From Rhodoglobus vestalii (GTDB lineage Bacteria > Actinomycetota > Actinomycetes > Actinomycetales > Microbacteriaceae), in the NCBI RefSeq assembly GCF_006788895.1, contig NZ_VFRA01000001.1, forward strand, positions 620,001 through 684,000: 64,000 nucleotides of DNA. Reading direction: 5' to 3'. The notes under the pieces are model-generated. The model ran no database searches. It was not told where the DNA came from and saw nothing but the letters and a program-made list of their open reading frames with translations. Both the position numbers and the translations under genes were made by a program. Positions 1-64,000 of the stretch are shown here, piece after piece (the first letter of the stretch is position 1; the number at the start of each line of letters is the position of its first letter).

Positions 1-1278
1 TGCTCGTGAACTAATCGTTGGCGTTGCGACCCCTACGGCGTTTCCCTGGGGACGTGATGGGCTCACAGACAATTCTGGGGTAAGCCTGACGAGCCCCACA
101 ATCGCCCACACTAACAAAACTATGAGCAGCAGATTTCTGACGCTCACCAGGGTGATCATTGTGGGGTTTGTCGCCAAAAGCAGGTGGTAGAGATACGGAT
201 AGATGCTGTGCGTGAGTGCCGCAATGACAAAGGCGAGTGCCGCCGGCGCACGAAAGCTTGGGGCCCCATGAACCCTGCCCGCGAGAAGTCCAAGCACAAT
301 CGGCACCGCAAGCCACGAGATGAACTGGGGGGAGCCCACCTTATTCACGACGATCAGGGCCACGACGAGCGCGAGGCTCAGCAGCGGCAGAACCCTGAAG
401 GCAGCGACACCGGAGTGCACTTGGCGAACACCAAGCAGCGCGATCACGAGCACAATCAACCCGAGGAGCGGGGTAACTGCGGTGGCGGCAAGCTGCACTC
501 CAGCGCCCGCGACCTGAAACGTCAATATTTGAGCGTCGTAATAGATGAACGTGTCGGGCACACCGGCAACAATCTGCCACAACCAGATTCCCGCTACGGG
601 CGACTCAATCTGAACGCCACGTCCCGTTTGCTGGGTGATGAAGCTAAGCACGTTCCATTCAGCGCCCGCGAGCAGTGCGAACACCGCGATCGTTGCGCTG
701 GTAGCCGCGGCAGCAATGACAATCTTTCCGCGAGCGCGCATCGCGATCACTGCGGCAAGGAGCAGAGCTGCCGGCCACACTTTGATCCACGTGGCACAGG
801 CCAAAACGATTCCGGCGGTCTGCGGCTGCGACTGAAGCAGCCGAACGCCCACAATCGCAAGGGCCACCGTGATCGTGTCGATTCTGGCCAACGCTATCGG
901 ACCGAGCACGATGAGAAACCCTGCCCACCACCATCCCGCAATCATTCCTGAACGCGAACGCCCCCAGCGTGTCAGAAAACCCAGGGCGACCACATTGACA
1001 AGAAAAACAATGAACAGCCACACGGTCGCAATATTTTCGAGACCGAAGGTCACAGACGCCAGGATCGGCACGAGCGCCAGCACAGGGTAAACCCACGGGG
1101 CATCGACGCCAACAACAACTCCAGAAGCGTAGGCCTGTTGCGCCCAACCCGCGTAGACGATCGTGACATCGCCCAGGGGCAAGCCCGGCGCAAAAATGTT
1201 CAGCAGGCCGAGTACGAGATGGACCCATACGAACGTCAGCAACAGCGCAACGGCTCCGACCGCGCGGTTGACGCTCAT
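1..1278 (-). CDS. GT87-like (DUF2029) multi-pass membrane protein, partial
   Basis: The minus-strand frame is open without a stop from an ATG at 1278 to the left window edge, at least 426 codons, so the C-terminus lies outside. The protein is strongly hydrophobic with many membrane segments. A stretch reading LGPIALARIDTITVALAI followed by LACATWIKVWPAALLLA resembles the ARxD...K(L/I)WP pattern of GT87/DUF2029 polyprenyl-phosphate-sugar-dependent glycosyltransferases, which act in the membrane on envelope glycans. The ATG overlaps the nnrD stop in an ATGA, so the two are probably translationally coupled. The fold class is fairly clear; the sugar and acceptor cannot be told. Plus-strand open frames here are antisense shadows. 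Confidence 0.7.
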   Translation of the reverse strand, partial: MSVNRAVGAVALLLTFVWVHLVLGLLNIFAPGLPLGDVTIVYAGWAQQAYASGVVVGVDAPWVYPVLALVPILASVTFGLENIATVWLFIVFLVNVVALGFLTRWGRSRSGMIAGWWWAGFLIVLGPIALARIDTITVALAIVGVRLLQSQPQTAGIVLACATWIKVWPAALLLAAVIAMRARGKIVIAAAATSATIAVFALLAGAEWNVLSFITQQTGRGVQIESPVAGIWLWQIVAGVPDTFIYYDAQILTFQVAGAGVQLAATAVTPLLGLIVLVIALLGVRQVHSGVAAFRVLPLLSLALVVALIVVNKVGSPQFISWLAVPIVLGLLAGRVHGAPSFRAPAALAFVIAALTHSIYPYLYHLLLATNPTMITLVSVRNLLLIVLLVWAIVGLVRLTPELSVSPSRPQGNAVGVATPTISSRA

Positions 1279-2150
1279 GCGGGACCGGAACCGGAGCCGG
1301 AGCCGGAGCCGTTGCCGGGACCGGAGCCGTTGCGGTTGCTCACGAGCTCAGCAACAACTGCCGGCACGGATTCACACAGGTCGAGAATCGTGAGCGGCCC
1401 ACCGCCACTGGCGCGCTCGGCAGCCCTGCCATGAATGAAGGATGCCGTGGCTGCGAGTCCCACCAGCAGGCTCGGGTCGGCCATCACCCCGTCACTATGC
1501 GTAGCGACGAGTGCACCCAGAATTCCGCCGAGCGCGTCGCCTGCCCCTGCTGTAGCGAGCCAGACTGGCGCAGACGCAACAGCCACCGTAGCAACCCCGT
1601 CAGTCACATAAGTGGTGTGTCCCTTAATGAGTACAGTGATTCCCAGTCGTTGGGCTGCCTCGATTGCCCACTTTCTGGGGTCGTCAGCGATACTCTCGAC
1701 CGGCTCATCCAGCAGCCGACCAAGCTCACGAAAATGTGGGGTAATCACCACGGGGCCCGATGAACGCTCAGCCACATCGAGCGCTCCCCCATCGAGAACC
1801 AGTGGAACGGTGGTCTGTAGGGCTTCGGCGATACGGGCTTCAGCAGCATCTTCACGGTGCGCGAAGTCCATTCCCGAGCCGATAAGCCACGCCTGCACCC
1901 GCCCTTCAGCCGTGACCACTTCGGGCCGACGCTGCAACACCAGTTCTTGCGCACGCTCAGGCCCGAGGTAACGAACCATGCCGAGCCCCGTGCGCAGCGC
2001 GGCCTCTACTCCCAGAACTGATGCTCCCGGATAGTGAACTGATCCGGTGATCACACCCAACACACCTCGGCTGTATTTGTCGTCATCTCGTCCGGGGACT
2101 GCGATAAACCGTGCAGCGTCACTAGCACCCCAGATAGCGTCAGTCCCCAT
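1275..2150 (-). CDS. nnrD: ADP-dependent NAD(P)H-hydrate dehydratase
   Basis: 291 aa, YjeF C-terminal (ribokinase-like) domain. It repairs hydrated NADH/NADPH using ADP. The signature AGAGDALGG sits at about residues 201-209, and the substrate-loop motifs ITGSVHYPGAS (about 34-44) and VITPHFRELGRL (about 134-146) are present. The N-terminal epimerase domain (NnrE) found in fused YjeF proteins is absent, so the epimerase must be elsewhere. The C-terminus carries a Gly/Ser-rich tail (NGSGPGNGSGSGSGSG) encoded by a short-period repeat and not expected in the family. It is followed by the GT87-like gene with an ATGA overlap and preceded by two CNNM genes 27 bp upstream. Confidence 0.9.
   Translation of the reverse strand: MGTDAIWGASDAARFIAVPGRDDDKYSRGVLGVITGSVHYPGASVLGVEAALRTGLGMVRYLGPERAQELVLQRRPEVVTAEGRVQAWLIGSGMDFAHREDAAEARIAEALQTTVPLVLDGGALDVAERSSGPVVITPHFRELGRLLDEPVESIADDPRKWAIEAAQRLGITVLIKGHTTYVTDGVATVAVASAPVWLATAGAGDALGGILGALVATHSDGVMADPSLLVGLAATASFIHGRAAERASGGGPLTILDLCESVPAVVAELVSNRNGSGPGNGSGSGSGSGPA
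1281..1333. repeat. 6-bp-period GC-rich microsatellite at the nnrD 3' end
   Basis: Degenerate tandem ggagcc/ggaacc units encode the Gly-Ser-Pro tail of NnrD just before its stop codon. The period is a multiple of three, so copy changes would lengthen or shorten the tail without a frameshift. The start of the next gene (1278) abuts the repeat. Confidence 0.75.
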
Positions 2151-2177
2151 GAGAGTTAACGATAGTTGACGAGCGTA

Positions 2178-3212
2178 TTAGCGGCGTCGAGTAGCGTCCT
2201 GCACCTCGCCAACAAGCACCTCAATAATGTCCTCTAAGAACAGCACACCCGTGGTTTCCCCGCCGGTGTTGAAGCTGCGCGCTACGTGCACACCCGAACG
2301 CCTCATCGTCGCCAGTGCATCTTCGAGATCAGTTTCCTCAAACATCGATAGCAACTGACGAATCCGCTTCGGTGGTACCGGTTCCGCGAACTCACTCTCG
2401 TCAAGATCGATCACATCTTTCAGATGCAGATAGCCGGTCGGTTCGCTCGCATCATTCAGCAGAATGTACCGAGAGAAGCCGCGTTGCGCGACCGCCTTCT
2501 CGAGGTCTGCCGGTGCGGCGTCTTCGGGCAGTGTCACGAGCCCAGACATTGGAATGGCGACATCCCGAACCTTCTTCGAGGTGAACTCGAATGCACCCGT
2601 GAGCGTGCCACCGGAATCCGTCAACACCCCCTCGCGAGTTGACTGAGCCACGATCGTCGCAACCTCATCGAGCGTGAAGACGCTATTGGCTTCGTTCTTC
2701 GGCTCAACCTTGAAGAGTCGCAGAATGCCATTGGCAACCGCATTGAGCGAAACGATGATGGGGCGGAAAACGGTCGCGATGAACACCAACGGCGGAGCCA
2801 ATAGCAGCACCGCACGATCGGGGATCGAGAACGACAGGTTCTTCGGCACCATCTCACCGAGAACGACGTGCAAGAACGAGACAATGATCAGCGCCATGAT
2901 GAAGGCGATCGTGCTGATGAGTTCTTCGCTCAGCCCGGTCAGAGCCAACGGCACTTCAAGCAGGTGGTGAATCGCCGGCTCGGACACATTCAAGATCAGG
3001 AGTGAACAGACGGTGATTCCCAGTTGGCAAGCCGCCAACATGAGCGTCGCATGCTCCATAGCCCAGAGCGCAGTTTTTGCGGCGCGCGAACCCGCCTCGG
3101 CGCGCGGTTCGATTTGCGAACGGCGTGCTGAAATGACCGCGAACTCGGCGCCCACGAAGAACGCGTTGACGAGTAGCAGCACGAACAGCCAAACAATTCC
3201 CCAGACCTCCAT
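2178..3212 (-). CDS. CNNM/CorC-type membrane protein (hemolysin family), short paralogue
   Basis: 344 aa. An N-terminal DUF21/CNNM transmembrane domain (about residues 1-200, with ANAFFVGAEFAVISARRS and HVVLGEMVPKNLSFSIPD) precedes a CBS pair (about 210-340). The family is linked to magnesium/cobalt efflux, and older annotations call it hemolysin. It lacks the C-terminal CorC_HlyC domain of its upstream neighbour, and the two probably form a paired or heteromeric unit. The start codon overlaps the stop of the upstream gene by one base (TGATG), so the pair is one transcription unit. Confidence 0.85.
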   Translation of the reverse strand: MEVWGIVWLFVLLLVNAFFVGAEFAVISARRSQIEPRAEAGSRAAKTALWAMEHATLMLAACQLGITVCSLLILNVSEPAIHHLLEVPLALTGLSEELISTIAFIMALIIVSFLHVVLGEMVPKNLSFSIPDRAVLLLAPPLVFIATVFRPIIVSLNAVANGILRLFKVEPKNEANSVFTLDEVATIVAQSTREGVLTDSGGTLTGAFEFTSKKVRDVAIPMSGLVTLPEDAAPADLEKAVAQRGFSRYILLNDASEPTGYLHLKDVIDLDESEFAEPVPPKRIRQLLSMFEETDLEDALATMRRSGVHVARSFNTGGETTGVLFLEDIIEVLVGEVQDATRRR

Positions 3213-4534
3213 CAGCGCACCACCTCGGCGTCGCTAGCACTCACAATTGGATCGGGCGTAAACCTCACACGGTCGATTCTGCGGCCTTCCAATCGTTCAA
3301 TTCGGAACACTCCACCCGCAGCGGTAATGGTGTCGCCTGTGCGGGGAACACGGCCGAGTTCACTCATGAGCCACCCCGCCACAGTTTCGTAGGGTCCTTC
3401 TTCGGGCACTTCAACCCCGGTGCGTTCCAAAAGCTCATCGGGGCGCAAGATGGCGGGGAACGTAAACCAGTCCCGGGAGCGCACGACGTCGGCTTTAGAA
3501 CGGTCGTGCTCATCAGAGACTTCCCCGACCAGTTCTTCCACGAGATCTTCCAGAGTGGCAACACCCGCGGTTCCGCCGTACTCATCAACCACAATTGCCA
3601 TCTGGTAGCCACGGCCACGCAATTCGGCGAGCAGGGCATCCAATCGCATGGTTTCGGGAACTTGAAGTGCTTCGGTCTGAATCGCAGACACAGGCACCTC
3701 GGCACGTTTTTTATGCGGCACGGCAACAGCCTGCTTCACGTGCACGAGACCTACAACGTCATCGATGCTGTCATCAATGACAGGGAAGCGAGAGAAACCG
3801 GTGCGCTTCGCGAGTTCAATCACATCTTGGGCGCTGTCGGTTCGATCGATGCTGTCCACCCGGGGCCGCGGAGTCATCACATCTTGAGCAGTGTGGTCGG
3901 CAAACGCCAGAGTGCGCGCCAGCAGCGTTGCGGTGTCGTTATCGAGGCTTCCTTGGCTTGCGGAGCGCCGCACGAGTGAGGTTAGTTCTTCTGCCGTGCG
4001 AGCACCCGAAAGCTCCTCCTTGGGCTCGATACCCACACCGCGCAGGATCGCATTGGCCGTGTTGTTGAGGAGACTCACCGCGGGTTTAAACACCGTGCTG
4101 AAGAGCATTTGGAACGGCACAACAAACTTCGCCGTCGCTTTAGGTAGAGCCAGCGCAAAATTCTTCGGCACGAGTTCACCAATAATCATCGATAGCAGAG
4201 TGGCAAAAGTGATTGCCACGATCGTGGCAATCACACCCACCGCCGCCGCCGGCAAGACCGCGCCCAGAGGAACAGAGAGCCAGGTACTGAACGCGGGCTC
4301 CAGAGTGTAGCCCGCTAGTAGCGTCGTCAGGGTAATGCCAAGCTGCGCGCTCGAGAGATGCGTCGAGGTGTGCTTGAGGGCAGAAATTACGGGGGTCAGC
4401 CGCTTCTCGCCGCGTGCCTGACGAGATTCGAGCTCAGAGCGGTCGAGGTTGACGAGCGCAAACTCAGAGGCGACAAAGAATCCGGTGCCGACGGTAAGAA
4501 CGAGACCGGTGCCAAGCAGCAGCCACTCATTCAC
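3212..4534 (-). CDS. CNNM/CorC-type membrane protein (hemolysin family), full-length
   Basis: 440 aa with the complete order DUF21 membrane domain (about 1-200, [17 protein letters not shown] and [16 protein letters not shown]), a CBS pair (about 215-345, [11 protein letters not shown] and [19 protein letters not shown]), then a CorC_HlyC domain at the C-terminus (about 350-430, [15 protein letters not shown]). It is likely a membrane ion transporter or its regulator (Mg/Co class). It is first in a run with the shorter paralogue, nnrD and the GT87-like gene. A degenerate 18-bp tandem repeat lies just upstream of its start. Confidence 0.88.
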
Positions 4535-4554
4535 GAGACGTCACCGCCCTGGAT

Positions 4555-4622
4555 GGGAGCGGGAGGCTGTGCTGGAGCGGGAGACTGTGTGGGAGCGAAA
4601 GACTGTGCTGGAGTGAGAGAAA
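4555..4622. repeat. degenerate ~18-bp tandem repeat upstream of the CNNM gene
   Basis: About 3.5 imperfect copies of a unit close to gggagcgggagactgtgct are arranged head to tail in the intergenic region upstream of the minus-strand CNNM gene (start 4534). The region carries no supported gene. The repeat lies in the probable leader of that operon; its function is unknown. Confidence 0.7.
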
Positions 4623-4734
4623 GGGCGAGAAATAGGTCGTGATCGCGCGAGGTTCGGCCCCGGCGACAACTAGAGGGAGGGTCGTCCATTATGCGATTGA
4701 GTATAGGACACAGACCTGAATAAGCAGTGCTCAG

Positions 4735-6192
4735 CTACCAACTCACGGGCAGGGCTTTGCCCTCTTCGTAGCCTGCCGCTGACTGGATTCCTACGAGCGC
4801 GCGGTCGTGGAACTCAGTGAGATCGGTGGCCCCCGCGTAGGTGAACGAGCTACGGACGCCCGAGGTGATCATGTCGACCAGATCATCGAGCGAGGGTCGC
4901 GCCGGGTCAAGGTAAATCTTCGACCCCGAGATGCCCTCAGCAAACAATTCCTTGCGAGCCAGTTCGTAGGGTTCGAGTGCACCAAAACGGGCTCGCACCG
5001 CTTTAGTCGAGGCCATCCCCCAGCTCGTCTTGTACAGAGCGCCTGCATCGTCGTGACGCAGTTCGCCGGGGGCTTCGATCGTGCCGGCGAACCAGGATCC
5101 GACCATGACGGATGACGCACCGGCTGCCAGCGCGAGGGCAACGTCGCGCGGGTAGCGCACTCCACCATCCGCCCACACGTGGGCTCCGAGCTCACGTGTG
5201 GTCGCCGCCGTCTCAAGAACTGCCGAAAACTGCGGACGCCCCACCGCAGTCATCATTCGAGTCGTGCACATGGCTCCCGGCCCCACCCCCACCTTGATGA
5301 TGCTTGCACCGGCCCCCACAAGATCGCGTACCGCCGCCGAAGTAACCACGTTTCCGGCGGCAATCGCCACACCAAGGTTCAGTGCGGCAACTTTAGCGAC
5401 CGCCGCAATCATTCCGTCTTGGTGTCCATGGGCCGTGTCAAGCACAAGGGTGCTCGCCCCAGCGGCAACGAGTTCCCGGGCACGAGCTTCAACGTCGCCA
5501 TTAATCCCGAGAGCAGCCGCCACCGCCAGCTTGCCCTCCCGATCAAGTGCTGGAGTGTAGAGAGTGGAGCGCAGCGCACTCTTCACACTCGTCGACCCAA
5601 CCACGGTGTCGCCATCGGTCACGGCAATACAGTCGACCCCACGCGCCATAAGCAGATCAAAAAGTTCGCGAGCAGTGGCAAACTCTGACCGGTCGATAGC
5701 GTGAGTCTCGCGTTTAACCAGATCTCCCAGTTCAGCCCCCGGCAGTGCCGCACCCAAACGCTCGGCATCAACCACTCCGACGAGCGCGCCATTGTCGAGC
5801 AGCACCACTCCGTGGCCCTTGAGTGGAGGTACCTGCAGTAGAGCATGCTCTACCGAATCAGTGGGGCTGAGAAAGATGGCCGAATCAAGATCAGTCGGTT
5901 GTGAGCGTACCCAGGAGATTGCGGCATCCATGGTGTCGCGGGTGAGGTCTTGCGGCAGAACGCCGAGCCCACCGCGTCGGGCGAGGCTGGCGGCAAGACG
6001 TGGCCCGGTCACAGAGTTCATGTTGGATGCCACGAGGGGAATAGTTGCCGCGGTGCCGTCACCGGGTTTCAGCGATACTCCCATTCGGCTGCCGACTGAT
6101 GAGCGGCTGGGAACCAGAAATACATCGGAGTAGGTCAGGTCGTGCCGTGGCGAAGTTTCGTAGAAATCCATATCTCCCAGCGTAATAGCCAC
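4735..6192 (-). CDS. guaB1: GuaB1-family IMP dehydrogenase-related protein (probable GMP reductase)
   Basis: 485 aa with a TIM-barrel IMPDH/GMPR fold and an inserted CBS pair (about residues 95-210). Phosphate-binding and catalytic loop motifs are visible: NMNSVTG near residue 58 and VGVGPGAMCTTRMMT near residue 300 with the catalytic Cys. The GuaB1 group is common in actinobacteria; mycobacterial members have been described as GMP reductases (GMP to IMP) rather than IMP dehydrogenases. The start is uncertain: the GTG at 6192 has no clear ribosome site, and an ATG at 6171 (MDFYETSP) fits family N-termini better. It is divergent from odhA. Confidence 0.85.
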   Translation of the reverse strand: MAITLGDMDFYETSPRHDLTYSDVFLVPSRSSVGSRMGVSLKPGDGTAATIPLVASNMNSVTGPRLAASLARRGGLGVLPQDLTRDTMDAAISWVRSQPTDLDSAIFLSPTDSVEHALLQVPPLKGHGVVLLDNGALVGVVDAERLGAALPGAELGDLVKRETHAIDRSEFATARELFDLLMARGVDCIAVTDGDTVVGSTSVKSALRSTLYTPALDREGKLAVAAALGINGDVEARARELVAAGASTLVLDTAHGHQDGMIAAVAKVAALNLGVAIAAGNVVTSAAVRDLVGAGASIIKVGVGPGAMCTTRMMTAVGRPQFSAVLETAATTRELGAHVWADGGVRYPRDVALALAAGASSVMVGSWFAGTIEAPGELRHDDAGALYKTSWGMASTKAVRARFGALEPYELARKELFAEGISGSKIYLDPARPSLDDLVDMITSGVRSSFTYAGATDLTEFHDRALVGIQSAAGYEEGKALPVSW

Positions 6193-6350
6193 CGATTAGG
6201 AACAATCTTGGTAAAAATGTCGAAAAAGCGTGATCTGTGCCCTTGACGGCCAGCAGACGCACAACAAAGCGATTAAGATTGGTGGGATGTCCGTAGCGCA
6301 GAATGTGCGCCACTTTTTCACACACCAGAACTGAAAGTAGGCGGTTTGAC

Positions 6351-9300
6351 GTGTCAGGCCAGGTAACCGGAATCGCACCGGAAGGTGACTCCTCGGGCGA
6401 GTTCGGGGCCAACGAATGGTTGGTCGACGAGATGTACGAAAAGTACCTCGAAGACAAGAATCTTGTGGATGAAGCGTGGTGGGCGTTCCTCAAGAACTAC
6501 CAGCCTGCTGTGGATCCCACGCCGGCGGTACATGCCCCCGCCGAGCAGTCGAAGACCACCACGCCGGCGGAACCCGCAGAGAAGCCCTTTGTCGACGAGC
6601 CAAGCCCGAGCACCGGCAGCCAGCCTGTCGCGCGAACCACATCGGTGGAGCCCAAGCCTCGGCCGATTCCGGCAGAGGCGCCCACCACCACACCGATCGA
6701 CACCGCCCAGGCGACCCCCGAGCCTAAGCCTCAGTCCGAGAACACCGTGGCTCCGCTTCGCGGGGCAGCCAAGAGCCTGGCTGCCAACATGAATTCGAGC
6801 CTCACGGTTCCCACCGCCACCAGCGTGCGTACCATTCCGGCGAAGCTCATGATTGACAACCGCATTGTCATCAACAACCACCTTAAGCGTGCGCGAGGCG
6901 GCAAGGTCTCATTCACCCACCTCATCGCCTGGGCGATCATCCAGACTCTCAAAGAGTTCCCCAGTCAGAACGTCTACTACGACGAGCCCGAAGGCAAGCC
7001 TTCGGTGGTGACGCCCGCGCACATCAACCTGGGTATCGCCATTGACATGCCGAAGCCGGATGGCTCTCGCGCTCTTGTCGTTCCCGGCATCAAGCAGGCC
7101 GAAACCATGGGTTTCGGTGAGTTCCTGATCGCGTACGAAGATGTCGTGTCACGGGCTCGCGCCAACAAGCTCACGGCCGCTGACTACCAGGGCAACACTA
7201 TTTCGCTGACTAACCCCGGCGGAATCGGCACGGAGCACTCCGTTCCGCGCCTCATGCGTGGTTCGGGCACCATTGTCGGCGCTGGCGCGCTGGAGTACCC
7301 GGCAGAGTTTCGGGGAGCAAGCGTTCGGACCGTTACCGAGTTGGGTATCGGCAAGACGGTAACGCTCACCAGCACGTACGACCATCGCGTCATCCAGGGT
7401 GCCGGTTCTGGCGAGTTTCTCAAAAAGATCAACGAACGCCTCATCGGTGAACACCACTTCTACGAAGACATTTTCGCAGCTCTACGCATCCCGTATGACC
7501 CGATCCACTGGGCCAACGACATTAGCGTCGACCTTGCCGACAACGTCAACAAGACCTCGCGCGTTCAAGAACTGATCAACTCGTTCCGGGTTCGCGGCCA
7601 TCTCATGGCCGACACCGATCCCCTCGAATACCGCCAGCGTTCGCATCCCGACCTCGATATTTCGAGCCACGGTCTCACTTTTTGGGACCTGGACCGCGAG
7701 TTCGTCACCGGTGGTTTCGGTGGCAAGCGCCAGTCGCTGCTGCGTGAGATCCTCGGAACGCTGCGTGACGCCTACTGCCGCACCGTCGGCATCGAGTACA
7801 TGCACATTCAGGACCCTGAGCAGCGTCGCTGGATTCAGGATCACGTCGAGAAGCCCTACTCAAAGCCCGGCCACGACGAGCAGATGCGCATCCTCGGCAA
7901 GCTCAACGAGGCTGAAGCTTTCGAGACGTTCCTGCAAACCAAGTACGTCGGCCAGAAGCGCTTCAGCCTTGAGGGCGGAGAGTCAACGATTGCTCTTCTG
8001 GATGCCGTCATCCAGAAGGCCGCCGAAGCCAACCTCGAAGAGGTCGCGATCGGCATGGCACACCGCGGTCGACTCAGTGTACTCACGAACATCGCCGGAA
8101 AAACTTACGGTCAAATTTTCCGTGAGTTTGAAGGTACGCAAGATCCTCGCACCGTTCAAGGCTCTGGCGATGTGAAATATCACCTCGGAACGGAGGGCAC
8201 CTTTACTGCTGCCGACGGCGGAAGGATTCCTGTCTACCTCGCAGCGAACCCGTCGCACCTTGAAGCTGTAGATGGCGTCCTCGAGGGCATCGTTCGCGCC
8301 AAGCAGGATCGTCGTCCGATTGGTTCATACGCGGTTCTTCCTGTGATGGTGCACGGTGATGCCGCGATGGCGGGCCAGGGCATCGTGGTCGAGATTCTTC
8401 AGATGTCTCAGCTTCGCGCGTACCGCACCGGGGGAACCGTTCACGTCAACGTCAACAACCAGGTCGGGTTCACAACTCCTCCCGGCGAAGCACGCACTTC
8501 GGGCTATTCAAGCGATGTCGCCAAGACCATTCAGGCTCCGATCTTTCACGTCAACGGAGATGACCCTGAGGCTGTGGTTCGAGTTTCTGAACTCGCTTTC
8601 GCCTATCGCCAGAAATTCCATCGCGATGTTGTTATCGACTTGATTTGCTACCGTCGCCGCGGTCACAACGAGGGCGACGACCCCTCGATGACTCAGCCGC
8701 TGATGTACAACCTGATCGAAGCCAAACGTTCCGTTCGAACCCTGTACACCGAGGGCCTTGTCGGTCGTGGCGACATCACTCAGGAGGAGTATGAGGCGAG
8801 TCACCAAGATTTCCAGGATGGGTTAGAGCGCGCCTTCGCCGAAACCCATGCGGCCCAAACCGGGTCAATGCCAATCCTCACTAAGGACGGCAACGGGGTA
8901 TCCGATCTTGAACGTCCGGGATCGCAGCGGGACGACACGATCGGCGAACCCATCACGACGGGGATCGATGAAAGCATCGTTCACCTCATTGGCGATGCCC
9001 ATGCTAATCCTCCGGCAAACTTCACGGTGCACAACAAGTTGCAGGCTCTGCTTCGTAAGCGCGTCGACATGAGCCGCAATGGTGCAATCGACTGGGCATT
9101 TGCCGAGTTGCTGGCTATCGGTTCGGTTCTTCTCGAGGGCACTCCGGTTCGGATGGCCGGTCAGGATGCTCGCCGCGGCACCTTTGTGCAGCGTCATGCT
9201 GTGCTGCACGACCGTGAAAATGGTCAAGAGTGGTTGCCACTGCAGAACCTTTCAGAGAACCAGTCCCGCTTCTGGATTTACGACACGCTTCTCAGCGAGT

Positions 9301-10112
9301 ACGCGGCACTCGGCTTCGAGTACGGCTACTCGGTGGAACGCGCTGACGCACTCGTCATGTGGGAGGCCCAGTTCGGTGACTTTGCCAATGGTGCCCAGAT
9401 CGTTATTGACGAGTTCATTTCCAGCGCTGAACAAAAGTGGGCGCAGCGCTCAAGTGTCGTGATGCTTCTGCCGCACGGTTACGAGGGTCAGGGGCCCGAC
9501 CATTCATCGGCCCGGATCGAGCGCTACCTGCAGTTGTGTGCCGAAAACAACATGATTGTGGCTCGTCCGTCAACGCCGGCGTCCTACTTCCACCTTCTGC
9601 GTCGTCAGGCGTACTCGCGCCCACGTCGACCACTGATCGTGTTTACGCCTAAGGCCATGCTCCGACTGCGGGGTGCGACCAGCGACGTCGCCGAATTCAC
9701 GGGTGGACGCTTTGAGCCTGTGATCGACGACGTTCGCCTCGAAGACAAGTCGGGCGTCACACGCGTGATTGTCACTTCAGGTAAGACCTACTACGACATT
9801 GTTGCGGAACTCGATAAGCGCGAGATCACACACATCGCTGTCGTGCGGATGGAACAGTTCTACCCGCTCCCCGTTACTGACATGAATGAGGTACTCGCGA
9901 AGTACCCGAACGCCGACATCGTCTGGACTCAAGATGAGCCCGAGAACCAGGGTGCGTGGCCATTCATCACCCTGGAACTGCAACGCCACATGGATGCTCG
10001 TGAGATCAAGGTCGCATCGCGTCCGTCATCCGCATCGCCTGCGACCGGTTCCTCGAAGCGCAGTGCGCTTGAGCAGGCCGAGCTGATCGATCACGCCATT
10101 ACGCAACCCTAG
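6351..10112 (+). CDS. odhA: multifunctional 2-oxoglutarate dehydrogenase E1 fused to E2-like domain (OdhA/Kgd)
   Basis: About 1253 aa. It converts 2-oxoglutarate toward succinyl-CoA (or succinic semialdehyde) in the TCA cycle. Domain order: a short N-terminal E1 helix (GEFGANEWLVDEMYEKYLED), a Pro/Ala/Thr-rich linker, an E2 acyltransferase-like domain (about 110-350, ending in STYDHRVIQGAGSGEFLKKI with the DHR motif), then thiamine-diphosphate E1 (AMAHRGRLSVL-type motif, GDAAMAGQGIV, NNQVGFTT, RRRGHNEGDDPS) and the C-terminal transketolase region (PHGYEGQGPDHSSARIER). This fusion is typical of Corynebacteriales/Micrococcales. The open frame extends to 6303, but GTG at 6351 (VSGQVTG) has a purine-rich site upstream and matches family starts. 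No lipoyl domain is present, as expected. Confidence 0.95.
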   Translation: MSGQVTGIAPEGDSSGEFGANEWLVDEMYEKYLEDKNLVDEAWWAFLKNYQPAVDPTPAVHAPAEQSKTTTPAEPAEKPFVDEPSPSTGSQPVARTTSVEPKPRPIPAEAPTTTPIDTAQATPEPKPQSENTVAPLRGAAKSLAANMNSSLTVPTATSVRTIPAKLMIDNRIVINNHLKRARGGKVSFTHLIAWAIIQTLKEFPSQNVYYDEPEGKPSVVTPAHINLGIAIDMPKPDGSRALVVPGIKQAETMGFGEFLIAYEDVVSRARANKLTAADYQGNTISLTNPGGIGTEHSVPRLMRGSGTIVGAGALEYPAEFRGASVRTVTELGIGKTVTLTSTYDHRVIQGAGSGEFLKKINERLIGEHHFYEDIFAALRIPYDPIHWANDISVDLADNVNKTSRVQELINSFRVRGHLMADTDPLEYRQRSHPDLDISSHGLTFWDLDREFVTGGFGGKRQSLLREILGTLRDAYCRTVGIEYMHIQDPEQRRWIQDHVEKPYSKPGHDEQMRILGKLNEAEAFETFLQTKYVGQKRFSLEGGESTIALLDAVIQKAAEANLEEVAIGMAHRGRLSVLTNIAGKTYGQIFREFEGTQDPRTVQGSGDVKYHLGTEGTFTAADGGRIPVYLAANPSHLEAVDGVLEGIVRAKQDRRPIGSYAVLPVMVHGDAAMAGQGIVVEILQMSQLRAYRTGGTVHVNVNNQVGFTTPPGEARTSGYSSDVAKTIQAPIFHVNGDDPEAVVRVSELAFAYRQKFHRDVVIDLICYRRRGHNEGDDPSMTQPLMYNLIEAKRSVRTLYTEGLVGRGDITQEEYEASHQDFQDGLERAFAETHAAQTGSMPILTKDGNGVSDLERPGSQRDDTIGEPITTGIDESIVHLIGDAHANPPANFTVHNKLQALLRKRVDMSRNGAIDWAFAELLAIGSVLLEGTPVRMAGQDARRGTFVQRHAVLHDRENGQEWLPLQNLSENQSRFWIYDTLLSEYAALGFEYGYSVERADALVMWEAQFGDFANGAQIVIDEFISSAEQKWAQRSSVVMLLPHGYEGQGPDHSSARIERYLQLCAENNMIVARPSTPASYFHLLRRQAYSRPRRPLIVFTPKAMLRLRGATSDVAEFTGGRFEPVIDDVRLEDKSGVTRVIVTSGKTYYDIVAELDKREITHIAVVRMEQFYPLPVTDMNEVLAKYPNADIVWTQDEPENQGAWPFITLELQRHMDAREIKVASRPSSASPATGSSKRSALEQAELIDHAITQP

Positions 10113-10136
10113 GGTCGCGTAACACGGTTAATGACG

Positions 10137-10172
10137 AAAGCGGACACCCTCCGATGGGGATGTCCGCTTTCG
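10137..10172 (+). terminator. terminator after odhA
   Basis: A perfect 10-bp inverted repeat (aaagcggaca / tgtccgcttt) around a GC-rich loop begins 24 bp past the odhA stop and ends in a T-run. It lies between odhA and the converging rsrA gene and could serve both strands. Confidence 0.8.
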
Positions 10173-10232
10173 TGCTGTCAGGACTGGGCGTGATGCTTAG
10201 CGTGACGGGGCGTCATGGCACCCGCCACCCGG

Positions 10233-10463
10233 TTACGCCTCAGACAGCTTCGACAGGATCGCGCTGCGGAGTTCTTCAGGCGCCGTCTCGCGGCAGGCCT
10301 GCTTAACTTTGAGCTTCAGAGCGAGAACCACGAGATGTTCGCTTGAGCACGACTCGCAATTGTCGAGGTGGTCGGCGACATCCTGAAAGTCGGCTTCGTT
10401 CAGTTCACGGTCGAGGTACTCCTCGAGTTCTTCCTTCGCTTTTTCGCAACCGCAATCGGTCAT
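10233..10463 (-). CDS. rsrA: zinc-containing anti-sigma factor RsrA
   Basis: 76 aa. The ZAS-family signature H-x3-C-x2-C is seen as HLDNCESC (about residues 32-39), with an N-terminal CGC that supplies a further ligand or redox Cys. It binds SigR in the reduced zinc form and releases it on thiol oxidation. Its ATG overlaps the sigR stop in an ATGA, the normal coupled arrangement that keeps sigma and anti-sigma levels matched. Confidence 0.93.
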
Positions 10464-11146
10464 TTCTCACTCCTTGGTGATGCGGGCGTGCCAGGGGTAC
10501 GGTCACGCGCATAGTCGGCCAGTAGTTCGCGCAACATTCGACGGCCACGGTGCAGTCGACTCATTACGGTTCCCACGGGGGTTTTCATAATGTCGGCGAT
10601 CTCCTGATAGGAGAAACCTTCGACGTCGGCGAAATACACTGCCAGTCGAAAATCTTCCGGGATCGATTGAAGCGCATCTTTCACTGCGCTATCCGGCAGA
10701 TGATCAATGGCTTCTGCTTCAGCCGAGCGTGTTGAGACGGACTGTGTGATCGACTCCGCACCGCCGAGTTGCCAATCCTCGAGTTCGTCGATCGTTCCCT
10801 GATAAGGATTGCGCTGGGCCTTGCGGTAGATGTTGATGAACGTGTTTGTTTGGATGCGGTACAGCCAGGCTTTGAGGTTTGTGCCCTGTTGAAACTGTGC
10901 GAACGCTTGAAACGCTTTGACGAACGTCTCTTGCACGAGATCAGCGGCATCGCTCGGATTGCGGGTCATTCGCATGGCGGCACCAAAGAGTTGGTCCATG
11001 TAGGGCAACGCTTGCTCTTCAAACTGCCGCCGCTTGTCAGCGGCGGCGGTGTCGGTGGCACTTGGCTCAACTCTGTCGGTAGTCATCAGCAACAATTCTA
11101 GTTCGCTGGTCGCGGTGTCCCGCTGAGTGCTGAGTACTGCAGTCAT
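10460..11146 (-). CDS. sigR: ECF sigma factor SigR/SigH (disulfide-stress)
   Basis: About 228 aa, region 2 ([23 protein letters not shown]) and region 4 ([18 protein letters not shown] and [15 protein letters not shown]). It directs transcription of thiol-redox genes in actinobacteria and is held by RsrA, encoded immediately downstream. The frame extends to 11173, but a strong GGAGGAGG ribosome site at 11154-11161 lies inside that extension and sets the start at ATG 11146 (MTAVLST). A SigR-type promoter stands 45-70 bp upstream of the ATG, indicating autoactivation. Confidence 0.93.
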
Positions 11147-11190
11147 GCTCGTGCCTCCTCCGTGGTGTCTCAAACGCCGATACTCTTAGT

Positions 11191-11216
11191 AACTGATGTT
11201 CGTATCCAAGTATTCC
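11191..11216 (-). promoter_or_regulatory. SigR-type autoregulatory promoter of sigR
   Basis: On the minus strand GGAAT (11216-11212) and GTT (11193-11191) are separated by exactly 18 bases, matching the known SigR/SigH consensus GGAAT-N18/19-GTT. It points at sigR-rsrA. The -35 element lies inside the first codons of divergent aroA (start 11196). Confidence 0.85.
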
Positions 11217-12602
11217 AACCCAGAGTTCAGCCCGTACGATGACGACTCGGTGCCAGAGACGTCGGTGCCCGGCAACTGGCCAGCACCGACCGTTTCGCAC
11301 GCACTGTCTGCGTCACTGAGCCTTCCTGGCAGCAAGAGCCTGACCAACCGCGAGCTGGTATTGGCGGCGCTGGCCGATGGCCCCTCGCGGTTGCATGCGC
11401 CGCTGCACTCGCGTGATAGTGCTCTGATGATTGAGGCGCTTCGCGCGCTCGGCGTCACCATCAATGAAATCGCCACCGGTAATGTCTTCGGACCCGACCT
11501 TGTGGTCACTCCGGGTGAGCTCGAAGGGGGCAGTTCGATTGATTGCGGTCTCGCGGGAACGGTGATGCGCTTTCTCCCCCCGGTCGCCGCACTCGCGCTC
11601 GGTCCGGTTGCATTCGATGGCGATCACGCAGCACTTCGACGCCCGATGCGCACCACCATTGATTCGCTTCGTGCGCTGGGAGTTGACGTCTCGGATGATG
11701 GACGGGGCACTCTCCCGTTCAGCCTGTACGGGATGGGTTCTGTTGCCGGTGGCGAAATCACTATTGACGCTTCCGCCTCCAGCCAGTTTGTTTCGGGCCT
11801 GCTCTTGACGGCAGCCCGCTTCGACCAGGGTTTGACCCTGCGCCACAGCGGCGAAAAACTGCCGAGCATGCCCCATATCGAGATGACAGTTGCGTGCCTC
11901 GCTGCGCGCGGGGTCATCGTTGACAGCCCAGAGCCTGGCGTGTGGGTTGTGCCCGCCAGCCCAATTCGTGCAATCGATGTCTGGCTTGAGCCCGATCTCT
12001 CTAACGCTGCCCCGTTTTTAGCCGCCGCGGTCGTCGCCGGTGGCACCGTCACCATCGAAGGCTGGCCCGCATCCACCACTCAGGTGGGTGCTGACCTTGA
12101 ACAGCTCTTGCCCCTGTTTGGCGCAACGGCTACACGAGGCGACGGCGCGCTCACAATTGATGGGGGCACCGGCGTGATCGGTGGCACCACGTACCCCGGA
12201 ATCGAACTCGATCTCAGCACGGGTGGGGAACTCGCACCAACAATCATCGCGCTGGCAGCGCTGGCATCATCCCCAAGCACCATTACGGGCATTGGGCACC
12301 TTCGTGGGCATGAAACCGATCGACTGGCGGCCCTCTGCACAGAGATCAACGCTCTGGGGGGTGCGGTGACAGAACTCGACGACGGGGTACGTATTGAACC
12401 GCGAAAACTCCGCGGCGGGGTCTGGCACAGCTACGACGATCACCGGATGTCGACCGCCGGTGCCGTCATTGGCCTCGCTATTGAGGGTATTGAGATCGAA
12501 GGCATCGACGCCACCGCCAAGACGCTCCCCCAGTTCCCTGCGCTCTGGGCGACCCTCGTGGGCGAAGCCCCGCCGACATCCGACACTCTGGGGCTGCTGT
12601 AA
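11196..12602 (+). CDS. aroA: 3-phosphoshikimate 1-carboxyvinyltransferase (EPSP synthase)
   Basis: 468 aa. It transfers enolpyruvate from PEP to shikimate-3-phosphate in aromatic amino acid synthesis. Active-site motifs: LPGSKSLTNRELVLAALADG (about residues 46-65), DCGLAGTVMRFLPPVA, LPFSLYG, SQFVSGLLL, GHLRGHETDRLAAL and YDDHRMSTAGAVIGL. The N-terminal 40 residues (to PAPTVSHALSASLSLPGS) are a family-typical actinobacterial extension, so ATG 11196 is plausible. It heads an operon with rsgA (2-bp gap) and hisN, a conserved order opposite sigR-rsrA. Confidence 0.95.
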   Translation: MFVSKYSNPEFSPYDDDSVPETSVPGNWPAPTVSHALSASLSLPGSKSLTNRELVLAALADGPSRLHAPLHSRDSALMIEALRALGVTINEIATGNVFGPDLVVTPGELEGGSSIDCGLAGTVMRFLPPVAALALGPVAFDGDHAALRRPMRTTIDSLRALGVDVSDDGRGTLPFSLYGMGSVAGGEITIDASASSQFVSGLLLTAARFDQGLTLRHSGEKLPSMPHIEMTVACLAARGVIVDSPEPGVWVVPASPIRAIDVWLEPDLSNAAPFLAAAVVAGGTVTIEGWPASTTQVGADLEQLLPLFGATATRGDGALTIDGGTGVIGGTTYPGIELDLSTGGELAPTIIALAALASSPSTITGIGHLRGHETDRLAALCTEINALGGAVTELDDGVRIEPRKLRGGVWHSYDDHRMSTAGAVIGLAIEGIEIEGIDATAKTLPQFPALWATLVGEAPPTSDTLGLL

Positions 12603-12604
12603 CG

Positions 12605-13672
12605 ATGAGCTGGCTTAGCGGCGACGAAGACGACGACGAAGACGACCGCAAATACAGCGAGTACGACGAGAGTTCAGTGCGTACGCGCCCCAACCCCAAA
12701 GCGAACAAACCGCGCAGCAAAATTCGCCCCGAGCATGCCGACGCGATTGAGGGGCGCGTCTTCAGTGTCGACCGTGGACGCTACGGAATCTGGGTGGCCG
12801 AAGGAACGCCAGAGGAGCGCCAGATCATTGCCGCGCGCGCGCGCGAGCTGGGGCGCAACCAACAGGGAAAAGTGTCCGTCGTTACGGGTGACTGGGTCGA
12901 CCTAGTCGGTGACACCAGCGGAACCGAGGGAACCCTTGCCCGCATCGTTCGCATCCGCGAGCGCAGAACACTCCTCCGCCGAAGTGCCGACGATACGGAT
13001 GCCGTAGAGCGCATCATTGTCGCCAACGCCGACCAGATGCTGATTGTCGTTGCCGCTGCGGACCCCGAGCCGCGACCGCGACTTGTCGACCGCTATCTGG
13101 TCGCGGCGTACGACGCCGGAATTGATCCCATTCTGTGCATCACTAAAACTGACTTGCAGGATCCGGCTGAGTTTTTGGAGAACTTTGCGGGGCTCGAATT
13201 TCGGGTGATCGCCAGCCGCTCAGATGAGGTTCCGCTTGAGCAACTTCGTGCACTCTTGGAGGGTCACACCACCGTCGCCGTCGGCCATTCAGGTGTCGGA
13301 AAGTCGACTCTCGTCAACGCGTTAGTTCCGGATGCCAATCGCGCTGTTGGGCATGTCAACGCTGTTACCGGTCGCGGTCGACACACCTCGTCGTCGACGA
13401 TTTCGTACCGGGTGGGGTCTGGGTGGGTGGTCGATACTCCGGGAGTCCGCTCCTTTGGACTGGGGCACATCGATCCCGGTAAAATCTTGTCGTCGTTCAC
13501 TGACTTGGCACTTCTTGCCGAAGAATGCCCGCGCGGCTGCACTCATCTTCCGGATGCACCAGACTGCGCGATCGCAGAAGCGATCAATGCCGGTGCGCTG
13601 GGCGATGTCGGCCGACTCCGTTTGGATTCTTTTCAGAGGCTGATCACGACGCTGGGTTCCACTAGCGTGTAG
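12605..13672 (+). CDS. rsgA: ribosome small-subunit-dependent GTPase RsgA
   Basis: 355 aa. A circularly permuted GTPase that helps late 30S maturation. An acidic N-terminus (GDEDDDEDDRKYSEYDESS) precedes an OB-fold, then the GTPase motifs in permuted order: TKTD (G4), GHSGVGKSTLVNAL (G1, about 223-236), DTPG (G3), and a C-terminal zinc knuckle CPRGCTHLPDAPDC. ATG 12605 follows the aroA stop by 2 bp. Confidence 0.94.
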   Translation: MSWLSGDEDDDEDDRKYSEYDESSVRTRPNPKANKPRSKIRPEHADAIEGRVFSVDRGRYGIWVAEGTPEERQIIAARARELGRNQQGKVSVVTGDWVDLVGDTSGTEGTLARIVRIRERRTLLRRSADDTDAVERIIVANADQMLIVVAAADPEPRPRLVDRYLVAAYDAGIDPILCITKTDLQDPAEFLENFAGLEFRVIASRSDEVPLEQLRALLEGHTTVAVGHSGVGKSTLVNALVPDANRAVGHVNAVTGRGRHTSSSTISYRVGSGWVVDTPGVRSFGLGHIDPGKILSSFTDLALLAEECPRGCTHLPDAPDCAIAEAINAGALGDVGRLRLDSFQRLITTLGSTSV

Positions 13673-13674
13673 GG

Positions 13675-14466
13675 GTGACCGAATACACTCTCGCCGACGA
13701 TCTGTCTCTTGCTCTCGCACTTGCCGCAGACGCTGATCTCATCTCACTCGATCGCTTCACCGCTCTCGACCTCGAAGTCACCACCAAGCCGGACCGCACT
13801 CCGGTAACGGATGCCGACAAGGCTGTTGAGCGCGGCATCCGTGCGGGAATTGCGGCTGCGCGTCCCGGTGATTCCATTCTGGGCGAGGAGTTTGGCGAGG
13901 CAGGAAATTCGCGGCGCCAGTGGATCATCGATCCCATCGACGGGACCTCAAACTTTCTGCGTGGCGTTCCCATCTGGGGCACTCTCATTGCTTTGGCAAT
14001 TGATGGTGTGCCACAGGTCGGCGTTGTCAGTTCGCCCGCCCTCGGCAAGCGTTGGTGGGCGGCCACCGGCCACGGTGCATTCGCTCAGGCTCACGGTGCA
14101 GAGCCGCACCCTATCAGCGTAAGTAAGGTCAGTAGCCTTGAGTCTGCATCCATAAGCTACAACAGTCTGTCAGGGTGGGATCAAGCAGGCCGTCTTGATG
14201 CGGCGGTGGCTCTCACCCGCGCGACGTGGCGTTCGCGCGCGATCGGTGACATGTGGGCGTATATGTTGTTGGCTGAGGGAGCATTGGATGTCGTTGGCGA
14301 ATTCGATCTGCAGCCTTACGATCTGGCGGCGTTGATCCCGATTGTGTGTGAGGCCGGAGGAAGCTTCACGTCAGTTGAGGGCGAGGTAGGGCCCTGGCAC
14401 GGAAGCGCGTTGGCCACCAACGGAGTACTTCATGACGAAGTGTTGAATTTTTTGAATTCTCACTAA
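13675..14466 (+). CDS. hisN: histidinol-phosphatase, inositol-monophosphatase type
   Basis: 263 aa, GTG start 2 bp after rsgA. Metal-binding motifs of the IMPase superfamily are present: GEEFG (about residues 72-76), WIIDPIDGTSNFLRGVPIWG (about 83-102) and GDMWAYMLLAEGALDVVGEFDLQPYD near the C-terminus. In actinobacteria the aroA-rsgA-linked IMPase is the histidinol-phosphate phosphatase of histidine synthesis; substrate is inferred from this context, and other IMPase-type substrates remain possible. Confidence 0.85.
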   Translation: MTEYTLADDLSLALALAADADLISLDRFTALDLEVTTKPDRTPVTDADKAVERGIRAGIAAARPGDSILGEEFGEAGNSRRQWIIDPIDGTSNFLRGVPIWGTLIALAIDGVPQVGVVSSPALGKRWWAATGHGAFAQAHGAEPHPISVSKVSSLESASISYNSLSGWDQAGRLDAAVALTRATWRSRAIGDMWAYMLLAEGALDVVGEFDLQPYDLAALIPIVCEAGGSFTSVEGEVGPWHGSALATNGVLHDEVLNFLNSH

Positions 14467-14523
14467 AATTTCCTCCCGACATTTCTGCGAATACGCTGAG
14501 AACAGCAGGCTGGGCGGTAAAAA

Positions 14524-14646
14524 TTGTCGCTAGATTTCACGAAAGTTATCGACTGTGCTGAGCCGCATGAGGGCGAGATTTTGTACATCGCTTTCGATCC
14601 CTCCGGAGAACAAATCACGGGTTCACTCGCTGGGGCAGCCAAGTAG
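14524..14646 (+). pseudogene. possible remnant of a septum-formation-type domain gene
   Basis: A 40-codon frame starts with TTG directly after an in-frame TAA and ends with TAG. Its peptide contains DCAEPHEGEILYIAFDP, which resembles the conserved (D)CxxPHxxEV stretch of secreted Septum_form-type domains, but the usual signal peptide/TM and the rest of the domain are missing. It lies in the 262-bp gap between hisN and the hydrolase-OsmC gene. The call rests on motif similarity alone. Confidence 0.3.
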
Positions 14647-14728
14647 CGATCACCTGTGTCGCACCCGCTAGCCTGATAGATCGTTAGGGAATGGTGCATA
14701 GACTTCGAACATAGAGCAGGAGTAACTA

Positions 14729-15967
14729 GTGAAGATTGAGTTTTCGGGGTCAGGTAATCACATGTTGGCGGCGAACCTCGAGTTGCCCGCCGGTACACCT
14801 GCGGCTTTCGCGCTATTCGCTCACTGCTTCACGTGTTCGAAGGATTCGTTCGCGGCATCCCGCATCTCAAAAGCGCTCGTTAACTACAGGATTGCGGTGC
14901 TGAGGTTCGATTTCACCGGCCTCGGGGGCTCCGATGGCGACTTCTCGAACACTAACTTCAGTTCGAATGTCGAGGATGTTGTCGCGGCCACTGAGTACCT
15001 GCGCGACAACCACCGCGCTCCCACTCTGCTCATCGGGCACTCGCTCGGTGGGGCTGCCATTCTTGCCGCAGCCCACCAGGTTCCCTCCGCACGTGCTCTC
15101 GTGACAATCGGCAGCCCAAGCGATCCGTCGCACGTCGCCAACCTATTTGGTGGGACCACCGCTACGATCGTGCGCGAGGGCGAAGCACAGGTTCATCTTG
15201 GTGGGCGCGATTTCACAATCCGCAAACAGTTGCTCGACGATATTGCCGCGCAATCCCAGTCGGGGCGACTTCGAGATTTGGATGCCGCACTTCTTGTCGT
15301 GCATTCACCCAGTGACCAGATTGTCGGCATCGATAACGCGCGCGAGATTTTCGACGCTGCCACACACCCAAAGTCCTTCATCGCCCTCGACGGTGCAGAC
15401 CATATGCTCAGCAATCGAGGCGACGCCGAGTTTGCCGCCAGCGTTATTGCGGCTTGGGGCGCACGCTATGCTTTCGGCCCGTCGGCGCCACGCTCGACAG
15501 CCACCGCGAGTGCGGCATCCGTCACGAGCGATGGAAAATCTGTTGTCGTCGCTGAGAGCGGCCCGGCACGCTACGAGCAACGGGTCTTCGCTTCGGGCCA
15601 TGAGTTCGCCGCAGACGAGCCGGCACCCCTCAGCGAGAATCATGGGCCGGCGCCCTACGATTTTGTTCTCGCGGGGCTCGGTAGTTGTACCTCAATCACG
15701 GTACGCATGTATGCCAATCGCAAGAAGATTCCCCTCGATGGGCTCAGCGTGCGGTTGACTCGAGAGCGGATTGATGCTGCCGAGTGCGATCACTGTTCTT
15801 CTTCGGAGGGCATGGTTGAGCACATCACGCGTGAACTCGCTCTCGACGGCGACCTCTCCGATCAACAGCGCGAGTCGCTGCTCGCCATCGCCAACAGGTG
15901 TCCCGTGCACCTCACGCTAGAGGGTGAAATCTCAATTTCGACGAGAGTCACAATGGCGGGCGGGTAG
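14729..15967 (+). CDS. alpha/beta hydrolase - OsmC peroxiredoxin-like fusion protein
   Basis: 412 aa. The N-terminal half (about 1-250) is an alpha/beta hydrolase with FAHCFTCSKDS near residue 30, nucleophile elbow GHSLGGAAIL (about 109-118) and a late His (GADHMLSN, about 224). The C-terminal half (about 265-412) is an OsmC/Ohr-like domain with two reactive-type cysteines in LAGLGSCTSITVRMYANR and ANRCPVHLTLEGEI. This domain pairing is known in bacteria; it probably handles organic peroxides or thioester-like substrates. GTG start with AGGAG 8 bases upstream. It is followed by an iron-box-controlled gene. Confidence 0.88.
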   Translation: MKIEFSGSGNHMLAANLELPAGTPAAFALFAHCFTCSKDSFAASRISKALVNYRIAVLRFDFTGLGGSDGDFSNTNFSSNVEDVVAATEYLRDNHRAPTLLIGHSLGGAAILAAAHQVPSARALVTIGSPSDPSHVANLFGGTTATIVREGEAQVHLGGRDFTIRKQLLDDIAAQSQSGRLRDLDAALLVVHSPSDQIVGIDNAREIFDAATHPKSFIALDGADHMLSNRGDAEFAASVIAAWGARYAFGPSAPRSTATASAASVTSDGKSVVVAESGPARYEQRVFASGHEFAADEPAPLSENHGPAPYDFVLAGLGSCTSITVRMYANRKKIPLDGLSVRLTRERIDAAECDHCSSSEGMVEHITRELALDGDLSDQQRESLLAIANRCPVHLTLEGEISISTRVTMAGG

Positions 15968-15986
15968 CCCAAGCGGCCTCCGAGCG

Positions 15987-16010
15987 TTAGGCTTATTAGG
16001 TAAGCCTAAC
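15987..16010 (+). promoter_or_regulatory. DtxR/IdeR-like iron box
   Basis: A 9-bp perfect inverted repeat TTAGGCTTA-(5)-TAAGCCTAA, with internal TTAGGTAAGCCTAAC (15996-16010), closely matches the DtxR/IdeR consensus TTAGGTTAGSCTAACCTAA. It lies 13 bp before the siderophore-interacting protein start, as expected for iron-dependent repression. Confidence 0.8.
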
Positions 16011-16022
16011 TTCTTGAGCGAA

Positions 16023-16877
16023 ATGAGCCGGCGGGATCGCCAACCAACCATGACTATTGAACGCGAAACCGTCAAACATCCCCCCGCTGTGCGCCACGTC
16101 ACAGTGAGCGCGATCACTCGCCCCACCGCTTCCATCACGCGGATCACTCTGAGCGGTGATGAGCTTGCTGGATTCGTGAGCAGCGGTCCAGCAGATCACA
16201 TCAAGGTCTTCCTCCCTGACCCCGAAACAGGCAATCTATCAGCGCCCGTTGTGACGGAAGATGGGGTGAAAAAATCTAAAACGGGCGTGACAATTTCGCG
16301 CTATTACACTCCATTGGGCTTCCGTAGTCACACCGACCATCACGAACTCGACATCGATTTTGTCGTTCATGGCGATGACGGTCCAGCGTCCGCGTGGGCT
16401 GCTCGAGCCGCTGTTGGCGATGCGCTCGCGATCGCGGGACCGCGTGGTTCACGCCTCCTTCCCCAGGGGGCGACCCACGTCATCCTTATCGCCGATGAGA
16501 CCGCTTTACCTGCGTGCTCTCGCTGGATCGACATGCTCCCCACTTCGGTACACATCTCAGCGCTATTCGATGTTGCCGACGAAAGCGTCAAGGACTATTT
16601 CAGCGTGGAACAGCACGCTCGGATCACTGCTGAATGGCTGTACCGCCGCGATGGTCTCGGGCAGTTGGACAGCGCGCTGCGCTCTCTTGGTTCGATCGAA
16701 GAATCGACCTTTGTTTTCCTCGCTGGTGAAGCGGGCACCCTTGTGTCACTACGCCGCTACCTGCGTCGCGAGCTGGGGCTGCCCAAGCAGCAGGTTTCCA
16801 TCGACGGGTATTGGCGCCGTGGCGTTGTCGACGCTGACCACCATGCCCCGATCGACCCCAACGACCCCGAGGACTAG
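16023..16877 (+). CDS. siderophore-interacting protein (ferric-siderophore reductase)
   Basis: About 284 aa, ViuB/FAD-binding-9 family, which frees iron from ferric siderophores in the cytoplasm using NAD(P)H. The FAD-binding motif appears as ISRYYTPLGF (about residues 88-97), the NAD domain as LIADETALPACSRW, and the family C-terminus as FLAGEAGTLVSLRRYL followed by SIDGYWRRG. The frame opens earlier (15924), but that start lies inside the previous gene; ATG 16023 (MSRRDRQ) or ATG 16050 (MTIERETVKHPP) is likely. An iron box immediately upstream supports the role. Confidence 0.9.
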   Translation: MSRRDRQPTMTIERETVKHPPAVRHVTVSAITRPTASITRITLSGDELAGFVSSGPADHIKVFLPDPETGNLSAPVVTEDGVKKSKTGVTISRYYTPLGFRSHTDHHELDIDFVVHGDDGPASAWAARAAVGDALAIAGPRGSRLLPQGATHVILIADETALPACSRWIDMLPTSVHISALFDVADESVKDYFSVEQHARITAEWLYRRDGLGQLDSALRSLGSIEESTFVFLAGEAGTLVSLRRYLRRELGLPKQQVSIDGYWRRGVVDADHHAPIDPNDPED

Positions 16878-17000
16878 CGTGCGAAGCTCTGCGGTTCAGC
16901 GCAGTCGGTCGAGAAACTAGCGTCTTCCCAGCACCCGAAAATTAGAGGCTGGTGCCTGCTGGCCGAAGTGTATGCTGAAAGAACAAATGAATAGCCGTCA

Positions 17001-17195
17001 TACCGCTGCGGGAGAGTCCTTCCGATCGATGGTTGGCGCCGTAGGAGCAAACCCTCTCCGGGAATCTCTCAGGCACCAGTACCGCAGCGGATAGGCAACT
17101 CTGAAAAGCAGTCGGCCCTGCCCGACTCGCCGGCGGGGCAACGCAACGCCACAAGCGTGCGGAAACTCTCAGGCCCAATACAGAGCGGAGAGGAC
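17001..17195 (+). ncRNA. tandem glycine riboswitch
   Basis: Two consecutive glycine aptamers. The first has GGGAGAG...GGCGCCGTAGGAGCAA...AATCTCTCAGGCACCAG (about 17010-17085). The second has GGATAGGCAACTCT...GGGGCAACGC...AACTCTCAGGCCCAATAC and closes with AGAGCGGAGAGG (about 17090-17194). These are the conserved cores of the gcvT-type RNA. It ends about 47 bp before sdaA, so glycine probably switches on serine deamination here. Confidence 0.92.
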
Positions 17196-17241
17196 TCAAC
17201 GACACCCGCACGATGATGTGTGGTGAAGAAATGGAGTCACC

Positions 17242-18696
17242 GTGCCAATTCGCAATCTGACGCCCAGAACTGAAGTACCAACCCCTTCCCTCGAAGAGGT
17301 GCCGCTGAGCAGCTTCGATCTCTTCACCGTCGGAATCGGTCCCTCCAGTTCCCACACGGTCGGCCCCATGCGCGCTGCCGCATCATTCGCAGCCGATCTC
17401 GCCGGACACGGGATGCTCAACTCCGTCGCCACTCTCGGCGTGCGGCTCTACGGCTCTCTCGCTGCCACGGGTGCCGGTCACGGCACCATGAGCGCAGTGC
17501 TCATTGGGTTGGAGGGCAAGCTTCCCGACCAGGTTCTTCCCGCGGAAATGGAGACGACCCTCGAGCGTATTGAGAATTCAGGAGTGCTGCAGCTTGCCGG
17601 CAGCCGTGAAGTTCCCTTCACCGAGGGTGCGATTGCGCTGCATCCGCTCACGGTGCTTGACGGGCATCCGAACGGCATGCGTTTCGCGGCATACGACGCG
17701 GAAGGTGGCGCCGTACTTGAGGCGACGTACTTCTCAATCGGAGGCGGATTCATCTACCGCGAGGGTGACAACCGTGACGGCAGCTCGCCCACCGACGCCG
17801 CCACAGTCGCCGATCCCCTACCGTTCCGCACTGCCGCGCAGTTGCTTGCCCACTGCCGAGCGGAGGGCCTCAGTTTCAGCGGCGTGATGCTTCGCAACGA
17901 ACTCGCTCGCCGCACGCAGGCTGAGGTCACCGCCGGCCTTCTGCACATCCGCGACGTCATGGACGAGTGCAAGAACAACAGTTTGGAACGCTCCGGCAAC
18001 CTTCCCGGTACCCTCAACGTGCGCCGACGCGCTCCAGCTTGGCATGCCCGCCTTCGCCAGGAGGACCCCGATCGCGATCCCGCGTTTTGGCAGGAGTGGG
18101 TCAACCTCGTTGCCCTCGCTGTGAATGAAGAGAATGCCTCGGGTGGGCGAGTAGTGACCGCCCCCACCAACGGCGCCGCCGGCATTATTCCCGCCGTACT
18201 CTTCTACGCCACGCACTATGCCCCGGGCATGCACGATGCTGACCAGGCTACGAAGGATGCCGCTACCGTGCGCTTCTTGCTGGCCAGCGCTGCCGTCGGA
18301 GTGCTCTACAAGCGCATGGCGTCTATCTCTGGGGCGGAAGTCGGATGCCAGGGTGAGGTCGGGTCTGCGTCTTCGATGGCGGCGGCCGGGTTGGCCGAGA
18401 TCTTGGGCGGAACCCCCGAGCAGGTTGAGAATGCCGCGGAGATCGCCATGGAACATAACCTTGGACTGACGTGCGATCCCATCGGCGGTCTCGTTCAGAT
18501 CCCCTGCATCGAGCGGAACGCAATCGCGGCAGCTAAGGCAATCAATGCCGCCAAGATGGCGCTCTGGGGTGACGGTACTCACCGGGTATCTCTTGACGAG
18601 GTCATCATCACGATGGCTGAGACGGGCAAAGACATGAGTTCGCGCTACAAAGAAACGTCGATGGGTGGCCTCGCTGTCAACGTCGTGGAGTGCTAG
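17242..18696 (+). CDS. sdaA: L-serine ammonia-lyase (iron-sulfur, single chain)
   Basis: 484 aa. It deaminates L-serine to pyruvate and ammonia. An N-terminal beta domain ([20 protein letters not shown], about residues 18-37) is joined to a C-terminal catalytic domain with [16 protein letters not shown] and three conserved cysteines for the 4Fe-4S cluster: [21 protein letters not shown] and [11 protein letters not shown] 17242 follows a GGAG at 17233-17236. It lies downstream of a tandem glycine riboswitch, linking it to glycine/serine overflow. Its stop overlaps the stop of the converging reductase gene within CTAG. Confidence 0.95.
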
Positions 18697-19442
18697 CCCG
18701 CCGCTCGCACATAGCGCAGCAGTAGTGTTCCGTCATCGGCGCTGAGGGCGTGTGCGAGAGTCATCGCTTGGGGGCTCGCTTCCTCGGCGTCGACGATCCG
18801 CCGCGCTGAACCACCTTCCAGCCGCGGGCTCACGGTGAGACAGAGTTCATCCACGATTCCCTCGCGGATCATGGTCGCAAACAACTTCGGTCCGCCTTCG
18901 CTGTGCTGTTGCGGGTAGCCGCGCTCAGCCAGCTCTCTCTTTAGTACAACCGTGTCGACCTCGTTCTCGCCAGCAATGATCACCTCCGCGACTTCGCTCA
19001 GCCGCTCCCGGTCACCTTCGGGAGAACTCTGTGTGGTGATGACTAGCGGCCGCGCCGCGTAGGCCGCTAGCTCCTGCGGGTCAAGCGTCAGCGATCCGCT
19101 GACGAGCGCGAACGGTGGCTGGGGCGAGAGCCCATTGCGCGTGCGCCACTCGACGGCGGCATCATCGAGGGCGAGGTTACGGTACCCCTCCTGACGCACG
19201 GTTCCTGCACCCACCACGATCACGTCTGCGAGCCTGCGCAGCAGAGCGAAGACGCGGCCATCGGATTCAGTTCCCAGACCGCCCGAAACGCCCTCATGGG
19301 TGGAGGCCCCATCAATGCTGGAGACAAAGTTTGCTCGTAGCCAGGGCAGATCACGATTCCGAACCGCATAGTGAGCAAGGAGCTCTTCGTCGGTCAGCGA
19401 TTGGGTTGACTGCAGGAAATGGATGTCGGATGCCGATGCCAC
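18693..19442 (-). CDS. pyrimidine reductase family protein (RibD C-terminal-like)
   Basis: 249 aa, dihydrofolate-reductase fold of the RibD_C type: [14 protein letters not shown] (about 34-47), [15 protein letters not shown] (about 73-87), [24 protein letters not shown] (about 180-203). It lacks a deaminase domain. It probably reduces a pyrimidine/pterin-like substrate with NADPH. It follows a FolP2-type gene by 6 bp on the same strand, so a shared pterin-related role is possible but is inference. Confidence 0.8.
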
Positions 19443-19448
19443 CGGAAC

Positions 19449-20354
19449 CTACCTTTCGTTCTCGTCAGACATGTTGTGCTTCAAGAATGCCGGCTCTCGC
19501 AACCCGAGAATCGCCTCTGCCATCCGTATCGCGGCCACGCTCTGGGCGACCTCGTGAACCCTGACGACGCGAGCTCCAAGGAGCACACACGCCACAGCTG
19601 ACGCGAGCGATCCCTCGAGACGCTCCCGCTTGGCACGATCGAGTACCTCCCCGATGAAGTCCTTGTTGGACAGAGCGACGAGGGTGGGAAATCCCAGCTC
19701 GGTAATAACATCGAGCCTGCGAACAAGTTCAAGGCTGTGGAGTGTGTTCTTATTCAGGTCGTGACCGGGATCAACGAACAGGCGCGAGTCCGGCACACCG
19801 GAGTCGAGGGCTCGTTGAACGCGGGCGGCCAAAAAGTCGCGGACTTCGATCGCAACGTCGTCGTACTGCGGTCGCGCAAACTGTGTGCGTGGGCGCGCCC
19901 GTGAATGCACCAGAACGAGCGATGCTTCGCTGTCCGCGACTACCGACGCCAGGTTCGGATCGCTGAGGCCGGTGGTGTCGTTGATCACGGTGGCACCTGC
20001 CTCTATGCTACGGCGAGCCACCTCCGCGTGAAATGTGTCGACGGAGATCACGACGTCGGATTTCTCCCGCAACGCGCGAACGACCGGGATAACTCGATCA
20101 GCTTCATCGTTCACATCAAGTGGATCCCCCGGGGCAAATGGCACGCCGCCGATGTCTACCCAGTCTGCACCTTCGTCGACAGCGCGCAGGGCTGCGGCGA
20201 CCGCGTCCTCCAGCGCAAAATTGGTTCCTGAATCGTAGAAAGAATCGGGCGTGCGATTGATGATCGCCATCACCGCAACCTGTTTGGAGAAGTCGAAAAC
20301 CCGGTCACCGATTTGACGGTGCGGATTATGAAGCGGAGGCAGCGGGAAACTCAT
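19449..20354 (-). CDS. folP2: dihydropteroate synthase homologue, FolP2 type
   Basis: About 301 aa. TIM-barrel pterin-binding motifs: MAIINRTPDSFYDSGTNF (near residue 28), VINDTTGLSDP, DPGHDLNKNTL, ALSNKDFIGEVL and RVHEVAQSV. The NRTPDSFYD and SNKD...RVHEVA forms match mycobacterial FolP2 rather than canonical NVTPDSFSDGG DHPS. Mycobacterial FolP2 has been reported not to replace FolP1, so true DHPS activity is uncertain. The open frame runs up to 20549 into the rRNA terminator region; ATG 20354 (MSFPLPPLHNP) with GAAGG upstream is the sensible start. No other folate genes are adjacent. Confidence 0.82.
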   Translation of the reverse strand: MSFPLPPLHNPHRQIGDRVFDFSKQVAVMAIINRTPDSFYDSGTNFALEDAVAAALRAVDEGADWVDIGGVPFAPGDPLDVNDEADRVIPVVRALREKSDVVISVDTFHAEVARRSIEAGATVINDTTGLSDPNLASVVADSEASLVLVHSRARPRTQFARPQYDDVAIEVRDFLAARVQRALDSGVPDSRLFVDPGHDLNKNTLHSLELVRRLDVITELGFPTLVALSNKDFIGEVLDRAKRERLEGSLASAVACVLLGARVVRVHEVAQSVAAIRMAEAILGLREPAFLKHNMSDENER

Positions 20355-20447
20355 ACCTTCTATTCTCAGCGACAACCCTGACAACCAGACCGGAAACTGG
20401 GCAGTCAGCAGCCACGGCAGCGCGATTCTTCCCGCCCTGGTTAAAGC

Positions 20448-20493
20448 GAAAAAGCCACACCCGGTGCATTTCAGCACTGGCTGTGGCTTTTTC
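20448..20493 (-). terminator. rRNA operon terminator
   Basis: A 12-base inverted repeat (gaaaaagccaca / tgtggctttttc) with further pairing inside (ccggtgc / gcactgg) lies just past the 5S 3' end on the minus strand, with a T-run. It also separates the rRNA operon from folP2. Confidence 0.85.
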
Positions 20494-20503
20494 ACAATTG
20501 AAG

Positions 20504-20621
20504 TCCGGCGGTGTCCTACTCTCCCACAAGGTCCCCCTTGCAGTACCATCGGCGCAGAGAGTCTTAGCTTCCGGGTTCGGAATGTGACCGGGCGTTTCCC
20601 TCTCGCTATGGCCGCCGAAAC
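20504..20621 (-). rRNA. rrf: 5S ribosomal RNA
   Basis: The minus strand carries the conserved 5S sequence: start GTTTCGGCGGCCATAGCG, the CCCGGTCACATTCCGAAC segment, and the end GGGAGAGTAGGACACCGCC. About 118 nt. It is the last gene of the 16S-23S-5S operon. Confidence 0.93.
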
Positions 20622-20799
20622 ACTATTGATTTATGTATCAGTCTGGGCCAGTTCACAACACTTGAGACTCCTCTGTTATGAGGGCCCCGAGCAGTGTGTG
20701 CTGGGCGCAGTTCCCGACCGTAAATCGGGAACCACAAAGTGGACGCGAGAATTCTTCTCATTCACCATTGGGGATCCGAGGATACCCAGTGAGGTGGGG

Positions 20800-25963
<5,164 letters not shown>

Positions 25964-26303
25964 TGTTTGATAGCAACCACAAACCAAAGCCTGCAGAAGC
26001 ACATCTTGTGCAAAGACCAACCGGAATAGGTCAGAACCTTGCAAGTTTGAAACTGACAGAACAAATCAAAACTGACTTGCTTTGTTATTTATATCTTTTC
26101 CAAAGGAATCCGCTGCACCCCCACAACCAACCCGAAATAGGTTGATCACAAAAAGCACAGTCGGGTTTTTGGCATTTGACATTGTGCACGCTGTTGAGTT
26201 CTCAAGGATCGGACGCTCCTGACCTCCACCGCAAAACGGTTTCACCCCAGGGCAACAAACCTGTATCAGCCACCCCCACAAGACTGCAGAAAGCAACCTG
26301 TCT
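25964..26303 (-). other. rRNA operon leader
   Basis: Transcribed leader between the rrn promoter and 16S. It includes CCTTGAGAACTCAACAGCGTGCAC-type sequence near 26180-26212 (minus), a conserved actinobacterial leader element also echoed in the 16S-23S spacer, consistent with RNA processing or antitermination. No gene is supported. Confidence 0.6.
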
Positions 26304-26331
26304 AGCCTACCAGCCCCAGCGTGTCTGTCAA
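26304..26331 (-). promoter_or_regulatory. rRNA operon promoter
   Basis: On the minus strand TTGACA (26331-26326) and TAGGCT (26309-26304) are separated by 16 bases. This is a near-consensus -35 with the -10 form common in actinobacterial rrn promoters, about 340 bp ahead of 16S. From here to the gal promoter (26332-26735) I see no convincing gene. Confidence 0.7.
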
Positions 26332-26735
26332 ATCAGAAGAAACAAACCAGAACGGCTAGCAACACCTGACCAACACACGCACAAAGCGGATACTCATCGT
26401 ACGATCACCCACCAGAACCCACAAAAGGAATCCCAGCAACTGACCGGACTAAAACTATAGCAGCTTCAGACCGATGGTGGCCCCCACTTGAGGCCGGAAA
26501 CCTAGCAGCAGAACTGCCCGGGTTGTCCGCACCTTTGGGGTGACAAGAGGAAACATTACGTGCATTCCGCCCCCCTCACCAACACCAACCACATCCCGGG
26601 CGTGTCGGGTGGTATGTCGCCAGAGAGCCGGGATCTCGGCATCGACGCCCAGCGATGTGGAACAGTCCGCTCATCGGCTCCGCGATGGGGCACGAAACGT
26701 TCTCTCAGCCCTCGCCTCCGAGCTGATTCCTCGGC

Positions 26736-26764
26736 TGGACGCGTCAAACTAATATTCATACAAT
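26736..26764 (+). promoter_or_regulatory. candidate promoter of galETK
   Basis: TGGACG and TACAAT with a 17-base spacer, 67 bp before the galE ATG. Pattern match only. Confidence 0.4.
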
Positions 26765-26830
26765 TGACCGACTCGCAGAGTGAAGAGTTGCAATTGTGGC
26801 TGGACCGCTGCCCGGATACGAGGAATCACA

Positions 26831-27808
26831 ATGACTTGGATGGTAACCGGCGGTGCTGGCTATATCGGCGCCCACGTCGCTCGCGCTCTAGCGAACGCCG
26901 ATATGGCGGCGGTGATCGTGGATGACCTCTCCAGCGGGCTCATCAGTTTCATTCCGGACGACGTACCGTTCGTGCACGCCAACATCCTCGACAAAGTCTC
27001 GCTCGTTCAGGCAATGACCACACACGGGGTTACCGGCGTAATTCATGTTGCCGGATTCAAATACGCCGGCGTGTCCGTAGAGCGCCCCCTGCACACGTAT
27101 AACCAAAACGTCACCGCCACGGTCACTCTGCTCGAAGCCATGCAGGAGTGCGGTGTCGATCAAGTGGTGTTCTCCTCCAGCGCAGCAGTCTTCGGAACTC
27201 CAGACGTCGACCTAGTGACCGAGAGCACGCCCAAGCAGCCCCTATCTCCGTACGGAGAGTCCAAGCTGATTGGTGAATGGCTTTTGCGTGACCAAGCAGT
27301 CGCCACCGGCCTGCGCCACACATCTCTGCGCTACTTCAATGTTGTCGGCTCCGGTGACCCTGCGGTCTATGACACCAGCCCCCATAATCTTTTCCCCCTG
27401 GTATTCGAAGCTCTTGTCGCGGGAAAAACCCCACGCATCAACGGCACCGACTATCCAACTCCCGATGGCACCAACGTGCGTGACTACGTTCACGTCGCCG
27501 ACATTGCGGCCGCGCACGTCGCAGCCGCCCGCCGACTCGAAGCACACGAAGAGATCGAACCCGCGTACAACTTGGGAAGCGGAGACGGACTCTCGGTTGC
27601 CCAAATAATGGCCGCTGTAGCAGCAGTCACCGGCATCCCCTTCACTCCTGAAATAGCACCGCGTCGGGCCGGAGACCCACCCCGCATCGTCGCGAACGGT
27701 GACCTCGCGAGCCGCGACCTCGAATGGAAAATGCGGTTCAGCACAGAAGAAATGGTTCGCAGCGCCTGGGAAGCCCGCCTCCGTGCAGAAAAAGGAAGTG
27801 CAGAATGA
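26831..27808 (+). CDS. galE: UDP-glucose 4-epimerase
   Basis: 325 aa. SDR-fold enzyme that interconverts UDP-glucose and UDP-galactose. NAD-binding VTGGAGYIGAHVARAL is at residues 5-20, the substrate/catalytic Ser stretch is VVFSSSAAVFGTP, and YGESKLIGE carries YxxxK. The open frame extends 17 codons further, but ATG 26831 (MTWMVTGG) has GAGGAA 5 bases upstream and puts the Rossmann motif at the N-terminus. First gene of a Leloir operon; its stop overlaps the galT start (ATGA). Confidence 0.94.
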   Translation: MTWMVTGGAGYIGAHVARALANADMAAVIVDDLSSGLISFIPDDVPFVHANILDKVSLVQAMTTHGVTGVIHVAGFKYAGVSVERPLHTYNQNVTATVTLLEAMQECGVDQVVFSSSAAVFGTPDVDLVTESTPKQPLSPYGESKLIGEWLLRDQAVATGLRHTSLRYFNVVGSGDPAVYDTSPHNLFPLVFEALVAGKTPRINGTDYPTPDGTNVRDYVHVADIAAAHVAAARRLEAHEEIEPAYNLGSGDGLSVAQIMAAVAAVTGIPFTPEIAPRRAGDPPRIVANGDLASRDLEWKMRFSTEEMVRSAWEARLRAEKGSAE

Positions 27809-28914
27809 CGTCGAGGATCGCCAAGCGCCCCACCACACTCGCCGATGGCCGAGAGCTCATCTACTTCGACGACGCCGACACCACACTCGGGGAAGAACGT
27901 TCTGTCGACAGCAGAGTTCTTGATCCACGGCCCGCAACCGCGACCATGAGACAAGATATCCTGACGGGAGAATGGGTGTCCGTAGCGGCTGCCCGCCAGA
28001 ACCGAGTGTTTCTGCCGCCCGCCGATCAAGATCCGCTAGCACCACAGACTCCCCAGAACCCCTCCGAAGTTCCGGCGCTCTATGACGTCGCCGTCTTCGA
28101 GAACCGTTCACCATCGTTCGGGCCGGCCCTTGCCGGAAGCGACAACAGCCCGACGGGCCTCGACGATCTCGCAGATCTCGGGCTCGGCCGCATCCGAAGC
28201 TCCATTGGTCGGTGTGAAGTCGTGTGCTTCAGCCCCGACCACGAAGGATCATTCGGCACGCAAACCCCCAGTCGCGCCCGCACCGTGATCGAGGCGTGGG
28301 CGGATCGCACCGAAGCGCTTTCGGCGCTCGACGGCGTGCAGCAAGTATTCCCCTTTGAGAACCGTGGTGAAGCAATCGGCGTGACGCTGCTACACCCGCA
28401 CGGACAGATCTACTCGTACCCGTACATCACCCCCAAAACGCAACGGACTCTGGATGCGATTGATCGCACCAGCCCCGACATGTTTCAGCGCATCCTCGAC
28501 TTCGAACGCGCTGGCGACCGCGTCGTACTGAGTGGAGAACACTGGACGGCGTTCGTGCCGTTCGCCGCACGCTGGCCCATCGAGGTGCATATGTTGCCGC
28601 ACCGCCAGATCCCCGACTTCGCTGCTACCTCGGATGACGAACGTGACGAGCTCGCCACAATGTATCTGAAACTACTGCGCGGTATTGACGCGATCTACGA
28701 CTCCCCCACGCCGTACATCGCAGCGTGGCATCAGGCTCCCGTCAACACGGCACGCGACACGTTCCGCCTCCACCTGCAACTGACCTCACCTCGTCGCGCG
28801 GCCGACAAACTGAAATATCTTGCAGGATCTGAGTCTGCGATGGGCGCGTGGATCGCTGACGTCACGCCAGAGGCCGCCGCCGAGAACATCCGAAAGGCCA
28901 CCGAACGAGCATGA
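27805..28914 (+). CDS. galT: galactose-1-phosphate uridylyltransferase
   Basis: 369 aa. HIT-superfamily enzyme that exchanges UMP between UDP-glucose and galactose-1-phosphate. The active-site HPHGQIYSYP (about residues 198-207) carries the uridylylated His, and HMLPHRQIPDF plus IAAWHQAPV supply further conserved His. ATG 27805 follows AAGGAAG and overlaps the galE stop (ATGA). The longer frame from 27724 lies inside galE and is unlikely. Confidence 0.93.
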   Translation: MTSRIAKRPTTLADGRELIYFDDADTTLGEERSVDSRVLDPRPATATMRQDILTGEWVSVAAARQNRVFLPPADQDPLAPQTPQNPSEVPALYDVAVFENRSPSFGPALAGSDNSPTGLDDLADLGLGRIRSSIGRCEVVCFSPDHEGSFGTQTPSRARTVIEAWADRTEALSALDGVQQVFPFENRGEAIGVTLLHPHGQIYSYPYITPKTQRTLDAIDRTSPDMFQRILDFERAGDRVVLSGEHWTAFVPFAARWPIEVHMLPHRQIPDFAATSDDERDELATMYLKLLRGIDAIYDSPTPYIAAWHQAPVNTARDTFRLHLQLTSPRRAADKLKYLAGSESAMGAWIADVTPEAAAENIRKATERA

Positions 28915-30101
28915 GTGTCACAGTGCAACAGCTAAGCGAACACTTCAGCAGCCTTACCGGACGGAAGCCAGATGGCGTGTGGTCGGCACCTGGCCGCGTC
29001 AACCTCATCGGCGAACACACCGACTACAACGAAGGTTTCGTGCTGCCGTTCGCGATCGACCGCCGCACGCGTGCTGCCGTTGGGCTGCGCAGTGACGGAA
29101 TCATCCGAGTCACTAGCACGTTCGACGACACCCCCGTTGAGATTCCGCTGTCGGACCTCGATGCTGCGCGTGCCGCAGGCAAAATCACCGGCTGGAGCGC
29201 CTATCCGCTCGGTGTCGCCTGGGCTCTTGGACAACACGGCGCAGATCTGACTACTGTTGCCGGCGTCGACATCATCATCGATTCCACCGTTCCTGTTGGC
29301 GCTGGGCTGTCGTCGTCTGCCGCCATCGAAAGCTCAGTGGCCCTGGCGCTCAACGACCTCTGGAGCCTCGGCTTCTCGCGCGAGAAGCTCGCAAAAGTCG
29401 GACAGATGGCCGAAAACGACGTCGTCGGTGCTCCCACCGGGATCATGGACCAGTCAGCATCCCTTCTCGGGGCGCCGGATTCGGCCGTGTTTCTCGATTG
29501 CCGGTCGCTCGATGCGACAGTCGTACCGCTCAGACTAACGAACGCGGAGCTCAGCATCCTGGTGATGGACACCCGCGTCTCGCACTCCCACGCCACGGGC
29601 GGCTACTCCGAGCGTCGCGCGTCCTGTGAAGCGGGCGCATCCGCCATGGGTACCTCGTCGTTGCGCGACGTGAGCGTCGCTGACCTCGACCGCGCGCGCG
29701 AAATTCTTGACGACGTGACGTTCCGACGTGTTCGTCACGTGGTCACCGAAAATCAGCGAGTGCTGGACACGGTTCGCGCCCTCAACGACCAAGGACCACT
29801 CGCCATTGGTGCCCTGCTCGACGCCTCACACGTGTCGATGCGCGACGACTTCGAGATCTCGATCCCTGAACTCGATCTTGCCGTCGAGACTGCGCGAGAA
29901 CATGGCGCTATTGGAGCGCGGATGACCGGCGGAGGTTTCGGCGGAGCAGCAATTGCTCTCGTTCCGCACGCCCGTGTTTCTGAGGTCGAAGGCGCAGTGA
30001 AGGAAGCCTTTGCCGCACGCGGATTCACCGAGCCCGTCACCTTCACCGTGACTCCATCACAGGGCGCCGAGCGGAACACCGCCGCGACCCCCGAGGCCTA
30101 G
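28911..30101 (+). CDS. galK: galactokinase
   Basis: 396 aa. GHMP kinase that phosphorylates galactose at C1. Motif 1 is APGRVNLIGEHTDYNEGFVL (near residue 25), the ATP loop is PVGAGLSSSAAIESSVAL (about 127-144), and motif 3 is ARMTGGGFGGAAIALV (about 340-355). Third gene of galETK, coupled to galT by an ATGA overlap. Confidence 0.95.
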   Translation: MSVTVQQLSEHFSSLTGRKPDGVWSAPGRVNLIGEHTDYNEGFVLPFAIDRRTRAAVGLRSDGIIRVTSTFDDTPVEIPLSDLDAARAAGKITGWSAYPLGVAWALGQHGADLTTVAGVDIIIDSTVPVGAGLSSSAAIESSVALALNDLWSLGFSREKLAKVGQMAENDVVGAPTGIMDQSASLLGAPDSAVFLDCRSLDATVVPLRLTNAELSILVMDTRVSHSHATGGYSERRASCEAGASAMGTSSLRDVSVADLDRAREILDDVTFRRVRHVVTENQRVLDTVRALNDQGPLAIGALLDASHVSMRDDFEISIPELDLAVETAREHGAIGARMTGGGFGGAAIALVPHARVSEVEGAVKEAFAARGFTEPVTFTVTPSQGAERNTAATPEA

Positions 30102-30168
30102 AACTAAGTGTGGCATCGATCAGGTAGTCGTAGGAAGTTCGCGCGGTGCTAGCGGAAACACCACAAAC

Positions 30169-30206
30169 AGAGATAAGCCAGCCGACCATACAGCCCGCCT
30201 ATCTCC
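30169..30206. terminator. terminator between galK and tmRNA
   Basis: An imperfect stem (agagataagc / gcctatctcc) with a GC-rich loop lies downstream of both galK (plus) and ssrA (minus). On the minus strand it is followed by a short T-rich run (TGTTTGTGG), so it probably ends tmRNA transcription. Confidence 0.5.
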
Positions 30207-30261
30207 GTCTATCCACCTGTGCTCCCTGATCTCTCGGAGAACTCAGCGCGACAACGACCGA

Positions 30262-30636
30262 TGGTGGAGATGGGGGGAATTGAACCCCCGTCCACTGCTG
30301 TAATTCCATGCCTTCTACGGGTGTAGCTTGTGCAGACGTTCTACTCGGCTCTGATCTTTGCCACAAGCACCTAGATCAACAAGCCCAGCCAGAGTGCAAG
30401 TCCCACGTAGCCCTCAGGCGTAACTACGCAGCAATCTCTCTAAATTGCGCCAGGATTCGGGTAGAGAGCATTCCCGATCTGACGGACTTCTTTAGTGCGC
30501 TCGCTTAGGCAGCGAGGGCGAAGTCAGTGCGCTTTGAATTGGCACTTATAGTTTGCAGTCATCGTTAACGAGATAAGGCTGCATTCTCGACCCGCTTCTC
30601 ATCGTTTTGCAGGCAATGTCGAAACCGATCATCCCC
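30262..30636 (-). ncRNA. ssrA: transfer-messenger RNA
   Basis: About 375 nt. The 5' GGGGATGATCGGTTTCGACA pairs with the 3' CATCTCC-ACCA to form the acceptor stem, and the T-arm GTTCAATTCC is present. The tag frame (30543-30505) encodes ANSKRTDFALAA followed by TAA, a proteolysis tag ending in the expected LAA. Its partner smpB lies about 0.4 kb away. It rescues stalled ribosomes. Confidence 0.96.
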
Positions 30637-30797
30637 CTGAGAAGGTCGTTGTCGCGCTGTGGAGTTATCAAAACTACCCAAAGAACAGGTAGCCCTCAAT
30701 CCTAGTTCACAACCGCGATCGAGACCAGCCCGCGTGACGAACACGCTACGAGCGAACCTGGGCCCGCATCCCGCCACGGGCGAAGTAGATTTGATCC

Positions 30798-31070
30798 ATG
30801 AGCGATAAAACACAAGAACTTCCCACCAAAACCACAATGTTCGGCGCAGACTGGTGCCGCGACTGCGTTCGCTCCGAAGCTCTGCTCAATTCACTGAACA
30901 TCGAGTGGGACAAAATCGATGTTGAAAAAGACCCGGCCGCAGCCGACCGCGCCCATGCCATCAGCGGTCGCCTCAACATCCCCGTCGTGCAGTTCACCGA
31001 CGGAACCTTCCAAGTTGAGCCCAGCGACAAAGAGCTCACAGCCAAGCTCACCGAGCTCGGCGAGATCTAA
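30798..31070 (+). CDS. glutaredoxin-like / mycoredoxin-type protein
   Basis: 90 aa, single thioredoxin-fold domain with the redox motif WCRDC (residues 18-22) and cis-Pro in NIPVVQFTDG (about 60-69). Actinobacteria use such CxxC proteins as mycoredoxins with mycothiol or as NrdH-like donors; C-x-D-C does not fix which. Monocistronic on plus and convergent with smpB (3 bp apart). Confidence 0.85.
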   Translation: MSDKTQELPTKTTMFGADWCRDCVRSEALLNSLNIEWDKIDVEKDPAAADRAHAISGRLNIPVVQFTDGTFQVEPSDKELTAKLTELGEI

Positions 31071-31073
31071 CCG

Positions 31074-31553
31074 CTACTCCCCCATATTCTTTCGTGCGGC
31101 AATCGCACGATCTGACTCACGCTTATCTTGACGCTCACGTAACGTCTGACGCTTGTCGTATTCACGCTTACCCTTGGCAACCGCCAGCTCTACCTTGGCC
31201 CGGCCATCCAGAAAATATATGGACAACGGCACAAGCGTGTAGCCACCCTGCTTAATCTTGTTGTGGATCTTCACGATCTGCTCTTTATGCAACAGCATCT
31301 TGCGCTTGCGCCGCGGTGGATGGTTGTTCCACGATCCCTGAAAGAACTCAGGAATATGCACGGCATCCAGCCACGCTTCCGCATGATCGTCAATGTAGCC
31401 GTAGCCGTCAATCAAACTAGCGCGCCCCAACCGCAACGACTTCACCTCAGTACCCGACAAGACAAGACCCGCCTCAAAGGTGTCTTCGATGCTGTAATCA
31501 TGGCGAGCCTTACGGTTGCTTGCCACAACCTTTCGGTCGCCATCCTTAGGCAT
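31074..31553 (-). CDS. smpB: SsrA-binding protein SmpB
   Basis: 159 aa. It binds tmRNA and delivers it to stalled ribosomes. Characteristic blocks: NRKARHDYSIEDTFEAGLVL (residues 12-31), GTEVKSLRLGRASL, GYTLVPLSIYF and the basic C-terminal tail KGKREYDKRQTLRERQDKRE. It lies downstream of ftsX in the usual actinobacterial prfB-ftsE-ftsX-smpB order. Confidence 0.96.
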   Translation of the reverse strand: MPKDGDRKVVASNRKARHDYSIEDTFEAGLVLSGTEVKSLRLGRASLIDGYGYIDDHAEAWLDAVHIPEFFQGSWNNHPPRRKRKMLLHKEQIVKIHNKIKQGGYTLVPLSIYFLDGRAKVELAVAKGKREYDKRQTLRERQDKRESDRAIAARKNMGE

Positions 31554-31648
31554 GATTCACTTCTCTCTCAATTGGGGCGGATGCCAGCACCGGCACGGCG
31601 AATGCCGACAGTGCAGCAAATAAGTTTAGCGCGAGAGGTGCAAACCGC

Positions 31649-32566
31649 CTAGACCTTCAAGTATCTGCTGATCGCAACGCCAGCAGAAATCGCCGCCAGC
31701 CCCGCACCGGACACGATGAGGACAGGAACAACGAGCAACGCCTCATCCATTCCCAGCAGGCTCGTGTTGACCGGCAGGGTGGATGCCAGATATCCCCGAA
31801 CAAAGAACTGAACGATAGCGACAATCGCGCCGCTGGCCAACACCGAACCGATGAGAGAGGCGAATACGCCCTCAAGAATGAACGGGGTTTGGATGAACCG
31901 GTTCGATGCACCAACAAGCCGCATAATGCCCAGCTCTCGACGACGCGAGAACGCGCTCAGCCTGATCGTGGTTGCAATGAGCAAGACAGCAGCAACAAGC
32001 ATGAGACCGGCGACCCCAATTGCCGTGAAGCTCGCAGCGTTGAGGATGGCGAAGATCGGCTCAAGATAGGAACGCTGATCCTGAACGCTCTCAACGCCAG
32101 CAAGCCCGGACAGACTCTCAATCAGCACATCTGCCTGCTCCGGATCGACCAGATTCACCCGGAAGCTTTCGTTCAAGGTCTCCGGCGTGATGATGCCAGC
32201 AAAGGTAGTGTCAGCGAACTGCTCCTTAAAGTTCTCGTACGCCTGTTCGTTCGTCTCAAACTGAACCTCGTTGATGTACGGCGCGAGTGTTGCCGAATCC
32301 AACTGCTGCCCGACCGCATCAATCTGGTCTTCGGTAGCTTCTGCCAACGTGCAATTGCCGGTCGTATCGATATCGGTGCACATATAAACCGCCACCTGAG
32401 CGCGGTCGTACCAATACCCCTTCATCTGGCCGATTTGCATCTGCAACAAAATCGACGCGCCCACGAACGTGAGCGAAATGAAGGTCACAAGAACAACAGA
32501 GACCACCATCGACAGGTTGCGGCGCAGCCCGCTGCCAACCTCGCCAAGAATTAAGCCAAGTCTCAC
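31649..32566 (-). CDS. ftsX: cell division ABC permease FtsX
   Basis: 305 aa. One N-terminal TM ([20 protein letters not shown]), a large extracytoplasmic loop (about 50-175) and three C-terminal TMs. With FtsE it controls peptidoglycan hydrolases at the septum. The external loop holds two cysteines ([12 protein letters not shown]), as in mycobacterial FtsX. It overlaps ftsE by an ATGA. Confidence 0.95.
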
Positions 32567-33354
32567 GCGTCGAGCCCCTGACCCTGCGAAGGCTGCGCAG
32601 AGGCCGTCGACACCGGCACGCCGGGTCCACTTGCAGCCGGATGTGGGATGCGCGCTTGAGCCGGAACCGACTGCGTTTGGTACCCACCCTGGCGCTCATC
32701 GCGCACGATCTGCCCACCAATGAGCTCAATCACCCGGCGCTTCATCTGGTCAACAATGCCAGCATCATGGGTGGCCATGATTACGGTGGTGCCACCCAGG
32801 TTGATTCGCTCAAGGAGTGTCATGATTCCGGCAGAAGTCGCCGGGTCAAGGTTTCCCGTCGGCTCATCCGCGAGCATGATCGCAGGCTTATTCACGACGG
32901 CTCGCGCAATCGCTACTCGCTGCTGCTCGCCACCAGAAAGCTCATGGGGAAAGCGACTCGATTTGCCAGCGAGACCGACCATCTTGAGAGCATCCGGAAC
33001 CGCCTCCTGAATGTAGCCGCGACTCTTACCTATCACCTGAAGAGTGAAAGCAACGTTATCGAAGACAGTCTTATTGGGCAGCAGGCGGAAATCCTGAAAC
33101 ACCACGCCAAGGTTGCGACGGAAGTAGGGCACCTTGCGACTCGACAGGGTGTTCAAGTGCTGACCCAGCACGTGAACGGTTCCCTTGCTTGGGTTCTCCT
33201 CTTTGAGGATCAACTGCAAAAAACTGGACTTGCCCGAACCGGAAGCTCCCACCAAAAAGACAAACTCGCCCTTGAGTATTTCAAGGTCAACCGAATTCAG
33301 TGCCGGCCTCGTGGTGCCCGGATACGACTTCGAAACAGCATCAAAACGAATCAT
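32563..33354 (-). CDS. ftsE: cell division ATP-binding protein FtsE
   Basis: 263 aa. Walker A is [11 protein letters not shown] (about residues 36-46), the signature LSGGEQQR about 139-146, and Walker [13 protein letters not shown]. About 35 residues of Ala/Pro/Ser/Gln-rich tail follow the normal end (from about residue 228), longer than the usual ~229 aa. Forms the FtsEX complex with the next gene. Confidence 0.95.
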
Positions 33355-33415
33355 TTGGAGTCAGCCTAGAGACGCCCAGCGCGGAATGTGGCAGCGACCC
33401 ACCGCGTGCCAAGAC

Positions 33416-34522
33416 TCACAGGATGGCGCGCTTGCGCCACTTGATGCCCGCCGAAATAAAACCATCCAGATCGCCATCAAACACATTCGACGGGTTGTTG
33501 ACCTCGAACTCGGTACGCAAATCTTTCACCATTTGGTACGGCGCCAAGACGTAGCTGCGCATCTGATCGCCCCAACTCGCGGTGATCACGCCCGCGATCT
33601 CCTTCTTTGTTGCCGCCTCCTGCTCGCGCTGTAACAACAGCAGGCGCGACTGAAGCACCCGCATTGCCGCCGCACGGTTTTGGATCTGGCTCTTCTCATT
33701 CTGACAACTCACCACAATGCCCGTGGGCAAGTGGGTGATGCGAACAGCAGAGTCGGTGGTGTTCACCGACTGGCCGCCAGGACCGGAAGAGCGGAAGACA
33801 TCAACCCGGATGTCGTTCTCGGGAACTTCGACAACATCCGTCGTCTCGATCAGGGGAACAACCTCGACCGCAGCAAAACTGGTCTGGCGCTTACCGGCAG
33901 AGTTGAACGGGCTCATCCGCACGAGGCGGTGTGTACCCGCTTCGACGCTGAGCGTTCCAAACGCGAAGGGCGCATCGACCTCAAAGGTGGCTGACTTGAT
34001 GCCCGCTTCTTCGGCGTAGCTCGTGTCAAGGACGCGGGTGGGGTACGAGTGCTGCTCGGCATACCGAAGGTACATGCGCAACAGCATTTCGGCGAAGTCT
34101 GCCGCGTCAACCCCACCTGCTCCGGCGCGAATGGTGATGACGGCCGGTCGCTGATCAAACTCGCCGTTGAGGAGTGTCTGAACCTCTAGGTCGCCCAACG
34201 TCTTCGTGATGCCAACAAGTTCGGAGCGAGCATCCGCTGCAGCCTGCGCATCACTCTCTTCATTGGCGAGCTGAACCATGATTTCGAGGTCGTCGAGTCG
34301 GCTGGAGAGGGAAACGATCTTGGCGAGCTCCGCCTGACGGTGGCTGAGGTCGCTCGTAACCTTTTGTGCCTTGTCGGTGTCGTCCCACAGATCGGGAGCA
34401 CCTGCCAGTTTGCTGAGCTCTGCAATCTCCGCCGTCAGTCGATCCGTGTCGACAACCTGGCGAATATCAGCGAAAGTTGAGCGCAAGGCGGCGATGTCGT
34501 CAGAAAAGTCCAGTTCATCCAT
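33416..34522 (-). CDS. prfB: peptide chain release factor 2
   Basis: About 368 aa. RF2 recognises UGA/UAA. The SPF anticodon tripeptide is in [16 protein letters not shown], and GGQ is in [17 protein letters not shown]. The frame is continuous, with no programmed +1 frameshift, as usual in actinobacteria. The open frame extends to 34573, but ATG 34522 ([13 protein letters not shown]) fits the family start. It heads the prfB-ftsE-ftsX-smpB run. Confidence 0.94.
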
Positions 34523-34591
34523 ATCATTCACCAGACTACCCGCTGGCTCACGCGGCAGGTGTTGAGCGGCCACGACATACTATTGACGGCG

Positions 34592-35848
34592 ATGAGCACA
34601 ACGGAAAAACCCTTCAGCTGGCGCTCAATTGGGCTGCCCGTTCTCTTACCGACGCTCCTGTTCTCGATCGGTGAAGGCGCGATCATTCCTTTGATCCCGA
34701 TCGCTGCAAACAACCTGGGTGCCACGCTGGCGATCGCAGGACTCGTGGCTGCGCTGCTGACCCTCGGGGAGCTGTTCGGTAATATTCCCAGCGGATGGCT
34801 CATCTCCCGCATTGGCGAACGACCAGCCATGATCGGCGCAAGTGCCCTCTCCATCGTGGGAGTCGTGATCTGCATTCTTGCCCCCAACCCTGTTGCCCTC
34901 GGATTCGGGGTGCTACTGATCGGCTTGGCGACCGCCGTCTTCGCTCTGGCACGCCACGCGTTTCTTACGAGCTTCGTGCCCCTCGCATACCGGGCTCGAG
35001 CACTCTCTACCCTCGGTGGCACCTTTCGACTCGGAATGTTTATCGGCCCATTCATCTCAGCGGTGATCATTCAGCTCACGGGTGCAGCAATTGTCGCATT
35101 CTGGATTCACGTTGTCGCGTGCGCCGCCGCCGCCCTAGTACTGATCCTCCTCCCCGACCCCGCCACCACCTTCGGGGCGGTTCACACCTCGCGGATAAAC
35201 AACCGCACCCTGCGCGACGGAGAAGCGCTTGTGGAGAAGCAATCAAACGGGCTGTTTGCCACAATTCGGCAGAACCGAGCCGTGCTCTCACGCCTCGGCA
35301 TTGGTGCCGCGATCATCGGCGCGATGCGCGCCAGTCGACAGGTGATTCTCCCGCTCTGGGCGGTGAGCATCGGGATCGCGGATGCCAACACCGCGATCAT
35401 CATTGGGATCGCCGGCGCCGTCGACTTCGCCCTCTTCTACACGGGAGGCCAAATAATGGACCGCTTTGGGCGGCTCTGGACCGCAGTACCATCGCTGATT
35501 GGGCTCAGCATCGGTCACCTCGTGCTCTCGTCCACTCACGATCTCAGCGCCAACACCGCGTGGTTTATTGGTGCCGCAATGTTCTTGTCATTGGCCAATG
35601 GTCTCGGAAGCGGCATCGTGATGACATTGGGCGCCGACCTCGCACCCGCCAACAATCCCGCCCCCTTCCTGGGAGCTTGGCGTTTTACCGGCGGGCTCGG
35701 ACAAGCAACTTCACCACTCATGATCGCGGGAATCACAGCAATCGCTTCGCTCTCAGTAGCGGCAGGAACGGTGGGCGTGCTCGGGCTAATCGGCGCCGGC
35801 GTGATGATTCGCTATGTGCCCCGCTACATCCACAAACCACAGCGCTAA
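34592..35848 (+). CDS. MFS transporter
   Basis: About 418 aa with roughly 12 membrane segments. The loop 2-3 motif is GNIPSGWLISRIGERPAM (about residues 60-77), a repeat-equivalent GGQIMDRFGRLW occurs in the second half, and a central cytoplasmic loop lies at about 190-225. No substrate can be assigned; drug-efflux-type families look similar. GTG 34559 is an alternative start, but ATG 34592 (MSTTEKPF) is preferred. Divergent from prfB with a very short gap. Confidence 0.8.
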   Translation: MSTTEKPFSWRSIGLPVLLPTLLFSIGEGAIIPLIPIAANNLGATLAIAGLVAALLTLGELFGNIPSGWLISRIGERPAMIGASALSIVGVVICILAPNPVALGFGVLLIGLATAVFALARHAFLTSFVPLAYRARALSTLGGTFRLGMFIGPFISAVIIQLTGAAIVAFWIHVVACAAAALVLILLPDPATTFGAVHTSRINNRTLRDGEALVEKQSNGLFATIRQNRAVLSRLGIGAAIIGAMRASRQVILPLWAVSIGIADANTAIIIGIAGAVDFALFYTGGQIMDRFGRLWTAVPSLIGLSIGHLVLSSTHDLSANTAWFIGAAMFLSLANGLGSGIVMTLGADLAPANNPAPFLGAWRFTGGLGQATSPLMIAGITAIASLSVAAGTVGVLGLIGAGVMIRYVPRYIHKPQR

Positions 35849-35902
35849 GAGCTGCGCTTTGCCTGATATGTGAGCTGTTGGCTATCGCCCTAAACTGGCG
35901 CG

Positions 35903-36235
35903 ATGATCCCCACCGCAAGCCTCGTCGCGTTCGTGCTCGTCAAGCTTGGCGGGATCGTGAGCTCGCTCGGTAACGCCACCGGTGGTGTAGTGCTCGTGTT
36001 TGCGGTGGCCTTCGGGGTCGGCACCGGCAGCGTGCAAGCGCAACTCTTGCTACTTGGCTTGATTTTCATGGCCATTGCCGTAGTCTCCGACACCGCGTAG
36101 GCACTGGCGGCGGGGTTCGCTCGCGATTGGTTTGCTAACTCACCCCGCCGGATAACGAACCTTTCCGCCGTTGGCGGCTTCGCCCTGATCGGGCTCGGCA
36201 TTGGTTCGCTACTTATCCCGCACGCTAAGCGATAG
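35903..36235 (+). pseudogene. decayed LysE/RhtB-family exporter gene
   Basis: The first frame (35903-36100) begins MIPTASLVAFVLVKLGG, like LysE-family N-termini, and jumps to a C-terminal-like stretch QLLLLGLIFMAIAVVSDTA, so about 100 middle residues are missing. A TAG at 36098-36100 interrupts it, but the same frame continues as ALAAGFARDWFANSPRR...LSAVGGFALIGLGIGSLL up to TAG 36235, the expected family C-terminus. The stop stands where a Tyr codon is expected. One internal deletion plus one nonsense mutation explain it. Confidence 0.7.
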
Positions 36236-36878
36236 CGGCGACCGCATCGGTAATTTGTGTCGACCCGTCCATGAACTCGATGGTGTGACCGATCGTGTTG
36301 TCGCTGTCAATCACAGCGGCAATCACATGAGCGACATTTTCGCGCGATGCCTTTTCGGCGGTTGCTGCATCGCCAACATCGATCTTTCCTGATGCTGGTT
36401 CGCTTGAAAGCGCCCCCGGCCCCACGATTGTGTACCGCAGGGGGCCTTTGCGCAGGTGGTCGTCTGCCGCAGCCTTGGCCTCAGCGTAGGCAAAAAAGTC
36501 ATTGTCTTCTGGCACGCCGTGGTCGAGGCTTGCACCCCGGTAGGACAGCACGACATAGCGGTGAACTCCTGCGTGTGCTGCAGCATCCATTGTTCGGATG
36601 GCGGCATCGCGGTCAACAGAGTAGGTGCGCTCAGGGCTACCACCACCAGCACCCGCGGCGAACACGATCGCGTCGTTGCCGGTAAAGATTTCGGAGAGCT
36701 CTTCGGCGCTGAGCGCTTCGATGTCTGCGACCACTGGCACCGCGCCTGTTGCGCTGATATCAGCTTCTTGGTCAGGATTGCGAATCAGGGAATGCACGTG
36801 GTGACCCCTGCCGCTGAGCAGCTCCGCAAGGCTCATTGCGATTTTGCCGTGGCCTCCGACGATAACGATTCGTTTCAT
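36225..36878 (-). CDS. NAD(P)H-binding atypical SDR protein
   Basis: 217 aa. N-terminal Rossmann motif VIVGGHGKIAMSLAELLSGRG (first 25 residues), then DAIVFAAGAGGGSPE and a YAEAKAAADDHLR segment like the SDR Yxxx K region. Similar proteins (YwnB/CC3-like NAD(P)-binding family) have unclear substrates. The frame extends to 36977, but AAGGAG before ATG 36878 (MKRIVIVGG) fixes the start. Its end overlaps the decayed LysE gene on the other strand. Confidence 0.8.
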   Translation of the reverse strand: MKRIVIVGGHGKIAMSLAELLSGRGHHVHSLIRNPDQEADISATGAVPVVADIEALSAEELSEIFTGNDAIVFAAGAGGGSPERTYSVDRDAAIRTMDAAAHAGVHRYVVLSYRGASLDHGVPEDNDFFAYAEAKAAADDHLRKGPLRYTIVGPGALSSEPASGKIDVGDAATAEKASRENVAHVIAAVIDSDNTIGHTIEFMDGSTQITDAVAAIA

Positions 36879-37015
36879 GGCTAACTCCTTTTGCGTGGTT
36901 TGCGCACGTCCGTGCTTTGCGCACGTGCGTTCTGAGCACTCTCCACGGTACGAAGTGAAACTCCCTGTTTGCTGCACGAGCGTTTGCTGGAAGTCGTCAA
37001 CGCGTCGGCCGCATG

Positions 37016-37459
37016 CTACGAGAACACAGACCGCGCGCGTGCCGTGACCTCGATACGCAGGCCCTCGGGAACCAGCAACGATACAAATGGTGGACGCCAG
37101 TACGCCGACAGAGAGACAGTAGCGCTGCTTGAGTCGGCACTTGTTGCCTGCTCAATCTGCAGCTCCGTGAACTCCGCACGGGGAGCGGTCGCGAGATACT
37201 CCTCCACTGCGGTGGCAACTTTCGCGGGTGTGAGCCGAGGTCGGAAGCCATTCGGAGTACGGACGACCTCATCGAGATCGTAGGATTCTGCGCCGACGAG
37301 GGCTGCGCCATCCGCAAGAGTGAAAAGTCTCTTTCGTTCAAGGTAGAGAGACGTCGCTGCGACGACCATAAAAATCAGTACGAGCGACAAGAAACCGTAG
37401 AAGATCGTGAGTATGAGCGCGGAGCCCTCGTCATTGGCTAGGCGACAGCGCGCGGGCAT
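37016..37459 (-). CDS. TadG-like pilus assembly protein (short)
   Basis: 147 aa. An N-terminal prepilin-like segment NDEGSALILTIFYGFLSLVLIFMVVAATS (charged end, then one hydrophobic helix) is followed by LADGAALVGAESYD, the usual TadG/Rv3654c-type start, and a small exported domain. Last gene of the Tad minor-pilin group; its ATG overlaps the previous stop by one base (TAATG). Confidence 0.75.
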   Translation of the reverse strand: MPARCRLANDEGSALILTIFYGFLSLVLIFMVVAATSLYLERKRLFTLADGAALVGAESYDLDEVVRTPNGFRPRLTPAKVATAVEEYLATAPRAEFTELQIEQATSADSSSATVSLSAYWRPPFVSLLVPEGLRIEVTARARSVFS

Positions 37460-37953
37460 TAGCGTGCTCCCGAAAATTGTGAGACCTGTTGTGTGGCTGC
37501 AGCATCCAAGGGCACCTGGAGCGGGAAAGCTCCACTCAACACAGGGGGTGCCAGCGGGAGATCAATGGTGATTGCTACCTGTACCGTCACATAGCCGTGA
37601 CGGGTGAGGCAGTCATTGGGATCGGGAGCGCACGTAATACTGACCTGGGCAGCAGCGGCAACAACATTGTGATTGTCGAGCGCGAACTCGATTGCCCGCG
37701 CCGCAGCCGACTCTGCCTTCTCGAGGTTTTCGGCCTGCACAAAAACTCGGGCAGCCTGCCGCGCCGCGCCCTCTGCCGCGAGGGCCCCCGACTGAATCGC
37801 AGCCATGGTGAGAACCAAGTACACCAGAGGAACGAGCATGACCATGCCAACGGTGATGAACTCGAGGGATGCCGAACCCTGCTCTTGCCGCAGCCAGCTC
37901 ATGCGCGTTCGAACCCGGCGGCAGAAGCTAGCGAACCTGCTCAATCGGAGCAT
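37459..37953 (-). CDS. TadE-like minor pilin protein
   Basis: About 164 aa with QEQGSASLEFITVGMVMLVPLVYLVLTMAAIQ (TadE-like E-containing helix) followed by EGAARQAARVFVQAE and an extracytoplasmic domain with a Cys pair (ITCAPDPNDCLT). The frame runs to 37986, but GGAGGT before ATG 37953 (MLRLSRF) fixes the start, giving a 26-bp overlap with the upstream tadE. Role: pseudopilus/pilus assembly at the membrane. Confidence 0.8.
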   Translation of the reverse strand: MLRLSRFASFCRRVRTRMSWLRQEQGSASLEFITVGMVMLVPLVYLVLTMAAIQSGALAAEGAARQAARVFVQAENLEKAESAAARAIEFALDNHNVVAAAAQVSITCAPDPNDCLTRHGYVTVQVAITIDLPLAPPVLSGAFPLQVPLDAAATQQVSQFSGAR

Positions 37954-38308
37954 GCGCGGACACCTCCAATCCATCGTCAATGCCAATCAATCCGATCAGT
38001 GGTAGTGGCGCACGAACAGTGACCATCACTGACGGCTGCCCCAGGTGATTCGTGGAGCGTGCGGTTATGTCACCGGCATAGCCGGGCGATAATGCCGTGG
38101 AAATGAGGTCGCGAGTGCGCGAGACCCCGTCGTTGAGTGACGTATCGGCCAGCGAGGCGAAACGCGCACCCTCGGCCGCAGCATCCAGAGCGGTATTGCG
38201 AATGTGGAGGGCCAGACCCAACTGAATGACGCTGAGGGTAAGGACCGTGAGCAGAACGGACACGAGCACGAACTCAACCACAGCAGAACCAGACTCGTCT
38301 TTGCGCAC
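37928..38308 (-). CDS. TadE-family pilus assembly protein
   Basis: 126 aa. The classic TadE N-terminus is ESGSAVVEFVLVSVLLTVLTLSVIQLGLAL, with Glu at +5 of the mature-like helix, then ALDAAAEGARFASLADTS and a short exported domain. It lies between the small pilin-like gene and the second TadE-like gene, all overlapping or touching. Confidence 0.85.
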   Translation of the reverse strand: MRKDESGSAVVEFVLVSVLLTVLTLSVIQLGLALHIRNTALDAAAEGARFASLADTSLNDGVSRTRDLISTALSPGYAGDITARSTNHLGQPSVMVTVRAPLPLIGLIGIDDGLEVSAHAPIEQVR

Positions 38309-38583
38309 TAGAACCCGGTTACGCGATCAATCGCCTGCTCGAAAACCGAGCTGAGTGCCGGGCCAGCGAGACCCCAGATGATGATCACAAGACCTGCGGT
38401 CATGAGAGTGATGAGCACCCAACCCGGAACGTCTCCACGATCAGAAATGATCGGTCGTATACCTCGAGTTAGCCCGCTCTTTCGGATCAATTGAGTTGAT
38501 TTCACTCTGCAAGCATCGAGCAAAAAACGAATATGTGTGGAGCTTTTCCACAGCTCTGGCAAACCACGCGACGTACGATCCAC
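38308..38583 (-). CDS. small single-TM pilin-like protein of the Tad locus
   Basis: Up to 91 aa. The C-terminal part SDRGDVPGWVLITLMTAGLVIIIWGLAGPALSSVFEQAIDR has a charged segment then one TM, like Flp/DUF4244-type small pilins found between tadC and tadE in actinobacteria. The start is uncertain: ATG 38583 gives an unusual basic N-terminus; an internal GTG (VKSTQLIRK) is also possible. It now sits downstream of a BCCT gene and far from tadC because of inserted DNA. Confidence 0.65.
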   Translation of the reverse strand: MDRTSRGLPELWKSSTHIRFLLDACRVKSTQLIRKSGLTRGIRPIISDRGDVPGWVLITLMTAGLVIIIWGLAGPALSSVFEQAIDRVTGF

Positions 38584-38595
38584 GGCGCACGACGG

Positions 38596-40464
38596 CTACT
38601 CCTTCGACGCGTCTCGCTTGCTTTTAGCGTTGGAATCCCTCTGCTCTGCCTGAACCGACCGCACTTCGTCCTCAGCGATAGCGTCAGTCTGAGCAAGCTC
38701 GTCGGGCGAGCCCCCCCTCGTGTCGGCAAGGATCGCGTTCTCGGTGCCCTGCGAGATCCCCGCACCGGTCGGCCCCGCTTTCTGTCGCAACCGATCGAGG
38801 GCAGCCCGAAGCGGGTGGGCAGGCTCGCGAAGGAGTGGCTCTTCGACTTCAAGCCCGTAAAACTCACCAATGTGATCGACGAACTGGGCGCGTCGAGCCT
38901 TTTCGTAAGCGCGACGTTCCCGACTAAACGCCGTCACGGTGGCCGCACACATCATCAGCATTACGACACTGAAGGGAAGGGCAGAAAGTATCGCCGCGGT
39001 TTGCAGGGTTTGTAGGCCGCCCGTAATCAGCAGTGCGATCGCCAAGAACGAGGCGAGCAGCGCGAAGAAGATCCGGATACGTTTGGGGGGTTCGGTAGCG
39101 CCACCGGTCGCAATCATCGACATCACCAGTGCGCCCGAATCGGCCGAAGTGACAAAGAAGATTCCAATAAGCAGGATGGCGCCAAAGGTGAGCACTGTCC
39201 CGGCCGGCAACCCGGCGAAGAGGTCGAACAGGGCAGAGTCGGCATCCACTGATCCGTCTGCGGCGATGAGGCCACCCTGACCGTAAAGTTCACGATAGAT
39301 CGCATTTCCCCCGAGCACGCTGAACCAGAGGAAAGTAAGAACGGTGGGGACAAGCATCACGCCGCCGACAAACTCGCGCACGGTACGCCCCTTTGATACC
39401 CGCGCAATGAAGACACCGACGAAGGGTGCCCACGACATCCACCAGCCCCAGTAGAAGGTGGTCCACCCGGCCTGCCACTGCTCGCCCGCTTCGCCCGCGT
39501 AAGCACTGACAGTAAAGCTGAGCCCAATGAAGTTTTGCAAATAGTTGCCCATTGACTGCACAAACTCGCGGAACAGGAACGTGGTGGGGCCAACGATCAG
39601 AAGAAATACCAGCAGCACCGCTGCGAGCAGCAGGTTGGTAGTGGACAACCATTTCATTCCGCGGCCGATGCCCGTCACGAGTGACGCAATCGTGAACGCC
39701 ACGATCACGATGATGACAATGATCTGCGTGCTGAGGTTGGCCTCGGCAATACCCGTTTTCTCCAGACCCGCCGATATCTGCAAAACGCCCAAACCCAGCG
39801 ACGTCGCAACACCAAAGACCGTGCCAACGAGAGCGATGACGTCAATGAGATTGCCCCAGCCGCCATGCACCCGCTTGCCGAGTAGCGGCTCAAGTGTCCA
39901 ACGGATCGAAATGGGCCTCCCGCGACGGTGGATTGCGTAGGCGAGCGCAAGCCCGACAACCACATAAATGGCCCACGCATGCACGCCCCAATGAAGGAAC
40001 GTTTGACTCATCGCTTGCTGCGCGAGTTCAATTTCGTTGCCAGTGACTCCCGGGCGCGGGTTCGCGAAATGGCTGAGAGGCTCAGCGACTCCGTAGAAAA
40101 CAAGGCCGATACCCATCCCAGCGGCAAAAAGAAATGAGATCCACGCAAGCATCGAGAACTCGGGCTCGTCCTCATCCTTGCCCAGTTTGATATCGCCGAA
40201 ACGGCTAAATCCTAGCCAGAGCGCAAACGCAACAAAGAATGCAGCGATGAGAACGTAATACCAACTGAATGAGTTGACGACACTTGACTGAAGGGTGTCG
40301 AATACATTTTTTGCGATCGTCGGCGTAACCATCGAGAAAGCTGTGATCGCAATAACCAGGCCGGCAGCAGGCCAAAACACCCACGGCGCCAACAGCCGAC
40401 TAGCGGTGGGCGGCGCAGGCATCCCGATCCCGGGTTGCGTAGAACCGTTCGATCCTGCAGTCAT
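38596..40464 (-). CDS. BCCT-family glycine betaine/choline/carnitine transporter
   Basis: 622 aa with about 12 TMs. Family signatures: NSFSWYYVLIAAFFVAFALWLGFSRFG, FAAGMGIGLVFYGVAEPLSHF (about residues 114-134), and the TM8 Trp-rich block FYWGWWMSWAPFVGVFIARVSKG. It takes up compatible solutes with Na+ or H+. The long C-terminal cytoplasmic tail (about 530-622), rich in charged residues, suggests osmoregulation as in BetP. It interrupts the Tad locus between the tadC end copy (40641) and the pilin-like gene. Confidence 0.93.
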   Translation of the reverse strand: MTAGSNGSTQPGIGMPAPPTASRLLAPWVFWPAAGLVIAITAFSMVTPTIAKNVFDTLQSSVVNSFSWYYVLIAAFFVAFALWLGFSRFGDIKLGKDEDEPEFSMLAWISFLFAAGMGIGLVFYGVAEPLSHFANPRPGVTGNEIELAQQAMSQTFLHWGVHAWAIYVVVGLALAYAIHRRGRPISIRWTLEPLLGKRVHGGWGNLIDVIALVGTVFGVATSLGLGVLQISAGLEKTGIAEANLSTQIIVIIVIVAFTIASLVTGIGRGMKWLSTTNLLLAAVLLVFLLIVGPTTFLFREFVQSMGNYLQNFIGLSFTVSAYAGEAGEQWQAGWTTFYWGWWMSWAPFVGVFIARVSKGRTVREFVGGVMLVPTVLTFLWFSVLGGNAIYRELYGQGGLIAADGSVDADSALFDLFAGLPAGTVLTFGAILLIGIFFVTSADSGALVMSMIATGGATEPPKRIRIFFALLASFLAIALLITGGLQTLQTAAILSALPFSVVMLMMCAATVTAFSRERRAYEKARRAQFVDHIGEFYGLEVEEPLLREPAHPLRAALDRLRQKAGPTGAGISQGTENAILADTRGGSPDELAQTDAIAEDEVRSVQAEQRDSNAKSKRDASKE

Positions 40465-40640
40465 TGCGTCTCCGATCGCCTGGGTAGGACGTTATTCAGA
40501 ATACCGCTGAGTGGTGCGGACAAGCTAGGCAGAAAACACGGAACAAACACGAGGATTCTTGCTGCCGATGCCGCCCTGCAAGATCGCCGGTCTCAACCAG
40601 TCGAGAACCTGGACCACACACCGGTTGCGCTCCATGCCTC

Positions 40641-40739
40641 AGAACCCGACCTGCAGCACAAAGATACCCGGGAAGATCGCGAAAGCTATCGTGATGGGCA
40701 AAATAAGGAATACAAGAGGGAAGGTACCGGGACTAAAAC
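40641..40739 (-). repeat. tadC 3'-end copy A (outer boundary)
   Basis: Bases 40641-40704 are identical to 44875-44938. The next coding-upstream stretch (to 40723) still encodes FPLVFL but differs from tadC only at synonymous third positions (Pro, Val, Leu codons). Beyond that, 40718-40739 is a 22-bp sequence shared with copy B and absent from tadC. The stop here is TGA rather than TAG. Confidence 0.85.
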
Positions 40740-41013
40740 ACGCATTGCGCTGCTAAGGGTTGCGGAGTGAGCTGAGCGGGCGTGCCGATCTCGAATCATT
40801 AAAAAGATTTTCGGAGTGACGTAGCAAGATTTCAGAGCCCTCAACCTCAAACGTCTGAGTCTCGTTTGGTGTTTAGCACCCGCGCGGCGGTTGGGCTTAC
40901 CCTTTTCGCCAGCCGCCACTCTAGGGCGAACGGCCGTGACCGTCCGAGAAACTCGTGGGCCCCTAAAGCCTCACCAAACCGCATCCTGAACACTCCCAGA
41001 CGACCGTGCTGCC
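40740..41013. other. cassette 1 leading segment, no gene seen
   Basis: Between copy A and the small VAL-repeat frame. I see no supported coding region, RNA or clear terminator. Confidence 0.4.
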
Positions 41014-41205
41014 ATGCTCGACAGGCTCCATGCGGATCAGGCAACGCTCACAGTTCGCGGTATCGAGGTCGTCGCTCTCGTCGCTCTCGTCGCTCTCGTC
41101 GCTCTCGTCGCTCTCGTCATTCTCTTACTTGTGTCTCAGCATTATTCGGGAGCCCTCGCGGAATATAGACGAATAAGAGTACGAGGAAGAGGGATAACGT
41201 TCTGA
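41014..41205 (+). CDS. hypothetical single-TM microprotein with (VAL)n repeat
   Basis: 63 codons. It has an N-terminal soluble part (MLDRLHADQATLTVRGIE), a hydrophobic stretch built from Val-Ala-Leu units encoded by a 9-bp tandem repeat (VVALVALVALVALVALVILLLV), then a basic C-terminus (EYRRIRVRGRG). That topology would suit a membrane microprotein, but no homologue is known to me and no good ribosome site is visible. It may be a chance frame over a microsatellite. Confidence 0.25.
   Translation: MLDRLHADQATLTVRGIEVVALVALVALVALVALVILLLVSQHYSGALAEYRRIRVRGRGITF
41069..41120. repeat. 9-bp tandem repeat (gtcgctctc)n
   Basis: About five perfect head-to-tail copies of gtcgctctc plus partial ends. 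The period of three codons means copy-number change would keep frame in the overlapping small open frame (41014-41205). Confidence 0.9.
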
Positions 41206-41258
41206 TTACGCAGGGTCTGAGTTTCACGGATGTCAGAAGGTCACGACATGCTGAGGTC

Positions 41259-42086
41259 ATGACTATCCCACCCGCAGACCAAGAATCCCAACCGAATCTT
41301 CCCCCACAGGCAGCTAGTCCTGCGAAAGAGAAGAACGTCCTCGGCATCACCGCCTTCATAGTAGCGATCGTCGGGTTCGTCTTCGCCTGCATCCCGGGCG
41401 CACTTATTGTCGGTTGGATTCTTTTGCCAATCGCATTCATCCTCGCGATCGTCGCTCTCTTCCTCAAGGGAAAAAGCAAGACGCTTGCCCTCATAGGGCT
41501 CATCATCTCAGTTCTCGGGACCATCGTCGGCGCGGTCGTATTCACGGCCGTAGTAGCCAACGCATTCGACGACGCTTTCTCAGGCGGGGACACAACGGTG
41601 GCAGCCCCCGAAGGCCAAACTGAGGAAACTGAGGAAAGTGAAAAAGCTGACGACGAGCAGGGGACACGCGCAAACCCGTACCCGATCGGCAGCGCGATCA
41701 CGCAAGGAGACTGGACAGTCACCATTAACAGCGTGAATCTTGATGCGACCGACGAACTCCTTGAAGACAACATGTTCAACGACGCGCCTGACGCTGGCAG
41801 CGTCTATATCCTCGTGAACATGACAGCCACCTACAACGGCACCGACCCAGACGGTGACTCGGTCTGGGCCACAGTCAACTACATCACCGCGGACGGGAAC
41901 ACCATCGACGGCCTTGCAAAGTTTATTTCGGCACCAGAGCCATTCGAAAGCCTCTCTACCCTTTATGAAGGGGCATCAATTACCGGCAATCAAGCGTTAC
42001 AAGTACCCGCCGACACCGCAGCCGACGGAGTCCTCGCAGTCAATCCGACAATGATGGGCGACAAGGTGTTCGTCGCCGTCAAATAA
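41259..42086 (+). CDS. DUF4190/DUF4352-like membrane-anchored protein
   Basis: 275 aa. A Pro/Gln-rich N-terminus (1-27), then two to three TMs (about 27-100: VLGITAFIVAIVGFVFACIPG, LIGLIISVLGTIVGAVVF) in the DUF4190-like pattern, an acidic linker (EGQTEETEESEKADDEQG, about 118-135), and an extracytoplasmic beta-sandwich-like domain (about 140-275; WTVTINSVNLDA, YILVNMTATYNGTD) resembling DUF4352. Function unknown; such proteins are thought to be surface-exposed. It is the main cargo of cassette 1 and is followed by a terminator. Confidence 0.7.
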   Translation: MTIPPADQESQPNLPPQAASPAKEKNVLGITAFIVAIVGFVFACIPGALIVGWILLPIAFILAIVALFLKGKSKTLALIGLIISVLGTIVGAVVFTAVVANAFDDAFSGGDTTVAAPEGQTEETEESEKADDEQGTRANPYPIGSAITQGDWTVTINSVNLDATDELLEDNMFNDAPDAGSVYILVNMTATYNGTDPDGDSVWATVNYITADGNTIDGLAKFISAPEPFESLSTLYEGASITGNQALQVPADTAADGVLAVNPTMMGDKVFVAVK

Positions 42087-42102
42087 CCTCGCCTCATCAA
42101 CC

Positions 42103-42140
42103 GGACCCCCTCGCTGGATCTTCAGCAGGGGGTCCCTCTG
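42103..42140 (+). terminator. terminator after the DUF4352-like gene
   Basis: Stem ggaccccctcgctg / cagcagggggtcc (one bulged base) with a 6-base loop, followed by a pyrimidine-rich run (ctctgctttt). 17 bp past the stop. Confidence 0.75.
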
Positions 42141-42290
42141 CTTTTCCGAAGAAAGATCGAGAGCAGAACGTTTATGGCGACCACACGCAACGACCACAGT
42201 GAGATGCATGTGGTTACAAGGTGATGTTCATGCCAGGTTCTTTCTAGGGCGTGCGTGGGGGGACAGGCCGCTGTGAGCGCCTTAGAGAAA

Positions 42291-42354
42291 TTCCCCGAAA
42301 GCGATCGTGATGGGTAAAATTAGAAACTAAGCGGGAAGGTACCGGGACTAAAAC
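42291..42354 (-). repeat. tadC 3'-end copy B (degenerate, internal)
   Basis: Matches tadC over tatcgtgatgggcaaaattag-like sequence with several substitutions and lacks the last ~35 bp of the gene end. Its other side (42333-42354) is identical over 22 bp to copy A (40718-40739), a sequence not in tadC. It marks the junction between cassettes 1 and 2. Confidence 0.75.
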
Positions 42355-42486
42355 CCTCATTTTTTTGCGAATCAAAGAGTCACGCAATGAGGAGCTTCTA
42401 AGGGATCACAGCGCAGGCAGAGATGAGTCAACGGCAAGAAACGGGGCTGATGATCCTGCCGTTGGCAAAGCTGCAAGAGAGGTCGC

Positions 42487-43164
42487 TCACTGTCGCTCCT
42501 GTGCTGTTCCCAGAGTCTTGACGAAGTTGCGCAGGTCAGGGAGTTTCGGCACATCAACCCATAAGCGGATGCTGTTCTCGATTACAGAAGTACCACCGAT
42601 TTGAAATGAATCGAACGGCAATGGGTCGAGGATTGGCGCCAATGCTGCCGCTTTCGCTGCCGAAATATAGCCCATTTTTCGACCCTTGCCATAGACAGCT
42701 ACTGCGTTTACGTCGAACTTGTTCTTTGGTTCTCGAACGAGGAGGTAGTCAGTGCCGCCATATTTCGCGCGTTGCTTGTCGGTCACCCAGTTCGCGGATC
42801 CAACGACCCGCATTCGAGTAGATGCAACGGAGCGAAGATCTAAAATCTCCCGCGAGTCTAAGTTAATTTTTGCGACCTTCGCCGGATTCTCACGCGCATA
42901 AGCGCGGCGGTCTTCCGCTTCCGAGATTTTCACGTGTTCGTCAAGGACATCGAAGAGGCTGATCCCATGTCTGTCCGCTACTCGGGCCTTTACGTCCCAG
43001 TGTGACTCGTCGGGTTCGGCTGCTTCGGCATCGACCATCTCCTGAGCGATCGCTGATCGTTCCGCCGCAGACAGCTTTGGTTTCGGGACAGCGGGAGAAA
43101 TCACATCTTGGACGCGCTCGGGTCGGGCGGACAATACTCGCCATGCTTCACGGAGGAATCCCAT
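42487..43164 (-). CDS. HIRAN-domain hypothetical protein
   Basis: 225 aa. An N-terminal helical region (about 1-110; MGFLREAWRVLSARPERVQD) is followed by a HIRAN-like domain (about 120-200): MRVVGSANW, then VREPKNKFDVNAVAVYGKGR and MGYISAAKAAALAPIL. HIRAN domains bind DNA ends or stalled-fork DNA and are found with helicases or alone in phage and mobile regions. The frame extends to 43305 through a G-run, but ATG 43164 is the better start. Main cargo of cassette 2. Confidence 0.65.
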   Translation of the reverse strand: MGFLREAWRVLSARPERVQDVISPAVPKPKLSAAERSAIAQEMVDAEAAEPDESHWDVKARVADRHGISLFDVLDEHVKISEAEDRRAYARENPAKVAKINLDSREILDLRSVASTRMRVVGSANWVTDKQRAKYGGTDYLLVREPKNKFDVNAVAVYGKGRKMGYISAAKAAALAPILDPLPFDSFQIGGTSVIENSIRLWVDVPKLPDLRNFVKTLGTAQERQ

Positions 43165-43365
43165 GCTCGGATAGTAGCGCAGCGCTGTCGGGGCGGGGGG
43201 GGGCGAGTGGCCATGCCCTCTATTGTTTGGATTGCGGGAGCGCGTGTGATTCCGTCCCGAAAGAATCGAAAGGCCCGCCGGCTCATCAAGGATTTTGGGC
43301 GCCACTCGCCGCCTCAGTCGCTTACTGCTTGGCGGACGCCGCCGCGGCTGGTGAGCGCACCTAAA

Positions 43366-43911
43366 TCACTTCGTGTGTCGAGCCAATGAAAGACCGCAGA
43401 CAACGCAAGCGATATCCGCCCGGAAACGTAGACCGGCCCACGAATCCACCTCGCTTGTGCCATACAAGTGGATGGGCGCTTGGGATTGACTGCGAGAAAT
43501 TGCCGCCCAAGCCTCCTTGAGTTCGATCGAGCCAATGCTGGCCTCGCGAGCCAAGGTGTGCGAAAGTGCGGCTTACTGGGCTTCGGAGATATTGAACACC
43601 ACGGGATAAGGCTTCCGAAGACTCCTGTGCAGACGTAATACAAGCCCACATGTCATACACGCGGTGTTTTCCCGGTGGCCAGGGACCGACGTCTCTTCCC
43701 AAGCTGAATATTCGTGGTCGGTTGCGACGTGAAATGCCATGCTGATCCGTGACCATGCCGCCGACAGGGCACGATCGTCCTTCAGCCGGTACCACATCTC
43801 AAACAGCGCCTTGTCGTGCGCCTCCGTGAGACGGACTACTAGTGTGTTCCCCCTGGTCTGCCCCTGCACCTTCGGGAGCATCGGCTTCGATGTGCTTCGG
43901 CGAAAAAACAA
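43366..43911 (-). pseudogene. broken gene with two CxxC-GL-x-L-x3-H repeats
   Basis: One reading frame spans the region but is interrupted by TAA at 43575-43573. Part 1 (to 43573; starts TTG 43911 or ATG 43881) ends near ENTACMTCGLVLRLHRSL; part 2 (43572-43366) ends DIACVVCGLSLARHTK. The two halves share W...AC-x2-CGL-x-L-x2-H, like a duplicated zinc-ribbon-like unit. Either a nonsense mutation split a two-repeat gene, or two small ORFs exist. Family not recognised. Confidence 0.45.
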
Positions 43912-43994
43912 TACGACTCCAAGTCTTCAGGTCGATGACCAAGTTGCGATGTCGACAATGCCTAGACTCTAGCTCCCTTCAGATCACCAGCGCT

Positions 43995-44073
43995 AGAACC
44001 CCACCTGCAGCACAGAAATCCCGGGGAAAGATCGCGGAAGCGTTCGCAATCAGCAAGATCAAAAACAGCGGGC
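43995..44073 (-). repeat. tadC 3'-end copy C (degenerate, internal)
   Basis: About 80 bp aligns to the tadC 3' end (ctgcagcaca, cgggaagatcgcg-like blocks and the ctagaacc end) with scattered substitutions and small indels. The C-terminal peptide frame is broken. It marks the boundary between cassettes 2 and 3. Confidence 0.7.
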
Positions 44074-44340
44074 TAAGCAATTAAATAGGACTCTTTAGCT
44101 CCCGTTTGGCCTAGCGCTTCGGCTGACGTCAACTGCGTAAGTGACGCGGCGCTGCACCTTTGACGCACGCATCCGTAGTGCGATGATTGTGCGAAGCGCC
44201 TCCCTGCTGGCCCTGAACGTCGCCTTCGGATCGCCGAGGAGGCGTACGATCTCATCGCAGGTGAAGTTCGTCCCTTCCTCGCCGCCGGCGGCCGATCGTG
44301 GTCTAAAGGTTCGCGAGGATACCCAACTCGGCTTCGTCAG

Positions 44341-44730
44341 ATGATTCAAGGCCTTGACGACGCTCACGCCGTAGTGTTGGCGACGGGCGATGCGATGCAA
44401 CTAGACCGTGATCAGCGAATCGTGGAGCACGTCATCCCAATGAAGCGGATCGTGATCGAGATTGTTGACCCGCGTGAGGCCGACCCCCGCTCGAACTCCG
44501 TCTCCGACCCGATTGCCGGCGGACCGGCGATATCTCCGGAACACCTGATCTCGATCTTCGATCGGCTCCTCGTAAAGTGCTGGGTTACCGCTGACGAGCA
44601 CGACCGACTGAATCGCACAGGCCGAAGCTTCCAATGGGACGCCCCCGATGGCGATGGATGGTCCCGATACAGGCAGGCAGGCGTCACTGCGTACCAGCTC
44701 ACTACCGACGGCGACTTGCTGCACGATTAG
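44341..44730 (+). CDS. hypothetical protein, probably 5'-truncated
   Basis: 129 aa from ATG 44341, with QRIVEHVIPMKRIVIEIVDP in the middle and ADEHDRLNRTGRSFQWDAPDGDGWSRYRQAGV near the end. The same frame is open back to 44179, directly after TAG 44176-44178, and reads protein-like (RIAEEAYDLIAGEVRPFLAAGG), but offers no ATG, GTG or TTG there, so the true 5' end seems lost. No family recognised. Sole cargo of cassette 3, next to intact tadC. Confidence 0.4.
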   Translation: MIQGLDDAHAVVLATGDAMQLDRDQRIVEHVIPMKRIVIEIVDPREADPRSNSVSDPIAGGPAISPEHLISIFDRLLVKCWVTADEHDRLNRTGRSFQWDAPDGDGWSRYRQAGVTAYQLTTDGDLLHD

Positions 44731-44872
44731 ACACCCGCTCCGCGAATCAAAAAAATCAGCATTCATCGGCGAATGGCTTGGTGACGTGGCGACTCCACGT
44801 CGGCATCGACCACGCGACCCGTGACAAACGATTTGTGACCGGGAGACTTCCGGAACGGGCTGGAGTCGGACC

Positions 44873-45811
44873 CTAGAACCCGACCTGCAGCACAAAGATA
44901 CCCGGGAAGATCGCGAAAGCTATCGTGATGGGCAAAATTAGGAAAACAAGCGGGAAGAGCATCGCGACCTCCTTCTTGCCGGCGAGTTCCAGCAGTTCCC
45001 GCTTGGATTCCTCGCGAGCATCCTGTGCCTGGGCTTGCAGCACATCGGACAGCGGAGACCCACGATCAAGTGCCCCCAGTATCTGATCAACACAGCGCCC
45101 AAACGGTGCGAGCTCCAGTTCGCGGGAGAGAGCACCCAGGGTTTCTCCAAACGGAAGACCCGTGTTGACCGATGCGACAACGCGGGCAAGCTCTCGGGAA
45201 AGTTCGCCGCCGCTGACCTGAGAAACCCGACGCACGGCATCCAGTATCCCTTCACCAGCGGACAGGCTCAGCGCTAAGAACTCAAGAACCACCGGCAACT
45301 CAGCCGTGAGACGGCGGATTCGTTGCTTAGCCGAACGTTGGAGCAAGTAATCACGGCCGGCTATGCCCGCCGCGGCCCCCACAAAAACAAGCACAAGCTG
45401 GGCGACTAGGGGCACCTGCTGTGCGTTGGCAATCGTGATGTTGAAGACGATCCCGAGCAGTGCGCCGGCAAGTCCCGCCAGCAGTTGCTGGGACCGGTAC
45501 GCCTCAACACTTAGCTCGAAACCCGCCTGACGCAGCCTGCGCGCAATCTGATCGCCGCCACCAACAACGGTCGACAAAGTGCCCCGCAACCAGCGGCCAA
45601 TGGGAAGCAGCAGCACGCCAAGCACCGGTAGCGGTGCGATTGAACGCGGCGACACGTGTGCGCGTGCGCCAGCCGAGACATCGATCACATACGGCGCAAC
45701 ACGATTTGCCAGAGTGGGGCGGCTCAGCCTCGGGATGAGGCTGAGAACCGACCACAGCCCCAACCCGCCAGCAATACCGGCAAGGATCGCCCACGCGAGA
45801 GTGTCACTCAT
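44873..45811 (-). CDS. tadC: Tad pilus/type II secretion F-domain membrane protein TadC
   Basis: 312 aa. N-terminal TM (LAWAILAGIAGGLGLWSVL), a cytoplasmic T2SSF domain (about 105-270: ELPVVLEFLALSLSAGEGILDAVRRV, ALDRGSPLSDVLQAQAQD) and C-terminal TMs ending KKEVAMLFPLVFLILPI. ATG 45811 overlaps the tadB stop (ATGA); the longer frame to 45973 lies in tadB. Its last 64 bp are the repeat that bounds the inserted cassettes, yet the protein end is intact. Confidence 0.88.
   Translation of the reverse strand: MSDTLAWAILAGIAGGLGLWSVLSLIPRLSRPTLANRVAPYVIDVSAGARAHVSPRSIAPLPVLGVLLLPIGRWLRGTLSTVVGGGDQIARRLRQAGFELSVEAYRSQQLLAGLAGALLGIVFNITIANAQQVPLVAQLVLVFVGAAAGIAGRDYLLQRSAKQRIRRLTAELPVVLEFLALSLSAGEGILDAVRRVSQVSGGELSRELARVVASVNTGLPFGETLGALSRELELAPFGRCVDQILGALDRGSPLSDVLQAQAQDAREESKRELLELAGKKEVAMLFPLVFLILPITIAFAIFPGIFVLQVGF
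44875..44938 (-). repeat. tadC 3'-end copy D (in the intact gene)
   Basis: The 64 bases preceding and including part of the tadC stop, perfectly repeated at 40641-40704 in the same orientation. Sequence identity ends one codon outside the gene, so the recombination site lies within the coding end. Confidence 0.9.
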
Positions 45812-46674
45812 GCAAACCACCGTGGCTGCTCCGGGAGTCGACCGATGCCGGCCATGATTCGGTAGGCAACGACAGAGAGCACCAGGCCCGCCACAATGAG
45901 CACAAGACCGCCGGCCGAGTTGTAGGCGAGAGCTGCTTCGGGGCGTGTCGTCAGCAAAAACAACACCACCCACGGTGCAGCCAACCCCAGTCGCGCAGCG
46001 TTCATGACCCAGGACTGCCGAGCCTCGATTTCTGAGCGGATCGCCGCCTCTTGACGCAGATAGAGGCTGAGGCTGCGGAGAACATTCGTGAGTTCGCTTC
46101 CGCCAACCTCGCGCGACATCCGCAGTGTTTCAAGGATGCGGTCGGCAACCGGGTCAGCGAGCGCCACTTTCAGTTCATCGATGGAGATCGAGAAGTTTGC
46201 GGTGGTGCGGTAGCGCTGAGAAAAGGCCACAAATGCGCTGCGCGTGACGGCCGGACCGGTGTGGGCTAGAGTCATCAGGCTGTCGGGAAGGGCGAGCCCC
46301 GAACGCACTGCTGAGACCAGCTGGTCGACCACATCCGGCCAGACCACCCGGGTTGCTCTGCGACGCACGCGTGCTCGCCAGCTGATGGCGAGCGACGGGG
46401 CTACCAGCGCAGTAGCGGCAGCGCAGACAACGACGGCAACAACCGTTGTAATGACAAAAGCGAGGGCCGCCCCCGCAAGAGAGCAGACGAGAGACACGAT
46501 TACGACAACAGCGGGGCTCGTTGTCGGCAATCCTGCCTGAACAAGCCGCTCTCTCATCCGGCGCCACCATGCAGCGCCTGGACGAGGCCGTCGCGCGTCG
46601 CGCGCAGGCCACATGAATGGTGCCGCGATCAACACTGCGCCCACCGCAAGCACTATGCCCAACACAAGGCTCAT
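45808..46674 (-). CDS. tadB: Tad pilus inner-membrane platform protein TadB
   Basis: 288 aa. Two N-terminal TM regions, then a T2SSF domain (about 120-240: WPDVVDQLVSAVRSGLALPDSLMTLA, LRMSREVGGSELTNVLRSLSLYL), then two C-terminal TMs. Works with TadC as the platform driven by TadA. Overlaps both neighbours by ATGA. Confidence 0.87.
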   Translation of the reverse strand: MSLVLGIVLAVGAVLIAAPFMWPARDARRPRPGAAWWRRMRERLVQAGLPTTSPAVVVIVSLVCSLAGAALAFVITTVVAVVVCAAATALVAPSLAISWRARVRRRATRVVWPDVVDQLVSAVRSGLALPDSLMTLAHTGPAVTRSAFVAFSQRYRTTANFSISIDELKVALADPVADRILETLRMSREVGGSELTNVLRSLSLYLRQEAAIRSEIEARQSWVMNAARLGLAAPWVVLFLLTTRPEAALAYNSAGGLVLIVAGLVLSVVAYRIMAGIGRLPEQPRWFA

Positions 46675-47909
46675 GCGACAGCACTCAATAACAGCGAGAC
46701 GGGATCAAGCCCTACCGCCTGGAACTTTGACAGTCGAGCCGGAATGGCGCCCGTCTGGATCAGCACGCCCCCCACCGTGCGAAAGAGAGCACTGCTCTCG
46801 ACGACACCGTCACTGCACTCCCCCGTGAGCGAGGCGATTTCAGCGACCCGCCGGGCACCGTTCGAGGTCATCTCACAGTGAACAACGACATCCACCGAAC
46901 TTGCGACGGTAGGCACCACAAAATTTGAATCGATGTTGCGGCCAGCGAGTAATGGCAGGGTACAGAGCTTCACGAGTGCTTCGCGTGCGCTGTTAGCGTG
47001 GATGCTCGACATCCCCGGCAGCCCACTGTTTAGGGCGATCAGCAGGTCGAGCGACTCGGCATCGCGCACTTCGCCGACCACGAGCCGGTCAGGGCGCATC
47101 CGCAATGCCTCTTTGATGAGGCGGCGCAGACTGATCTCGCCGGTGCCTTCGAGGCTTGGCTGGCGGCACTGCATTCCGACGCTGTCGTGGCTGGGCACAC
47201 TCAACTCGAACGTCTCCTCAACGGTGACCACACGCTCGTGGGGGCGACCGGCAGCCAGTAGCGCGTTCAGCATCGTGGTCTTGCCACTCTGGGTGGCCCC
47301 CGACACCACAATATTTTCGCCAGCCAGCACGCACAGCCGCAAGTAGTCGGCGGCATGCTGCGTGAGACTGCCCAGCTCGACCAGGCGATCAAGATCACGA
47401 ATGCGCTGACTGAACTTGCGCACATTCACTGCCCAGTGCTTGCGGGTCACATCCGGAATCACCACGTGCAGTCGGGAGCCATCAGGCAGCGACGCATCAA
47501 CAAACGGTGAACTCAGATCGACACGGCGACCAGAGGTTTGCAGCATTCTCTCGACCAGGTCACGCACGTGAGAATCAGTAAGGCGGATGCCGGTGAACTC
47601 CGGAACCCCGTTGCGAGCAACGAACACATGCTCGGGGCCGTTGATCCAGAGTTCCTCGACGGTGTCATCGTCGAAAAACGGTTGGAGCGGACCATACCCG
47701 GTGAGCGCCGCAACGACTTCGCGCGCCGCCTGCGCCTCGTCGGCGAGGAGCGGTACCGAGCCGCCGAGGGCCCGCTCGCTATAGCGCCGTACCTCGTCGC
47801 GCACGTAACGCGAAGCGAGTTCGCTGTCGCTCGAAAGATCAACCCCGTCACGGCGAACCCGTTGGCGGACCTGATCGGCAATGGTCACCAGGGCGTTAGA
47901 CATGCTCAC
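46671..47909 (-). CDS. tadA: Tad/CpaF-type secretion ATPase TadA
   Basis: 412 aa. VirB11/CpaF ATPase that powers Flp pilus assembly. N-terminal helical domain, then GYGPLQPFFDDDTVEELWINGP (about 92-113), Walker A SGATQSGKTTMLNALL (about 204-219), the Asp-box EETFEL, His-box SSIHANSAREAL and MRPDRLVVGEVRDAE. First gene of the cluster; no CpaE/Ssd-like gene precedes it, and an ArsR gene is divergent. Start 47909 or ATG 47903. Confidence 0.93.
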   Translation of the reverse strand: MSMSNALVTIADQVRQRVRRDGVDLSSDSELASRYVRDEVRRYSERALGGSVPLLADEAQAAREVVAALTGYGPLQPFFDDDTVEELWINGPEHVFVARNGVPEFTGIRLTDSHVRDLVERMLQTSGRRVDLSSPFVDASLPDGSRLHVVIPDVTRKHWAVNVRKFSQRIRDLDRLVELGSLTQHAADYLRLCVLAGENIVVSGATQSGKTTMLNALLAAGRPHERVVTVEETFELSVPSHDSVGMQCRQPSLEGTGEISLRRLIKEALRMRPDRLVVGEVRDAESLDLLIALNSGLPGMSSIHANSAREALVKLCTLPLLAGRNIDSNFVVPTVASSVDVVVHCEMTSNGARRVAEIASLTGECSDGVVESSALFRTVGGVLIQTGAIPARLSKFQAVGLDPVSLLLSAVA

Positions 47910-47991
47910 AGTCTGGTGAGTGGTCGCTCACATGCCTGCCTGTTATCCACAGGAAGCAAGGTGGTGCCCGGTCGACCATCGAGAGCCCCAG

Positions 47992-48010
47992 TGATATGAT
48001 GAGTTTATCA
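47992..48010 (+). promoter_or_regulatory. candidate arsR-sulP operator over a -10 element
   Basis: Inverted repeat TGATA-N9-TATCA overlaps TATGAT (47995-48000), which has TCGACC 17 bases upstream as a possible -35. It is placed 34 bp before the arsR ATG, suiting autorepression. Pattern match only. Confidence 0.45.
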
Positions 48011-48043
48011 AGTCAGTAAGCAAGCGCGGTGAGGAGCACAGCA

Positions 48044-48409
48044 ATGACCGTTCTCGATGAGCGAAGACCACTCTACGAAATCAAGGCGAACCTGTTCAAA
48101 GGGCTCGCGCATCCTCACAGAATCCGGGTGCTCGAAATTTTGTCGAGCAACGACGAATCATCGGTGTCACAAATGCTCGCCGAAACCCGGCTCGAGGCAT
48201 CCCACCTCTCACAACACCTGTCAGTGCTTCGCCGCTACGGGCTCGTCGTCTCCGAACGGCGAGCAAGCATCGTCTACTACCGGCTCGCTCTCCCCCAGAT
48301 TGCTGAACTATTGCGTGTCGCCCGCGTGCTGCTCGGCGGAATCCTTGCCGACTCGCACCGCCAGCTCTCCTCAGTCGAATCCCTGCCCGTAATTCCCGAC
48401 GCCCAGTGA
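48044..48409 (+). CDS. ArsR-family transcriptional regulator
   Basis: 121 aa. Winged-helix domain (about 10-95) with LAHPHRIRVLEILSSNDESSV, recognition helix region EASHLSQHLSVLRRYGLVVSERR and YYRLALPQIAELLR. No ELCVCDL-type metal Cys motif or other obvious metal site is present, so the signal is unlikely to be arsenic. GTG 48029 overlaps the ribosome site GAGGAG; ATG 48044 is the start. It overlaps the SulP gene (GTGA), so it probably controls that transporter. Confidence 0.85.
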   Translation: MTVLDERRPLYEIKANLFKGLAHPHRIRVLEILSSNDESSVSQMLAETRLEASHLSQHLSVLRRYGLVVSERRASIVYYRLALPQIAELLRVARVLLGGILADSHRQLSSVESLPVIPDAQ

Positions 48410-50079
48410 GAAGATCGCTGAAGTCCCTAAAGTCACTGCGGTCACTGCGGTCACTGCGGTCACTGCTGCCTGAGCGATCAGACTACCTCGGGCTCCGCTC
48501 AAGCTGGCGCGGAGATGCGCTGGCCGGCATCACCGTCGGTATTGTGGCGCTGCCCCTCGCCCTCGCCTTCGGGGTGAGCTCTGGAGCGGGCGCCGAAGCC
48601 GGATTAATCACCGCCATCGTCGCCGGAATCGTCGCCGCAGTATTCGGCGGCTCCCACGTGCAAGTCTCCGGACCCACCGGCGCCATGGTTGTCGTACTCG
48701 CGCCCATCGTCGCCAGCCAGGGCATCGAAGCCGTCGCCATCGTGAGCCTCATGGCAGGCGTCATCGTCGTCATTGCCGGCGTGCTGCGACTCGGCCGCAC
48801 CGTCAGCTACATCCCCTGGCCCGTCATCGAAGGATTCACCGTTGGCATCGGCGCGATCATCTTCCTGCAACAGGTACCCGCAGCCCTCGGCACCGAAAGC
48901 GTCGAACACTCCACCAACGCCGTGCTCGCCGCCGTCACCTTTATTGGTAGCGCCCAGTGGCCAGCCGCGCTGCTCCCTCTCGGAGTCGCCGTTGCCGTCA
49001 TCATTCTGATGCTCGTGCTCTCCAAGATCAGCGGTCGGCTGCCGGCATCCTTTATCGCGATCGTCGCCGTGACAATCGCGACGCACGCGTTCTCGCTGCC
49101 GCTGGCGACTATCGGCACACTTCCGGCATCCCTGCCCGCACCCGCACTACCCACCCTCGATCCCGCTAGCTTCACACCGCTAATCAGCGCCGCCTTCGCC
49201 GTTGCTGCCCTTGCCGCCATCGAGTCACTGCTGTCTGCGCGAGTCGCATCGGCGATGACGGATGCCGGTGCCTACAACGCCGACCGTGAACTGGTGGGTC
49301 AGGGGTTGGCATCCATTGCTTCAGGATTCTTCGGCGGGATGCCCGCGACCGGGGCCATCGCCAGAACCGCGGTGAACGTGCGCTCAGGTGCCCGCACGCG
49401 GGTTGCGGCCCTCGTACACGCTCTCGCGCTGCTCATTGTGGTCTACCTCGCGGCGCAGGTCGTTGCGGTGATTCCGCTCGCTGCCCTCTCGGGAGTGCTC
49501 ATGGCCACCGCCGCACGCATGATTTCACCCACCGTGGTGAAACAAGTGGTTCGCGCCGGCAAGGCAGAAGCCGCCGTATTCACCATCACCGCGATCATCA
49601 CCGTCAGTTTCGACCTCATCTTTGCCGTCGGCATTGGGATCGCCGCCGCCGCCTTTTTCGCTCTGCGTGCTCTCAGCGCAGCGAGCGGAGTACACCGCGA
49701 AGAACTGCCCGGCTCGCCCCAGCCCGGCGACGAACGGATCGCCCTCTTTCGCGTCGATGGTTCCCTCTTCTTTGGTGCCGCCGAACGAATCATCACGCGC
49801 ATCAATGACCACGATGGCATCGAGATCGCCATTGTGCGGCTCTCACAACTGCAAATCGTCGACTCGACCGGGGCGCACACCCTCACCGAGCTCATCACCG
49901 CACTTGAGCGACGCGGTGTAACCGTGCTGATTAAGGGGATTCGGCCCGAACATCGGCACGTGCTTGAAAAACTGGGAGTCATCGACTCGCTGCGGCACGC
50001 CAACCACCTCTTTGACGAACTTGAGCCCGCAATTGAACACGCGCGCTCCCACGTGCGGCGCACCGCCGCCACCGACTAG
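48406..50079 (+). CDS. SulP-family anion transporter with STAS domain
   Basis: 557 aa. About 10-14 TMs (RGDALAGITVGIVALPLALAFGV near residue 35; GSHVQVSGPTGAMVVVLAPIV) and a C-terminal STAS domain (about 440-545: LFRVDGSLFFGAAERI, VRLSQLQIVDSTGAHTLTELI). Substrate may be sulfate, bicarbonate or another anion. The N-terminus consists of SLK/SLR repeats from a 9-bp tandem repeat. GTG start overlaps the arsR stop. Confidence 0.9.
   Translation: MRRSLKSLKSLRSLRSLRSLLPERSDYLGLRSSWRGDALAGITVGIVALPLALAFGVSSGAGAEAGLITAIVAGIVAAVFGGSHVQVSGPTGAMVVVLAPIVASQGIEAVAIVSLMAGVIVVIAGVLRLGRTVSYIPWPVIEGFTVGIGAIIFLQQVPAALGTESVEHSTNAVLAAVTFIGSAQWPAALLPLGVAVAVIILMLVLSKISGRLPASFIAIVAVTIATHAFSLPLATIGTLPASLPAPALPTLDPASFTPLISAAFAVAALAAIESLLSARVASAMTDAGAYNADRELVGQGLASIASGFFGGMPATGAIARTAVNVRSGARTRVAALVHALALLIVVYLAAQVVAVIPLAALSGVLMATAARMISPTVVKQVVRAGKAEAAVFTITAIITVSFDLIFAVGIGIAAAAFFALRALSAASGVHREELPGSPQPGDERIALFRVDGSLFFGAAERIITRINDHDGIEIAIVRLSQLQIVDSTGAHTLTELITALERRGVTVLIKGIRPEHRHVLEKLGVIDSLRHANHLFDELEPAIEHARSHVRRTAATD
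48412..48468. repeat. 9-bp tandem repeat at the SulP N-terminus
   Basis: About six 9-bp units (tcactgcgg and variants) encode SLKSLKSLRSLRSLRSL just after the start codon of the transporter. Copy changes keep the frame. Confidence 0.88.
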
Positions 50080-50105
50080 AAGGCTCACCGAGATCGCACC
50101 AGCAT

Positions 50106-51512
50106 CTAGAGCGGCGGCGTCACCTTATTTTTGGCAACCTCAGAAACCCACAGCCCGCTATCTTTGACGATGCGCTCTTGCGTGTCGTAGTCCACGCGCA
50201 CAATGCCGAAGCGCTTCGAATATCCGTAGCCCCATTCGAAGTTGTCAAGCAGTGACCACACGAGGTACCCCCGCAGGTCGACGCCCCGCGCGATGGCTCG
50301 GTGCGCTGCCGTAAAGTGCCGGTTGAGGTAGTCAACCCGCTCGGGATCGTGCACCCGACCATCCGTCACTTCGTCATCGAACGCGGCACCATTCTCGGTG
50401 ATCATGAGCGGGAGGTCAGGAAAGTGTGAGCCGAGATCGACCAGCAACTCGTAGAGACCGTCGGGAGCGATGTTCCAGTCCATCGCCGTGTACGGGCCGG
50501 GTTGCTCCAAGAACTCAACGTCAGGGCTGCCGGGCCACGGGGATCCACCCATATCTTTGTGCCCGTCATTCTTGCTGCGCTCGGTCACGCCATCCCACAT
50601 TTTCACGGTCACCGTGGAGTAGTAGTTAACTCCCAAGAAATCTAACGATTGATGGATGCTCTCAAGATCGCCCTCGCGCACGAACGACCAGTCCGTCACT
50701 TCACCAGTATCAGCAATGAGGTCATCGTCGTACCGACCCAAGAGCATGGGGCTCGTGAATGCCCGATTAGCGAGTGCATCAATGCGACGCGTGGCTTCAG
50801 CATCCCCACCCCGGATGACATGAAAGTTGAGTGTCGCCGAAACCTCGGGCAAGTTGCTGGCCGCCGCTCGCAAGCGTGGAACCGCCAACCCATGCGCAAG
50901 GTTGAGGTGGTGCACCGCGGCGAGAGCCGCGGCACCGTCGGTGCGCCCGGGGGCATGGGCACCCGAGCCGTAGCCGAGGTAAGCAGAACACCACGGTTCG
51001 TTGAGGGTGGTCCAGGTGTGCACGCGGTCGCCGAGCGCAGTAGCCGCGAGTTCGGCATACTCAGCGAATCGCAGGGCGGTGTCGCGCACAGGCCACCCAC
51101 CCGCATCCTCAAGCTCTTGGGGTAAATCCCAGTGATACAGGGTGGCAATGGGGCGGATGCCGCGGCTCAACAACCCATCGACAAGGCGCGAGTAGAACGA
51201 CACTCCCTCGGGGTTTACCGGTCCGTGCCCGCCGGGCTGAACGCGCGGCCATGAGATCGAGAAACGGTAGGCGTCGAGGCCCAGTTCAGCCATAAGATCA
51301 AGGTCTGATTCGAAACGGTAGTAGTGGTCGTCTGCAGCGTCACCCGTGTCGCCGTTCCACGTCATCTCGGGGGTATGGCTGAAGGTATCCCAAATGGATT
51401 CGGTTCGGCCACCATCCCGGGCGGCGCCCTCAATCTGATAGGCGGCCGTGGCCGACCCAACGATAAAATGAGGCGGAAAAACTAGGCCACTATCGCGGTA
51501 GTCAGAACTCAT
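50106..51512 (-). CDS. GH1 beta-glucosidase
   Basis: 468 aa, glycoside hydrolase family 1. N-terminal signature [20 protein letters not shown] (about 11-30), acid/base Glu in [14 protein letters not shown] (about 165), nucleophile Glu in [13 protein letters not shown] (about 375) and the C-terminal [20 protein letters not shown] aglycone block. Cytoplasmic, with no signal peptide. Its place 9 bp past a ROK regulator and next to a xylose-type ABC importer suggests plant-derived oligosaccharides as substrate. Confidence 0.93.
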
Positions 51513-51521
51513 GAAGAAAGC

Positions 51522-52781
51522 CTAAAGCCTCTGGCTCCCCGCGGGTTCACCGTTTTTCTCTCTTGAGTCAGCCAGTTCAGTGCAGAACGCGGCGGGGTCT
51601 TCCAGTAGCGGCGCAAAAGCCAACTCAGACGCACCGATCATCAACAGATCAGCACCCAACTGGGCTGGCAAAATCTTCACACTTTCAAACGATGCTTCTA
51701 ACGCTTGCGCACGCACCCGTTCGATCAAAAACTCTGGGTCCGTCAAAAAGATCGATGACAAAAATCCACCGAGCACGATAACTTCGGGGTTGAGCACGTT
51801 GACAGCATTGCGCAGCGACGTGCCCAGCGAGAGCAGTTGGCGCCGCACAAGCGCACTCACTTCGGGATCGTTCGAACCCTTGAGAGCATCATCGAACGTC
51901 TCGCTGTCAGCATTGGTGAGCCCCAACGCCTGCAGGAGATCAGCTCGGTTTACCTCCGTCTCGAGACTCCCCTCTTCGCGCGTGTCACCATCGTTGGCAT
52001 TGGTAACGACCCGGACATGACCGAACTCACCCGCGTAACCTGCGCGACCCGCCACGGGGCGACCGTCACTGATGATGCCGCCACCTATTCCGCTGGCGCC
52101 ACCGTTGAGGTAGATGAGATCGGTTATGCCGCGACCAGCACCATAAATATGTTCCGCAAGCGCACCCACGCTCGCATCGTTCGCTGTCCACACCGGGTAG
52201 CCGGTGGCGGCAGCTAATAGCTGGCTGACCGGCGCATCCCGCCAACCCAAATGAGGAGCCCAGCGCACCAAGCCATCGTCGACCTGCACCAGACCCGGGA
52301 CCGCAACGCCAATGCCAACTATTCGACCAGCAGCCTCGTACTCACCCTTCAGGCTCTCGATGATCACACTCGAGATCTTCACGAACTCAGCCACCGTCGA
52401 TGGTGACTCCGTCTCGTAGCGAATGCGCTTCAGCAGCGTTCCATCGAGACCCACAACACCAATCGTGATGGCGTCGATCTCAGGATTAATAGCAATCCCC
52501 ACGGTGCGAGCATCCGCGTTCACCATCGGTGAGGGGCGACCAACCTGACGGGTGGGGTCGGGCTCGCTCTCGTAAGCCAAACCAAGTTCTGTGAGTTCCG
52601 CAACGAGAGCGGCAATTGTTGACCGGTTCAGCCCTGTCTGTGACGTTAACTGCGAGCGCAACTGTGCGCCACGGTGCAGCAGTGTCAAAACGCGCGACAG
52701 GTTGTGTCGCCGAGTGCGGTCGCCTTTGCCACCGGTGCCGCCGGACGAAAGCGGTGGGGTTAGAGTCACAGGCTCATCCAC
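51522..52781 (-). CDS. ROK-family transcriptional regulator (XylR-like)
   Basis: 419 aa. N-terminal winged HTH (about 25-80: GAQLRSQLTSQTGLNRSTIAALVAEL) and a ROK sugar-kinase-like domain (GIGVAVPGLVQVDDG, LIYLNGGASGIGGGIISDG, GYAGEFGHVRV). The cysteine zinc motif CxCGxxGCxE that follows GH in most ROK proteins is replaced by DGDTREEGSLETE with no Cys. Probably a xylose-responsive repressor of the flanking xyl operons. Confidence 0.85.
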   Translation of the reverse strand: MDEPVTLTPPLSSGGTGGKGDRTRRHNLSRVLTLLHRGAQLRSQLTSQTGLNRSTIAALVAELTELGLAYESEPDPTRQVGRPSPMVNADARTVGIAINPEIDAITIGVVGLDGTLLKRIRYETESPSTVAEFVKISSVIIESLKGEYEAAGRIVGIGVAVPGLVQVDDGLVRWAPHLGWRDAPVSQLLAAATGYPVWTANDASVGALAEHIYGAGRGITDLIYLNGGASGIGGGIISDGRPVAGRAGYAGEFGHVRVVTNANDGDTREEGSLETEVNRADLLQALGLTNADSETFDDALKGSNDPEVSALVRRQLLSLGTSLRNAVNVLNPEVIVLGGFLSSIFLTDPEFLIERVRAQALEASFESVKILPAQLGADLLMIGASELAFAPLLEDPAAFCTELADSREKNGEPAGSQRL

Positions 52782-52811
52782 TCAGTTGACCAGTAATACG
52801 TGCACCTAAGA

Positions 52812-54011
52812 CTAGCGACGTCCCGTGCGCCGCTTGCTCATGACATCGAAAGCTACAGCGAGCAATAGCACGAGTCCCTTGATCGCCTGCTGCCACGCGG
52901 CATCCACCGAAAGAATAGAAAGCCCCATATTCAGCACGCCCATGATGAGTGCACCGATGACCGCACCGATGACCGTTCCGACACCCCCGGTCACGGCGGC
53001 ACCGCCAATGAAGACCGCAGCGATAGCGTCGAGCTCGAAACTCTGACCCGCCGACGCAACTGCGCCACCAGCACGCGCGGTGGTAACAACCCCGGCAAGA
53101 CCCGCAAGCACTCCCATGTTGACGAAGACGAAGAAGTTGATCCACGACGTTTTGACACCGCTCATTTGGGCTGCGAACAGGTTTCCGCCGATTGCGTACA
53201 CGTGGCGCCCAAATACGGTCTGGTTCAGAACAAAAGTAAACAGCAGGATCAGGACGGCCAGAATAATCAGGATGATGGGAGTACCCCGGTAAGCAGAAAG
53301 TTGGAACGTCAGCGCAATAATCGCGGCGGCAGCGATGGCGATCTTGGCCCAAAACGAGATAGCGCTCTCTACCGGCAGTTCGAGTTTGCGCTGCTTTGTG
53401 CGACTGCGGAGTTGTTGACCGATCAGCAGAGCTGCCGCCAACACTCCGAGAACGATGGTGAGGATGTCGCGATCCCCACGTCCTTCACCGATCGTGCCGA
53501 AGATCTCGGGCAGCCAACCGCCGCCGATTGCATTGAATTCCGCGGGAAGCGCGTTGATGGTTCCGCCGGTGAGGAAGACCAGGGTGAGCCCCCGAAAGAG
53601 CAGCATTCCTGCCAGCGTCACGATGAAGGCGGGGATGCCGACAAACGCAACCCAAAAACCCTGCCAGGCACCGACCGCGGCCCCCAAAACGAGAGCCAGA
53701 ATCACGGCAGCCCACCACGGCAGACCCCATTGAGTCAGTGAAATAGCCGACACAGCCCCCACCATCGCAACCACAGATCCGACGGAGAGATCGATGTGGC
53801 CGGCGATGATCACGATCACCATTCCGATGGCAAGAATCAGCACGTAGGCATTCTGTTGGATCAGATTGTTGATATTTCCTGGCAGCAGAAGTCGCCCATC
53901 GGTGAGCACTTGAAAGAGAACGACGATGACCGCTAGTGCGGCAAGAATTCCGTACTGCCGGAGGTCGATCTGCAGCTTGAGCTTTTTGCGATCGGGGGTA
54001 GTGGTAGTCAT
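52812..54011 (-). CDS. xylH: xylose-type ABC transporter permease
   Basis: 399 aa, 10 or more TMs, BPD_transp_2 family. LAIGMVIVIIAGHIDLSVGSVVAMVGAVSA (about 57-86) and the second-half FIGGAAVTGGVGTVIGAVIGALIMGVL are typical of XylH/MmsB/RbsC permeases. Encoded after xylG with a 4-bp gap; the ROK gene is next downstream. Confidence 0.9.
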   Translation of the reverse strand: MTTTTPDRKKLKLQIDLRQYGILAALAVIVVLFQVLTDGRLLLPGNINNLIQQNAYVLILAIGMVIVIIAGHIDLSVGSVVAMVGAVSAISLTQWGLPWWAAVILALVLGAAVGAWQGFWVAFVGIPAFIVTLAGMLLFRGLTLVFLTGGTINALPAEFNAIGGGWLPEIFGTIGEGRGDRDILTIVLGVLAAALLIGQQLRSRTKQRKLELPVESAISFWAKIAIAAAAIIALTFQLSAYRGTPIILIILAVLILLFTFVLNQTVFGRHVYAIGGNLFAAQMSGVKTSWINFFVFVNMGVLAGLAGVVTTARAGGAVASAGQSFELDAIAAVFIGGAAVTGGVGTVIGAVIGALIMGVLNMGLSILSVDAAWQQAIKGLVLLLAVAFDVMSKRRTGRR

Positions 54012-54015
54012 CGGG

Positions 54016-55545
54016 TTAGTCCTTTCCCGCGGTCATCAACTGCATGAGTCGTTCTTGGGTAGCGTCGGCGCGTTCGACTTCGCCGGTAATGGTGCCTTCA
54101 GAGATCGCATAAATGCGATCACAGAGACCGAGGAGTTCGGGCAGCTCAGACGAGATCACAACGACGGCTTTGCCTTGAGCCGCGAGCGCGTTGATGATTC
54201 CGTAAATTTCGTACTTGGCACCAACGTCAATTCCGCGAGTTGGTTCGTCAAGAATGAGGATGTCTGGCCCGGAGAACATCCATTTGCTCAACACCACTTT
54301 CTGCTGGTTTCCCCCGGAGAGGTTTCCCGAAAGCACTGACACGTTGGGAGCCTTGATATTCATCTGCCCGCGATAGCCCTCAGCGACTTTGTTTTCCGCA
54401 AAGCGATCGACGATCCCCCAGCGCGAAATTTTGGCCAGTGCTGCTGCCGAGATATTGACAGCGATGCTGCCGATGAGATTGAGACCGAAGTGCTTACGAT
54501 CTTCGGTGGCGTAGGCGATTCCGTGGCTGATCGCCTCGCTGACGGTCTTTACCGAGATTTCGGCGCCGTGCTTGTAGGCGGTGCCACTGATGTGGCTACC
54601 GTAGGAGCGGCCGAAAATGCTCATTGCCAGCTCGGTGCGCCCGGCTCCCATCAGGCCGGCAAAACCGACAATCTCGCCTGCACGCACCACAAATGATGCG
54701 TCGTCAACCACTTTTCGAGTGGTGTCGACCGGATGATGCACCGTCCAGTTTTCGACCCGGAACAGTTCTTCCCCAATTTCGGGAGTGTGTGCGGGAAACA
54801 TGCTGTCGAGGTCGCGGCCGACCATCGCACGAATGATTCGGGCTTCCGTGGCATCCTCTTCAGACATGGCGAATGTCTCGATCGTTTTGCCATCACGAAT
54901 GATGGTGACCTTGTCAGCGATGTTGCGGATCTCTTTGAGCTTGTGCGAAATGATGATGCAGGTGATGCCCTGGCCCCGCAGGCTCCGAATGAGATCGAGT
55001 AGGTGCGCCGAATCTTCATCGTTGAGGGCGGCGGTGGGTTCATCCAAAATCAGCAGCTTCACTTTCTTGGAGAGTGCTTTCGCAATCTCAACCAGCTGCT
55101 GTTTGCCGACCCCCAGCTCGAGCACGCGCGTGCTCACTTGCTCGTCGAGTCCGACGCGCGCGAGCAACAGGGTGGCTTCACGATTGGTCTTCGCCCAGTC
55201 GACAACCCCACGGGTGGCGATCTCGTTTCCGAGGAAAATGTTTTCTGCGATGGACAGATAGGGGCTCAAGGCAAGTTCTTGGTGGATGATCACGATGCCG
55301 TCGTGCTCCGAGTCGTTGATCGACCGGTAGGCAGTCTCGTGATTTTCAAAGGTGATGCTGCCGTCGTAGCTGCCCGAGGGGTATACCCCGCTGAGTACCT
55401 TCATGAGGGTCGATTTACCGGCACCATTTTCACCGCAGATGGCGTGCACCTGCCCGCGCTCGACCTCAAGGCTCACACCATCGAGTGCACGGACTCCGCC
55501 GCTGAAGTCTTTTGTGATCGTGTTCATGCTGAGGATGGCAGTCAT
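54016..55545 (-). CDS. xylG: xylose-type ABC transporter ATP-binding protein
   Basis: 509 aa with two ABC domains. The first has Walker [20 protein letters not shown] (about 37-55), [15 protein letters not shown] and [10 protein letters not shown]. The second is degenerate at Walker A ([12 protein letters not shown]) but has [14 protein letters not shown] and [16 protein letters not shown] 55545 ([14 protein letters not shown]) with GGAGC upstream; the longer frame to 55821 crosses a hairpin and is rejected. Confidence 0.92.
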
Positions 55546-55569
55546 GATTAGCTCCGCTCGCAGTGACTG

Positions 55570-55599
55570 GCGGGGGACGGCTGCTGTGCCGTCCCCCGC
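55570..55599 (-). other. strong intercistronic stem-loop between xylF and xylG
   Basis: A perfect 12-bp stem (gcgggggacggc / gccgtcccccgc) around a 6-base loop lies between the xylF stop and the xylG start on the coding strand. It has no good T-run. Such hairpins often stabilise the binding-protein mRNA or attenuate read-through, raising XylF over XylGH. Confidence 0.8.
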
Positions 55600-55633
55600 T
55601 TGTCGAATGGTATTGCTTCTAACCAGGTGCGGG

Positions 55634-56740
55634 CTAGAGTCCGACGTCCGAAGCCTTGAGGAAGCCCGAATCGATGAGCTTCGACTGCACATCATCCTTG
55701 ACGACGACCTCTGGGGCAATGAGGAAGGACGGAACAACCTTTTCGCCGTTGTCATAGGTTTCGGTGTCGTTGATCTCAGGCTCTTCGCCATTGAGGATCG
55801 CCTCGACGAAGCCGAAGACAACCTTGCCGAGTTCGCGGGTGTCCTTCCAGACGGTCATGGACTGTTCACCGGCGAGGATGTTGGTCACGCTGGCTTTGTC
55901 ACCATCTTGACCGGTCAAAAGTGGCCAGTCGCCGTCAGCCGTGTATCCGGCACTGCGCAGTGACGCGGCGATGCCCTGAGCCAGGCTGTCGTTGGGAGAC
56001 AGAACTACGTCGATTTTGTCGCCGCCGGTGTAGAAGGAGGCGATGCGGTTGTCGAGTTCAGACTGAGCCGAGTCAGATTTCCAGCCGAGGATTCCGATGC
56101 TGGCCCAGTCGTCGTTGCTTGCCGGCGACTTGCCCGAGGGAACAACCAACTGGCCGTTCTCTACATACGGAAGCAGCACATCCCACGCACCCGAAAAGAA
56201 GAACTTCGCATTGTTGTCGTCGGGGCTGCCGGCGAACGGTTCGAGGTTGAAGGGGCCTGCGCCATCCGCCAATCCGAGCTGTGTTTCGATGAATTCGCCC
56301 TGGAGCTGGCCAACCTTGTAGTTGTCAAACGTTGCATAGTAATCGACGTCGGGGGTGCCATTGATGAGACGGTCGTAGGCGATCACGCTGATGTCTTGTG
56401 CTTTAGCGTCAGCAAGCACGGGTGCGAGAAGCTCGCCATCGATCGCAGCGATGACCAGAACGTCAACACCGGAGGCGATCTGGTTCTGAATTTGGCTGAT
56501 CTGAGTGTCTGCCTTGTCGTCGGCGTATTGAAGGTCTGCGGAGTAACCGGCATCTTCAAGCTGAGCCTTGAGGCCTTCGCCGTCGTTGATCCAGCGTTCA
56601 AGGCTGCGTGTCGGCATCGAGATTCCGACGCTGCCGAGGCTGTCGCCACCGCCAGTGTCTGATTCTCCGCTGCTGCAGGCGGCAAGCCCGATGGTCATCA
56701 CAGTCGCTGCTGCGACGGCAATTATCTTCTTCATTGACAT
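55634..56740 (-). CDS. xylF: xylose-type ABC transporter substrate-binding lipoprotein
   Basis: 368 aa. Lipoprotein signal [20 protein letters not shown] with lipobox Cys at about residue 22, then a Gly/Ser-rich linker and a periplasmic-binding-protein fold ([66 protein letters not shown]). It matches the XylF/ChvE class. First gene of xylF-xylG-xylH on minus. Start 56740 or ATG 56734. Confidence 0.9.
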
Positions 56741-57106
56741 TGTGTTGTCCCTTTCGGATGTGAGTGCCGGACAAAAGCCGGGAGCACTGCGAGTGTTGCC
56801 GGCAGAGAGCTGGAGGGCTGATCCTCACGAGAGGGAGAGTAGTGGTCGCGTCGGTTGCCCGGCGCGTGCGTGCGCTACTTCCTTGTATCGCGGGGGTCGC
56901 ACTTGGCGCCCATTTTGTTGACATGCAAAACTTATATCGTTTTTGACGGTAAGCGCAAGAACTTTCTGAAAATAACCCAGATGCTGGGGAATGCAGACTC
57001 TTCTCTGCGCCGCCATGCACTGGGTTTCGGCATTGACGGGAGTGGTGGGTGCAAGTAAGTTGTTACAAATAACTTATCGCCAGAGCCGCCAATCGGAAAG
57101 CCACTA
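56741..57106. promoter_or_regulatory. divergent xylF / xylA control region
   Basis: A 366-bp region without a convincing gene separates the two xylose operons. It is AT-rich in its right half (56920-57080) relative to its surroundings and holds the palindrome at 57056-57076 plus an AACTTATATCG half-like site near 56929. Promoters for both directions must lie here; I could not place them with certainty. Confidence 0.55.
57056..57076 (+). promoter_or_regulatory. candidate ROK/XylR operator upstream of xylA
   Basis: An inverted repeat AAGTT-N9-AACTT (57057-57075), extended by TA at both ends, sits 31 bp before the xylA ATG. Its size and AT-richness suit a ROK-family operator; assignment to the adjacent ROK gene is inference. 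Confidence 0.55.
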
Positions 57107-58297
57107 ATGACTACACAACCCACCCCCGCCGACAAATTCTCATTCGGTCTCTGGACTGTTGGCTACAACGGGGCAGACCCATTTGGTGGCCCCACCCGCG
57201 CACCGCTGGATGTCGTTCACGCGGTCGAGAAGCTCGCCAAGCTTGGCGCCTATGGGCTTACCTTCCACGACGACGATCTCTTCGCGTTCGGCTCCACCGC
57301 AGCCGAACGCCAAAAACAGATCGATCGCCTAAAACAGGCATTGAGCGACACCGGACTCATCGTTCCGATGGTCACCACCAATCTGTTCAGTGCCCCAGTA
57401 TTCAAAGACGGCGGCTTCACCTCCAACGATCGCGGCGTACGTCGCTTTGCCATGCGCAAAGCAATGCAACAACTCGCACTCGGCGTTGAACTCGGCGCGA
57501 AGACTTTCGTCATGTGGGGCGGGCGCGAAGGCGCAGAGTATGACTCGGCAAAGAACGTTCGGGCGGCGCTCGAGCGCTACCGCGAAGCCCTCAACCTGTT
57601 TGGCGACCATGTCACCGAAAAGGGCTACGACATCCGCTTTGCCATTGAGCCCAAGCCCAACGAGCCCCGCGGCGACATCTTGCTACCCACCGTTGGTCAC
57701 GCGATGGCTTTCATCGAAACCCTCGAACGCCCCGCACTGTTCGGGGTGAACCCCGAAGTCGGTCACGAGCAGATGGCCGGACTCAACTTCACCTCGGGTA
57801 TCGCCCAAGCTCTCTACCAAGACAAACTCTTCCACATCGACCTCAACGGCCAGCGCGGCATCAAATACGACCAAGACCTCGTCTTTGGCCACGGCGATCT
57901 GCACAACGCGTTCTCGCTCGTCGATCTCCTCGAAAACGGTGGACCCGGCGGCGGCCAGAGCTACACCGGCCCACGCCACTTCGACTACAAGCCGAGCCGC
58001 ACCGAAGACGAGACCGGCGTGTGGGATTCTGCCGCAGCCAACATGCGCACCTACCTGCTGCTCAAAGAACGCGCCGCAGCATTCCGTGCAGATCCTGACG
58101 TGCAAGAAGCTCTCACCGCTGCGCGAGTCTTCGAACTCTCGGAGAACACCCTCGACGAGAATGAAAGCTATGACGACCTTTTGGCAGACCGCTCATCGTA
58201 CGAAGACTTTGACCACGACGCGTACTTCAACGGCAAGGGATTCGGATTCGTGCGCCTGCAGCAGCTGGCAACCGAGCACCTCATGGGCGCTCGCTAA
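57107..58297 (+). CDS. xylA: xylose isomerase
   Basis: 396 aa, actinobacterial class I. It converts D-xylose to D-xylulose. Active-site blocks: [14 protein letters not shown] (catalytic His, about residue 54), [13 protein letters not shown] (about 135-147), [13 protein letters not shown] (metal Glu, about 178-190), [14 protein letters not shown] (about 215-228) and [19 protein letters not shown] (metal Asp residues). ATG 57107 opens the xylAB operon. Confidence 0.96.
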
Positions 58298-59752
58298 ATG
58301 ACCCTCGTCGCGGGGATCGATTCGTCAACCCAATCCTGCAAGGTCGTAGTTGTGGATGCCGCGACCGGGACGCTCGTCCGCTCCGGTCGCGCATCCCACC
58401 CTTCGGGCACCGAGGTGGACCCCGAGGCATGGTGGTCGGCACTCACCGAGGCGATCGCTCAGACCGGTGGACTCGATGACGTCTCCGCAATATCGGTCGG
58501 AGGACAGCAGCACGGCATGGTCCTGTTGGATGCCACCGGCCACGTCATCCGCCCCGCTCTGCTCTGGAACGACACCCGCTCTGCAGCCGCAGCTGAGGAT
58601 CTCCGAGTGGAATTCCCTGATCTTGCTGAACGCACCGGCTCTGTGCCGGTGGCGTCATTCACCTCCACAAAGTTGCGTTGGTTGCGCGACAATGAGCCAA
58701 ACAACGCCGCCCGGGTTGCCGCAGTCTGCCTGCCACATGACTGGTTGACCTGGCGTTTGCGCGGATTCGGCGTCGACAATCCGCAGCTTGATGAGCTCAC
58801 GACCGATCGCTCCGATGCCAGCGGCACCGGCTACTTCAATTCGGTGACCAACAGCTATGACCGCGCAGTGTTTGCGGCGGTGCTCGGTCGTGATCGGGAC
58901 ACCTCCGAAGTGCTGCTGCCGCGCATAGTCGCCCCGGGCGAGAGTGTCGGCACAGTCGCTGGCTCCCCCGTGGCTGTTGCGTGCGGCGCCGGAGACAATG
59001 CGGCGGCCGCTCTCGGTCTCGGCGCGCGCACCGGTGACGTTGTGGTCTCGATCGGAACCAGCGGCACCGTCTTCGCCGTTGCCGACACGCAGGTACCCGA
59101 CCCCTCGGGAACTGTCGCCGGCTTCGCCGATGCGAGCGGCCATTTTCTTCCGCTCGTCGCAACCCTGAATGCGGCACGCGTGCTCGACAGCACCGCCACC
59201 CTCCTCGCACTAGCGCACGACCAACTGGGCGCGTTGGCTCTGCACTCCGCCCCCGGTGCTGACGGTCTCGTGCTCCAGCCCTACTTTGAAGGCGAACGCA
59301 CCCCGAACCTTCCGGATGCCACGGCAACCCTGTTCGGTATGACACTGGCATCGACCACGCGCGAGTCACTGGCGCGTGCCGCGATCGAGGGCATGCTGTG
59401 TGGACTCGCTGATGGCCTCGACGCCCTGCTGGCGCAAGGAGTTTCGGCTACACGCATCCTGCTGATTGGCGGTGCTGCCCACAACTCCGCCGTCTCGACA
59501 ATCGCGTCGCAGGTGTTTAGCGTGCCGGTCCTGGTGCCTGAGCCGGCTGAGTATGTTGCGCTCGGTGCCGCAGCCCAGGCCGCGTGGGTGCTCGCCGGGG
59601 CCCGACCAGACTGGAACATCGCCGCGACGGCAGAGCCGGCATCCGACTTTCAACCTATTATTCGGCAGCAGTATGCGCGCTACTCAACAGCGGCACGCAC
59701 GAAAAACGCGGGCCACCTGCCTGAGCAGATGACCCGCATCACAACGAAATAA
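58298..59752 (+). CDS. xylB: xylulokinase
   Basis: 484 aa, FGGY kinase. N-terminal ATPase motif [20 protein letters not shown] (first 25 residues), [56 protein letters not shown] and the C-terminal [21 protein letters not shown]. Phosphorylates xylulose for the pentose phosphate pathway. Starts directly after the xylA stop. The final codons form a GC-rich stem (gcgggccacctg / cagatgacccgc) that may act as a terminator. Confidence 0.95.
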
Positions 59753-59759
59753 CTAGCTT

Positions 59760-60746
59760 CTAGCTGTGAATCGCCGCTAGCGTGCGGCGGTCTCCAAGCA
59801 GCTGTGGCCAGAGCTTGCGACGGTCACGCACAACGAAACCGCGCGCAATAAAACGGTCCTTGCCATCAAAGCGGGGCGCATACATTGAGCGACCATGCAT
59901 CGCACGCAGGTTGTCGAGCATCAGCAAGTCACCCGGCTGCAGCACGTGAGCATCCCGGTGCTCGATGTAGGTCTCAACTACCTTGCCCAGCAGTCGCTGC
60001 GCTTCAGCGGTGATGCCATGCATGAGGTCTTGATCGACCAAGATATACGGGTCGTCTTCCGGTCCGGTGAGGATCGGGAAGGGGCCACGCACGTCATCCG
60101 GGCGCGGGATGTATGGCTGGAAAGACTCATCGATCGTGGTGGCCCACAGCGGCTGGCGCAGCTTAGCGACCTCTTCAGGGGAAAGGTGCTGAACGAGCTT
60201 GCGGCCCGAGAAAGCATAGGTCTTTGCGTTCTCGTCACCGCGCAAGGCTCCAAGAATCACGTAATCGGGCTTGAACACCGAGAAACACTGCTCGGTGTGG
60301 GCTTCAAGCTCCACCTTTGAACCCTGCGACTGCTGCGTTACCGCAAGCTTCGGGTTGGGGACCATGTCTTGGATGAGGTGACCGTTGCCCTCAGCTTCGT
60401 AAGCGACCATGCTTCCGAGCAAGTGAGCCAACATGCCCATCTCTTTAGCGAATACGGTGCTAGCCCCCAGTCCACTCTTGTTGTTGAGCGGGGTATCTGT
60501 GAGGCCTTCATCGACGTAGAGTCCACGCACCACCATGATTCCCGCCTCAGAACCAACCTCAGCAAAATTCAGAACAGCGGCACGAACCTCTTCGGGCAAG
60601 CTAAACGCCGCAGCGAGAGCCTGGCGACCAAAGTCATCCGGGCTCTCATTCGGATGCGCAGTAATGCGCTCGGCAGCGGCGCGAATTGCTTCGGCAGTGG
60701 CTGAGTCAACAGTAAAAAGGCTCGATTGGAGCTCGTGAACGGTAAT
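59760..60746 (-). CDS. TauD/AsnO-like Fe(II)/2-oxoglutarate dioxygenase, unusual start
   Basis: About 328 aa. The facial triad is visible as HTE (ELEAHTEQCFSVFKPDYVILGALRGD) and a distal His in LDNLRAMHGRSMYAPRF, followed by the 2OG-binding Arg in DRFIARGFVVRD. This pattern resembles AsnO/VioC/clavaminate synthase-like amino-acid hydroxylases. Start: a perfect AAGGAG (60753-60758, minus) sits 6 bases before ATT 60746 (ITVHELQSS). The only ordinary nearby alternative is TTG 60776, whose site is weaker; the frame is open to 61142. No biosynthetic cluster is adjacent, so substrate is unknown. Confidence 0.75.
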   Translation of the reverse strand: MTVHELQSSLFTVDSATAEAIRAAAERITAHPNESPDDFGRQALAAAFSLPEEVRAAVLNFAEVGSEAGIMVVRGLYVDEGLTDTPLNNKSGLGASTVFAKEMGMLAHLLGSMVAYEAEGNGHLIQDMVPNPKLAVTQQSQGSKVELEAHTEQCFSVFKPDYVILGALRGDENAKTYAFSGRKLVQHLSPEEVAKLRQPLWATTIDESFQPYIPRPDDVRGPFPILTGPEDDPYILVDQDLMHGITAEAQRLLGKVVETYIEHRDAHVLQPGDLLMLDNLRAMHGRSMYAPRFDGKDRFIARGFVVRDRRKLWPQLLGDRRTLAAIHS

Positions 60747-60966
60747 GTCGCTCTCCTTGCTTCGTGCGACGCGCAAGCCGTGGCTCTTGGCTCTGGGATG
60801 GCGCGGTCGCTGACGTTGTCTCCATGGGAAAGACACTTCATAAATTACACCCTCACGCCCTAAAAGTAAGGGCCTCCTCAATAAATTGGGCGCGTCCACA
60901 GCAAAAGCGCAGCAACGCCAAAGATGAAAAGCGCAGTCCCCTTCTCGCGCTAGGATTAATTGGCCA

Positions 60967-61048
60967 GCGGGAGTGGTGAAATTGGTATACACGCAGGATT
61001 TAGGTTCCTGTGCTTTCGAGCGTGCGGGTTCAAGTCCCGCCTTCCGCA
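60967..61048 (+). tRNA. tRNA-Leu (anticodon TAG)
   Basis: 82 nt with acceptor GCGGGAG / CTTCCGC, D-loop GTGGTGAAATTGGTATACACGC, anticodon stem-loop CAGGATTTAGGTTCCTG with TAG, a long variable arm as in class II tRNAs, and T-arm GCGGGTTCAAGTCCCGC. CCA is not encoded in full. Confidence 0.95.
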
Positions 61049-61167
61049 CCGTGTCCAAGACCGCGAGTAGCTCCACTGCGAAAACTCGGGGTTCCGCGAT
61101 ACCCTTCAAAAGTTCATAGCTAACGTCGCCGACTACGCGCACCTAGCCGACGATTCTGGAGATCCCT

Positions 61168-61905
61168 TTGGTAGGCACCGCCCTCATTCCTTGGCTCGAC
61201 CCCGAGAACCTCATCGTGGGATTCGGCGCCTTTGCTTTGGTCGGCGTTGCCCTCATCGTATTCGCCGAAACCGGTCTCCTTGTGGGGTTCTTCCTGCCCG
61301 GCGATACGCTTCTGATTATCGCCGGAATTCTCACGTTTGCCGGCGTCATCGAATTCAATATTTGGTGGGTGTGTTTGGCCATCAGCGTCGCCGCGTTCCT
61401 CGGCGGTGAAGTTGGCTACCTCATTGGGCACAAACTGGGCCCCAAAGTATTTGAACGAAAAGAGACCGGACTCTTCAGCGTCGAAAATGTGCGCCGGACC
61501 AACGCATTCTTTGCCCGCTTCGGCGGTGTGGCTGTAATTCTTGCCCGCTTCGTGCCGATCGTTCGCACGTTCGCTCCCGTCGCTGCCGGTGTCGGCCACA
61601 TGGACTACCGCAAATACTCTCTCTACAACGCAATTGGCGCGATTATTTGGGGCACGGGGCTCACCTATGCCGGGTATCTGCTTGGCAACATCCCACCGCT
61701 GAGCGACTTCATCGTCGAGTACATTGACGTCATCCTGTTGGCCGCTGTGGCCATTTCAGTGCTGCCCACCGCCTACCACTACTTCCGCTCCATCTACAAA
61801 GCCAAGAAGGCACGCGAAGCCGGTCGTACTGCCGCGCTCGACGACCGGCAGGCAGAAGCTCTCGCTCTTCAGCCAAAAGACTTCGACCAGAATCTCGACG
61901 ACTAA
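61168..61905 (+). CDS. DedA-family membrane protein
   Basis: 245 aa. TMs with FAETGLLVGFFLPGDTLLIIAGIL (about 32-55), the second re-entrant block RFGGVAVILARFVPIVRTFAPVAAGVGHMDYRKYSLYN (about 117-155), and a basic C-terminal tail. The DedA superfamily supports envelope lipid flipping, including undecaprenyl phosphate recycling. TTG start at 61168 with CTGGAG upstream. Downstream of tRNA-Leu. Confidence 0.88.
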   Translation: MVGTALIPWLDPENLIVGFGAFALVGVALIVFAETGLLVGFFLPGDTLLIIAGILTFAGVIEFNIWWVCLAISVAAFLGGEVGYLIGHKLGPKVFERKETGLFSVENVRRTNAFFARFGGVAVILARFVPIVRTFAPVAAGVGHMDYRKYSLYNAIGAIIWGTGLTYAGYLLGNIPPLSDFIVEYIDVILLAAVAISVLPTAYHYFRSIYKAKKAREAGRTAALDDRQAEALALQPKDFDQNLDD

Positions 61906-61971
61906 CCCGTCAGCAACTAGCCCGGCAGGGCCGTAGGCCGTAGGCCGTCAGGGTTGCGGCGGGCTCTGGCT

Positions 61972-62514
61972 CTACCGTGCTACACGCTTGCGAATAGCTT
62001 CCATGCCCTGCTGAGCGCTGCGGCGCACCTCAATGTCTTCGTCCGTGAGGAGTGCTGACATTGGGTCAACATCGTCAGCGGTGCCGATGGTGCCGAGGGC
62101 GCGTGCCGCGCCCGCACGAACACGAGGAGTTTCGTCAGCGAGGAGTGCCGCTAGCTGCTCGTGCGCGTCGAGTCGACGGGTAGCCACGACCCGCGTTGCC
62201 ATCTCTCGCACACGCCACGCCTGGTTGCTGAGGGCCGCAAGTACGGCATCCACAGCACTGTCATTCCATGCGTGCAGCAGTGCGCGGGTTCCCCAGAGTT
62301 CGGGCCAATAGAGCACTGGGGCACCGTCAAGGATTCCCTGGGCATGCTCTCCCCCCACAATCAGAAGAAACTCTTTGCCCTCATTGTGACCTTCGATCAG
62401 CGAGACTGCGCGCTCGACAATGACCTCTTCACCATGCCGCTCGCTGGCAGCCGCGATACGGGCCGCGATGGGAAGTTCAAGGTCAACTGCGTGGGGATCA
62501 TCATGTTCAGACAC
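61972..62514 (-). CDS. HEAT-repeat-containing protein
   Basis: 180 aa, helical. The C-terminal half has two or three HEAT-like units: ALSNQAWRVREMATRVVATRRL, LLADETPRVRAGAARALGTIG and LLTDEDIEVRRSAQQGMEAI. No catalytic motif. A scaffold or partner-binding role is all that can be inferred. Downstream of rdgB on the same strand, 49 bp away. Confidence 0.75.
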   Translation of the reverse strand: MSEHDDPHAVDLELPIAARIAAASERHGEEVIVERAVSLIEGHNEGKEFLLIVGGEHAQGILDGAPVLYWPELWGTRALLHAWNDSAVDAVLAALSNQAWRVREMATRVVATRRLDAHEQLAALLADETPRVRAGAARALGTIGTADDVDPMSALLTDEDIEVRRSAQQGMEAIRKRVAR

Positions 62515-62563
62515 GCCTCAACCCTACGGTGTCGTGCCCGAAACCCCGACTCGCAGAGTCGTG

Positions 62564-63169
62564 CTAGCGCTCGCCGAGCAGCGTTGACCGCACGATTGGC
62601 ATGATTGCTGCAAAGGCCTGAGCCCGGTGGCTGAGCGCATCCTTCTGATCGGAGGTTAGTTCGGCTGAGGTGATCTGCTGTCCGTCCGGACGAAAAACCG
62701 GGTCGTAGCCAAAACCGTGCGTTCCACTGCGTTCGGCAGCCACAGCGCCTGGCCACAGCGCGAGTTCAACGAATTCCTCGGGCCCCGCACCACCGGCTGC
62801 GGCAGGCACCACGAATGCCGCAGCGCACGCAAACTGGGCGCCACGATCATCCATGCCCGCCATGTTCTTCAGCAGCAGCTCAACATTGTCACTGTCATTG
62901 CGAGTGCCTGCATACCGAGCCGACTGGATGCCAGGGGCACCGCCCAGCGCATCAACGCAGATTCCAGAGTCGTCAGCGAGCGCCGGCAACCCGCTGTGTG
63001 CGGAGGCAGCCCGTGCCTTGATCAGTGCGTTTGCCGCAAACGTGTCGCCATCCTCTACCGGCTCTGGCCCGTCGTAGGCAACGAGTTCGAGACCATCGAG
63101 CGTGGGGCCGAGGATGCGGCGTAACTCAAGAACTTTGTGGGCGTTGTGGGTGGCGAGAACGATGCGCAT
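62564..63169 (-). CDS. rdgB: non-canonical purine NTP pyrophosphatase (RdgB/HAM1)
   Basis: 201 aa. It hydrolyses ITP/dITP/XTP to monophosphates. Motifs: ATHNAHKVLELRRIL (residues 5-19), ADDSGICVDALGGAPGIQSARYAG (about 65-88), GTHGFGYDPVFRPDGQQITSAELT and KDALSHRAQAF. Start overlaps the rph stop (TAATG), the common rph-rdgB pairing. Confidence 0.95.
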   Translation of the reverse strand: MRIVLATHNAHKVLELRRILGPTLDGLELVAYDGPEPVEDGDTFAANALIKARAASAHSGLPALADDSGICVDALGGAPGIQSARYAGTRNDSDNVELLLKNMAGMDDRGAQFACAAAFVVPAAAGGAGPEEFVELALWPGAVAAERSGTHGFGYDPVFRPDGQQITSAELTSDQKDALSHRAQAFAAIMPIVRSTLLGER

Positions 63170-63942
63170 TAGTTTGCGGCGGATCCCGCTGTGCCGGATC
63201 CCTGGGCACCCGCAGCGGCGTCGGCAAGCGAGGCAAGCTGAATCGCGGTGAGATCAACTGCTCCCGCCACAGCTAGATCGAGCAGGGAGTCCAGTTCGCG
63301 CCGGTCGAATGGCGCGCCTTCAGCTGTTCCTTGCACCTCAACGAAGAGTCCACGGCCGGTGACGACCACGTTCATGTCTGTTTCAGCGCGAACATCTTCA
63401 ACGTAGGCGAGGTCGAGCATGGGCTCGCCATCGATAATCCCCACGCTCACGGCGGCAAGCGAGTCGAACAAGGCCTTCGAGTTCTTGCCGATGAACTTCT
63501 TGTCGCGACCCCATTCGATGGCATCGGCGAGTGCGACATACGCTCCGGTGATTGCTGCAGTGCGGGTGCCGCCATCAGCTTGAAGCACATCGCAGTCAAT
63601 CACGATGGTGTTCTCACCGAGCGCTTTCATATCGACAACGGCACGCAGGCTGCGGCCGATGAGGCGCGAAATCTCGTGCGTGCGGCCGCCCACTTTACCT
63701 TTGACCGCTTCTCGATCCATTCTGCTGTTCGTGCTGCGGGGAAGCATCGAGTACTCGGCCGTCACCCAACCTTTGCCCTTGCCCGCCATCCAGCGCGGAA
63801 CGCCATTGGTGAATGATGCCGTACACAGTACTTTGGTCTTGCCGAAGGAGATGAGGGCTGAGCCCTCCGCCTGGTCGCTCCACCCGCGCTCGATTGTTAC
63901 CGTGCGCAGTTCGTTGTTTTCGCGACCATCGTGACGTGTCAT
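63169..63942 (-). CDS. rph: ribonuclease PH
   Basis: 257 aa. 3'-5' phosphorolytic exonuclease that trims tRNA 3' ends. Motifs: [83 protein letters not shown]-terminal Ala/Gly/Ser tail follows the domain. Overlaps rdgB by one base. The final 58 bp of the window show no further gene. Confidence 0.95.
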
Positions 63943-64000
63943 CTGTCTTCTCTCTTTCGGTGAATCCTGGCTAGCTGGGCAACGTCGGCAAACTAATGGT

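Follow-up and report, generated by a model that had tools for sequence, protein, structure and literature searches.

Why the 3' end of a pilus gene should stand four times in a row, with other genes between the copies, is the question raised by the tadC locus of Rhodoglobus vestalii, which lies in the 64,000-nucleotide stretch of DNA analysed here (the window). An earlier note on this DNA had read the locus as small cassettes inserted serially at the tadC end by att-type recombination. Judged from sequence, our preferred answer (probability roughly three in four) is that codon Pro287 of tadC serves as attB for large serine recombinases (LSRs), the units behind the gene probably being non-autonomous attachment-site cassettes, or decayed remnants, that accumulated serially.

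The repeat array behind tadC

The target gene tadC (44873..45811, minus strand; PF00482 T2SSF, E 7.6e-18) is intact and, as previously claimed, keeps its full C-terminus, with a complete translation of 312 aa. Its end forms a direct repeat (40641-40723 and 44875-44957; 83 nt, 96%, 3 mismatches) that contains the perfect 64-nt run described in the earlier note and bounds 4.2 kb of DNA. Searching the R. vestalii genome with the 85-nt tadC end returned four places, all at the array (C1:660641-664957): tadC itself, 40641-40723 (E 1.4e-33), 43993-44072 (78%, E 2.2e-10) and 42296-42338 (89%, E 9.5e-9). Because all four lie at the array, chance does not explain the two degenerate copies, and the division of the 4.2 kb into three pieces by tadC-tail copies holds.

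The displaced tails are all on the minus strand. Copy 1 (40641..40719; 96% over 83 nt) adjoins a BCCT transporter gene, copy 2 (42296..42334; 89% over 44 nt) is shortened and copy 3 (43993..44071) is degenerate. On their tadC-facing side, copies 1 and 2 both adjoin one and the same 20-bp arm, which does not come from tadC (class I, 40720..40739 in unit 1 and 42335..42354 in unit 2, minus strand, reading GTTTTAGTCCCGGTACCTTC), and copy 3 is joined to a different arm (class II, 44072..44096, minus strand, AAAGAGTCCTATTTAATTGCTTAGC). With boundaries set by sequence, unit 1 (40719..42333) comprises copy 2, cargo and a class I arm; unit 2 (42334..44070) comprises copy 3, cargo and the second class I arm; and unit 3 (44071..44952) comprises the tadC tail in use, cargo and the class II arm.

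Unit 1 carries a 275-aa DUF4352-like ORF (41259..42086, plus strand) with a 67.5% nucleotide match to an Arthrobacter plasmid gene annotated DUF4352; it matches PHROGs of unknown function and has no Pfam match above cut-off. In unit 2 there is a HIRAN-domain ORF of uncertain start (42487..43305, minus strand; PF08797, E 2.1e-9). The 129-aa ORF of unit 3 (44341..44730, plus strand) has 88 database relatives in a widespread protein family, is shorter than most members (about 178 aa) and finds no match in Pfam, NCBIfam or PHROG. A plasmid origin of the whole array was rejected, the sole plasmid match covering the DUF4352 gene only, and so was a phage origin, there being no phage DNA match.

The array encodes no integrase, as had been noted: none of the 15 PF00589 matches in the R. 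vestalii genome lies there, and the only match in this genome to the LSR of strain PHSC20C1 at E <= 1e-40 is at C1:2705947, away from the array, with 33% identity.

Serine recombinases at the same codon in relatives

A recombinase does stand beside the site in relatives. In PHSC20C1, a congeneric strain, tadC is split at about codon 287 by a 21-kb element that carries an LSR (PF00239, PF07508, PF13408); the tadC match stops at residue 289 and the tail lies 21 kb away, beside the LSR. Of 30 LSR loci examined from 398 Microbacteriaceae genomes, 17 were in or beside tad genes (tadC, flp and tadA), ten of them at this tadC site. All ten elements cut tadC short and none restores it; the seven with both ends seen measure 8.4-21 kb. 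A search for phage relatives of the LSR gave 1,291 records, none of which reached 60% identity, and those listed (30) were at 33-35%. Viral contigs contained one distant LSR (27%) and no exact match to either arm class.

The earlier note had suggested looking for a tyrosine recombinase next to the repeat. Insertion at the 3' end of a gene with restoration of that gene is typical of tyrosine integrases, which would favour tyrosine-recombinase islands or integron cassettes; however, no PF00589 domain falls in the tadC-flp interval among the matches listed for 27 genus genomes, and LSRs occupy the very site in ten genomes. We therefore rejected a tyrosine recombinase as the agent and give islands or integron cassettes of this kind hardly any chance of being right. 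The expectation of a recombinase beside the site was correct, its class most likely being LSR. Att-type regeneration of the gene agrees with the whole tadC of the window but not with the ten LSR-bearing elements.

The arms link the window units to these elements. The class I arm recurs at the right junction of PHSC20C1, which the arms of copies 1 and 2 match at 17 and 18 of 24 positions; copy 1 with its arm aligns to this junction over 98 nt at 82.7%. It also matches the mirror image of the PHSC20C1 left junction (17 and 16 of 24 for copies 1 and 2), including GTTTTAGTCCCG at 12/12 in register. A 21-mer search allowing 3 mismatches in the 27 genus genomes placed the class I arm at four sites: twice in the window, once at the PHSC20C1 junction and once elsewhere, with three of the four at tadC. 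The class II arm of copy 3 (pattern with correct spacing AAGAGTCCTATTTNNNNGNNNAGCCC) has an exact 14-mer in common with genome G136 and agrees with the arms of G136 and G020 at 18/24 and 17/24. Each of those two arms is a 15/24 mirror match to the left-junction arm next to the LSR of G102; the window copy 3 arm mirrors the G102 and G386 arms at just 11 and 12 of 24, and the LSR for class II is therefore less certain. About 30 kb further along, G102 has another LSR match next to flp and a remnant of tadC (residues 297-311), and this composite far side makes the right arm of its class II element unreadable. We propose that the window unit ends correspond to attP half-sites of an LSR inserting at the same tadC site, more firmly for class I than for class II. 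Att-type insertion at the tadC 3' end, as read in the earlier note, is supported.

In the relatives and the window, the arm ends coincide with the codon of the LSR junctions, and from these we infer a crossover at C|C within the Pro287 codon (44952..44953, minus strand). When a dyad centre was sought in seven elements, C|C of codon 287 was the sole best in four, in a three-way tie in PHSC20C1, second in G259 and not best in G246. By hand arithmetic that allows for any of 34 positions, such sharing of a centre (four sole bests and the tie) has a probability of about 8e-4, with three of those four elements carrying similar arms. Dyad scores of the joined arms were not above random (null mean 12.8). 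The agreement in dyad centre thus gives weak support to the C|C crossover.

On this reading, the Pro287 codon near the tadC 3' end would be the chromosomal attB for a group of Microbacteriaceae LSRs, and autonomous elements inserting there would cost TadC its last 25 residues. Each recombinase-less window unit would begin with a tadC tail and end with an LSR attP half-site (the arm) and the displaced tail, so that the tail of the innermost unit would complete the tadC in use. The outer two units, with the PHSC20C1-type arm, and the inner one, with the second arm type, would have accumulated one after another. The units may have entered by an LSR acting in trans or descended from LSR elements by loss; the order of insertion, any present mobility and any benefit via pilus or DNA uptake are likewise inferred.

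The site in other genomes and the origin of the units

Strains without an insert and strains with different cargo had both been predicted, and both were found. The site is near-empty in G019, G018 and G022, where the flp match starts 33, 44 and 119 bp, respectively, beyond the tadC stop, and tadC tails bound other cargo in other genomes. If the tadC end had been duplicated locally, without any exchange of cargo, this would explain why the tail in use and copy 1 are so alike (96% over 83 nt), but the copies carry non-tadC arms common to other species and to LSR junctions, and the cargo is not the same between genomes; we regard this as very improbable.

G020 and G021 have a whole unit in common, consisting of tail, 118-aa gene and arm (598 aligned nt, 66%), with a partial second occurrence in G021. 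The G020 tail in use and displaced tail are identical at 62/78 nt, and in both genomes the differences are spread along the tail. In the window, the differences between the tail in use and copy 1 are confined to the stop codon and the first 15 nt that follow the site, a pattern that exchange or conversion within the tail would be expected to produce. An existing tail-flanked unit might accordingly have spread as RecA circles through its 60-98-bp tails with no recombinase, but the distributed differences of G020 and G021 speak against such homologous exchange. It also leaves the origin of the arms unexplained and can thus only add to an LSR origin; we consider it unlikely.

The units might instead be repair scars. 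An LSR element would have broken tadC, and DNA from a relative would have recombined in the tadC body with a chance join downstream, restoring the gene end and removing most of the element while leaving its right junction and the displaced tail; repeated cycles would yield an array. Such scars would account for the missing recombinase beside an intact tadC, for foreign-looking tails such as that of G020, and for G026, in which an extra tail without an arm belongs to a longer duplication starting about 60 bp left of the site. However, the units retain no LSR gene and stop no more than about 30 bp from the arm, and the unit of tail, 118-aa gene and arm, present in two species and partly again in G021, would need the same accident more than once. 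Repair scars are therefore a doubtful account, although one with some real chance. The tail-carrying units may have originated by an LSR in trans, by homologous exchange or as repair scars, and may be remnants rather than the single family of integrative elements that had been suggested.

A scan for degenerate tails in 25 tadC-flp gaps against shuffled sequence, which misses copies as broken as window copy 2, gave scores well above shuffled sequence in G000, G020, G021 and G026 only; the variable gaps of the other relatives are mostly not such cassettes. The extra tail of G026, one of four genus genomes with one, may be of other origin. More than one tail match was also seen in G207, where the matches run into contig ends, and in G160, where three of identical score look like whole-gene copies. 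G024 has a dehydrogenase gene between tadC and the BCCT gene that PHSC20C1 retains and the window locus lacks (best match in the R. vestalii genome 42%, elsewhere), and relative to G024 the window is therefore not an entirely clean insertion.

Several observations count against LSR-derived units: the window array has no LSR, every LSR element at the site truncates tadC, the extra tail of G026 has no arm, and a circle of a single unit would carry an attR-like site, not attP. According to an excerpt of PMC3783163, known LSRs join attP with attB only, other pairings needing a further factor.

Known systems and the Tad pilus

SCC and pseudo-SCC elements of staphylococci insert into a protein gene, rlmH/orfX, at its 3' end by means of a serine recombinase and form composite arrays with recombinase-less members. 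The tadC units resemble them in all these respects but differ in target and recombinase, the PHSC20C1 LSR scoring 73.6 bits against the CcrB model (cut-off 900) and lower against CcrA and CcrC. CIMEs are cis-mobilizable elements, bounded by att sites and lacking a recombinase, that accrete at an occupied site. The window units share the att-like ends and the accretion at an occupied site and have no recombinase of their own; unlike CIMEs, they have no autonomous partner in the array, the related LSR element being in another strain, PHSC20C1.

As described in PMC3146451, Dehalococcoides has genomic islands in tandem behind the single-copy ssrA gene. Each of their displaced 3'-end repeats has a conserved motif next to it, the serine recombinase is a relative of CcrB, and some islands lack an integration module. 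The tadC system is alike in its tandem units, displaced 3' ends, motif beside the repeats, serine recombinase and recombinase-less members. There, however, the target is a tmRNA with a 20-bp repeat, whereas here it is a protein gene with a 60-80-bp tail and much smaller units, and gene-breaking autonomous LSR elements are a feature of the tadC site only. The window tmRNA (30262-30636) lies away from the array. Our best reading is that the recombinase-less units behave like pseudo-SCC elements or the ssrA islands of Dehalococcoides, with tadC as a new target.

A search of open-access articles, outside preprints and supplements, turned up no account of an LSR inserted into a tad gene. Excerpts of two papers describe mobile elements that disrupt competence genes by site-specific insertion (PMC4774983) and strong enrichment of competence genes among LSR targets (PMC10083194); the words tad and pilus are absent from the main text of the latter. 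In the LSR elements at tadC, too, insertion is site-specific and hits a gene with relatives that function in DNA uptake; the target differs in being an actinobacterial Tad pilus, and the window units keep tadC whole. With tad genes needed for competence in Micrococcus luteus, where Tad is the competence pilus (PMC4322843), the LSR elements are in keeping with the idea that mobile elements disable DNA uptake.

Tentatively, the locus could be an integron-like, LSR-run cassette array at an actinobacterial competence-pilus gene. Its cassettes, without a recombinase and often with a single gene, would each supply a tadC 3' end, keeping TadC whole and re-creating the landing site, whereas the pilus would be switched off by autonomous LSR elements inserted at the same codon. 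If so, cassettes and LSR elements would affect DNA uptake by the host in opposite directions. More broadly, the analysis names a protein-gene landing site and the class of enzyme using it for a large actinobacterial family, and the paired arms together with the tadC site provide attP/attB candidates for LSRs. That autonomous elements break the gene while recombinase-less units keep it, all at one codon, is an unusual contrast and poses a clean experimental question, and the findings suggest that the Tad pilus of Actinobacteria, too, may be covered by the idea that mobile elements disable DNA uptake.

Tail copies and units at tadC and in relatives

The tadC gene lies on the minus strand (stop codon at 44873-44875), and a search of the 2.84-Mb single-contig own genome found its 3' end, here called the tail, at four places only, including the gene itself. 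This bears out the earlier note, which described a tadC-end repeat and two degenerate copies splitting the cargo in three: copy 1 (40641-40723) spans 83 nt with 3 mismatches and 64 nt perfect, and copies 2 (42296-42338) and 3 (43993-44072) were also recovered with the tadC end. Three recombinase-less units are thereby delimited, numbered 3 to 1 away from tadC. Unit 3 (44071-44952) holds a 129-aa ORF, most of whose 88 database relatives are longer, unit 2 (42334-44070) a HIRAN-domain protein and unit 1 (40719-42333) a 275-aa DUF4352-like protein, directly upstream of whose gene lies a short array of the 9-bp repeat TCGTCGCTC (41069-41122). Relatives of the HIRAN protein (58%, L138:10741-11099) and the DUF4352-like protein (40%, L127:5085-5885) occur near the tad loci of genomes G134 and G131, respectively, outside large serine recombinase (LSR) elements. 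In the clade of the window, tadC and flp are separated by a BCCT transporter gene (38596-40464); G024 and PHSC20C1 have a dehydrogenase next to this gene, which the window lacks.

Empty or otherwise filled sites, proposed as a check in the earlier note, were found in relatives. Between the tadC stop and the flp match lie 33-119 bp in G019, G018 and G022 and up to several kb in other relatives, with other units in G020, G021 and G136, while 22 kb separate the tadC body from the next syntenic gene in PHSC20C1 (G005, same genus). Searches at the DNA and protein level revealed tails beyond the gene's own in 4 of the 27 genus genomes (G000, the own genome, and G020, G021 and G026); the sole tail of PHSC20C1 is displaced. 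G136, of another genus, has one unit consisting of the tail, a single 152-aa gene, an arm (the non-tadC sequence joined to a displaced tail) and the displaced tail. Because G026 is without an arm and its duplication extends ~60 bp further left, its extra tail may reflect a different event. Three equal-score tail matches in G160 (C1:41146, C1:3157265, C2:27277) are apparently whole-gene copies.

Large serine recombinases at tad genes

In PHSC20C1 the tadC match ends at residue 289, the tail lies 21 kb off and an LSR gene adjoins it. The earlier note had suggested looking in relatives for a tyrosine recombinase next to the repeat; the recombinase at this position is a large serine one. With the PHSC20C1 LSR as query, matches were obtained in 43 of 398 Microbacteriaceae genomes (E <= 1e-40), and a tad gene adjoined the LSR at 17 of the 30 loci scanned, a share that covers these returned loci only and is biased upward, the query itself being a tadC LSR. 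Ten of the 17 are at this tadC site (the Pro287 codon), one at tadC ~297 (G301), four at flp and two at tadA; in G380 the LSR lies ~340 bp from a tadA match beginning at residue 207. In other genera LSRs occur at the pilin gene flp (L120, L121, L122, L131) or at tadA near residue 130 (L128, L129), and several tad genes are therefore landing sites.

The tadC body was shortened in all ten cases at this site. The LSR is at the right end in seven and at the left end in three (G139, G386, G102), and the seven elements with both ends seen measure 8.4-21 kb. G102 (L084, L146) has a ~30 kb composite insertion containing two LSRs, the first at the tadC end and the second next to a tadC remnant and flp. 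The proteins scanned included, for the PHSC20C1 element, a small resolvase together with a type I restriction system and a DNA polymerase of family A, and, for the G144 element, a primase-polymerase. The family A polymerase (L051:14715-16286, minus strand) adjoins the restriction system and also matches the PADLOC reverse-transcriptase-associated PolA model. The own genome has, outside the window, two clusters of adjacent tyrosine recombinase genes (G000:C1:1392401-1394514 and 1410556-1416802), which we take to be reminiscent of recombinase-in-trio elements.

Arms and crossover site

The Pro287 codon is the end point of the class I (copies 1 and 2) and class II (copy 3) arms and the location of the LSR junctions. 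For seven LSR elements, the right arm was joined to the left and the product scored for dyad symmetry. A centre at C|C of this codon ranked first on its own in four of them and shared the top score with two other centres in PHSC20C1; it came second in G259 and was not the best in G246. Individual scores (10-15 of 24) were within random expectation (null mean 12.8, 95% 15). These centres would weakly back a single common crossover point.

An identical 20 nt precede displaced tails 1 and 2. Against the PHSC20C1 right junction (best of 7 shifts), the class I arm scored 17/24 (copy 1) and 18/24 (copy 2), values that random pairs reach in 3e-4 and 5e-5 of draws, respectively (45 pairs compared), and the alignment of copy 1 to this junction (98 nt, 82.7%) continues through the arm. 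Against the mirrored left junction, in fixed register, the scores were 17/24 and 16/24, above the 12/24 of PHSC20C1's own two arms against each other. Searched as a 21-mer (<=3 mismatches) in 27 genomes, the arm had four occurrences: two in the window, one at the PHSC20C1 junction and one in G012, where the 3 kb examined gave neither a tad nor an LSR match.

The copy 3 arm matched that of G136 at 18/24, with 14 consecutive identical bases, G020 at 17/24 and the G021 copies at <=13/24. The class II arms of G020 and G136 each scored 15/24 against the mirrored left junction in G102, and 15 and 12 of 24, respectively, against that of the G386 LSR element. The class II arm may thus be tied to the G102/G386 group, more weakly because window copy 3 mirrors those left junctions at 11 and 12 of 24 only.

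Origin of the units and competence

We consider it about 75% probable that the unit boundaries originate from LSR attachment. The tail moves together with its unit: G020 and G021 have in common the full stretch of tail, 118-aa gene and arm (66% over 598 aligned nt). A further, incomplete copy in G021 (223 nt, 90%) leads into an arm of its own. This repeated, sharply bounded unit favours the view that the recombinase-less units are mobile. The 118-aa family has eight members in the protein database; of 249 genomes sampled, one (G001) contained it, again directly downstream of tadC, with no visible arm.

Units of this kind with tadC whole could arise when an LSR supplied in trans acts on circles that carry an attR-like site, by homologous exchange via the tail, or as scars left by repair of a broken tadC; these routes remain compatible with one another. 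Over 78 nt, the displaced tail is identical to the tail in use at 62 positions in G020, 66 in G136 and 75 in the window, and conversion or homologous exchange is hinted at in the window because the differences are confined to the first 15 nt and the stop codon. Certainty on mechanism is lowered because no LSR element seen restores tadC and G026 lacks an arm. SCC elements are presumably a further structural analogue of the array, alongside the Dehalococcoides ssrA islands. The latter (PMC3146451) are the nearest.

Deleting any tad gene but tadB abolished transformation in Micrococcus luteus (PMC4322843). Competence genes are often broken by mobile elements (PMC4774983) and are reported to be strongly enriched among LSR targets (PMC10083194). 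The LSR elements found here would fit this pattern of disruption, with a putative role for Tad in Microbacteriaceae DNA uptake, whereas the window array leaves TadC whole, the opposite outcome. To the pattern of competence-gene insertion, tadC would add a target not named in the relevant parts of PMC10083194 and PMC4774983.
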